The notes under the pieces were generated by a model, which was given only the letters and a program-made list of their open reading frames with translations, was not told the origin of the DNA and searched no databases. The translations under genes and the position numbers were made by a program. From Chthonomonadaceae bacterium (lineage in GTDB: Bacteria > Armatimonadota > Chthonomonadetes > Chthonomonadales > Chthonomonadaceae): 37,326 nt of DNA. Location: positions 1-37,326 of the forward strand of contig DAIDHN010000040.1 of NCBI GenBank assembly GCA_027459665.1. The letters are read 5' to 3'. Of the stretch, positions 1 through 37,326 are shown one piece after another. Within the stretch, counting starts at the first letter, position 1. The number at the start of each line of letters is the position of its first letter.

Positions 1-965
1 ACGCCAAAACCGCCGTGCAGGTTCACACCGGTGATGCCCATGTTGGCAAACGAGTAGAGGGTATCTGCCAGCCAGAGTGCAGAGGCGTACACATCGCTGG
101 TGCCGGGCATGCCGCCGCCATACGCAGAATTCATTTCTCCTATGCGCACGGATATGTGGGTGGGGGCGGCAATATCTATAATCTGCTGTGCCGTATGGTG
201 TGTACGCAGTGCAACTATCTGACTGATAAGATGCTCTGGAGTAGGTTTGTGTACTGCACCTGTAGGATAAATGTGAAAGGTAAACAGATTTACCGTAGAA
301 GACTCATCGTGCACAAAAGTGCGAAACATAGCCAGATTGTATGAAAAGGCTGGTGCTGCTATAGGAACGTACACAGAGCCTGCTTTTACCGCTGAAACGC
401 ATTGCTGATACTCTTTGCGGTACTGCTGATAAGTGTAGGTTTTGGGGCGAAGGCCGTTGCCATGAAAAAAGTCGGGTTCGTTGCCAATCTCAATAGCCTT
501 AAGCACTCCACCGCCATGCTTGTAGGCGTATCTTGTTTCAGCGGCAACCTGATCAGGTACAAAATGCCCCAAATCTATTCCCAGTATCACCTTCCAGCCA
601 ATGGCGCGTGCAAAGTCAAACGTCCGCAGAACATCCTGCGGCTGCAAAACATGAAATTGCCCTTTTGCACCTGATATTCCTGGCGGAATGGTTTTCCAGA
701 AAGTGTTGTCTACCGAATAGCCACCAAAGCGAAACCAGCCCGGCCCCAAATTGCGCAGAAGTTGTACATATACCTTGTTGTCGAGGCTGAAATTTGCCAT
801 TTGCACAGCGGGCACTTCGTAGCTCAGCCCCAAAAAGCCGCTTTTGTACCAGTGTCTTTGCCCATGCAAATGCAATTGCAGGGTATCCTGTGCCCGACAT
901 GCAGAAAACGCGCTCACTGTTCCCATAACTGCCAGCAGAGCTGGCACACAGGCTTTTTTCAACAT
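1..965 (-). CDS. GH79-like glycosidase (beta-glucuronidase/heparanase family), 3' end cut by window edge
   Basis: The frame is open from the ATG at 965 to the left edge (321 codons, no stop), so the C-terminus is missing. The N-terminus has a signal peptide of about 25 residues (MLKKACVPALLAVMGTVSAF then SACRAQ), so the enzyme should be exported. The motif FLGLSYE (about residues 44-50) and RFGGYSVDNTFW (79-90) are typical of clan GH-A GH79 enzymes. E163 in EIGNEPD is the expected acid/base and E277 in RIGEMNS the expected nucleophile. Family members remove glucuronic acid or 4-O-methyl-glucuronic acid from proteoglycans such as arabinogalactan proteins. Only a weak GAGAAAG ribosome site precedes the ATG. 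It is divergent from the GH127 gene, with 183 bp between them. The family is fairly sure; the exact substrate is inference. Confidence 0.82.
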   Translation of the reverse strand, partial: MLKKACVPALLAVMGTVSAFSACRAQDTLQLHLHGQRHWYKSGFLGLSYEVPAVQMANFSLDNKVYVQLLRNLGPGWFRFGGYSVDNTFWKTIPPGISGAKGQFHVLQPQDVLRTFDFARAIGWKVILGIDLGHFVPDQVAAETRYAYKHGGGVLKAIEIGNEPDFFHGNGLRPKTYTYQQYRKEYQQCVSAVKAGSVYVPIAAPAFSYNLAMFRTFVHDESSTVNLFTFHIYPTGAVHKPTPEHLISQIVALRTHHTAQQIIDIAAPTHISVRIGEMNSAYGGGMPGTSDVYASALWLADTLYSFANMGITGVNLHGGFG

Positions 966-1030
966 AGCTTTCTCTTTTCATTACGCAGATTAGAGTATTA
1001 TGAAATATTCCTCTCTACTATTGCCCGAAG

Positions 1031-1050
1031 CTGGCAGGCAATCCTGCCTG
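1031..1050 (+). repeat. Short imperfect inverted element, possible dispersed repeat (copy A)
   Basis: CTGGCAGGCAATCCTGCCTG lies between the divergent GH79 and GH127 genes. GGCAGG and CCTGCC can form a small hairpin. A near-identical string with two extra bases lies on the minus strand at 21601-21620. Two copies in 37 kb are suggestive only. Confidence 0.35.
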
Positions 1051-1148
1051 CATTCACGTTTTCTGCCTGTGCGAATGCCTTCTGGCAGGAAATATACCAT
1101 TGGGCGCAGAATAGTGTAATGCCATCTTAAACTATACAGGAAAATGCA

Positions 1149-3545
1149 ATGCGTTCTAAATCGATCTCTCTCGCTGCCATTGTTGTGACAGCGGTGGGTT
1201 TATTCACTCCTAAAACCGCGCTCACCAAACCTTTGCGCACAGTGAACGACACAATTCAATGGGCAGTGCCTAACCATATTCAGCCCAAAGATGGCTGCTT
1301 CCCGCTTCAGGATGTCACTCTGCTGCCCAGCCCGTTCAAAACTGCCATGCAGGCAGATGAAAGATACCTGCTCATTCTTGACCCCGACAGGCTTCTGAGC
1401 ATGTTTTTCTCGCAAGCTGGGCTGAAACCAAAAGCGCCGCCCTATGGCGGATGGGAGCAGCTGCAGGTCGCCGGCCATACACTGGGGCATTACCTTTCTG
1501 CTATATCAAGAATGTATGTAGAAACGCACAACCCTCTTTTCAAACAAAGGGTTGACTATATTGTTCAGCAGCTTGCTATCTGCCAGAACAAATGGGGCGA
1601 TGGTTATATAGGCGCTATTCCAGGCGGCCATGCCATGTTTGAACAGGTAAAACTGCACGGCATAGACCCGCACCATGTGCTGGATAATTACTGGGCGCCC
1701 TGGTATGTAATTCACAAGCTGCTGGCAGGTCTGCTAGATTCTTACCGATTCTGCGGCAGCAGGCAGGCGCTGGCAGAAGCCGTAAAACTGGGCGACTGGA
1801 CAGACAACACCACCCGAAACCTTTCCCCGCAGGAATGGCAGGAAATGCTGAGCGTAGAACAGGGAGGCATGAACGAGGCGCTGGCCAATTTGTATGCGCT
1901 TACGGGCAGCAAAAGGTTTTTGTATGTTGCACGCGAGTTCTACCACAAAGCCATTATGGACCCTCTGGCGCTGGGAGAAGACCACCTGGCGGGCAACCAC
2001 TGCAACACGCAAATACCTAAAGTAATCGGCCAGGCACGGCTGTTTGAGCTGCGAGGCCGCCCCTCAGACAAAACCATTGCAGAAACTTTCTGGAATGCCT
2101 CCATTTACCACCATGCATACTCTATAGGCGATATTAGCTCTGGCGAGTATTTTGGCCCTGCCGATAAGCTGGCACATACGCTGGCAGCAAATACATGTGA
2201 AACCTGCTGCACCTACAATCTGCTCAAGCTGACGCGCCACCTATTTACATGGAACCCCAAAGCCGCGTATGGCGACTACATGGAGCGCGCTCTCTACAAC
2301 GACATTCTTGCCTCTCAAAACCCGAAAACAGGAATGCTGGTGTATTACATGCCGCTGCTCACCAATACAGCCAGAGTATACAGCACTCCATTCGACTCAT
2401 TCTGGTGCTGTGTAGGCACAGGGATGGAAAACCATGCCCGCTACCCCGAATCAATTTACTTTCATACGCACAATGCAATCTACGCCAATCTGTATATCCC
2501 CTCGGTTCTGCACTGGCATGCGCAAGAGCTGACTCTCACTCAGCAAAACCATTTTCCACAAACCGATTCTTCACTGTTTACTCTGCACTGCAGCAAGCCT
2601 GTTCGCCTCACCCTCTATTTCCGCTGCCCCTACTGGATTGCCGCCCCCATGCAGATTCAGATCAGCGGCCCTGGCATGCACAAAAAACTGGTCTGCTCCC
2701 GGCCCTCCAGCTGGGCAGCGGTTACTGCTGTCTGGCGAACCGGCGACACCATTCGGGTAACCATGCCAATGGCGCTGCACACCGACCCCATGCCAGATAT
2801 GCACACACGCATATCTCTTATGTATGGCCCAATAGTGCTGGCCGCCGATCTCGGTTCCAAAACTGGCCCAATGCGACCCGCTCCCTACTTTCTGGCATCA
2901 AAAAAACCGCTTTCGCAATGGTTCGCCCCCGTACAAAACAAGCCGCTTACATTCCGCACCACCAGCAATGCAAAACCAGGCATGTTCACGCTGCGCCCAT
3001 TCTACTCACTCTATGAACATAGAACCGCAGTGTATATGGATGTACTCAGCCCTGCACAGTGGCAGATGAAGCAACAGGCAGCAGAGGCACAGAAAATTGC
3101 CCGCATGCAGCTGCAGCGCCTTACACTCGATCAGGTGCAGATAGGCAGTGCGGTTTCAGAAAAACTGCATCATCTGCAGGGTATGCAAACCAATCACGGT
3201 GATGCAGCAGGGAAGCGATGGCGCGATGCTTCAGGAGGGGGCTGGTTCTCATACACTCTGCGCATTGTGCCCAATGCAAAGGTTGCTCTGCGCTGCGTAT
3301 ACTGGGGAAGCGATGCTGGCCAGCGCGCTTTTCATATTCTGGTGAACGGGGTTTCTATTGCTGAATGCTCTCTCAACCAGGCAAGACCAGGCAAGTTTTT
3401 TAGCGTGGTCTATCCGATTCCGCTCTCGCTCACCCAGGGAAAAAGCAGCATAACCGTGCGATTCCAGGCTGACCCCGGCAATTTTGCGGGAGGGATATTT
3501 GGTCTGCGCACATTACGCAGTCTGAAAGGATATTCTCATGTCTGA
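1149..3545 (+). CDS. Secreted GH127 beta-L-arabinofuranosidase (DUF1680 family)
   Basis: 798 aa, full family length. An N-terminal signal peptide is visible (MRSKSISLAAIVVTAVGLF, residues 1-19, continuing to about 27). The (alpha/alpha)6 GH127 catalytic region follows from PLQDVTLLPSPF (about 52) to about 560. The zinc-cysteine centre of the family is intact: E351 and C353 in CETCCTYNLLKLTR, and the C420-C421 pair in FWCCVGTGMENHARYPESIY, where one Cys is the expected nucleophile. E333 in SGEYFG is the likely acid/base. The last ~115 residues (GKRWRDASGGGWFSYTL onward) form a beta-sandwich tail common in these proteins. Known members release beta-L-arabinofuranose from hydroxyproline-linked arabinans or arabinogalactan. 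Start: ATG preceded by AGGAAAATGCA. It overlaps the next gene by 8 bp, so the two are probably translated together. Confidence 0.93.
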   Translation: MRSKSISLAAIVVTAVGLFTPKTALTKPLRTVNDTIQWAVPNHIQPKDGCFPLQDVTLLPSPFKTAMQADERYLLILDPDRLLSMFFSQAGLKPKAPPYGGWEQLQVAGHTLGHYLSAISRMYVETHNPLFKQRVDYIVQQLAICQNKWGDGYIGAIPGGHAMFEQVKLHGIDPHHVLDNYWAPWYVIHKLLAGLLDSYRFCGSRQALAEAVKLGDWTDNTTRNLSPQEWQEMLSVEQGGMNEALANLYALTGSKRFLYVAREFYHKAIMDPLALGEDHLAGNHCNTQIPKVIGQARLFELRGRPSDKTIAETFWNASIYHHAYSIGDISSGEYFGPADKLAHTLAANTCETCCTYNLLKLTRHLFTWNPKAAYGDYMERALYNDILASQNPKTGMLVYYMPLLTNTARVYSTPFDSFWCCVGTGMENHARYPESIYFHTHNAIYANLYIPSVLHWHAQELTLTQQNHFPQTDSSLFTLHCSKPVRLTLYFRCPYWIAAPMQIQISGPGMHKKLVCSRPSSWAAVTAVWRTGDTIRVTMPMALHTDPMPDMHTRISLMYGPIVLAADLGSKTGPMRPAPYFLASKKPLSQWFAPVQNKPLTFRTTSNAKPGMFTLRPFYSLYEHRTAVYMDVLSPAQWQMKQQAAEAQKIARMQLQRLTLDQVQIGSAVSEKLHHLQGMQTNHGDAAGKRWRDASGGGWFSYTLRIVPNAKVALRCVYWGSDAGQRAFHILVNGVSIAECSLNQARPGKFFSVVYPIPLSLTQGKSSITVRFQADPGNFAGGIFGLRTLRSLKGYSHV

Positions 3546-4020
3546 AAACAATTCTCTGCAAATCGCTCTGGAGCCGCTTTTTCAAAAGCTGCCCCTCACA
3601 CATGCCATGCCCTCGCTCAGTGGTTCGCATCCGGTACATACCAGTTTGATAGAAGAACTGCTGCAGTTCCCGCTGCTGCAGCAGAGACCGGAACTGGCAG
3701 CAGGTTTGTGGCTCTATGCAGACAACCTGGAGCGCTGCCACGACCTGTGCCAAAACCTGCCAGACAGCACCGGTGCATGGTGGCATGGCATTATGCACCG
3801 CAGAGAACCAGATTACCCCAATGCCCATTACTGGATGAGGAGGGCCGAACGTGCTGTCGCACCTGAACTGCTTCGCCTGAACCCGCACCAGCTCATCGAT
3901 CAGGTTTCGCTGGCAGCGCCCGCAGATACGCAGGGTCTGCTTGCACTGCAGCGGCAGGAATGGGCAGTGCTGTTTGAATACTATGTGAGAGGCGCAGGCA
4001 GTTCAATCAGCATAGTCTGA
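3538..4020 (+). CDS. Conserved protein of unknown function (WHGIMHRREPD motif)
   Basis: 160 aa, acidic, without signal peptide or membrane segment, so probably cytoplasmic. It starts inside the last codons of the GH127 gene (8-bp overlap), which points to translational coupling. The most striking part is residues 82-102: WHGIMHRREPD, then NAHYWMRR. His, Arg, Glu and Asp are packed there in a way typical of an active or metal site. From memory, similar proteins of unassigned function occur in Acidobacteria and Planctomycetes genomes; I cannot name a domain. The last 40 bp overlap the end of the convergent gene on the other strand. The frame keeps the same codon character as its neighbours, and I consider it a real gene. 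The cytoplasmic location beside an exported arabinosidase hints at a role in handling imported product, which is speculative. Confidence 0.85.
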   Translation: MSENNSLQIALEPLFQKLPLTHAMPSLSGSHPVHTSLIEELLQFPLLQQRPELAAGLWLYADNLERCHDLCQNLPDSTGAWWHGIMHRREPDYPNAHYWMRRAERAVAPELLRLNPHQLIDQVSLAAPADTQGLLALQRQEWAVLFEYYVRGAGSSISIV

Positions 4021-6635
4021 CCAGGCTGCAGTTTCAGCGCTGCTCTGCAGCCCCCTGCCGTGCGTAAAAAGCGAACGCTGCCTCCCTCTATCTCCTCGCG
4101 GGCGTTAAAGCCCTGGCCGGCTGCCGCTACTTTTCCCAAAATGGTGAGGGTGCAGTTTTGCACGCTGTTTGATGGGTTGCGCAGGGTGAAAAATCTATTG
4201 CCATAGCGCTCAACATATACCTTGCTGCTGCTGGTATATGCAGAAGGAATGGGCTGCCAGCCTGCAAGCGAAAGCTGCTGCATAAGTGGAATGTATTTTT
4301 TGAAAAGGTCTCTGTCTCTGTTGTACCAGGCCGCATTCTCCCAATATGGGTTGTCTGATGCATTGTGGCTGAACATAGAGGGGAATACGTCATAAAACAG
4401 GCAGACCTGCATGTATTTCTCTACATCCTGATGGGAAAACCTATTGAAATCGGTATTCATCAGAAGCAGATAGGGCTTTCGGTAGGAGAGCGTTCGACGC
4501 AGGTCGAAGAGCGAATCGGGGTCTGGATGAAACTTTCCATCTGCATTCAGCCAGTTCACTTCAATACCCGCTACATCCAGATAGGGCATATAAAGACTGA
4601 AACGCACCGGCACTGTGTTTGCCATAAGCAGTTTTCCCCGGTTATGCAAATCCTGGCTGATAAACTGCACCTCGCCAAAAAGCCAGTACCACTGCGGCAC
4701 AACGGGCAGGCGGCTGGAAGTAGCAAACGGTATGGGATACGGACAGGCGCGAATATCCGATGCTCTGTAATCCAGCACGTCGTTCCATGCCTCCAGCGAA
4801 TCGAGATACTCTCCACTCAAATGAGGGCCTTTTCCTGTCTCAAACTGATTGTGAGCCATGGTGAAGTTGTAGTTCAGTTCCGACTTGGTAACCACCCGAG
4901 AATCCTTGCGCAAATAGGGCATAGGGTTCAGCACAAAAAGCGCGCCGTTGTTCCAGGGCGTGTTCCCAAACTGAACATGAAACCTGCCGTCTGCATCCTT
5001 GATGCCGCTGTTTAGCACCGCCTCTGCCCATTCTTTCTGGTGCGCAGTGCCATTCATCGCATGCCTGCCAATCAGTGCCATAACGCTTTTGTAGGTACGC
5101 GGCACATTCGGCTTCATGGGCAGCCAGCAGCTGGAGGGTTCAAGGTAATGAAAGCTGAAAATACCCTCCTTTGCATCTTCTGCTATACTGTTGTCTCCTT
5201 CATGATACGCAAAATGAAAATCTTTTTCATGCGGCACTGCAGCAGGGCTGGTGAAGGGCATCCAGATACCGCCAGGGGTGGTTTTTGGGGAGTAGTTTTC
5301 TCTATTAAAGGCATAATACTGCAAGGCTGCCCTGCGAAAAGCCCACTCTGGCCGCCCTGGGTGCAGTGCAAATACCCGACACCGAAACCTTGCAGACCAG
5401 CGGGGCCACGCCTCTGTTTTTGCAGTGAGAGCAAAGTCGCATGCAAATACCAGCAAATGCGCTGAACTGTTGTAGAAACACCGAAACACATTCGGCCAGC
5501 TGCTGTCTTCTTCAAATCCAACTCCGCCTTGTTTACTGCTGACTTCTGCAAAAGGATACTGAGAAAGAGCGCCAACTGCCCCTGCAGTAATCGGAACGAG
5601 GTTGGAGTACTCTGCGTCTGGTTCAACCGCAATAGAGCGGCGTATATCCTCGCCCCACTGCAGCCCGCTGACAGCCACAGGCACCGCAACATATACCGTA
5701 ACATCCATCTCGGTATGTGCGGCATTGCTTATTCCGGCATCTATTCCTATTCCTCCGCGGTCTGGATACACCGCAGCATTGAAAACCAGATGCAGATTCC
5801 TGTTCACGCCCCCCATATTGTATCCGCCCGCCCTGCGGCGTGAAATCTGCAAATGCAATGGCAGCACGGGTCCATTGCCGCTTACATCACGCACCAGAAA
5901 ACCACCTGCATACGCCCCATTGATTTTTCTGCCGTCTGTTTTCACTGAAACAATGCTGCCCTGTGCATTCCAGCCCAGCATCAGTCCGTCTCTGCCGCGC
6001 ACTACCGCAGCAATGGGCCTGTGCGCCATCATGTGAGGAGGCTGCAGCGCCTGCTGATCAAACAGTGTACTTCCTTTGAGCTGATATGCCTTCGCATCAT
6101 CAAACCATGCCGTGCCGGTATGCTGCCTGAACAGCAGGTACACGTTCATCTGTGCAACCGGTTTGTGCGGCAGCACTGTCTCCTGAACTCTTTCCCAGTC
6201 ATGTGTGCCGGCATCAAAAGGAACTATATCGCCATACTGATGAGTGCCGTCGGCATAGGTGACGTCTATCCAGAGCGAATAGTCGCTCGGATGCGCATTC
6301 GAAACGCTGTCTGCCCTGCTCCATGCAGAAAACAGTATGGGGTGCGGCGCTTTCTGGTTAAGCACAATGGTTTGCTCTGCCCCCATATCGGCTGCCGGGT
6401 TGAGACTGTCGCAGCGAATGGACTGCTGCCCGCTGTGAAATACATTTCGGTCTACGTGGTACCCTGCCCCTTCAGGATTCCATTCTGGCACGCCTCCTCC
6501 GTTTCCATTGTCTCCACTGCCCCCCTCAAATGAAGGGTTTCTGACAAGAGAGACAGAAGGCTGCGCCAGCACGCCCCCACAGACAGTGCAAAAAATAATC
6601 AGGCATAGCAGCATGCGAAAAAACCCGGTATTCAT
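3981..6635 (-). CDS. Large secreted protein: N-terminal carbohydrate-binding module plus unassigned putative glycosidase region
   Basis: 884 aa from the ATG at 6635, preceded by GGGGAG at about 10 bp. An in-frame ATG 33 bp upstream would place the Shine-Dalgarno inside the gene, so I reject it. Signal peptide: MNTGFFRMLLCLIIFCTVCGGVLA. Residues ~25-185 (LVRNPSFEGG at the start, TAWFDDAKAYQL at the end) have the shape of a CBM4/9 family carbohydrate-binding beta-sandwich. A second, beta-rich region follows. From about residue 455 (GGIWMPFTSP, then HFAYHEGDNS and SFHYLEPSSCWLPM) the sequence resembles TIM-barrel-like glycosidases of uncharacterised families. I cannot assign a GH number. Its stop codon lies inside the convergent 160-aa gene. 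The neighbourhood supports a role in extracellular glycan breakdown. Confidence 0.85.
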   Translation of the reverse strand: MNTGFFRMLLCLIIFCTVCGGVLAQPSVSLVRNPSFEGGSGDNGNGGGVPEWNPEGAGYHVDRNVFHSGQQSIRCDSLNPAADMGAEQTIVLNQKAPHPILFSAWSRADSVSNAHPSDYSLWIDVTYADGTHQYGDIVPFDAGTHDWERVQETVLPHKPVAQMNVYLLFRQHTGTAWFDDAKAYQLKGSTLFDQQALQPPHMMAHRPIAAVVRGRDGLMLGWNAQGSIVSVKTDGRKINGAYAGGFLVRDVSGNGPVLPLHLQISRRRAGGYNMGGVNRNLHLVFNAAVYPDRGGIGIDAGISNAAHTEMDVTVYVAVPVAVSGLQWGEDIRRSIAVEPDAEYSNLVPITAGAVGALSQYPFAEVSSKQGGVGFEEDSSWPNVFRCFYNSSAHLLVFACDFALTAKTEAWPRWSARFRCRVFALHPGRPEWAFRRAALQYYAFNRENYSPKTTPGGIWMPFTSPAAVPHEKDFHFAYHEGDNSIAEDAKEGIFSFHYLEPSSCWLPMKPNVPRTYKSVMALIGRHAMNGTAHQKEWAEAVLNSGIKDADGRFHVQFGNTPWNNGALFVLNPMPYLRKDSRVVTKSELNYNFTMAHNQFETGKGPHLSGEYLDSLEAWNDVLDYRASDIRACPYPIPFATSSRLPVVPQWYWLFGEVQFISQDLHNRGKLLMANTVPVRFSLYMPYLDVAGIEVNWLNADGKFHPDPDSLFDLRRTLSYRKPYLLLMNTDFNRFSHQDVEKYMQVCLFYDVFPSMFSHNASDNPYWENAAWYNRDRDLFKKYIPLMQQLSLAGWQPIPSAYTSSSKVYVERYGNRFFTLRNPSNSVQNCTLTILGKVAAAGQGFNAREEIEGGSVRFLRTAGGCRAALKLQPGQTMLIELPAPLT

Positions 6636-6721
6636 GGTTGTATTACTCCCCGCAGAGTTCTGGAACAATGAAGTATAACACGCAGGCAGCAGGAAAACCT
6701 CTCCAGGAAAGAAGGCAAATT

Positions 6722-6910
6722 ATGTACAAAGGCACTATCATTGTAGAAAAAAACGAGTCTTGTTATTGTGCCTATCCACAGGAATACGGAAAGCGGCTCG
6801 CAGTAGTGGCAGAAACCCACCTGGAAGCAAGGCAGGCAGCAGAAAAAGCCATCACAGAATTTCTGGAAATGCATGAGGGGGTATCCCCTCCCGACAGCAT
6901 CTGCAACTAA
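6722..6910 (+). CDS. Small HicB-like protein, orphan (no HicA partner seen)
   Basis: 62 aa. The ATG at 6722 has GAAGG 6 bp upstream; earlier in-frame starts would add a non-conserved leader. The pattern YKGTIIVEKNESCYCAYPQE, then a loop and ETHLEARQAAEKAITEFLEMH, matches the single HicB fold: two beta strands with a short-loop third strand, then a helix. HicB normally inhibits the HicA mRNA interferase, but no HicA-sized frame with a dsRBD-like fold lies on either side, and no C-terminal DNA-binding helix is present. It may belong to the stand-alone HicB-like group of unknown role. The stop overlaps the stop of the convergent chelatase gene by 3 bp. Confidence 0.65.
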   Translation: MYKGTIIVEKNESCYCAYPQEYGKRLAVVAETHLEARQAAEKAITEFLEMHEGVSPPDSICN

Positions 6911-7782
6911 CTGCACAGCTGCTTGCAGCGCAGTTCAAGCAAATTGCAAACGGAAGAAGAGCGACCAATAAAACTTCCCATCCGAAATCGTATCTCCTTA
7001 TGTCGGCGCTCTCCTTCCCGAAGCAGTGCAGGCAGGTCTTCTGCAACATGCGTGCCGGTATGCAGAAAGTAGGGTACTGCTGTAATAGTCTGCACATTCT
7101 GCTGCGCAAGCAGGTCTACCGCCTCTGCAATCGATGGCTCATTGCACTCCAGAAACCCTTCCAGCACGCAATCATACAAATTTCGACTGCGCACCTCTTC
7201 CACCACCTCGTACATCACCTTGTTGGAAGCAGAGCGCGGACTGCCGTGCACCATTACCAGCAGGCCATGTTTCCCAGTCGGCTCCAGCGGCGCCGGCGGC
7301 TCAATTTCACCGCGCCACCCTGGCAGATGCGGGCAGCCGGCAGTTGCATAGAGAGGGCATTCGGCATAGTCGCGGCAGTGTCTTGCCGCACACAGCAGAT
7401 CGTATCCCCAACCTTCCAAACCGCAGGCGCCGGCAGCGCTCTCTACCAATGCTTCGGCAAGCAGTTCACTCGCCCCCAGCGCTTCACCAGTTACAAACTC
7501 CAACTGCGAAAATTCCGCCCGCACCTCTTCTATTGCCTGCGGCAGGTCTACCTGTACAAATTTACCCGGAACCAAAAAGTAAGGCACCACACAGACCCTG
7601 TAAACCCCCTGCTGCTGCAAAGCGCGCACTGCATCTGCAAAAGTAGGCTTGCTATAGTTCAGAAATCCTGCCTCTACATACCTGCACACCCCACGTTTTT
7701 TCAGTTCTGCTGCATGCGCGGCAAGGGTCTCTCCTGCACCGCACAACAACGAACCATGAGCAAACAGCACCACACCATTCAT
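6907..7782 (-). CDS. Two-domain CbiX/SirB-family chelatase with one degenerate half and a Cys-rich linker
   Basis: 291 aa, two tandem CbiX domains (about 1-118 and 170-285). Family enzymes insert Co or Fe into sirohydrochlorin (cobalamin or siroheme synthesis) using a His-Glu-His metal site. The C-terminal half keeps all three: H179 (VMVHGS), E212 (GFLECNEPSI) and H245 (YFLHTGTHVAEDLP). The N-terminal half keeps H9 (FAHGS), but the other two positions are N42 and F75, so it probably does not catalyse. Between the halves lie four cysteines, C131, C136, C142 and C150, that could hold an Fe-S cluster or metal. The start is supported by GGGAGG 9 bp upstream. No other tetrapyrrole gene is in the window. 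Metal specificity cannot be read from sequence. Confidence 0.85.
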   Translation of the reverse strand: MNGVVLFAHGSLLCGAGETLAAHAAELKKRGVCRYVEAGFLNYSKPTFADAVRALQQQGVYRVCVVPYFLVPGKFVQVDLPQAIEEVRAEFSQLEFVTGEALGASELLAEALVESAAGACGLEGWGYDLLCAARHCRDYAECPLYATAGCPHLPGWRGEIEPPAPLEPTGKHGLLVMVHGSPRSASNKVMYEVVEEVRSRNLYDCVLEGFLECNEPSIAEAVDLLAQQNVQTITAVPYFLHTGTHVAEDLPALLREGERRHKEIRFRMGSFIGRSSSVCNLLELRCKQLCS

Positions 7783-7846
7783 TTAACCTGCCTCCCATAT
7801 TAGTTACGGGTTATAATACGCATCAGCGAGACGAACTATATCAACC

Positions 7847-7876
7847 TTGTCACAAAGAGTGCGAACAGGGTATAAT
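7847..7876 (+). promoter_or_regulatory. Sigma-70-type promoter of rpsT
   Basis: TTGTCA (7847-7852), an 18-bp spacer and a perfect TATAAT (7871-7876) precede rpsT, placing transcription start near 7883. A second TATAATACG at 7812-7820 repeats the sequence around this -10 but lacks a recognisable -35. Confidence 0.75.
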
Positions 7877-7909
7877 ACGAATTGCTGAGTTTTAAGGAGG
7901 AGAGTTTCG

Positions 7910-8188
7910 GTGCCTAACATTAAATCTGTAAAAAAAGATGTCATAAAATCGCGCAAAAATCATCTGCGCAATATTTCTGCCAAATCTTCCATGAAGACAT
8001 ACATCAAAAAAGCGCGTACCGCGATAGATGCTGGTGAGGCAGACAGCCAGACAAGTTTGCGTCTTGCCATAAAAACCATAGACAAGACTGCCGAGCGCGG
8101 CATTATTCACAAGAACCAGGCTGCCCGTCGAAAATCCCGCCTGATGAAACTTGCAAACAAGGCAGCAGCCGCACAAACTCAGGTCTGA
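7910..8188 (+). CDS. rpsT: 30S ribosomal protein S20
   Basis: 92 aa, normal S20 length. It begins PNIKSVKKDVIKSRKNHLRN and has the Lys/Arg-rich helical pattern and the ending NQAARRKSRLMKLANKA that mark S20, which binds 16S rRNA in the small subunit. The start codon is GTG with a strong AAGGAGG about 10 bp upstream; no ATG fits. It is a single-gene transcript with its own promoter and is followed by a strong hairpin, as is usual for rpsT. Confidence 0.96.
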   Translation: MPNIKSVKKDVIKSRKNHLRNISAKSSMKTYIKKARTAIDAGEADSQTSLRLAIKTIDKTAERGIIHKNQAARRKSRLMKLANKAAAAQTQV

Positions 8189-8204
8189 TTTACCCACCTT
8201 TTTT

Positions 8205-8251
8205 GCAAACCACCCCTCCCTGCCCTCAACAGGATTGGAGGGGTGGTTTGC
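8205..8251. terminator. Strong hairpin between convergent rpsT and glycosyltransferase genes
   Basis: GCAAACCACCCCTCC (8205-8219) pairs perfectly with GGAGGGGTGGTTTGC (8237-8251), a 15-bp stem with a 17-nt loop. The tail on the plus strand is only CTTTAG, so the U-tract is weak, but position and stability suggest it ends transcripts from at least rpsT. Confidence 0.65.
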
Positions 8252-8252
8252 T

Positions 8253-8969
8253 TTAGCTGCGAAACCTGCAGCGCAGCAGGGTCCATATCGCCTCCACTCC
8301 GTCTGTCCAGCGAATTTTTTTGCCCTCAGCCATGCTTCGAGCCGAATAGTGTATTGGCACCTCTGCAATGCGCCAGCCGCGCTTCAGAAATGCAGCAGTA
8401 ACTTCGGGGCAAAACTCAAAACGTTCGCAGCGCAGCGGCACCGACTGCAGCATAACGGTACGAAACGCCTTGTAGCAGGTAGCCTCATCGGTAAGAGGGG
8501 TGCCATACAGCAGTCGTACCATGCCGGCCAGCAGATAATTGATGATGCGGTTGGGCAGTCGCATGGCGGGCTGGCTTGCGAGAAAACGACTGCCGTATAC
8601 TGCTGCTACCTGCTCATCGCTGAACGCTGCAAGAATAGGCAGATAGTCTTCCGGGTTGTACTCCAGGTCTCCATCCTGCACAATGCAGAATTTTCCCCGT
8701 GCCAGGGGGATGGCTGTACGCAGGGCAGCCCCCTTGCCCCGGTTGCGCTCATGGTACACCACCCGCACATTTTCCATCTTGCCTTCCACCTGCTCACGCA
8801 GCAAGGCAGGGGTGCCGTCTGTACTGCCATCGTCTACAATCAGCACCTCCTTGTCAAGCGGCACAGCTCTCACCCGAGCCAGTATCTCAAGCAGGGTATT
8901 CTGCTCATTCATAACAGGCATCAGCACGGTAAGCACAGGGCAGCTCGAAGTGGTTTGCAACAGCGTCAT
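8253..8969 (-). CDS. Family 2 glycosyltransferase (dolichol-phosphate-mannose-synthase-like)
   Basis: 238 aa, a soluble GT-A domain. VLMPVMNEQNTLLEIL opens the fold, then VLIVDDGSTDGT, RNRGKGAALRTAI and the metal/nucleotide site VQDGDLEYNPEDY. These are the standard motifs of DPM1-like GT2 enzymes, which move a sugar from a nucleotide donor to a polyprenyl phosphate. No C-terminal membrane segment is present. Start: ATG with AGGAG 8 bp upstream. It lies 24 bp downstream of the dienelactone hydrolase gene on the same strand, so the two are probably co-transcribed. The acceptor is unknown. Confidence 0.9.
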   Translation of the reverse strand: MTLLQTTSSCPVLTVLMPVMNEQNTLLEILARVRAVPLDKEVLIVDDGSTDGTPALLREQVEGKMENVRVVYHERNRGKGAALRTAIPLARGKFCIVQDGDLEYNPEDYLPILAAFSDEQVAAVYGSRFLASQPAMRLPNRIINYLLAGMVRLLYGTPLTDEATCYKAFRTVMLQSVPLRCERFEFCPEVTAAFLKRGWRIAEVPIHYSARSMAEGKKIRWTDGVEAIWTLLRCRFRS

Positions 8970-8993
8970 CGCTCATCTCCTGCAAATAGAGTT

Positions 8994-9863
8994 TCAGCCC
9001 AGATAATGGTGAAACCATTCAAGAGTGCGCTGCATGGCAAGATGAGCGGCATCTTCTACGTACATTTCACGCGTATCGTTGTTGAAAGCATGGCCGGCAT
9101 CTGGGTAGATAAAAATTTCACCTGTTTTATGGTGTTCTTTCAGGCTTTCACGCAGTTTTTCTACGTCTGCCACGGGTATGCCGCCATCCTTGCCGCCAAA
9201 GTGCCCCATAAGAGGTGCATGCATGCTTGAAACAAGATCAAGAGGAGATGCGGGCTGATTGGGTGTTTTCTGCCCCGTTATTCGCCCATAGTATGCCACC
9301 GCGCAGTTGAGCGCAGGTGCGTGCGCATCCAGCAGCATAGAGAGCCTGCCCCCCCAGCAGTAACCTGTTACTCCCACCTTGCCGTTGGAGGATGACTGGC
9401 TGCGCAGCCAGGCCATGCACACTTCCAGGTCTTTCATCAGGCGGCTGTCTGGAATTTTTCCTACAAATTCCATAACGGGTCCAAAGCCCCCAGCGGCAGA
9501 GGGAGGGTTTCCTTCTCTGGTAAACAGATTGGGAGCAAGTGCGTTGTAGCCGGCCAGCGCGAACCTGCAGGCCATGTCTTTGATGTGATCTGTAAGCCCG
9601 AATATTTCATGAATCACAATAACACTGCCGCGCGGGCTGTCGCCTTTGGGCTGTGCCAGCAGGCACTCAAGATCGGTATCCCCCTCCTTCAATCGCACCA
9701 TGGTTCGATGTACGTTCGGGCTGTGCAGTGCCTCGCCAGGCTTTTCCTGCACTATTGTGTTTTCGGTATCAGCCTCAGCGGCAGAAGCGGCAGCAGTAGC
9801 CGCCAGGGTAGCCGCGCCTACCTGATGAAATAATTCACGCCGCGATATGGTTTCTTCGTTCAT
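8994..9863 (-). CDS. Exported dienelactone hydrolase family protein (Tat-type signal)
   Basis: 289 aa. The N-terminus ISRRELFHQVGAATLAATAA has the twin-arginine motif (R8-R9) and a short hydrophobic stretch, so Tat export is likely. The alpha/beta-hydrolase body shows the family triad: nucleophile C169 in GVTGYCWGG, D226 in HFGGKDGGIP and H258 in PDAGHAF, plus the conserved Glu (E86) in VIHEIFGL. Family enzymes hydrolyse lactones or esters such as dienelactone; a Tat-exported form probably acts on extracellular esters (inference). AGGAG lies 5 bp before the ATG. The leader repeats an AAAACTGG-AGGAG-like string twice, 60 bp apart (9869-9883 and 9929-9943). Confidence 0.9.
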   Translation of the reverse strand: MNEETISRRELFHQVGAATLAATAAASAAEADTENTIVQEKPGEALHSPNVHRTMVRLKEGDTDLECLLAQPKGDSPRGSVIVIHEIFGLTDHIKDMACRFALAGYNALAPNLFTREGNPPSAAGGFGPVMEFVGKIPDSRLMKDLEVCMAWLRSQSSSNGKVGVTGYCWGGRLSMLLDAHAPALNCAVAYYGRITGQKTPNQPASPLDLVSSMHAPLMGHFGGKDGGIPVADVEKLRESLKEHHKTGEIFIYPDAGHAFNNDTREMYVEDAAHLAMQRTLEWFHHYLG

Positions 9864-10122
9864 AACTACTCCTCTCCAGTTTTCATGGTTTCTGCAGTAG
9901 AAAATATGGTAATACTCCCGCCGGTTGGCTCCTGGCCAGTTTTGCAGGCCGCACTGTATTGGTTACGCTTAAGTAATCTACTTCCGTTTCTGTATGAGGC
10001 TGCATAACAAATACTGCCCTCAGTGTACTGAATAAGTGCTGGCCGATTGTCTGCATCAGCTGCATTACCGCAGGCTAGACAGGCCTGCTGTTTTAATTGA
10101 GGAAGATGACATAATAACAGAT
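9864..10122. other. Divergent intergenic region, dienelactone hydrolase / LtrA
   Basis: No convincing gene or RNA motif is seen. It contains two 15-nt near-direct repeats, CTCCTCTCCAGTTTT (9869-9883) and CTCCTGGCCAGTTTT (9929-9943), of which the first includes the Shine-Dalgarno of the minus-strand hydrolase gene. No clear -35/-10 pair was found for either gene. Confidence 0.4.
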
Positions 10123-11286
10123 ATGACCAACCAGCGAAAAAATTTGTTTCAGCCTCCATGCCTGCGCACAAACAAAGAGAATGAACACCGTCATGCCAGG
10201 TGGCAGGAACTTTTTTACGACCTGGTGTTTGCTGCAGTGGTATCGCAAATGGATGTACATTTCAGTACACACTATACCCTGCGGGAAACACTGCGCTTTT
10301 TAGTGGTGCTTGTGCCAGTATGGTGGGCCTGGGTGGGACAGACTTTTTACCTCTCACGTTTCGACTCGGAAGATATGGGGCACACCCTGCTGATACTGGT
10401 GCAAATTTTGCTGGCCGCACACATGGCGCTTCAGATACCTGCTGCACTCAATGGTCATGCCGCCGAATTTGTGCGTGCCTATTGTGCTATACGCATGGTG
10501 CTTGCACTGGAGTACTTTCGAGCAGGATGGTACATACGCGAAGCGCGCTCTCTCACCTGGATGCTTTCATTTGGATACATTATCGCCGTAGCACTCTGGC
10601 TTGTATCTATAGCAATGCCTATGCACTTTAAGGTGCTGATGCGCATAACCGCTATTGTACTCGAACTGGTTATCCCGTTTGTGCGCCCCAAACTGCAGCT
10701 CAGCCTGCCCGTGCATGCTTCCCATATCCCCGAGCGCATGAGTCAGTTCACCATTGTGCTGGTAGGAGAAGCAGTGTATAGTGCAATCACCGCCCCTGGC
10801 CCGGCTGGAATGCTGAGTGGACGTGTATTGATTGGAATTTCAGGGCTGATACTGGCATTCACCTTTACCTGGTCATATTTTGATGGAGTACAGGCAGCCG
10901 GTGAAAGACAAATGCGCAACCTGAAGGAAAGCTGGAAATTCAGGCAGTGGCTTTACCTTCATTTGCCGCTCACCTTCTTCCTCATTACTCTGGCAGCAGG
11001 CATACGCCACCTGCTTGCCATGCCTCCGTTTAAAGCCGTTCCCTATTTTCACTGCATGCTGGTAAGCATCGCCGCAGCCGGCATGTACTTTTGCATCAAC
11101 CTGCTTTTTATTACCCGCATCAACCGCCCCTCCCTTCGCCGTGTACGCAAGGCGTATACCAGCCATCTGGCTCTCAGCGCAGGCTGCGTTATACCCCTCT
11201 TCCTGCCGCACCCCAACCCGTTTGAACTGGTAGGCATTCCTTGCTTGATGGGAATTCTGGGTATAGCCTCTTCGGTTATGACCTAG
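10123..11286 (+). CDS. ltrA: Low-temperature-requirement-A (LtrA) family membrane protein
   Basis: 387 aa from the ATG at 10123. RHARWQELFYDLVFAAVVSQ near residue 25 is the family signature (R-H-A-x-W-x-E-L-F-x-D-L-V-F), and about ten hydrophobic segments follow; the second conserved block is SQFTIVLVGEAVYSAI. LtrA was named from a Listeria mutant unable to grow in the cold; its biochemical role is not settled. The start is uncertain: the nearest GAGGA is about 19 bp upstream, and the in-frame ATG at 10036 would add 29 unlikely residues. There is no obvious functional link to its neighbours. Confidence 0.85.
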   Translation: MTNQRKNLFQPPCLRTNKENEHRHARWQELFYDLVFAAVVSQMDVHFSTHYTLRETLRFLVVLVPVWWAWVGQTFYLSRFDSEDMGHTLLILVQILLAAHMALQIPAALNGHAAEFVRAYCAIRMVLALEYFRAGWYIREARSLTWMLSFGYIIAVALWLVSIAMPMHFKVLMRITAIVLELVIPFVRPKLQLSLPVHASHIPERMSQFTIVLVGEAVYSAITAPGPAGMLSGRVLIGISGLILAFTFTWSYFDGVQAAGERQMRNLKESWKFRQWLYLHLPLTFFLITLAAGIRHLLAMPPFKAVPYFHCMLVSIAAAGMYFCINLLFITRINRPSLRRVRKAYTSHLALSAGCVIPLFLPHPNPFELVGIPCLMGILGIASSVMT

Positions 11287-11301
11287 CCAGCCTGATCTAC
11301 C

Positions 11302-11310
11302 TGTTATAAT
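11302..11310 (+). promoter_or_regulatory. Extended -10 promoter candidate upstream of the PEP-CTERM gene
   Basis: TGTTATAAT gives the extended -10 form TG-N-TATAAT without a good -35. It lies 134 bp before the ATG at 11445, so the leader would include the motif at 11335-11358. Confidence 0.4.
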
Positions 11311-11334
11311 TGCCAGATGTCTTGTGTATTGACG

Positions 11335-11358
11335 CAAATCAGGTAATTTTTACTGCAC
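11335..11358 (+). promoter_or_regulatory. Upstream motif shared with the pilin gene (copy 1)
   Basis: CAAATC followed by AGGTAATTTTTACTGCAC. The matching copy before the pilin gene (12307-12330) agrees at 19 of 24 positions without gaps, and a GAATAA follows both copies. The core AGGTAAnTTTnnC is nearly palindromic, which suggests a dimeric regulator. Confidence 0.45.
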
Positions 11359-11444
11359 TTCGGGTGAATAATTCATGTAACATAAAATACGCAGCATGAT
11401 TAAGCAGTACAAAAGCTGTTAATCCATTGTACGGGAGAGTTACC

Positions 11445-12119
11445 ATGCATTGTTATAAAGGCTTATTTGCAGCAAGCGGGCTATTGTTAACTGTCATCGC
11501 CACCCCTGCGCTGGCACAATCGATAAATTCATACACATCCAACACCCTAACCAGTGGCATCACCGTAACAGCCAACAACTCCAAATTCAATGCGGCTACC
11601 CTGTTTGGCCTCAAGGTTGGTTCAACGGTTACTTTCGCCAAAGGAAGCGCCGCTGAATCTGCGGGTGGCACTTTCAATCTGATTGATGTCAGCAAATTTG
11701 TGCTTATTCTTAACCCTGGTACCAACCCAGGCATAACTGCAGACGACACCACCGGACTAACCTCATCGGAAGAAGTTGACACACCCAGCAAGGTAAATCA
11801 ATGGACAGGCATCCCATTTTCTTCTGGCAGCTACCTGGGATGGGATTCTGGCCAGAGTGGATCCGACAAAAGCGGACAATTGCTGCCCAGCACTTCAACA
11901 GGCAACATCTTCCAGCTGTCAGGCATGCTGCCAAAAGGCTACTCTATTCAGTACTTTGGCATGGATATCGCCTGGACTGATCATGGAAGCACTAAAACAG
12001 GCCACGTCATTCTTGGCACACCGCCTCCGCCTGCCCCCGAAACCTCTACCATAGCCGGCTTCGGCTGCCTGGGAGCTGCCAGCCTGCTCGGGCTGCTGCG
12101 CAAACGCCGCCGAGCCTGA
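11445..12119 (+). CDS. PEP-CTERM-like surface/secreted protein
   Basis: 224 aa. The ATG at 11445 has GGGAGAG 6 bp upstream; a TTG 18 bp earlier is less likely. Signal peptide: CYKGLFAASGLLLTVIATPALA. The body is a low-complexity, Ser/Thr/Gly-rich beta-type domain of no family I recognise. The C-terminus has the three-part sorting signal: a Pro-rich APETSTI motif in place of VPEP, a hydrophobic helix (AGFGCLGAASLLGLL) and the basic end RKRRRA. Such proteins are processed by exosortase and often linked to extracellular polysaccharide. No exosortase gene lies in the window. It shares an upstream motif with the pilin gene that follows. Confidence 0.82.
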   Translation: MHCYKGLFAASGLLLTVIATPALAQSINSYTSNTLTSGITVTANNSKFNAATLFGLKVGSTVTFAKGSAAESAGGTFNLIDVSKFVLILNPGTNPGITADDTTGLTSSEEVDTPSKVNQWTGIPFSSGSYLGWDSGQSGSDKSGQLLPSTSTGNIFQLSGMLPKGYSIQYFGMDIAWTDHGSTKTGHVILGTPPPPAPETSTIAGFGCLGAASLLGLLRKRRRA

Positions 12120-12133
12120 ATTCAGTCATTCTG

Positions 12134-12171
12134 TCTGGCCGCCTTGCCTACAAAACAACGCGGCCAGAATT
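12134..12171 (+). terminator. Probable terminator of the PEP-CTERM gene
   Basis: TCTGGCCGC (12134-12142) pairs with GCGGCCAGA (12160-12168), 15 bp after the stop codon. Only ATTT follows, so the U-tract is short. Confidence 0.55.
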
Positions 12172-12306
12172 TGCCGCAATTCTACTGCACTGCATCATGC
12201 TCACTGCAGAGGCGCCTGAACTCTGCATGCTCACCCTGTACAATCGTATTTCCCCCTGCCGCACAACAGCACAACCGCACGTATGCGCCCATGTTCTGCT
12301 GTAATA

Positions 12307-12330
12307 CAAATTAGGTAAATTTACCAGCAC
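12307..12330 (+). promoter_or_regulatory. Upstream motif shared with the PEP-CTERM gene (copy 2)
   Basis: CAAATT followed by AGGTAAATTTACCAGCAC. It includes the perfect 12-bp palindrome GGTAAATTTACC and matches copy 1 (11335-11358) at 19 of 24 bases. A TTGAATAA follows at once. It is a candidate binding site for a regulator of surface proteins. Confidence 0.5.
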
Positions 12331-12481
12331 GGCTTGAATAAAAATTTACTGCCAGCCGGTATACTATAACAGTACAGTGTCGTACCGCTTTTTACATTCC
12401 GGGTAGCGGCTTATCCTGTGCACGCCTCCCGCATCAGCAATCGCCATCAATTTCGTCCAACCATTCCAGGAGAGTGAACCC

Positions 12482-13435
12482 ATGCATTCACCGTGCCAAC
12501 AGCGCAGCGTAACAAACAGGCATTCCGCTTTTACGCTCATCGAACTACTCGTCGTTATTGCCATTATAGCCATTCTGGCTGCCATCTTGTTCCCGGTATT
12601 TGCACAGGCCCGCGAAAAAGCCCGTGCTATATCCTGCCTTTCCAATGTACAGCAGCTGGGCACAGCAGTACTCATGTATACCCAGGATTACGATGAAACA
12701 ACTCCGCTTGCCTACTACGACACCTATACTGGTGGCAACTGGGTATTCAATGCCTCCTGGTGGTACATCACCTACCCCTACAACAAATCCAGTGCCTTAG
12801 TGCGCTGCCCTTCCAACCCCAACAACAACTTCATCACCAGTTCGGCATGGGATGATTCGCTGGGAATGAAACTGAGCTACGCAGTAAACTGCATCGACTC
12901 ATCAAGCCTCAAAGGCGCCTTCAGCAGGGCAGTTGCCTACGGAGACCCCAACAACGCTGATACGGTTACAGTAACGCTTGCAAGCATGAATTCGCCGGCG
13001 CAGCTGGCAGGCATTGTAGAATCCTCACTCTCTTTTGCAGAACTCGACCCTACCGACACCTCAGGTACCTACAATCAGCCTACCACCACAGCCACCTACC
13101 ACGATACCACTGAAACCTATCCAAACGGTCAGCCTGCTACCCTCGATTACATTACATCGGGCAACCTTTTTGCAGGTCATCAGGGGCATGTAAACATCTG
13201 CTTTATGGATGGCCACGCAAAATCGATGCTTCCGGCCCAAACCATGCAGTCTGGAGACCCAGGGCAGCCCGGCGTTACCAATCCGCCCAACATATGGACG
13301 GCAGACAGCAGCCAGTTCACCGACCACAGCCTAAGCGGTCATCCCGATTTCACCGGATGCTGCTCTATGGCTTTACAGTCAAACGGATACCCAACCGGCG
13401 TGCTTACTTTCTCACAGAAGTACTACAACCACTAA
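12482..13435 (+). CDS. Type II/IV pseudopilin-like protein (prepilin N-terminus, H-x9-DG C-terminus)
   Basis: 317 aa. After a short leader ([16 protein letters not shown]) comes the prepilin helix [20 protein letters not shown], with the conserved Glu at mature position 5. The canonical Gly before the cleavage site is replaced by Ala (HSA|FTLIE). [19 protein letters not shown] follows, a string common in Armatimonadota and Planctomycetes pseudopilins. Near the C-terminus, H-x9-DG is present in [19 protein letters not shown]. Such proteins are processed by prepilin peptidase and assembled or anchored through the helix; they occur in many divergent copies in these phyla and their role is unclear. 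Start: ATG with AGGAGAG 7 bp upstream. A strong terminator follows 7 bp after the stop. Confidence 0.92.
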
Positions 13436-13442
13436 ACACCCT

Positions 13443-13481
13443 GTGCGGTCTGAGGCAGTTTGCCTCAGACCGCACTGTTTT
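13443..13481 (+). terminator. Rho-independent terminator of the pilin gene
   Basis: A perfect 15-bp stem, GTGCGGTCTGAGGCA (13443-13457) with TGCCTCAGACCGCAC (13461-13475) and a 3-nt GTT loop, is followed by TGTTTTT. It ends 18 bp before the proposed start of the purine permease gene. Confidence 0.9.
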
Positions 13482-13498
13482 TCTGGAAAAAACCCTCC

Positions 13499-14800
13499 TT
13501 GCTGGAAAAGCTTTTTCACCTCAAAGAACGCGGAACAACAGCCCGCACCGAACTGGCCGCTGGTCTCACCACCTTTATGACCATGGCCTATATTATTTTT
13601 GTAAACCCCTCTATACTCTCCAGCATCAAGGGGCTGCAGCACAGCAGTGCAGAAATTGCAGCAGCTACCTGCCTGGCAGCAGCGGTGCCAACGCTGCTGA
13701 TGGGCTTATTTACCAATACCCCCTATTCGCTTGCACCCGGCATGGGCCTCAATGGCGTTCTTACCTATACCGTCTGCCTGCAAAACCATGTGCCCTGGCA
13801 AACCGCAATGGGCGTGGTTGTGGTGGAAGGATGCGTTATTTGCATTCTCGTACTAACGCGAACCCGCGAAGCCATTATGAAGGCCATACCAATGCCTCTC
13901 AAACGGGCAATTTCGGTGGGCATAGGGTTGTTTATTACCCTGCTTGGCTTTATGAATGCCGGCCTTGCAAAAGTAGATGCCGGGGCCGGCACGCTTGCCG
14001 CCGGCGGCATGCACGACAAGGCAGCGCTGCTGGCAGTGCTTGGCCTGGTGCTTACCTTAAGCCTGTTTGCACTGGGAATACGCGCGGCACTGCTGCTTGG
14101 CATAGCGGGCACTACCCTGATCGGCCTGGCGCTGGGCATATGCTCTCTGCCGCACCAGAGTTTGCTGCAGCCACCGCATTTTACCACCCTGTTTCATGCA
14201 AACATCGCAGCGGCGCTAAAGCCTGCCCTCTGGGGCACAGTGCTTGCTTTTGTTATGAGCGATTTTTTTGATGCCATGGGCACCATCATTGGGCTGGGAC
14301 AGCAGGCAGAGCTGATAGATGAACAGGGAAACTTGCCCCGCCTGCGTGAAATACTGCTGATAGACGGGTTTGCAGCGCTGTGGGGAGGGTTGTGCGGTGC
14401 TTCAAGCGCTACTACCTATATTGAGAGCGCATCTGGCATTGCAGCAGGAGGACGAACTGGCCTCACTTCGGTGGTATGCGGTTTGCTTTTTCTAGTCTCT
14501 TTGTTTTTTGCTCCTCTCATAGGCATTGCTCCCGCACAGGCAACAGCACCAGTTCTCATTCTGGTAGGCTTTTTCATGCTCTCTACAGTACAGCATATAC
14601 AATGGAACAAAATAGAAGAAGCGCTGCCTGCGTTTCTTATCATTGTAACCATCCCCTACACCTACTCGATTTCACGAGGCATCGGTTTTGGCTTTATTGC
14701 CTATTTGCTAATCATGCTGGTGCAAAAACGATTTCGCGATATTCATCCTGTGCTGGTTGTGGTTTCTCTCCTGTTCGCCCTCTCTTTTGTTCTCTCCTGA
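13499..14800 (+). CDS. NCS2 family purine (guanine/hypoxanthine/adenine) permease
   Basis: 433 aa if it starts at the TTG at 13499, giving (M)LEKLFHLKERGTTARTELAAGLTTFMTMAYIIFVNP. This lines up with AzgA/PbuG N-termini such as MLERxFKLxEHGTTxRTE. A TTG at 13460 would fall inside the loop of the upstream terminator and is rejected. Further family motifs: YSLAPGMGLNGVLTYTVC, MSDFFDAMGTIIGLGQQA and GASSATTYIESASGIAAGGRTGLTS. About 12-14 membrane segments are present. It imports purine bases with protons. The Shine-Dalgarno is weak and no promoter is visible between the terminator and the gene, so expression may depend on readthrough. Confidence 0.9.
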   Translation: MLEKLFHLKERGTTARTELAAGLTTFMTMAYIIFVNPSILSSIKGLQHSSAEIAAATCLAAAVPTLLMGLFTNTPYSLAPGMGLNGVLTYTVCLQNHVPWQTAMGVVVVEGCVICILVLTRTREAIMKAIPMPLKRAISVGIGLFITLLGFMNAGLAKVDAGAGTLAAGGMHDKAALLAVLGLVLTLSLFALGIRAALLLGIAGTTLIGLALGICSLPHQSLLQPPHFTTLFHANIAAALKPALWGTVLAFVMSDFFDAMGTIIGLGQQAELIDEQGNLPRLREILLIDGFAALWGGLCGASSATTYIESASGIAAGGRTGLTSVVCGLLFLVSLFFAPLIGIAPAQATAPVLILVGFFMLSTVQHIQWNKIEEALPAFLIIVTIPYTYSISRGIGFGFIAYLLIMLVQKRFRDIHPVLVVVSLLFALSFVLS

Positions 14801-14815
14801 ACATCAAAAAAGAGC

Positions 14816-14824
14816 TGGTATAAT
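14816..14824 (+). promoter_or_regulatory. Extended -10 promoter of the thioredoxin-like gene
   Basis: TGGTATAAT matches TG-N-TATAAT; CTGAAC at 14797-14802 is a weak -35 with 16-bp spacing. Start is expected near 14831, giving a leader of about 38 nt. Confidence 0.55.
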
Positions 14825-14868
14825 ATGCGTATACTTATATTAGGCATATATTTAAAAAGGATTCTGAT

Positions 14869-15489
14869 ATGATCTGGCTGAGAAAAATGCTTACTGGTCT
14901 GCTGATTGCGCTGGTAAGCGGTCTGGCATGCTATATGGTTTACCTGGCATTTACCACCCCGGTGGCAATGCAAAATACAGGTGCAGCCTCTGGCGCTTCT
15001 CTCTCCAGCAATCGAAAGCCCATTCCCAATCAAACGCTGCCTCTGCTTGCTCCCAGCAAGCCCACCAGCCTGAAGGCCCTGCGCGGAAAAGTAGTGGTGC
15101 TTGATTTCTGGGCCACCTGGTGCGGTCCCTGCCGCATGTCTATTCCCGCTCTGAATAAAATTTACCAGAAGTACCATTCAAAGGGACTGGAGGTAATTGG
15201 CGTTTCGGAGGATACAACCGACGATGTTCACCCTACCAGCAAGGATGTCGCCATAGAGGTAGAGGGGGCAAAAAGCGATATAGGGTTTCAATACCCGGTG
15301 ATGCTGGCGATAGACAACCCTCAAATAGAAAACTACTTTCCGCATCAATCCATCCCCTCTCTTTTTGTACTTGACAAGGAGGGGAGAGGCGCGGCACATG
15401 AAACAGGCTACGACCCCGTAAACGGTTTTAGCAGTCTGGAGAAAACAATTCAGAAACTGCTGGCCGAAAAGACCGGCCCGGCTTCGTAA
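14869..15489 (+). CDS. Membrane-anchored thioredoxin-like protein (TlpA/ResA type)
   Basis: 206 aa. One N-terminal membrane anchor (residues ~7-29) is followed by a Ser/Ala linker and a periplasm-facing thioredoxin fold. VVVLDFWATWCGPCRMSIPAL holds the redox pair C85 and C88. Typical AhpC/TSA-like features are VIGVSEDT and, further on, the cis-Pro segment HQSIPSLFVLDKEG. Such proteins reduce disulfides during cytochrome c maturation or other envelope thiol chemistry; no cytochrome gene is nearby, so the target is unknown. Start: ATG with AAGGA 7 bp upstream. Own promoter and terminator, so a single-gene unit. Confidence 0.9.
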   Translation: MIWLRKMLTGLLIALVSGLACYMVYLAFTTPVAMQNTGAASGASLSSNRKPIPNQTLPLLAPSKPTSLKALRGKVVVLDFWATWCGPCRMSIPALNKIYQKYHSKGLEVIGVSEDTTDDVHPTSKDVAIEVEGAKSDIGFQYPVMLAIDNPQIENYFPHQSIPSLFVLDKEGRGAAHETGYDPVNGFSSLEKTIQKLLAEKTGPAS

Positions 15490-15491
15490 AT

Positions 15492-15531
15492 AAAAAACAC
15501 CCCGCTTTTGTGAATAAGGCGGGGCGTTTTT
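15492..15531. terminator. Bidirectional terminator
   Basis: AAAAAA, CCCCGC (15500-15505), loop, GCGGGG (15519-15524), then TTTTT. It has A- and U-runs on both sides and sits between the convergent thioredoxin and permease genes, so it can serve both. Confidence 0.85.
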
Positions 15532-15534
15532 GTA

Positions 15535-16611
15535 TTACTTGCGTTTTTGCAAAGCCCCTGCCAATACTGCTACCAACAGCACAGCGCCAATTACTGTGCC
15601 TTCCCACACAGAAGGGTTTTGCAGAGTAAGGTTGATAGAGCTGAGCAGTACACGCAGCAGGCAGGCGCCCAGCACAGTGCCAGTTACGCTGCCTTCCCCG
15701 CCCATCAGGTTCGCCCCGCCAATAACGGCTGCGGCAACTGCATTCAGTTCATACCCTGTTGCAGCCTGCGGATCGCCCTGGTTGCCATATCCGGCAAGCA
15801 AAATACCGGCAATTCCACCCAGCAGAGCGCTGAGGCAGTAGGCAAAAATCTTCACCCGGTCTACCTGTACGCCAGAAAGGCGCGTGGCCTGCTCGTTGCT
15901 GCCAATACTGTAGATGTACCGCCCCAGCGACGTGCGCGAGAGAATGAGATGCACGCCTATGGCAATAAAAATAAGCAGAACAAATGGAATAGGGATGGCA
16001 TACCATTTGCCTGCAAATATCTGGCCGTTGGCCAGATTGGTGATAAACCCGAATTGGGTGATGGTTACAGGCAGCTGATTGTTGATGAGCAGCGATTGGC
16101 TGCGCAACAGGGTAAGCGAGGCAAGCGTAACAACAAACGCCGGCAGGCCAAGCTTGGCAATCATGGTTCCCTGAACGGCTCCAATCGCCAGCGCTACCAG
16201 TAAAGCAAGAATAATTGCCCCAGGTACGGCCCAGCCAGGTGCACTATGCTGAATATGCACCGCCGCCAAGCCGGCTACCATACCCACAAAGGCCATGAGC
16301 GAACCGAGCGACAGGTCGATGCCAGCGGTAATGATTACCACTGTTTCGCCTATAGAGTAAATAGAAAGCAGGCCGATTTGCAAAAGCATATTCAGCACAT
16401 TGCGCTGACTAAAGAAGTTGGCACGTACATTGGCAAGCCCCGGAAACTCTGAAGCAAGCCAGTGAATTTGTGCAAGCTGAGGAGTGAGGTAGAGCAATAT
16501 CATCAGCAGGCACAAAACCAGTACCACACTGATCTCCCGCGCCCTCAACAGGCGCAGGAGAACAGTACGACCCGAATTGAGTAAAGATGCGTTGAGATCA
16601 GGTCGAGGCAA
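15535..16611 (-). CDS. Sugar ABC transporter permease (RbsC family)
   Basis: 358 aa, about ten membrane segments. GIDLSLGSLMAFVGMVAG and SLGRYIYSIGSNEQATRLSGVQV (the loop that contacts the ATPase) are classic for the RbsC/XylH/AraH branch. The start is a TTG at 16611 with GGAG 7 bp upstream; the ribosome site lies within the end of the preceding binding-protein gene (14-bp overlap), so the two are coupled. It takes pentose- or hexose-type sugars across the inner membrane together with the binding protein. The usual RbsA-type double ATPase gene is absent from this operon. Confidence 0.93.
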   Translation of the reverse strand: MPRPDLNASLLNSGRTVLLRLLRAREISVVLVLCLLMILLYLTPQLAQIHWLASEFPGLANVRANFFSQRNVLNMLLQIGLLSIYSIGETVVIITAGIDLSLGSLMAFVGMVAGLAAVHIQHSAPGWAVPGAIILALLVALAIGAVQGTMIAKLGLPAFVVTLASLTLLRSQSLLINNQLPVTITQFGFITNLANGQIFAGKWYAIPIPFVLLIFIAIGVHLILSRTSLGRYIYSIGSNEQATRLSGVQVDRVKIFAYCLSALLGGIAGILLAGYGNQGDPQAATGYELNAVAAAVIGGANLMGGEGSVTGTVLGACLLRVLLSSINLTLQNPSVWEGTVIGAVLLVAVLAGALQKRK

Positions 16612-17701
16612 TACCCTTCTCCTTCAAATCTTGCAGAAATGGCCCGGCATTTTTTGGCGTGACTACGGTTACCCCTGTGTCGATAATGTGCTTGGCCATG
16701 TCCATGGTCATGCCCAGTTTTTTGATTTCAGGTGCAATCTGCTGAAATGCCTGGTCGATGTTGTTGTGATCCTGGTGCAGATAATTGAGAAGCAAAATAG
16801 AGATTTTGCCAAACATGTAAGGCTTCTGCACTACAGTAACGTCTACAGTACCATCTTTCAGGCCGGCCAGGGTTTCCGGGTCGCCGTCAAAGCAGATCAC
16901 CTTTATTTTGCCCAGCAGGTTTTCCTGCTTTACCACATTGAGTATGGCAGGCCCGTCGTATGAATAAAGGCCAACCAGACCGTTTAACCCCTGTCCCTGA
17001 TAGCGCTGCACAGCATCCTGCACATTGGTCTGCGCTTTTGTTTTGTCCTGGTTATCCAGCAGAGGCGGGGCAAGGAAGGTGATATTCGTGCCTTTGAGCG
17101 CATCCTGCAGCCCTCTGTAGCGGTCAATGGCATTTTCCTGGCTCATGGTACCCACAAAGGCAACCAGTTTGCCGCCGTTGGGGAAAAGGGTTTTTACATA
17201 CTGGCCAATTTTGAAGCCCGCCTCATAATTGTTGGTGCCAACATAAGCGAGGCGCTTTGAGTTGGCCGCATCAGAATCGAAGCTTATGACGGGCACTCCC
17301 TGGCCCACGGCCTGATTGATAAGGGGAGTTATGGCGCTAGGGTCTACAGAAGACATGCCAATGCCATCTACGCCTTTGGCCATGGCATCATGAAAGATGG
17401 AAATCTGGTGTGCGCTGTCTGATGGGTTTGGGCCTTGCCATGACACATTGACTTTCAGTTTGGCACCTTCATCGTTCATGCCCTTGGTCATGGCATCCCA
17501 AAAGGGCGAGAGACCGTTTGTGATGAGCATGTAAGAGGGGGCTCCTGCCGGTGCAGCAGCAGGCGCGCCGTTAGTGGGTGTGCCAGAACTTACCTGGTTC
17601 GGTCCGGCGCCATTGCTGGAATTGCTGTTGCTGCAGCCTGCCAGAGCGAAGAGCGCCGCTGCAGCTGCACAACCGCGCAGCAGACGGGAATTGGAAAACA
17701 T
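16598..17701 (-). CDS. Sugar-binding lipoprotein of an ABC transporter (RbsB-like)
   Basis: 367 aa from the ATG at 17701, which has AAGGAG about 10 bp upstream; a start 48 bp earlier would add a non-signal leader. The lipobox ALFALAGC puts the lipidated Cys at 23, then a Ser/Asn/Pro/Ala linker to about residue 56. The periplasmic-binding fold then runs from YMLITNGLSPFWDAMTKGM, through MAKGVDGIGMSSVDPSAI and VPVISFDSDA, to VICFDGDPETLAGLKDGTVDVTVVQKPYMFG. This pattern is typical of ribose/xylose/galactose-binding proteins. It lies 52 bp downstream of the sugar isomerase gene and overlaps the permease gene. The ligand cannot be fixed by eye. Confidence 0.93.
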   Translation of the reverse strand: MFSNSRLLRGCAAAAALFALAGCSNSNSSNGAGPNQVSSGTPTNGAPAAAPAGAPSYMLITNGLSPFWDAMTKGMNDEGAKLKVNVSWQGPNPSDSAHQISIFHDAMAKGVDGIGMSSVDPSAITPLINQAVGQGVPVISFDSDAANSKRLAYVGTNNYEAGFKIGQYVKTLFPNGGKLVAFVGTMSQENAIDRYRGLQDALKGTNITFLAPPLLDNQDKTKAQTNVQDAVQRYQGQGLNGLVGLYSYDGPAILNVVKQENLLGKIKVICFDGDPETLAGLKDGTVDVTVVQKPYMFGKISILLLNYLHQDHNNIDQAFQQIAPEIKKLGMTMDMAKHIIDTGVTVVTPKNAGPFLQDLKEKGIAST

Positions 17702-17753
17702 GCGGATTGCATCTCCTTCTGAAAAAGGTGGAATGAGGGTTTGGCGCAAGCCT

Positions 17754-18533
17754 TTATACCCCTAATTGCTGGCGCAAATATGCGCGGCTGATGGTAATCG
17801 ATTCTACAGGTTCACGTTTGGTCTTATCCTGTTCTGTTACAATCCAGGAGCAGTCGGTAGAACGTACGGCACTCATAATTTCAGGCAGGTTTACTTCGCC
17901 CTGGCCCAATTCGAGAAATTCGGGATAGGTTTTGCCTTCCGCATCCTCAAGGCGTTTTCCATCCTTGAAATGGAAATAGCCTGCCCGATCGGCATGATCA
18001 CTAATAAAACGCACCGGGTCTTGCCCAGCATAATGCAGCCAGAATACGTCCATATTATAGCGCACAAACTCAGGTTTCGTCTCAGCATCCAGAATTTGCA
18101 TGCCGTTGATGCCGCCCAGGTCTCTAAATTCCCAGTCATGGTTATGATAGTGTAAATGAACTCCCGCATCTGCCAGTATTCTGCCTGCTTCATTGAACCT
18201 GACAGCAGACTGGCGATAGCCTTCCACGCTGGAAGCATCTGCCACCCCCGAACACATTACATTGCGTATACCGGCTTTGCGTACATATCCGACCACTGCA
18301 TCAAAACGATCCTGGTCGGCAAACTCCTGATAGCCAAAATGCGCGCCAGACAAAACCAGGCCATGTTTGTCAAGCAGATCACGCACAGTTTCCTCGCCAT
18401 GCATGCGGTACAGATTACCTGCCTCTACAGCATCATAGCCGGCGCCAGAAACATCGCCAAGAGTTCCATCGAGATCGCTGCCTGCACGCCCGCCGAAAAC
18501 TATCAACTGAACCGATATTCCCGGGGTAGACAT
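17754..18533 (-). CDS. Sugar phosphate isomerase/epimerase (xylose-isomerase-like TIM barrel)
   Basis: 259 aa from the ATG at 18533 (AGGAG 6-7 bp upstream; an earlier ATG is not supported). A family AP_endonuc_2-type barrel. Metal-site segments are GLVLSGAHFGYQEF, HLHYHNHDWEFRDL, VRYNMDVFWLHYAG and GYFHFKDGK, ending near WIVTEQD, where His, Glu and Asp ligands recur. Members isomerise or epimerise sugars or inositol derivatives (IolE, IolI, tagatose-3-epimerase kin). Its place at the head of an operon with a sugar-binding protein and permease suggests it acts on the imported sugar. Confidence 0.88.
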   Translation of the reverse strand: MSTPGISVQLIVFGGRAGSDLDGTLGDVSGAGYDAVEAGNLYRMHGEETVRDLLDKHGLVLSGAHFGYQEFADQDRFDAVVGYVRKAGIRNVMCSGVADASSVEGYRQSAVRFNEAGRILADAGVHLHYHNHDWEFRDLGGINGMQILDAETKPEFVRYNMDVFWLHYAGQDPVRFISDHADRAGYFHFKDGKRLEDAEGKTYPEFLELGQGEVNLPEIMSAVRSTDCSWIVTEQDKTKREPVESITISRAYLRQQLGV

Positions 18534-18669
18534 ATCTTTCTCCTGTGAATGAATGTACCTCAACAGTATTCTGCAACAATTCTCAAAATCCCTTCCTGCT
18601 CTGCAGTACCTGCCATACAATTCTTTTCTATTTGTGCGCCCGCAAAAAAACTCTGCTCTTCAGGCACAA

Positions 18670-18705
18670 AAAAAGCCGGACTGTTTCTTCACAGTCCGGC
18701 TTTTT
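18670..18705. terminator. Bidirectional terminator after the chemoreceptor gene
   Basis: AAAAAGCCGGACTGT (18670-18684), loop TTCTTC, ACAGTCCGGCTTTTT (18691-18705): a perfect 15-bp palindrome with A- and T-runs. It lies 9 bp beyond the minus-strand stop codon of the chemoreceptor. Confidence 0.92.
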
Positions 18706-18714
18706 GGGCAGTAT

Positions 18715-21414
18715 TCAGGCTGCACGCTTCTCTGCTTTTTCAAAGCGATCGAGGGCTGCATCCCATACTTTGGTTTTTCTGCGCTCTCCTTCTTCAGGCA
18801 GAGCCTGCTGCAGTTTTCTTCTCTCCCATTCAAACTTATGAAAGTGCGCCAGTAGTCCACTCATTTTCTCATTCATGCTTTGCAGGTTTTTAGCCTCTTC
18901 AAACACCCTGGTAATGTCTTCGCTTTGGGTGTGTACAATCCGCATTACTTCGTCTGCCTGTCGTGCAAACTCGTCAGAGGCAGCACTCATCTCCTGCGCT
19001 CCTGCTGCAGTTTCCTGACTCACCGAGGCCACTGTCATAATAGCGCCTGATACCGTTTCACTGTACTCTACAACACTTTGTACGCTCTGCAGGTTTTCTG
19101 CAGCGCTTAAGCCAACGGTTTCAATTGCATGGTGTACGCCCTCCATAGCAGATGCCATTCGCTGAGCCTGTGAGGTCATGTGCGCTATGTCTTCAGAAAC
19201 GCTTTCTACTCTTTTCACAATTTCAGAGAAGGCGCGTCCTGCCTCTTCGCTTTTCACAGAACCGCTGTTCACATGCCTGCTGCTTACTGCCATTGCTTCC
19301 ACAGTTTCTTCTACTGTGGTGCGCACAGAGGCAATCAAGCTGCTTATCTCGCCGGTAGCCTGCGCAGATCGCTCTGCCAGTTTGCGCACTTCATCTGCCA
19401 CTACTGCAAACCCTCTGCCATGTTCTCCGGCTCGCGCTGCTTCTATAGCTGCATTGAGAGCAAGCAAATTCGTCTGCTCGGCAATCTGGTCTATGGTTTC
19501 CACAATAGCGCCAATTTCCTGCCCGCGCTGCCCCAGCAGGCGTACCATGGTAGCAGTGGTCTCTACCTGCCTGCGAATATCTTCCATCCCCTGCACTGCG
19601 GTTTGCACTGCATCTGCACCGGTGCGTGCAGCGCTGCCTGTCTCACGTGCGGTTTTTTCTACCTCTTCCACGCTTTGCAGCAATTCTGTTACGGCGCCAG
19701 TAGCAGTTTCAGCATCCTGCCCGGCGCTGGCGGTAGCAGTTTGCTGCGCCATGCTGCTTTGCTGCATCAATTCTATGGCCTGCTGCAGTTTATGCATAGA
19801 GTCGGCTGCATCCGTTGCGGTATGAGCCAGCACTTCACTGCCGCCCGCTATCTGCCTACTGCTTCCCGCCGCCTGTGCTGCCATATCGGCAACATGACTC
19901 ATGGCGCCAGAAACCTGTTCATTAGCCGATGAAGCACTCTGACATGCTTCGTTGAGATGAACACCGCTGTCTACAATGTATTTTGTGCTTTCAGAAATCG
20001 CGCCAATCAGCAAACGTACACTGTCTGTCATTTTCTTAAACGCCACGCCAAGCACATCTCGTTCAGATATTACCCGTACGTTCAGGGTAAGGTCTCCCAT
20101 AGCAATGGTATCTGCCATATCAGACATTTCCCGCAGGTAGGTGCTGCTATGCTCAAAAGCCGTTGCCAGCGTACCAATTTCATCTCTGGTATGATCTTCT
20201 ATCAATACATGCTCACCTGCGGCAAGTCTTTCAGCACCATCTACTATGCGCCGAATGCGGCGCGAAGTCCTGCCTGCCCACCACCAGGCCGCCCCGCCGC
20301 ACAATATCGCCATCAGCAAACCAAGCGTCATAAATGCATCTGCCATTAGCGTGCGCCCCTGTTCCAAATGGTCAGGTATAGCAGAATAATCGCTTTTGGG
20401 TGCGCTGGCAATCATAACCCAGTTCCACGGTTTATAGTACACGGCATTGGCAAGCATTGCCCTGGAATTCAATGTGTACTCAGCAGAAACCACTTTGTTG
20501 TCGCCGGCAGCAACTGCTGCCTTCACAAGGTTCATCAGCACAGGTTTGCCAGATGCATCCCTGGCTGCAGAGGCATCGGTTCCCTCCAGTGCAGGCGGGG
20601 CAACCTGATACTTTCCTGCCGTATCGCCGGTGCCTCCCAACACCACAACACTGCCTGTTTTACCTACTTTGGTGGTAAGAATAGAACGGGTAAGAGCTTC
20701 AACCGATTCTTCCTTGCTGCCCACATACAAACAGCCAAATACATGCCCGCTGCTGTCTTTTAGAGGATGATAGTCGGTTACGTACCATGCATTCACCACA
20801 TATGCCGTGCCATGGTAGTCTTTACCGCTGAGCAATGTCTGCACCACTGCGTTGGGAGTGCCGTTTGGGTTGACAGCCGGAATAAAAGTACCAATGGCGC
20901 GCTTGCCGTTGAGCAGTTTTACATCGGTGGCTACGCGCAGCATATCGCCTGCGGCATCCATGCGCTGAAATATTGTACAAGTCTGCCCGGTCAGTTTTGC
21001 CACTCTGTCTACCAGCGGAACATGGTCTTTAAAACTGTGGCTCTGCCCCAGCCAGCCACTGCCTGCCATCATGCGACGCAGTTTAACAGTCTGCACCTGA
21101 TGCGTAAACTGATTCACCGCATTCCATACAACAGAGCCGCTCTCTTCCTGTATGCCCCCTCGCTGCCGTGCAATATAGCGCGCGGTATGAATGGCGTTGT
21201 ACACATTTTGCTGTACTGCTTCATCCTGCGAGTGCACAAGATCATACAAGCCCAGGGCAATCTGTGACTGATTGTCTCTAACCAGTTTGTTTGTTTCATG
21301 CACTGCCTGCCTGCTAAAAGAAGTACTGAGTATTACCCCTGCCCCTACCAGCGCAACAGCGGTACACACTACTCCTCCCGCAGACAGCAAAAGCACCTTG
21401 AAGCCCAGTTTCAT
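18715..21414 (-). CDS. Methyl-accepting chemotaxis protein with extracellular Cache-type sensor
   Basis: 899 aa. Membrane segment 1 is at ~8-31. A large extracellular region (~32-350) of Cache type follows (TYHG-like ligand-domain strings [25 protein letters not shown] and [18 protein letters not shown]). Membrane segment 2 lies at ~355-380, then HAMP ([18 protein letters not shown]...[12 protein letters not shown]) and a second HAMP-like stretch, then the long signalling coiled coil with its tip [20 protein letters not shown] and [16 protein letters not shown] near residues 640-680. It controls CheA kinase activity and thereby flagellar rotation. No NWETF-like C-terminal pentapeptide is seen. 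Start: GGAGGAG 4-5 bp before the ATG. A sigma-28 promoter precedes it. The ligand is unknown. Confidence 0.95.
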
Positions 21415-21488
21415 TTATCTCCTCCACGCGGCATCCTGGCTGCAAGCTCTTTTCATCCAATGGGCCTTAGCCCGTAGTAATGCCGAAA

Positions 21489-21515
21489 TTTTCGGCAGGT
21501 TCACATAACACTTTA
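21489..21515 (-). promoter_or_regulatory. Sigma-28 (FliA/SigD-type) promoter of the chemoreceptor gene
   Basis: Read on the minus strand: TAAAGTGT (21515-21508), 11 bp, GCCGAAAA (21496-21489). The flagellar sigma-28 consensus is TAAAGTTT-N11-GCCGATAA, so 14 of 16 bases agree with exact spacing. Start is expected near 21481, about 67 nt before the ATG. The -10 is also part of the palindrome TGCCGAAA-T-TTTCGGCA (21481-21497). Confidence 0.82.
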
Positions 21516-21531
21516 GGGTGAATTAGCCAAA

Positions 21532-21568
21532 TAAAATACAACCCCCTTGCAGTTTGAATGCAAAGGGG
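21532..21568 (-). terminator. Terminator of the LuxR-type regulator gene
   Basis: Minus-strand hairpin: TGCAAAGGGG (21559-21568) pairs with CCCCCTTGCA (21542-21551, one mismatch), followed in the minus direction by the U-rich TTGTATTTTATTT. Confidence 0.65.
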
Positions 21569-21600
21569 CTGGCAAACTTTATTGAATTATGGGCAGCTTC

Positions 21601-21620
21601 TGCAGGATTCTGCCTGCCAG
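21601..21620 (-). repeat. Short dispersed element (copy B)
   Basis: On the minus strand: CTGGCAGGCAGAATCCTGCA, the same as 1031-1047 apart from an inserted GA. It lies 36 bp after the LuxR-type gene and about 190 bp before the chemoreceptor. Confidence 0.35.
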
Positions 21621-21655
21621 GATAACTGCCGGTTGTAATAACGGAAACCGTTCTT

Positions 21656-21907
21656 CTATACCTCTGCGAGGCTGTTCTCCATAGAAATAAGCCCCAGATG
21701 CGCTGCTCGGCGAAAAGCCTGCATTCTGTTGGTTACCTGCAATTTATCGTACACATTGGCCAGATGAAAGTCTACCGTTCTCTTGCTCACATAGAGCATG
21801 TCAGCCACTTCCTTACTCGACCGGCCTTCAATTACCAGCGTAAGCACTTCAATCTCCCGCTTGGTCAGTTTGATAGGCTCTTCCTGTCCAAAATGCGTAT
21901 TGCTCAT
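21656..21907 (-). CDS. Single-domain LuxR/GerE-type DNA-binding protein
   Basis: 83 aa from the ATG at 21907, with GGAGG about 10 bp upstream (a GTG 9 bp earlier overlaps the ribosome site). Nearly the whole protein is the four-helix GerE HTH: LTKREIEVLTLVIEGRSSKEVADML, then YVSKRTVDFHLANVYDKLQVTNRMQAF. No receiver or ligand domain is attached, like Bacillus GerE. Family members bind DNA as dimers. It is upstream of the chemoreceptor on the same strand but separated by a terminator and a sigma-28 promoter, so it need not regulate it. Targets are unknown. Confidence 0.92.
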   Translation of the reverse strand: MSNTHFGQEEPIKLTKREIEVLTLVIEGRSSKEVADMLYVSKRTVDFHLANVYDKLQVTNRMQAFRRAAHLGLISMENSLAEV

Positions 21908-22171
21908 CTTTTCCACTCCTCCATTTCAGCGTGAGTATTTCACAGAAAAAGTAGCAGTTCCCTGCACGTACTTTTTTCCACATAGCCTATCACATATCAC
22001 AGGCACGCAAAAAAACTGGAATGTGTACGGGGTATTTACTCTGTTACACGCATCAATCAACTAAAAAATTCTATACTGCGCTTTCAAAAAAATGCAGGTG
22101 CATCAGAACCAGCTAGGGCATCTGACTTGCAAAACGCCCTCTCTGGTACTGCATGCCCGTAAATACAGAGA
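21908..22171. other. Intergenic region between the MFS and LuxR-type genes
   Basis: No gene was found. It includes a probable terminator for the MFS gene (22086-22131) and the unlocated promoter of the LuxR-type gene. A tRNA-like look around 22093-22150 was examined and rejected. Confidence 0.4.
22086..22131 (-). terminator. Probable terminator of the MFS gene
   Basis: On the minus strand TGCA-AG-TCAGA (22131-22121) pairs with TCTGATGCA (22107-22099), with a 2-nt bulge, and seven T follow at 22092-22086. The stem is moderate and the U-tract is good. Confidence 0.5.
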
Positions 22172-23536
22172 CTACTCTTCTACCAAAATGCCTGCCGGAG
22201 TCTCGCCAGCCAATGCAAGGTCTTCCACTTCTTTCAATTCATGGCGAAACGGTTTGAGGCGGGTGCTTAGTGCCAGCGAGCAAAACATCAGCACAGTGCC
22301 GCACAAAAACGGAATTGCGGTATTGACCTGTATGAGCAGGTTGAATGCAGGCGGCGCTACAATACGCGCAATGCTGCCAACGCCAGACTGTGCGCCGCTA
22401 ATGGCGCCCCTCTCTTTTGGCCCGGCAGAATGCACAATGATGGCACGCAGGGCAGGGTCGTTGAAAGCGCTGCCAATGGCCAGCAGCATGCTAAGCAGCT
22501 GTATCTCAAACAGCGTGCCGGCAAACGCAATGCCCAGCAGCGAAAACATCATTGCGCCTACACCGATAGTTACCATTCTGTTGTCTGGTATAAAGCGAGA
22601 TAATCTGGGCACAATTCCACCCAACACTATGAGACCGGTCATACCCACAATGATAAACAGGTTGCTTGTAGTGGCTGCTTCAGTTTTATCAAAAAGCTGC
22701 AGTTTCAACTTCTGCGGCACAGAAGCCCAGCTGCCTCCGGCATGTGCCATTAGCCAGGCGCGGCGGGTTTCGGCATGAAGCTGGGGGGCAAAACGAAGCA
22801 GCACCAGCCAGGTAAAAGAAGCTTCTACTGCAATAAAAGCAAACGTGGTGAAAGCATGCACCATAAGTGGAGGGCCTGTTTCTGTGCTGCGAAGAGCCTT
22901 CAATATGTCGGGAAACACAGAAAGCACGCTCCTCTTGTCGCCTGCACGAGTTTCAGCGCTGTCTGGATGTGTTTCCGGCAGCATAAAAAATGCCCAAACG
23001 AAGTTGACCCCGCACAAACAGGCTGCTACCAGTGCAGGGGTGGAAAGTGGCGGCGTGTGCAAAAACGGAAACTGGTATTTGCTGGTGATGCCCCCCAGCA
23101 CTGGCCCAAAAGCAAACCCCAGCCCAAAAGCAATCCCCACCAAAGCCATGCTGGAAGAGCGGCGCTCTGGAAGGGTGATGTCGGCAATGTATGCCTGTGC
23201 AGCAGGTATGCTGGCAGCAGTAAGAATGCCGGCAAGCACACGGGCGGCAAACAGCACTGGCAAATTGGGGGCAAGCCCAAATGCCAGAAACGATGCAGCA
23301 GAACCTCCCAGGCCAAGCAAAATAACCGGGCGCCTGCCCCATCGGTCAGATATGCGCCCCCAGATGGGTGCAAACACAAACTGCATTGCTGCATAGCAGG
23401 CCAGCAGCGCACCGCCTACCCAGGGGCTGCCGCCAAAGTGCTGAATGTATACTGCTATGAGGGGAATAATCAACCCAAAGCCAAGCAGGTCTAAAAACAA
23501 GGTGACAAACAGTATAAGCAGAGGCGAACGTTTCAT
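22172..23536 (-). CDS. MFS transporter, DHA1/TetA-like exporter
   Basis: 454 aa, 12 predicted membrane segments. It starts MKRSPLLILFVTLFLDLLGFGLIIPLIAVY, with the Asp-containing TM1 of TetA(A/B)-like exporters. GRISDRWGRRPVILLG is MFS motif A, and GLGFAFGPVLGGI is motif C, which marks antiporters. A family member would export a drug or metabolite for protons; sequence alone does not show tetracycline export. It lies 56 bp downstream of the SDR gene, likely in one transcript, with a 9-bp hairpin in the gap. No good Shine-Dalgarno lies right before the ATG. Confidence 0.9.
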   Translation of the reverse strand: MKRSPLLILFVTLFLDLLGFGLIIPLIAVYIQHFGGSPWVGGALLACYAAMQFVFAPIWGRISDRWGRRPVILLGLGGSAASFLAFGLAPNLPVLFAARVLAGILTAASIPAAQAYIADITLPERRSSSMALVGIAFGLGFAFGPVLGGITSKYQFPFLHTPPLSTPALVAACLCGVNFVWAFFMLPETHPDSAETRAGDKRSVLSVFPDILKALRSTETGPPLMVHAFTTFAFIAVEASFTWLVLLRFAPQLHAETRRAWLMAHAGGSWASVPQKLKLQLFDKTEAATTSNLFIIVGMTGLIVLGGIVPRLSRFIPDNRMVTIGVGAMMFSLLGIAFAGTLFEIQLLSMLLAIGSAFNDPALRAIIVHSAGPKERGAISGAQSGVGSIARIVAPPAFNLLIQVNTAIPFLCGTVLMFCSLALSTRLKPFRHELKEVEDLALAGETPAGILVEE

Positions 23537-23552
23537 AGGTAGTTCACTATGC

Positions 23553-23574
23553 AGGAGACGGTCAGCCGTCTCCT
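23553..23574. other. Intergenic hairpin between SDR and MFS genes
   Basis: AGGAGACGG, loop TCAG, CCGTCTCCT: a perfect 9-bp stem 17 bp upstream of the MFS start, without a U-tract. It could be an RNA processing or attenuation element; it hides the only GGAG-like string near the MFS start. Confidence 0.45.
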
Positions 23575-23592
23575 TCCTTCCTCCAAAGAAAT

Positions 23593-24306
23593 TCAGAGCT
23601 GATGCGACACATGCTGCAGCAGCACTTGATTTATAACGGCGTGTGGAGGCAGTTCAACCAGTCGAGCTATCTCCAGTGCCACGTCATCTGCACTCAAAAG
23701 CATTTCTGGCCGCGGCTTGCCGGGCACGCCCTCCCAAAAAGGGGTATCTACACCAGAACAGCACAAACTGGTCACCCTGATGTTTTGCCTGCGCACTTCC
23801 TGCGCCAGCGCACCACTAAAGCCAGCCACGGCATGTTTGGCTGCACAGTACAGAGCCGCATTTGCAATGGTTTTTACGCCAAGCACGCCGCATAAATTCA
23901 CAATCATGCCGCTTTTGCGTTCTATCATGCCAGGCAGCACTGCACGGGTAACACGCATTACACCTGCCACGTTTACTTCCAGCAGGCGGCTGATGGTTTC
24001 ATCGGCAGTATCTACAAACGGCCCCAAATACCCTGCACCTGCACTGTTCACCAGCACATCTATCTGCCCAAAACGATTCAAAACAGAAGCAACCATCTGT
24101 TCTACCTGCCCGCTGTGCGTTACGTCTGCCTGTATCGCATGAAATCTGCTGCTGTCAGGCTGCAATTCTACAATGGCGTTCTCAAGTTTTTCGGCGCTGC
24201 GGCCGCAGATTACTACACGCATCCCCGCAGCAAGTAAACGTGCAGCGGCAGCTTTACCAATGCCGCTGCTGCCCCCTGTAATGAGCGCAACTTTAGATGT
24301 ATCCAT
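23593..24306 (-). CDS. Short-chain dehydrogenase/reductase family protein lacking the catalytic Ser
   Basis: 237 aa from the ATG at 24306. The Rossmann signature TGGSSGIG (10-17), NSAG (87-90) and N112 are present, as are the catalytic Tyr and Lys (Y153, K157 in YCAAKHAV). The position 13 residues before the Tyr, normally the catalytic Ser in NISS, is Gly (G140) in IVNLCGVLG, preceded by Cys (C139). Classical SDRs use Ser-Tyr-Lys to move hydride between NAD(P) and a carbonyl or alcohol, so activity is in doubt. An earlier in-frame start is unlikely, because the promoter start is predicted near 24330. It is first in a likely operon with the MFS gene. Confidence 0.9.
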   Translation of the reverse strand: MDTSKVALITGGSSGIGKAAAARLLAAGMRVVICGRSAEKLENAIVELQPDSSRFHAIQADVTHSGQVEQMVASVLNRFGQIDVLVNSAGAGYLGPFVDTADETISRLLEVNVAGVMRVTRAVLPGMIERKSGMIVNLCGVLGVKTIANAALYCAAKHAVAGFSGALAQEVRRQNIRVTSLCCSGVDTPFWEGVPGKPRPEMLLSADDVALEIARLVELPPHAVINQVLLQHVSHQL

Positions 24307-24336
24307 AGGCACACCCAAATTCCTTCCATCTATTGA

Positions 24337-24365
24337 AGTATGACACCACTTAGCCAGCCTGTCAA
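24337..24365 (-). promoter_or_regulatory. Sigma-70-type promoter of the SDR-MFS operon
   Basis: On the minus strand: TTGACA (24365-24360), 17 bp, CATACT (24342-24337). The -35 is perfect and the -10 matches 4 of 6. Start is expected near 24330, about 24 nt upstream of the ATG. Confidence 0.72.
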
Positions 24366-24477
24366 CACTGACCACTCATAATACGAACCAGCAATGCCTT
24401 GCACATGGCACTGGCGCTGTAAAAACGGAGGAGTATGTTGCAGTGTAAAAATAAACAAAAATTTTCTAAAATTATAG

Positions 24478-24507
24478 TAGACAAAATACAGTGTTATATG
24501 TTATACT
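24478..24507 (+). promoter_or_regulatory. Promoter of the DinB-like gene
   Basis: TAGACA (24478-24483), 18 bp, TATACT (24502-24507) with an extended TG-T before it (24499-24501). The predicted start near 24514 lies inside the palindrome at 24508-24537. Confidence 0.68.
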
Positions 24508-24537
24508 ATTATTGTACAGGCTCTACTGTACAATAAT
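24508..24537 (+). promoter_or_regulatory. Operator-like 12-bp inverted repeat at the DinB-like promoter
   Basis: ATTATTGTACAG (24508-24519), spacer GCTCTA, CTGTACAATAAT (24526-24537): perfect arms between the -10 and the ribosome site (AGGAAGGGG at about 24541). The location fits repressor binding over the transcription start; alternatively it folds as a 5'-UTR hairpin. Confidence 0.65.
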
Positions 24538-24557
24538 CACAGGAAGGGGAAACTATT

Positions 24558-25034
24558 ATGGAAAAAAACACTCAGGCAGTGCAAAAAGATTTCCTTCAGG
24601 CAACCAGAGCCTTAACCCAGGCATTCGAAGCCATTCCAGATGAGCATCTGCACTGGACGCCCTCTGCTACGACAAGAACTCCTGTTCAAATCGCCGCACA
24701 TGCCGCGCTCAGCATCCTCGGCATTCGAGACTATATCCTGGGCAAGCCTCTGCCCTCCAGCGATCACGCAGAACTTTACAAATGCTTTCGCAAATTGGAA
24801 GACGAGTACACTACCCGCCAGCAGGTGAATGAGCTGCTTAAAAATAGCATCGCCGAATACTCTGCATGGCTCGAAACCCTCACCCCAGAAGACCTGGGCC
24901 GCCCGATTGAAGGGACGATGAGTACTGAACCTCTCTCTGAATGGATCACCTTTCCGGCAACGCACATTCGCTATCATACCGGCCAGCTCGAGTACATTCA
25001 GTCGGTACATGGCGACCTGAATATGTACAGGTAA
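24558..25034 (+). CDS. DinB-like (DinB superfamily) metal-dependent four-helix protein
   Basis: 158 aa, four-helix bundle type. The metal-binding His triad of the superfamily is visible: H48 (IAAHAALS), H136 and H140 (THIRYHTGQLEYIQ). Members include DNA-damage-induced Bacillus DinB and thiol-dependent S-transferases (BST, mycothiol- and bacillithiol-linked enzymes); the substrate here is unknown. Start: ATG with AGGAAGGGG upstream. It has its own promoter with a perfect palindrome at the start site, and a strong terminator, so it is a tightly controlled single-gene unit, perhaps stress-induced. Confidence 0.88.
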   Translation: MEKNTQAVQKDFLQATRALTQAFEAIPDEHLHWTPSATTRTPVQIAAHAALSILGIRDYILGKPLPSSDHAELYKCFRKLEDEYTTRQQVNELLKNSIAEYSAWLETLTPEDLGRPIEGTMSTEPLSEWITFPATHIRYHTGQLEYIQSVHGDLNMYR

Positions 25035-25084
25035 TATTCTGCCGTCTCACCACACTTTCACTTCACATATGCCAGTCTCCCTTT

Positions 25085-25123
25085 GCTCTGCAGAGCCAAC
25101 CAGCTTCTGCAGAGCATTTTTTT
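25085..25123 (+). terminator. Rho-independent terminator of the DinB-like gene
   Basis: GCTCTGCAGA (25085-25094) pairs perfectly with TCTGCAGAGC (25106-25115), then ATTTTTTT. Confidence 0.92.
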
Positions 25124-25154
25124 ATTTTGAAACTTCTCAGCTGCGTCAGTCGTA

Positions 25155-25193
25155 ATTTAGTTTGAATTCAAGATATTTGAGTTCAAACTAAAT
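25155..25193 (+). promoter_or_regulatory. Double operator upstream of the MarR-type gene
   Basis: Outer arms ATTTAGTTTGAA (25155-25166) and TTCAAACTAAAT (25182-25193) form a perfect 12-bp inverted repeat. Within it lie two boxes, TTTGAATTCAAG (25161-25172) and TTTGAGTTCAAA (25176-25187), with centres 15 bp apart. Such boxes are the kind bound by MarR dimers, so autoregulation of the operon is likely. They end 17 bp before the ATG. Confidence 0.8.
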
Positions 25194-25209
25194 AGAAAGG
25201 CAGCGAAAA

Positions 25210-25701
25210 ATGGATATACGCGACTACGATGAACAAACCCAAAGTGCGCTCAAACTCTTTGTAGCGCTTTTTCGCTGCTTTCACTCGGTATCAGCACATG
25301 TACGTCAGGATATTGCCAGGTATGGGCTGAGCAGCTCAGAATTTGGAGTGCTGGAAATGCTCTATCACCTCGGCCCCCTGCCGCAGTGTGAAGTGGCACG
25401 CAAGATACTGCTCTCAACAGGTTCGCTTACCTACGTGGTAGACAATCTGGTCGAAAAAAATCTGGTGGAGAGAATTGCCTGTACAAAAGACCGTCGTCGG
25501 CTTTATGCCCAGCTCACGGCTGCCGGAGCCGAAATGATGAAATCCATTTTCCCGGTGCATGCAGAGTTTATACTCAGCACGTTTTCTTCACTCGATCAAG
25601 AGGAACAGAAGCAGCTTGCACTGCTGCTCAAAAAGCTGGGGCGCAGCCTGCAGCCAAACGAAACACCTTCGACACATCAACAACACAACACAGAGGAGTA
25701 A
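25210..25701 (+). CDS. MarR-family transcriptional regulator
   Basis: 163 aa. Long N-terminal helices for dimer formation are followed by the winged helix: LSSSEFGVLEMLYHLGPLPQCEVARKILLSTGSLTYVVDNLVEKNLVER, then the wing RIACTKDRRRLYAQLTAAG (about 41-110). Cysteines are few (C23, C60, C86); any could sense oxidants. The operator lies directly upstream. The gene is followed at 6 bp by a flavodoxin-type oxidoreductase and then a DoxX protein. This order resembles MhqR/YodB-type systems that respond to quinones and other electrophiles in Bacillus and Staphylococcus; specificity here is inferred from context. Start: ATG with GAAAGGCAGCG upstream. Confidence 0.93.
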   Translation: MDIRDYDEQTQSALKLFVALFRCFHSVSAHVRQDIARYGLSSSEFGVLEMLYHLGPLPQCEVARKILLSTGSLTYVVDNLVEKNLVERIACTKDRRRLYAQLTAAGAEMMKSIFPVHAEFILSTFSSLDQEEQKQLALLLKKLGRSLQPNETPSTHQQHNTEE

Positions 25702-25707
25702 CAAATA

Positions 25708-26274
25708 ATGACAAAAGTAGCCATAGTCTTCCATAGCGGATACGGACACACCGCAGCCATTGCAGAAGCCGTACAGCGCGGTGCAGCATCGGTGGCAGGC
25801 ACCGAAGTTAGTCTCATCAAGGCAGCAGAAGCATCTGAACACTGGGAAGAACTAGACAGCGCAGATGCAATTATCTTCGGCAGCCCAACCTACATGGGAA
25901 GCACCGCCGCAGAGATGAAAAAGTTTATGGAAGCAACCAGCGGCAGGTGGATGCATCAGCAGTGGGCCGACAAATTGGCAGCAGGCTTTTCGGTTTCTGC
26001 AAGCTGGAGCGGAGACAAGCTCAACACCCTGTTTGACCTGGCAGTTTTTGCAGCACAGCATAGCATGATTTGGGCAGGACTCAATATTTTGCCCGGTTTC
26101 AACCACAGCAAGGGCAGTATCGATGACCTCAACCGTACAGGGCACGCCATCGGGGTAGGCATTCAGGCGAACGCAGACCAGGGTGCTGAGGGAATAAAGG
26201 AATCTGATTTCAAAACCGCAGAGGCGCTGGGCGCACGCATTGCAGCGCTTGCCGCCCGCTTCAATAAACCATAG
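25708..26274 (+). CDS. Flavodoxin-fold NAD(P)H:quinone oxidoreductase (WrbA-like)
   Basis: 188 aa. FMN-binding P-loop SGYGHT (10-15) after the first beta strand; GSPTYMGSTAAEMKKFME (about 71-88) and SASWSGDKLNTLF hold the second and third flavin loops, as in WrbA and related NADPH-dependent FMN reductases. These enzymes reduce quinones by two electrons and avoid semiquinone radicals. It is 6 bp downstream of the MarR gene, with GAGGAG before the ATG, so it is clearly the target of the double operator. It is slightly shorter than WrbA (about 200 aa). Confidence 0.9.
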   Translation: MTKVAIVFHSGYGHTAAIAEAVQRGAASVAGTEVSLIKAAEASEHWEELDSADAIIFGSPTYMGSTAAEMKKFMEATSGRWMHQQWADKLAAGFSVSASWSGDKLNTLFDLAVFAAQHSMIWAGLNILPGFNHSKGSIDDLNRTGHAIGVGIQANADQGAEGIKESDFKTAEALGARIAALAARFNKP

Positions 26275-26287
26275 GCAGAACTTAGAC

Positions 26288-26692
26288 ATGAAAGAATATA
26301 CACTCTCTCTTCAAAAAGCATCACAGGCGCTGCTGCTTATTCGTATCGCCGCTGCTGCTGCTTTTCTATACCACGGGTACGGAATTGTAAGCAATGCAGC
26401 AGGTTTCGCAGGGTTTGCACACATCCCGGCCGCCCTTGCATGGGTCATCGGGTTGGGTGAGCTGGCTGGTGGCCTGGGCATGCTTACGGGCGTACTGGCA
26501 CGGCCAGCAGCAGCAGGTTTGGCCGTTATTATGCTGGGAGCCATTTTAATGGTGCATTTGAAAAACGGCTTTGATATTACAAAAAACGGCTTTGAATATG
26601 CACTTGCGCAGCTTCTTATCTGTACAGCCGTTATAATCGCCGGATCGGGCAGTCTGGCAGTGAAACTGCCTTCTCAAAACGCAAAAAACTGA
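26288..26692 (+). CDS. DoxX family membrane protein
   Basis: 134 aa, four membrane segments. RIAAAAAFLYHGYGIVSN, LAWVIGLGELAGGLGMLTGVLARPAAAGLAVIMLGAI and HLKNGFDITKNGFEYALAQLL are typical DoxX/MhqP-type motifs. DoxX proteins often accompany oxidoreductases in oxidative and electrophile stress; their chemistry is unclear. The ATG at 26288 comes 13 bp after the flavodoxin stop with a weak ribosome site. It is last in the MarR operon, with a terminator right after it. Confidence 0.9.
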   Translation: MKEYTLSLQKASQALLLIRIAAAAAFLYHGYGIVSNAAGFAGFAHIPAALAWVIGLGELAGGLGMLTGVLARPAAAGLAVIMLGAILMVHLKNGFDITKNGFEYALAQLLICTAVIIAGSGSLAVKLPSQNAKN

Positions 26693-26705
26693 CTGTGATT
26701 CTCTT

Positions 26706-26748
26706 CTGCCCCTTCTGCTGCCGTGAGCAGAAGGGGCAGTGCTTTTGT
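26706..26748 (+). terminator. Terminator of the MarR-flavodoxin-DoxX operon
   Basis: CTGCCCCTTCTGCT (26706-26719) pairs perfectly with AGCAGAAGGGGCAG (26726-26739), followed by TGCTTTTGTTT. Confidence 0.88.
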
Positions 26749-26873
26749 TTGCAAATAAAGGAATTGCCTATCTGCGAAGCGAATGAATGGTAGGTTTCAA
26801 TCTGCCGTGTATAGTTGAACGCAGAGGTTTTTTGTACCATTCGCACATACAGCGCCAAAGGAGAATACTTAGA

Positions 26874-27851
26874 TTGCTGCAGGAAAAGCAGTGGGATATG
26901 CTCACCTACGGTGAAACCATGCTGCGTCTCAGCCCACCCGCATTTGCCCGGCTGGAAGATGCAGCAAGCCTGGATATGCGCATTGGCGGGTCAGAATCAA
27001 ATGTCGCAGCAGCACTGGCCCGTTTAGGAAAAAAAACTGCATGGGGTTCAAAACTGCCAGACAATCAGCTTGGGCAGCGGGTTGTATCTGAACTGCGCCG
27101 CTGGGGAGTAGATACCTCGCCAGCGCATGTGAGCAGTGAGAACAGTGCAAGGGTGGGCATTTATTTTCTCGATTTTGGCGTACCGCCCCGCTCTACCGAA
27201 GTACTCTACGACAGGGCTGCCTCTGCTGCATCTACCCTTTCTCCTCACGACGTTAACCCGCAGCACATTGCAGCGGCTCGACTGCTGCATTTATCGGGCA
27301 TCACCCCTGCCCTTTCACCCTCTTGTGCAGAATTCACCGCCCATGCCATGCAGATTGCCCGCAGCGAAAACATACCGGTTTCGTTTGACGTGAACTATAG
27401 AGCAAAACTTTGGACGCCCGAAGAAGCAGCGCGCTGTCTCACCCCTCTTCTGCACCGGCTTGACCTGCTGATTTGCACTTCGGAAGATGCATTGCTGTTG
27501 TTTGAGGCAGGCGGCAGCGGTCTGCAGCAGGCATATGCCCTGCAGCAAAGCTTTGAAGCGCAGCGGGTAGTAATTACCTGCGGGGCGCAGGGCGCTGCAG
27601 CGGTGTGGCAGCAGCAGGAGATGGAAGAGCCAGGGTATGCGCTTTCACAAATAGTAGACAGGGTGGGTGCAGGCGATGCATTTGCAGCAGGAGTTCTGTA
27701 CGGCATGCTGGAAGAAAACGCCACGCTTGGCCTGCAAATGGCAGTCGCCATGGCCGCTCTGAAACACAGCATGCCAGGCGACATGCTAATCGCCTCGCAT
27801 GCAGAAATTATTTCGGCAATGAAGCGCAGCGCAGGCGGCATACGCAGATAA
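26874..27851 (+). CDS. PfkB-family sugar kinase, 2-keto-3-deoxygluconate kinase type
   Basis: 325 aa from the TTG at 26874, which has AAAGGAG 10 bp upstream; the ATG at 26898 is the alternative. MLTYGETMLRLSPP and GGSESNVAAALARLGKKTAWGSKLP are the ribokinase-family start, with the GGSxxNxA motif. The C-terminal signature is DRVGAGDAFAAGVLYG, where D268 is the catalytic base. The opening GETMLRLSPP and LEDAASLDMRIGGSESN point to KDG kinase rather than ribokinase or fructokinase. That enzyme makes KDPG in uronate and deoxygluconate breakdown, which would fit glucuronic acid released by the GH79 enzyme (inference). It appears to be a single-gene unit. Confidence 0.87.
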   Translation: MLQEKQWDMLTYGETMLRLSPPAFARLEDAASLDMRIGGSESNVAAALARLGKKTAWGSKLPDNQLGQRVVSELRRWGVDTSPAHVSSENSARVGIYFLDFGVPPRSTEVLYDRAASAASTLSPHDVNPQHIAAARLLHLSGITPALSPSCAEFTAHAMQIARSENIPVSFDVNYRAKLWTPEEAARCLTPLLHRLDLLICTSEDALLLFEAGGSGLQQAYALQQSFEAQRVVITCGAQGAAAVWQQQEMEEPGYALSQIVDRVGAGDAFAAGVLYGMLEENATLGLQMAVAMAALKHSMPGDMLIASHAEIISAMKRSAGGIRR

Positions 27852-27963
27852 ATTCCCTATTCAAACAGCACACCACTGAAAATTCTGGAAACCAGATATG
27901 GTTTTCAAGTGTAGTAACTGCAAAGCGTATTGCACTCTAACTTATACTGAAAAGGGAGGTGGC

Positions 27964-28341
27964 ATGGAGCAGAATATCAAAATTATTGGCTGCCTGCACA
28001 TTGCACTGCATATGGCAAGCCTGCTGATAGCCGCACTGTTTTTGGGAATTGGAGTTTTTGCCGGGCACATGATGTCTCAAATGACTGCCAACATGCCGGG
28101 CATGCCCAACCCTGCAACATTTTTCACATCTTTCTTCGGTCTGTTTGCTCTGTTTGTTCTCCTTTTGTCTCTGCCGGGCATGGTGGTAGGCTGGGGTCTT
28201 GTACACCGCAAAGCATGGGCGCGAACTGCCGGAATAGTGGTTTCATTTCTCGATCTGCTCAACCCGCCGTTCGTCATGGCGCTGGGCATTTATGGTCTGG
28301 TTGTACTGCTAAATCCAGATTCAGCCTATCTTTTTCAGTAA
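27964..28341 (+). CDS. Small integral membrane protein of unknown function
   Basis: 125 aa, three to four hydrophobic segments (about 5-30, 49-70, 85-115), with a Met-rich stretch (GHMMSQMTANMPGMPNP, 34-50) in the first loop. ATG with GGGAGG 6 bp upstream. Met-rich loops sometimes bind copper, but His or Cys support is slight (one His), so I make no claim. A hairpin separates it from the convergent GH3 gene. Confidence 0.8.
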   Translation: MEQNIKIIGCLHIALHMASLLIAALFLGIGVFAGHMMSQMTANMPGMPNPATFFTSFFGLFALFVLLLSLPGMVVGWGLVHRKAWARTAGIVVSFLDLLNPPFVMALGIYGLVVLLNPDSAYLFQ

Positions 28342-28349
28342 CATAACAT

Positions 28350-28384
28350 GCGCCTCTGCAGTGCAGAAAACACTGCAGAGGCGC
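28350..28384. terminator. Hairpin between convergent membrane-protein and GH3 genes
   Basis: GCGCCTCTGCAGTG (28350-28363) pairs perfectly with CACTGCAGAGGCGC (28371-28384), with loop CAGAAAA. No U-tract follows on either strand, so it may act as a 3'-end stabiliser or terminate with help from Rho. Confidence 0.6.
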
Positions 28385-28390
28385 AAACGG

Positions 28391-31084
28391 TCAGGAAACT
28401 GTCGAAGCCACAGCCACAGAAGAGAGCATGTCTGCAGCTCCCATCTCTTCTGGCGCATCGGCTAGGTTCACCGTAACCTGCTGCTGTATTTCTGCCGAAG
28501 AAGACCCTGCTTCCAGGGTAAGAGTGCCCGTCTGCAGACTAAATCTGCGCAGCGGCTCATTCCAGTACCAAAGCGCACGCGTGCTCATGGGCAGGGTAAA
28601 CCTTACCGTTTTGCTCTCGCCAGGTTTCAAGGTCACTCTCTGAAAGCCTGCCAGTTCGCGAATTGGCCTCTTCACAGAAGATGCCGGCGGCTTTACATAC
28701 AGCTGCACCACCTCGTCGCCTGCCATTTTACCGGTGTTTGTTACCCTGGCCTCAATTTGCAGGGGCGCATGCGCGCTCAGAGTATCTGAAGAAGTTTTCA
28801 TCTCAGAAATGGTGAAGGTGGTGTAGCTGAGACCATGACCAAACGGATACAGCGGCTTCTCTGCCAGGTACATATAGGTGCGCCCCTTGCTCACATCGTA
28901 ATCGTGAAAATGAGGCAGCTGGTCTATAGACCGGTACCAGGTTTGCGGCAGCTTTCCGCCCGGGTTGTATCGGCCAAACAGCACTTCGGCAATGGCCTGT
29001 CCCTGCGCCTGCCCTGCAAAAAATGAACAGATTATGGCAGGCACTGTATTATGCGCCTGCTCTATAGCGAGGCTGTTGTTGGTATGCAGCACCAGCACCG
29101 TGCGCGGGTTTGCCTGCAAAACCGCCTGTATCAGTTCTTCCTGCGCCCCAGGCAGCGTAATATCCTGCCGGTCGTGCCCCTCGCTGTCAACACTCTGGTT
29201 CACCCCGCAAAAGAGCAGGGCAACCTCTGCTTTCGCGGCAGCATCTACAGCCTGCTGAAACAGCGCATCATCCTTCGCACCTTGAATGCTGCAGCCAGGC
29301 TCATACAACAGCGCAGGCTTATCGGGCAGAACCGCAGATTTGGTATGTGGAAGCAGCTGCAGCCAGAGCAGGTTGAGCAGATACCCCTCGCCGCCGGTGA
29401 AGCGCACGAAAATTTTGTGCTCACCTTCTATTCCCTGCAGGTTTGCAGACAAATTTGTCCAGTTTTGCCATCCGCCGGTATTTTGCACCGATACAACAGC
29501 TGCCGGAGAATGGCCCAGGCTGTCAAGATGCAGCTCAACATTACCGCCTGCCCCGGCGCTGGAAACACGAAACATCACGCTGGTTTTGCCTGTAAAGTTC
29601 TGTGCCGGAAACTCTACCCAGGAACCATTCTCAATAAACCCAATGTCTGCTCCGCCCTCGGTAGAGCTTTCGGTTTGCACATTGCTGCTGTTCACAATAT
29701 TATCGCCCCACAGATGATCTCTGTGTACGGTAAGACCAAGCATTTGGGCAATGCCCTGTATAGGCGATATGCGCACACTGGGTGAGCCGCTGTAGCCGCC
29801 CAGGTGAAAATCTGCAGTAGGCCCAATCACAGCGACGGTTTTTAACCCTGCCGTTTCCAGCGGCAGCATATTCTTCTCGTTTTTCAGCAGTGTTATCGTC
29901 TGCCGAGCCGCTTCGAGCGCGAGCTTCTGATGTGCATCAGAATTGCACACAGAAAACGGAATAGAGGAGTATGGAACGCTGTCTGGATGGTCAAACTCAC
30001 CCAGCAGCACACGGGCAGTCAGCACGCGTGCCACAGCACGCCCTATCTCTTCTTCACTCACCAGTTCAAGTTCCACTGCTTTTGCCAGATGCTGTTGGTA
30101 GGTGCCGCCGCAGTTGAGGTCGCATCCTGCTGTTATCCCCAGCGCTGCCGCTTCATGCAGGGTTGGCACATAATGGTGGTTCTGTGAAATGCATGCTACT
30201 GCATCGCAGTCTGATACCACATACCCGTCAAACCCCCATCTTTCCCGCAGCAGCTCGGTGAGCAGAAAATGATTTGCAGTGCATGGCACGTCATTGATGG
30301 CGCTGTATGCGCTCATTACGGTATATACATCTCCCTGGGTAACGCAGGAATGAAAAGGCCGGCTGTAATATTCCCAAAAGCTGCGGGCATCTACCGGCGC
30401 AGAAACCGAGAAGCGGTCGTCTTCTGTATTGTTGCAAATATAATGCTTAGCACATACCCCTGTTTTGAGGTACCCGGGATGATTGCCCTGCATGCCGCTT
30501 ACCTGGGCAACTCCCATCGTAGATACCAGGCAGGGGTCTTCTCCCAGCCCCTCGTCGCAGCGCCCCCATCTGGGGTCGCGGGCCATGTTCAGCATGGTGG
30601 GCGAAAAGAACATCAGGCCGCTGCCATCTTTCTGGTTCCACCCTCTCGCCTCATCTGAAACAGCATTGTATACCTGCTGCACAAACTCAGGGTTCCAGGT
30701 GCAGGCAAGCGCAACAGGCAGTGGAAAGGCAGTCACCGGCGCACCGCGCAGCAAACCATGCAGCGCTTCATGCCAGTACTGGTAGGCGCGTATCTGCAGC
30801 CGAGGTATAGCCGCAGCGGTAGAACCTGTTTGAGAAATTTTTTCTTCCAGGGTCATTTGCGCAACCATTGCCTCCGCTCGCTCGCGGGCGCGTCGCGCAG
30901 CCCCGTCTGCAAGCGCTCCTTTGCGTTTCATATGCCGTACTCTTGTCATCCTGCTCTCGGCATGCAGAGGCGTCTCACCTGCCAGTGCAATAACTGCCGC
31001 GGCAGCAGAAGCTGCGGCAAGAAACTCGCGTCTGTTCATATCGCGCTTTTTAGATGAACCACGGCAACCATAACACTCCGACAT
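28391..31084 (-). CDS. Tat-exported GH3 glycosidase with inserted CBM6-like module
   Basis: 897 aa from the ATG at 31084 (GGGAG 9 bp upstream). Tat signal NRREFLAAASAAAAVIALAG (17-36) after a 16-residue Cys-containing leader. GH3 N-terminal barrel ~70-365: KHY at 213-215, and nucleophile D292 in GYVVSDCDAV. GH3 C-terminal sandwich from ~385. A CBM6-like module interrupts it at about 460-580 (ENGSWVEFPA, GGWQNWTNLSANLQGIEGEHKIFVRF), and the sandwich then resumes with E635 in SEGHDR, the likely acid/base. A fibronectin-III-like tail ends the protein. The family removes beta-linked glucose or xylose from oligosaccharide ends; the ExEGxD pattern is common to both beta-glucosidases and xylosidases, so I leave the substrate open. 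Confidence 0.93.
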   Translation of the reverse strand: MSECYGCRGSSKKRDMNRREFLAAASAAAAVIALAGETPLHAESRMTRVRHMKRKGALADGAARRARERAEAMVAQMTLEEKISQTGSTAAAIPRLQIRAYQYWHEALHGLLRGAPVTAFPLPVALACTWNPEFVQQVYNAVSDEARGWNQKDGSGLMFFSPTMLNMARDPRWGRCDEGLGEDPCLVSTMGVAQVSGMQGNHPGYLKTGVCAKHYICNNTEDDRFSVSAPVDARSFWEYYSRPFHSCVTQGDVYTVMSAYSAINDVPCTANHFLLTELLRERWGFDGYVVSDCDAVACISQNHHYVPTLHEAAALGITAGCDLNCGGTYQQHLAKAVELELVSEEEIGRAVARVLTARVLLGEFDHPDSVPYSSIPFSVCNSDAHQKLALEAARQTITLLKNEKNMLPLETAGLKTVAVIGPTADFHLGGYSGSPSVRISPIQGIAQMLGLTVHRDHLWGDNIVNSSNVQTESSTEGGADIGFIENGSWVEFPAQNFTGKTSVMFRVSSAGAGGNVELHLDSLGHSPAAVVSVQNTGGWQNWTNLSANLQGIEGEHKIFVRFTGGEGYLLNLLWLQLLPHTKSAVLPDKPALLYEPGCSIQGAKDDALFQQAVDAAAKAEVALLFCGVNQSVDSEGHDRQDITLPGAQEELIQAVLQANPRTVLVLHTNNSLAIEQAHNTVPAIICSFFAGQAQGQAIAEVLFGRYNPGGKLPQTWYRSIDQLPHFHDYDVSKGRTYMYLAEKPLYPFGHGLSYTTFTISEMKTSSDTLSAHAPLQIEARVTNTGKMAGDEVVQLYVKPPASSVKRPIRELAGFQRVTLKPGESKTVRFTLPMSTRALWYWNEPLRRFSLQTGTLTLEAGSSSAEIQQQVTVNLADAPEEMGAADMLSSVAVASTVS

Positions 31085-31389
31085 GGCATTTTCTCCCAAT
31101 CTCAGCCCGGCAAGATTACATATCACGGTTAAAAGCGGGCCGGGCATACAATACAAAACTGTAAAGCAAAATTCCTGCATCTCTTTGCATCAGATACTGC
31201 CTATCATGCTGCCAGCCTCAATTTTTGCCGCATCTTGTTGAGAAATTGCGCCGCACTGCAAAAAACAACCTGAATTCTGTACCCTTATCTGCCGAATATT
31301 TACCACGTAAGCCGCACATATACCCATGCGCTCTGAGAGTGCGGTTATGTTATATAATCCTGTTTCCGGCAGGAACCCAGGGAGAAGCC
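31085..31389. other. Divergent intergenic region between GH3 and flgB
   Basis: 305 bp without a gene. A TATAAT at 31353-31358 may be the -10 of the flagellar operon, with no clear -35. Inverted arms GCCCGGC (31105-31111) and GCCGGGC (31139-31145) flank a 27-nt A/T-rich stretch in the GH3 leader. The sequence TGCCGAATATT near 31290 looks like a sigma-28 -10, but no TAAA lies 15 bp upstream. Confidence 0.45.
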
Positions 31390-31779
31390 ATGCTAGACAG
31401 AATATTCGGCTCCGACTCCTTTGTAGCCGTCACCGAGGCGCTCAATGCGGCAACAATGCGGCAGCAGGTTATCGCAAACAATCTTGCCAATGCAAACACC
31501 CCCGGATACAAAGCACAGCATGTAGTATTCGAACAGCGCCTCAGCGCTGCTTTGCAGCAGCGAACAGGAGCGCAGTTTGCAGTTCCACAGCAGCCGCTCA
31601 GCTCTATCCGCCCGGAAGTAGTTACCGACAACTCTACCAGCATGCGAACAGATGGCAACAACGTTGACCCTGAAAAAGAGAGTGCCGACCTGGCAATCAA
31701 CTCCATACGCTATCAGGCTCTTGTACAGTCGCTGGTAGATCAGCTGCATGATATTAAAACCGCCATTACGGGCGTATAA
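31390..31779 (+). CDS. flgB: Flagellar basal-body rod protein FlgB
   Basis: 129 aa, proximal rod protein of the flagellar basal body. The rod motif QQVIANNLANANTPGYKAQHVVFEQRL (25-51) and the C-terminal SADLAINSIRYQALVQSLVDQ are diagnostic. ATG with GGGAG 6 bp upstream; a longer reading frame upstream is not supported. First gene of the flgB-fliI operon. Confidence 0.95.
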   Translation: MLDRIFGSDSFVAVTEALNAATMRQQVIANNLANANTPGYKAQHVVFEQRLSAALQQRTGAQFAVPQQPLSSIRPEVVTDNSTSMRTDGNNVDPEKESADLAINSIRYQALVQSLVDQLHDIKTAITGV

Positions 31780-31799
31780 CGTTATTCTGAGGTAAGCCC

Positions 31800-32255
31800 A
31801 TGTCTCTCGGTTCTGCAATTGCAATCAGCGCAAGCGGCCTCACCGCCGAGCGCCTTCGGCTAGACGTTATCAGCAACAACCTGGCCAACGTCAATACCAC
31901 ACGCACTGCAAGCGGACAGCCCTATCGGCGTCAGATTGTTACGTTTGCAGAGCGTCAGCCCTCAGGGTTTGCATCGCTTCTGGCAGAAGCACGCGGCATG
32001 CCCGGCTCTTCTCTTTCAGGTAAGGGAGTAGAAGTCACCAGCATAGCGCCAGATACATCTACCCCCTTTAAGCAGGTGTATGATCCGGGTAATCCAGATG
32101 CAAATGCACAGGGCTATGTAAAAATGCCCAATATCAACCCCATCATGGAAATGGTCGATATGATCTCCACTTCCCGTGCCTACGAAAGCGGCGTTACGGC
32201 GATCAACGATGCCAAGCAAATGCAAACCCGCGCACTTTCTATAGGGCAGGTATAA
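31800..32255 (+). CDS. flgC: Flagellar basal-body rod protein FlgC
   Basis: 151 aa, rod protein. IAISASGLTAERLRLDVISNNLANVNTTRTASGQPYRRQIV is the N-terminal rod signature, and GYVKMPNINPIMEMVDMISTSRAYESGVTAIN the C-terminal one. It begins 20 bp after flgB, with GAGG 7 bp upstream. Confidence 0.96.
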   Translation: MSLGSAIAISASGLTAERLRLDVISNNLANVNTTRTASGQPYRRQIVTFAERQPSGFASLLAEARGMPGSSLSGKGVEVTSIAPDTSTPFKQVYDPGNPDANAQGYVKMPNINPIMEMVDMISTSRAYESGVTAINDAKQMQTRALSIGQV

Positions 32256-32266
32256 AGGAGTTTATC

Positions 32267-32605
32267 ATGAATCCAATCAACTTTCCCGCTGCTGGCAGCA
32301 ATGCGTATGTAACATCCATTGGCCCATCGCCCACAGCCCTCACAGCCGGACAAACCGCCCCTGCCTCCAGTGCAGCATCTACCGCTTCCAGCTTTGGAGA
32401 CATGCTTATGAATGCTATTGGCCAGGTAAATCAGGCCCAGCTGCATGCCAATCATATGCGGGCTGAGTTTGCAGCGGGCAAACCGCTTGATGTGCATCAG
32501 GTAATGGTAGCTTCTGAAGAGGCAAGCATGAGCCTCGACCTTGCGGTGCAGGTGCGTAACAAGCTCACCGATGCCTACACCCAGCTTATGCAAGTCAATA
32601 TGTAA
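32267..32605 (+). CDS. fliE: Flagellar hook-basal body protein FliE
   Basis: 112 aa, the adaptor between the MS ring and the rod. The Ala/Ser-rich N-terminus is followed by the family core FGDMLMNAIGQVNQAQ, then GKPLDVHQVMVASEEASMSLDLAVQVRNKLTDAYTQLMQVNM, ending in the conserved M. 11 bp after flgC, with AAAGGAG upstream. Confidence 0.95.
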   Translation: MNPINFPAAGSNAYVTSIGPSPTALTAGQTAPASSAASTASSFGDMLMNAIGQVNQAQLHANHMRAEFAAGKPLDVHQVMVASEEASMSLDLAVQVRNKLTDAYTQLMQVNM

Positions 32606-32709
32606 TTTGCCCCCCCTCACTCTCTGCCCAGGGTGAGGGGGCTGCGCCCCCCGCGTGCCTTTTTCTGCGCCCCCACGCACACGCAATTTTTTAAGGAAGG
32701 AACCCTACA
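32606..32709 (+). other. fliE-fliF spacer with competing GC-rich hairpins
   Basis: CCCCCTCAC (32612-32620) pairs with GTGAGGGGG (32633-32641). The same GGGGG also pairs with GCCCCC (32646-32651) around loop TGC, so the two stems exclude each other. GCGTG (32653-32657) and CACGC (32674-32678) make a third. The fliF ribosome site AAGGAAGG follows at 32693. Confidence 0.55.
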
Positions 32710-34365
32710 GTGCCCCAACGCGCTCGAGAAACCTGGGATCGTTTGGGCCGCAATAACCAGATTATTGTGGCGGCGGTTTCACTTGGCCTGCTGGTAGCGC
32801 TTATTGGCTTTATCGCATGGGCGAACACACCTGAGTATGTGCCCCTGTTTTCTAACCTCTCTGCCCAGGATGCCAATGCGATTACCAGCAAACTCAGCAA
32901 AGCAAACGTGCCCTACCGCCTCACTCAGGGAGGCACCGCAATAGAAATTCCTGATCAGTACCATGACAAGTGGCAAATGAAACTGCTCAGTGAAAACCTG
33001 CCTGCCCAGGGCGGCACAGCAAACAGCTCTGTAAACAGTTTGTTGAGCAGCAGCCATATGGGCGACACACAGGCAATTCAAGACCTGCGCATACGGCAGG
33101 CAATGGATTCGCAGGTAGCTCACACCATCACTAGCATAGATGGCGTAAGCAGTGCCAGTGTACATTTTGCCCCTGCCAACAACGACCCTCTGGAAGTAGA
33201 CCACCATAGTTCATCGGCGGCAGTTTTTCTCACCCTCAAGCCGGGCATGCAGCTTTCTGATGAAAACGTGCGTGCAGTAGTGCGCCTTGTGCAGATGTCA
33301 TACACCGGCCTTTCAGACAAAAACATCAGCGTAGTCGATTCTGAAGGCAATTTGCTGTGGGATGGCACCAGAACCAGCAGCATGGCAGACGATGAATTTC
33401 ACAAGCAGGAACGCACCATGGAAATGCGCAAGCGCACCGACCTGCAAAACCTGCTTGATCGTGACTTTGGCCCCGGAACCAGCAGCGTGCTGGTACACCT
33501 GGAACTGAATCAGGATCAGACAAGGCGGCATGATGTAACGACCACGCCCGGCGCACCTGTGAGCAAATTTGACGACACAGAAAAGCTTGCCGGCGCAGGT
33601 TCTGCTACAGGCAAACTGCCGCAGGTAGGCATGGCGGGCAATATGAGCGGCGCACCTTCAGGGGGAGTGCCCTCCTACGCTGCAGCGACCAGCGGCCCCA
33701 ATGGCAACTACAGCCATGAACAGACAGGCGAAACCCTGCAGCCTAATGTTGCTACCACCGACACCGAAGTAGCCCCTGGCCAGATAAAACGCTACGATGT
33801 GAGCGTCTTGCTCGATTCTACTCGATTCACAGCAGCGCAGCTGCCAACTGTAGAAGCTGCCATTACCCAGATTATTCAGGCAAACATTGGCTATGTACCC
33901 AACGACACCACTGGTTCGCGCCTGGTTACTGTTTCTGCTGTGCCTTTCAACCATATCGCAGAAAAACAGGCAGCAGCAGCGGCATCGGCGGCGGCGGCAG
34001 CAGCAAATATGCAAAAAATGATGACGCTGTTTGCACCATTCCTGGTGATGGCTATAGGTCTCTTCCTGCTGGCACGCGCCCTCAGAAAAACAAAACCTGT
34101 AGATGATGAGGAATCTCAGCTTGCACTGCCTGGCGGCGGCGCTCTGAATGGAACAGCGCTGCTTACTGCAGATGGAGTCAGCCCGGATGAGATACCTGTT
34201 GAGCCAGGAGCAATAGCGCTTTCTTCAGGTACAGAGCCGCATACATTTGAACGGATTGAAGAAGCCTTCGATTCTGACCTGGAATCAATACTCCACCTGG
34301 CGCGCTCCAAACCCGAAATGGTGGCCCAACTGCTGAAAAGCTGGATCATAGAAGACGCCGCCTAA
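32710..34365 (+). CDS. fliF: Flagellar MS-ring protein FliF
   Basis: 551 aa. Start GTG with AAGGAAGG 9 bp upstream. First membrane helix ~17-38 (IIVAAVSLGLLVALIGFIAW). The ring-building motifs follow in order: YVPLFSNLSAQDANAITSKL, MKLLSENLP, and ELRRAVxR-like VRAVVRLVQMSYTGLSDKNISVVDSEGNLL. An Ala-rich coiled stretch (417-437) precedes the second helix (438-458, FAPFLVMAIGLFLLARAL). The tail FERIEEAFDSDLESILHLARSKPEMVAQLLKSWIIEDAA is the FliG-binding end. It anchors the switch and export apparatus in the inner membrane. Confidence 0.96.
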   Translation: MPQRARETWDRLGRNNQIIVAAVSLGLLVALIGFIAWANTPEYVPLFSNLSAQDANAITSKLSKANVPYRLTQGGTAIEIPDQYHDKWQMKLLSENLPAQGGTANSSVNSLLSSSHMGDTQAIQDLRIRQAMDSQVAHTITSIDGVSSASVHFAPANNDPLEVDHHSSSAAVFLTLKPGMQLSDENVRAVVRLVQMSYTGLSDKNISVVDSEGNLLWDGTRTSSMADDEFHKQERTMEMRKRTDLQNLLDRDFGPGTSSVLVHLELNQDQTRRHDVTTTPGAPVSKFDDTEKLAGAGSATGKLPQVGMAGNMSGAPSGGVPSYAAATSGPNGNYSHEQTGETLQPNVATTDTEVAPGQIKRYDVSVLLDSTRFTAAQLPTVEAAITQIIQANIGYVPNDTTGSRLVTVSAVPFNHIAEKQAAAAASAAAAAANMQKMMTLFAPFLVMAIGLFLLARALRKTKPVDDEESQLALPGGGALNGTALLTADGVSPDEIPVEPGAIALSSGTEPHTFERIEEAFDSDLESILHLARSKPEMVAQLLKSWIIEDAA

Positions 34366-34383
34366 CGGCGCTGCGAGGAAAAC

Positions 34384-35406
34384 ATGAGAACATCAACCGA
34401 CAACCCGCCCATCACCAGCCGCAAAAAGGCAGCAGTACTCATGCTTGCTATCGGCCCCGATGCTACGGCACGCGTTTTCCGGCACATGCGTGATGAAGAG
34501 GTGGAAGCCATTACGCTGGAAGTGGCACGGCTTGGACGCGTTCCCTCTGAAACAAGAAGACAGGTTGTGGCCGAATTTCGAGAACTCTGTCTGGCTCAGG
34601 AGGTCATTTCTGAAGGCGGTATAGACCAGGCGCGGCTTGCACTGGAAGCAGCCTTTGGAGCAGACAGGGCAAATGAAGTGGTAGGGCGCGTAGCACAGGC
34701 TCTGCAGGTGCTGCCATTTGACTTTGTGAAGAAAACAGACCCTTCTCAGCTGCTTTCATTTATACAAGACGAACACCCGCAAACCATTGCGCTTATACTG
34801 GCGCACCTTAATCCCAATCAGGCGGCTGCAGTAGTTTCCGGGCTGCCGCAAGAACTGAGGGCAGAAGTCGCCAGACGCATCGCCATTATGGACCGCACCC
34901 CGCCAGAGGTCATTCGTGAAATAGAGCGAGTGCTCGAACGCAAGCTGAGCAGTGCGGTGGTAAGCCAGTCATTCTCGGCAGTAGGCGGCGTAAAAAGTCT
35001 CGTTGAGGTTCTCAACTGGGTAGACAGAACCACTGAAAAAACCATTCTCGAAAGCCTGTCGGAAAACAACCCCGATCTGGCAGACGAAGTGAAGAAACTC
35101 ATGTTTGTGTTTGAAGACATTGTAATGCTCGACGACAGCTCGATACAGAAAGTGCTGCGTGAAGTTGACAGCAAAGAACTTGCCCTTGCACTCAAGGGAG
35201 TGAGCGAGGAAGTGCAGAACCGCATATTCAAAAATATGAGCGAACGCGCTTCCAGCATGCTGAAAGAAGACATGGAGTTTATGGGACCGGTAAGGCTGCG
35301 CAATGTAGAAGAAGCCCAGCAGCGCATTGTCGGCATTATCCGCAAGCTGGAAGAAGCAGGAGAGATTGTAGTGGCACGCGGCGGCGGAGATGAGATAGTG
35401 GTATGA
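34384..35406 (+). CDS. fliG: Flagellar motor switch protein FliG
   Basis: 340 aa, full length. KAAVLMLAIGPDATARVFRHMRDEEVEAITLEVARLG is the N-terminal FliF-binding domain. EHPQTIALILAHLNPNQAAAVVSGLPQELRAEVARRIAIM is the middle domain with the EHPQT motif, and the torque-generating C-domain has MFVFEDIVMLDDSSIQKVLREVDSKELALALKG, with its alternating charges. It converts stator force into rotation. 18 bp after fliF, and overlapping fliH by 4 bp (ATGA). Confidence 0.97.
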   Translation: MRTSTDNPPITSRKKAAVLMLAIGPDATARVFRHMRDEEVEAITLEVARLGRVPSETRRQVVAEFRELCLAQEVISEGGIDQARLALEAAFGADRANEVVGRVAQALQVLPFDFVKKTDPSQLLSFIQDEHPQTIALILAHLNPNQAAAVVSGLPQELRAEVARRIAIMDRTPPEVIREIERVLERKLSSAVVSQSFSAVGGVKSLVEVLNWVDRTTEKTILESLSENNPDLADEVKKLMFVFEDIVMLDDSSIQKVLREVDSKELALALKGVSEEVQNRIFKNMSERASSMLKEDMEFMGPVRLRNVEEAQQRIVGIIRKLEEAGEIVVARGGGDEIVV

Positions 35407-36299
35407 ACCTGATAGACACCGACGCAGAGTTCAAACCTCTTATTGCTCAGCAAATACAGCCGGCCCAGCCTGCAGCCGAGCCGGTCTCATGGTTCACCGT
35501 CATCTCGCCTTTCTCAGAGGGAGTAGCGGCCTCATCCGTTACTCCCATGCCTGTGGGAGCCTCTGAAAATGACGACGCCCCTGCTCTGCATTTTGCCGAC
35601 CTTGACATACTGGCAGAACAGGAGCGGGTACGAAAACAGGCAGGTGAACCAGACCCGCCAGAGATTGTGCAGCTGCGCGAGCAAACCATGCATGCCGCGA
35701 TAAAAATACTGACCCAGGCCAAAATCGAAGCAGAAGAACTGAAAGAGGCGGCCAGAAAAGAAGGGTATGCAGCGGGATATGCGCAAGGGTACGCAGATGC
35801 AGAAGCCGATGCGCGCCACAAGCTCACGCTGGAACTGGAAGAAGAGCGGCAGGCGCTGCGGCAGGATGTAGCGGCGCTGCTGCAGCACATTGAAGCAGCG
35901 CGAAAAAACCTTTGGCAGCGCATGGAACCCGAAATGCTGGAGCTTACGCTGGAAATGGCGCAAAAAGTACTCAAACAAGAAGTGGAAGCCAGCAGGACAA
36001 CTGCAGTTGCCCTTGTGCAAAATGCACTGAGACGGGCGGCAGACAGCCAGACACTGAGGGTGCGCGTACACGAAACAGACCTCGAAGCGGTGCGTGCAGC
36101 AAAATCAGACCTGCTTATGCTGGTAGATGGCCTGCAGCACCTGGAAATCATCTCAGACCGGCGAGTGCAGCCAGGCGGGGCGCTGGTGGAAACAGAGGCA
36201 GGCACCATAGATGCACGCATGGAAACACAGATCGCTGTACTGGAAGAAAGCATGCAGGATTTGCAAACAAGACGCAACCCACCCGGAGAAGCAGCATGA
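35403..36299 (+). CDS. fliH: Flagellar assembly protein FliH
   Basis: 298 aa. A variable N-terminus (1-90) is followed by a Glu/Ala-rich coiled coil ([33 protein letters not shown]), with the GYxxGYxxGYA repeats typical of FliH, and a C-terminal V-ATPase E-like domain ([16 protein letters not shown] onward). It holds FliI as a dimer and regulates its ATPase. Overlaps fliG and fliI by 4 bp each. Confidence 0.9.
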
Positions 36300-37326
36300 G
36301 CAGAATACCGCTGCCCGGCATACCTCCTATTCCTGTAGACCTGGCCCCCTACCGCGAGCGGCTGCGAAACCTCGATACAGTACGGCACAACGGCAAGGTT
36401 AGCCAGGTTATTGGCCTCGTAATCGAATCAATTGGCCCGCGTGTAATGTTGGGAGAAGTCTGCCAGATTTTTCATGACCGTGCCAATCATTTTGCACCAG
36501 ACTACCCTCCCATTCTTGCCGAAGTAGTGGGCTTTAGAGGCGAAAAGGTGCTGCTGATGCCGCTGGGAAGCATGGATGGCATACGACCCGGAAGCGATGT
36601 AGTTGCCTCCAGACGTCCTCTGCAAATAGGGGTCGGCCCAGAGCTGCTGGGCAGAATGCTGGACGCACTGGGGCAGCCTATGGACGGCGGCCCGCCGCTC
36701 AATGCATACTCTCAGGTGCCGGTGAATGCTGCTCCCCCCAATGCAGTCACCCGTCAGCGCATTCACCAGACGCTGCCAGTAGGCGTTAGAACGCTGGATG
36801 GATGCCTTACTATTGGGCGTGGACAGCGCATGGGTATTTTTGCAGGTTCGGGCGTGGGCAAATCTACGCTGATGGGAATGATTGCACGAAACACCGAAGC
36901 AGATATCAACGTAATCGCCCTGGTAGGCGAACGCGGGCGTGAAGTGAGAGACTTTGTAGAAGACAGTCTGGGGCGTGAGGGAGTGCAGCGCTCGGTGGTG
37001 GTGGTAGCTACCTCCGACCAGCCTGCCCTGCTCAGAATCAAGGCTGCCTTCACAGCAACAGCTATTGCAGAATACTTTCGCGACCAGGGCAAAAGTGTAT
37101 TGCTCATGATGGATTCTGTTACCAGACTTGCCCTGGCGCAGCGTGAGGTGGGGCTTGCCATTGGCGAACCGCCCACCACCCGCGGATATACCCCCGGAGT
37201 CTTCGCACTTCTGCCCCGCCTGCTTGAAAGGGCTGGCACCGCTTCTTCTGGCACAGGAAGCATCACTGGCCTCTATACGGTGCTGGTAGAAGGCGATGAC
37301 ATGAATGAGCCAGTGGCAGATGCAGT
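36296..37326 (+). CDS. fliI: Flagellar export ATPase FliI (3' end cut by window edge)
   Basis: 343 codons are present; the C-terminal domain is missing. ATG within the fliH stop (ATGA). Walker [10 protein letters not shown] (183-191), then [15 protein letters not shown] and Walker [19 protein letters not shown] (267-284), and [25 protein letters not shown] (290-314), all as in F1-beta-like FliI. It drives early steps of flagellar type III export together with FliH. N-terminal beta-barrel residues 37-110 are intact. Confidence 0.97.

Follow-up and report, generated by a model that had tools for sequence, protein, structure and literature searches.

A probable autoregulated MhqR-type quinone-response operon with an overlapping double operator outside the Bacilli

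Quinone sensing by the MarR-family repressor MhqR is known experimentally from Bacillus and Staphylococcus. The S. aureus operator, TATCTCGAA-aTCGAaATA, is conserved in B. subtilis, and the known MhqR regulons contain dioxygenases, azoreductases and nitroreductases rather than WrbA (PMC6798810). In the S. aureus protein (SaMhqR) the quinone pocket is formed by F11, F39, E43 and H111, of which F11, F39 and H111 are needed for sensing in vivo (PMC12893000). The window analysed here, a whole stretch of 37,326 nucleotides from a Chthonomonadaceae bacterium, contains a tight three-gene operon (MarR, WrbA-like flavodoxin, DoxX) with one terminator on each side. Quite probably it is a quinone-response operon of the MhqR type that is autoregulated, a reading that would extend MhqR quinone sensing to another lineage with both pocket and operator conserved, and would link this sensing to WrbA-like flavoproteins, to DoxX and, in relatives, to Dps. 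The features of the locus are as follows.

25084 to 25127, plus strand: intrinsic terminator of the upstream DinB-family gene, an 11-nt perfect stem followed by a T tract (inverted repeat, folding energy)
25155 to 25193, no strand assigned: putative composite operator, an overlapping pair of MhqR-like boxes whose centres are 15 nt apart (inverted repeat, box matches)
25158 to 25175, no strand assigned: predicted MhqR-like box 1, TAGTTTGAATTCAAGATA (top site of the Bacilli-derived matrix; identical 18-mer in L046)
25173 to 25190, no strand assigned: predicted MhqR-like box 2, ATATTTGAGTTCAAACTA, weaker, 15 nt after box 1 (sequence match)
25195 to 25201, plus strand: probable ribosome-binding site, purine-rich AAAGG, 5' of the MarR start codon (sequence)
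25210 to 25701, plus strand: MhqR-type MarR repressor P0001, 163 aa (Pfam MarR/MarR_2, homology, tree)
25708 to 26274, plus strand: WrbA-like flavodoxin P0002, 188 aa, probable NAD(P)H:quinone reductase (flavodoxin/FMN_red domains)
26288 to 26692, plus strand: DoxX-family membrane protein, 134 aa (DoxX domain)
26706 to 26739, plus strand: intrinsic terminator of the operon (terminator scan; z -5.8)

The MarR gene stops at 25701, 6 bp before the ATG of the WrbA-like gene at 25708, which itself stops at 26274, 13 bp before the DoxX ATG at 26288. The preliminary description had given this gene order and these gaps, which are exact; the two terminators that it placed around the unit were likewise recovered, one as the hairpin 25084-25116 plus its T tract (-21.8 kcal/mol, z -7.1; its loop exceeds the length that the terminator scan accepts) and the other at 26706-26739. 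Just 5' of the DinB-family gene, at 24508-24537, there is a perfect 12-nt inverted repeat, ATTATTGTACAG/CTGTACAATAAT, that is not terminator-like and is possibly another operator. Elsewhere in the window, 11427-12119 encodes a secreted protein whose C-terminal tail, LLGLLRKRRRA, resembles a sorting signal; no family match was found for this protein.

The closest solved structure to P0001 is S. aureus MhqR (9QDR/9SMZ, E 2.5e-23; the next best match is 3e-11), and this homology to a solved structure answers the question of its fold. The protein is 42% identical to a B. velezensis MarR encoded beside motA, motB and clpE, the place that ykvE/mhqR occupies in B. subtilis. When the B. velezensis protein was searched back against the genome of the window, P0001 was the best match (3.2e-31, against 2.5e-9 for the next MarR), so that the two are reciprocal best matches. 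In a tree of 61 proteins, whose placement of two very long-branched paralogues is unreliable, P0001 and its close relatives form a single clade (98/100) with Gemmatimonadota proteins, Bacilli MhqR and SaMhqR, while the other MarRs of the window's phylum fall outside it. Reciprocal best match and clade thus both assign P0001 to the MhqR orthologues. MarRs from across the phylum at 37-44% identity (L014-L034) were considered as further orthologues and rejected: they carry Q at position 44 and mostly N71/N72 rather than G/S, and lie outside the MhqR clade. Assignment to the YodB/QsrR (DUF24) type was also rejected, there being no HxlR match in Pfam and no Cys among residues 1 to 20. The MhqR half of the MhqR and YodB logic first proposed for this locus has held, whereas YodB, of the DUF24/HxlR type, is not the relevant relative. 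Judged by its homology, P0001 is an MhqR-type repressor and a new member of this family outside the Bacilli.

All four SaMhqR pocket residues are identical in the alignment, F11/F39/E43/H111 corresponding to F17/F45/E49/H117 of P0001. H117 is invariant in the nine close homologues and in 79/79 Bacilli homologues, in which F45 is also F in 79/79 and E49 is E in 76/79; two alignable paralogues from the same genome have none of F45, E49 and H117. Positions 17 and 49 vary among the close relatives (W/L and Q/D, respectively), so members of the group may not all have exactly the same ligand. The SaMhqR allosteric loop S65/S66 and its base-reading Y69 align to G71, S72 and Y75, and the G at position 71, where SaMhqR has S65, is found in 75 of the 79 Bacilli homologues as well. 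The wing of P0001 also contains a cysteine, C91 (25480-25482), which P0001 shares with 9/9 close homologues, 3/3 Gemmatimonadota proteins and 58/79 Bacilli homologues. Such conservation would suit a thiol-based electrophile or oxidant sensor of the OhrR or YodB type, in which alkylation or oxidation of Cys91 releases the DNA. We nevertheless regard this as distinctly improbable: SaMhqR, which has no such Cys, is inactivated through a mechanism that does not involve thiols (PMC6798810), 21 of the 79 Bacilli homologues have Ser at this position, and the ligand pocket is conserved. A thiol or redox contribution of C91 to an MhqR-type sensor is possible.

The putative operator is an inverted repeat whose 17-nt arms (25155-25171 and 25177-25193) are 94% complementary, with one mismatch, around a 5-nt loop. 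Its score is 14.5, whereas the best repeat in 30 shuffled windows, permuted in 3-base blocks, reached 12, and the remaining strong inverted repeats of the window look terminator-like. Just as initially described, the outer 12 nt are perfect and enclose two TTGANTTCAA boxes 15 nt apart; TTTGANTTCAA occurs without mismatch in the 37-kb window only at 25161 and 25176, the same spacing. A weight matrix was derived from 12 distinct boxes that the known-operator pattern had picked out of Bacilli mhqR loci, the window's phylum contributing none. Its top site in the window is 25158-25175, with a score of 20.6 where the second-best site has 4.3; box 2 scores weakly (8.4, with capped weights). Box 1, TAGTTTGAATTCAAGATA, is a degenerate form of the MhqR operator TATCT[C/T]GAATTC[G/A]AGATA, and the degenerate match to the 9-9 bp operator TATCTCGAATTCGAGATA at the same position is the strongest of the window. 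Moreover, the 18-mer recurs letter for letter upstream of mhqR in a Bacillus (L046), about 256 nt 5' of the MarR match. Because of this identity and the matrix ranking, the original claim of a box unlike that of Bacillus is unsupported. A search of the genome with two patterns gave no convincing MhqR box besides the operon's own; the best match beyond these, G000:C25:49268, is not placed like a promoter of any neighbouring gene, and no regulon is therefore claimed. The literature searched, of partial coverage, gave nothing relevant on TTTGAATTCAA with MarR. In the relative G041 (L131:1501-1518; G041:C522:5160) a near-perfect MhqR-like box, TATCATGATTTCAAGATA, with 1 mismatch, lies away from the marR locus and inside a 348-aa open frame.

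The paired arrangement is found in the Bacilli too. Of the 69 Bacilli mhqR promoters that have a strong box, 18 carry another one at an offset of exactly 15 nt. The set was picked by similarity to the query, so that its frequencies are not estimates for all Bacilli, and the 18 are mutually related rather than independent events. Shuffling the flanks of the 69 promoters gave a mean of 0.24 with a 15-nt second box, and 18 was reached in 0/100 shuffles; since the matrix slightly penalises overlap of two boxes at this offset, the recurrence is not due to self-overlap. Several tandem promoters, for example TATCTTTAAATCAAGATAATTAACTTAAAGATA in L050 and L074, share the 17-5-17 shape of the repeat in the window. 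In view of the 18 promoters, the earlier description of the operator as unusual is not supported. Our search of the literature, of partial coverage, found no description of a tandem 15-nt MhqR operator. The nearly perfect 17-5-17 symmetry could also mean that the operator is one long palindrome, occupied once around its GATAT centre, rather than two overlapping boxes. This seems very unlikely, given that box 1 by itself matches the MhqR operator, that single-box promoters are common in Bacilli and one relative (L009) has only the box TACTTTGAATTCAAAGTA, and that tandem Bacilli promoters hold the 15-nt offset without full overall symmetry. With two boxes, a separation of 15 bp, about 1.4 helical turns, would put the two dimers on almost opposite sides of the helix. 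There is perhaps an even chance that the fixed pair is a conserved cooperative operator variant, found both in Paenibacillus-type Bacilli and in this non-Bacillota lineage, in which dimers so placed make the quinone response sharper. As a regulatory feature, the overlapping double operator with its recurrent 15-nt offset is simple and testable.

Eight genomes from the family or the phylum of the window encode close homologues of P0001 (40-56% identity). The preliminary description had made its reading depend on conservation of the boxes in relatives, and MhqR-like boxes are indeed kept 5' of the unit in seven of the eight (L006 and L008 to L013); the upstream region of L007 has no clear box. 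In L006 the box TATCTTGATTTCAAGATA is preceded by a weaker one 15 nt before it, L008 has three box-like sites 5' of the MarR gene (about 1411-1463, at offsets -35, -20 and 0 from the best), and L011 has TAGTTTGACTTCGAGATA. MarR, WrbA and DoxX occur together in L010 to L013, in the order MarR-WrbA-DoxX or, as in L011, MarR-DoxX-WrbA. L009 has MarR-WrbA with a flavodoxin 74% identical, and the flavodoxins of L006 and L008 are more distant. Three relatives of the same family have the extended order dps-marR-wrbA-doxX (L010, 922-3052; L012, 231-2369; L013, 354-2490), with an MhqR-like box 5' of dps, 44-61 nt from its start codon, which suggests that Dps may join the quinone response in these relatives.

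With respect to its cargo, the operon has a WrbA-like flavoprotein and neither a dioxygenase nor an azoreductase. P0002 falls below the NCBIfam cut-offs for WrbA itself (72.9 against 132.5 bits for TIGR01755 and 85.9 against 141 for NF002999); its best solved relative, 3D7N (E 5.9e-39), is annotated as WrbA-like. WrbA-like flavodoxins follow some Bacilli mhqR genes (L044, L077, L114) and DoxX-like genes follow others (L047, L052, L054), so these genes are associated outside the lineage of the window as well. At the WrbA homologues of G118, G027 and G083 neither a MarR neighbour nor a convincing box was found, and the literature, partially covered, has only passing co-mentions of MhqR or MarR with DoxX. 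Since MarR pockets evolve quickly, and F17 and E49 vary among close relatives, an MhqR-fold MarR could respond to some other phenolic or aromatic inducer, for example a plant-wall phenolic set free near the genes for sugars and glycosidases, in which case WrbA and DoxX would belong to some pathway that is not quinone detoxification; the window does contain glycoside-degradation genes. We think this unlikely, as P0001 keeps the complete pocket, WrbA-like enzymes are quinone reductases, and the dps gene in the operon of three relatives fits redox stress.

We therefore favor the MhqR-type quinone response, for which the operon layout, the MhqR homology, the pocket conservation and the identity and recurrence of the boxes can be read directly from the sequences; what we infer is the DNA binding, its inducer, the activity of the enzyme and what DoxX does. 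Several points weigh against this reading: the weak matrix score of box 2, the different enzymes of the known MhqR regulons, the WrbA scores below the cut-offs, G71 in place of S65, the variation at positions 17 and 49 among close relatives, and L007 with no clear box. Without inducer, MarR/MhqR dimers on both overlapping boxes (25158-25190) would mask the promoter or the start region. On entering the F17/F45/E49/H117 pocket, a quinone or hydroquinone would, by analogy with SaMhqR, keep helix alpha-4 from extending into its DNA-binding form, so that the dimers leave. Repressor, WrbA-like flavoprotein and DoxX membrane protein would then be made together, and the flavoprotein would presumably carry out the two-electron reduction of quinone to hydroquinone. 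The quinone part of the quinone/electrophile sensor unit first proposed is thus well supported by an MhqR homologue with a complete pocket, but not the different box and unusual operator that went with it.

Among the described systems, YodB, QsrR and CatR are quinone-responsive and control quinone reductases, as in our reading, but these are thiol-based DUF24 proteins, whereas P0001 groups with classical MarR/MhqR. B. subtilis MhqR (YkvE) and its relatives have in common with the P0001 system the recognition-helix motif LLxxGSxTYVVD and the operator core; the B. subtilis protein controls scattered targets (azoR2, mhqNOP, mhqED, mhqA), whereas here only the adjacent operon has a convincing box. 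In S. aureus mhqRED, as here, the repressor gene is first in an operon that it probably controls itself, through a palindromic operator of the same family; its cargo is the dioxygenase MhqE and the hydrolase MhqD in place of a WrbA-like flavoprotein and DoxX, and its operator is a single 9-9 site rather than an overlapping pair. For that pair the closest parallel is found in the mhqR promoters of Paenibacillus and its relatives (L050, L074, L086, L092, L104), which have an overlapping double box with the exact 15-nt offset of the window and in some cases a DoxX-like gene just 3', as in the window operon, although their outer half-sites are TATCTT/AAGATA and those of the window TAGTTT/AAACTA.
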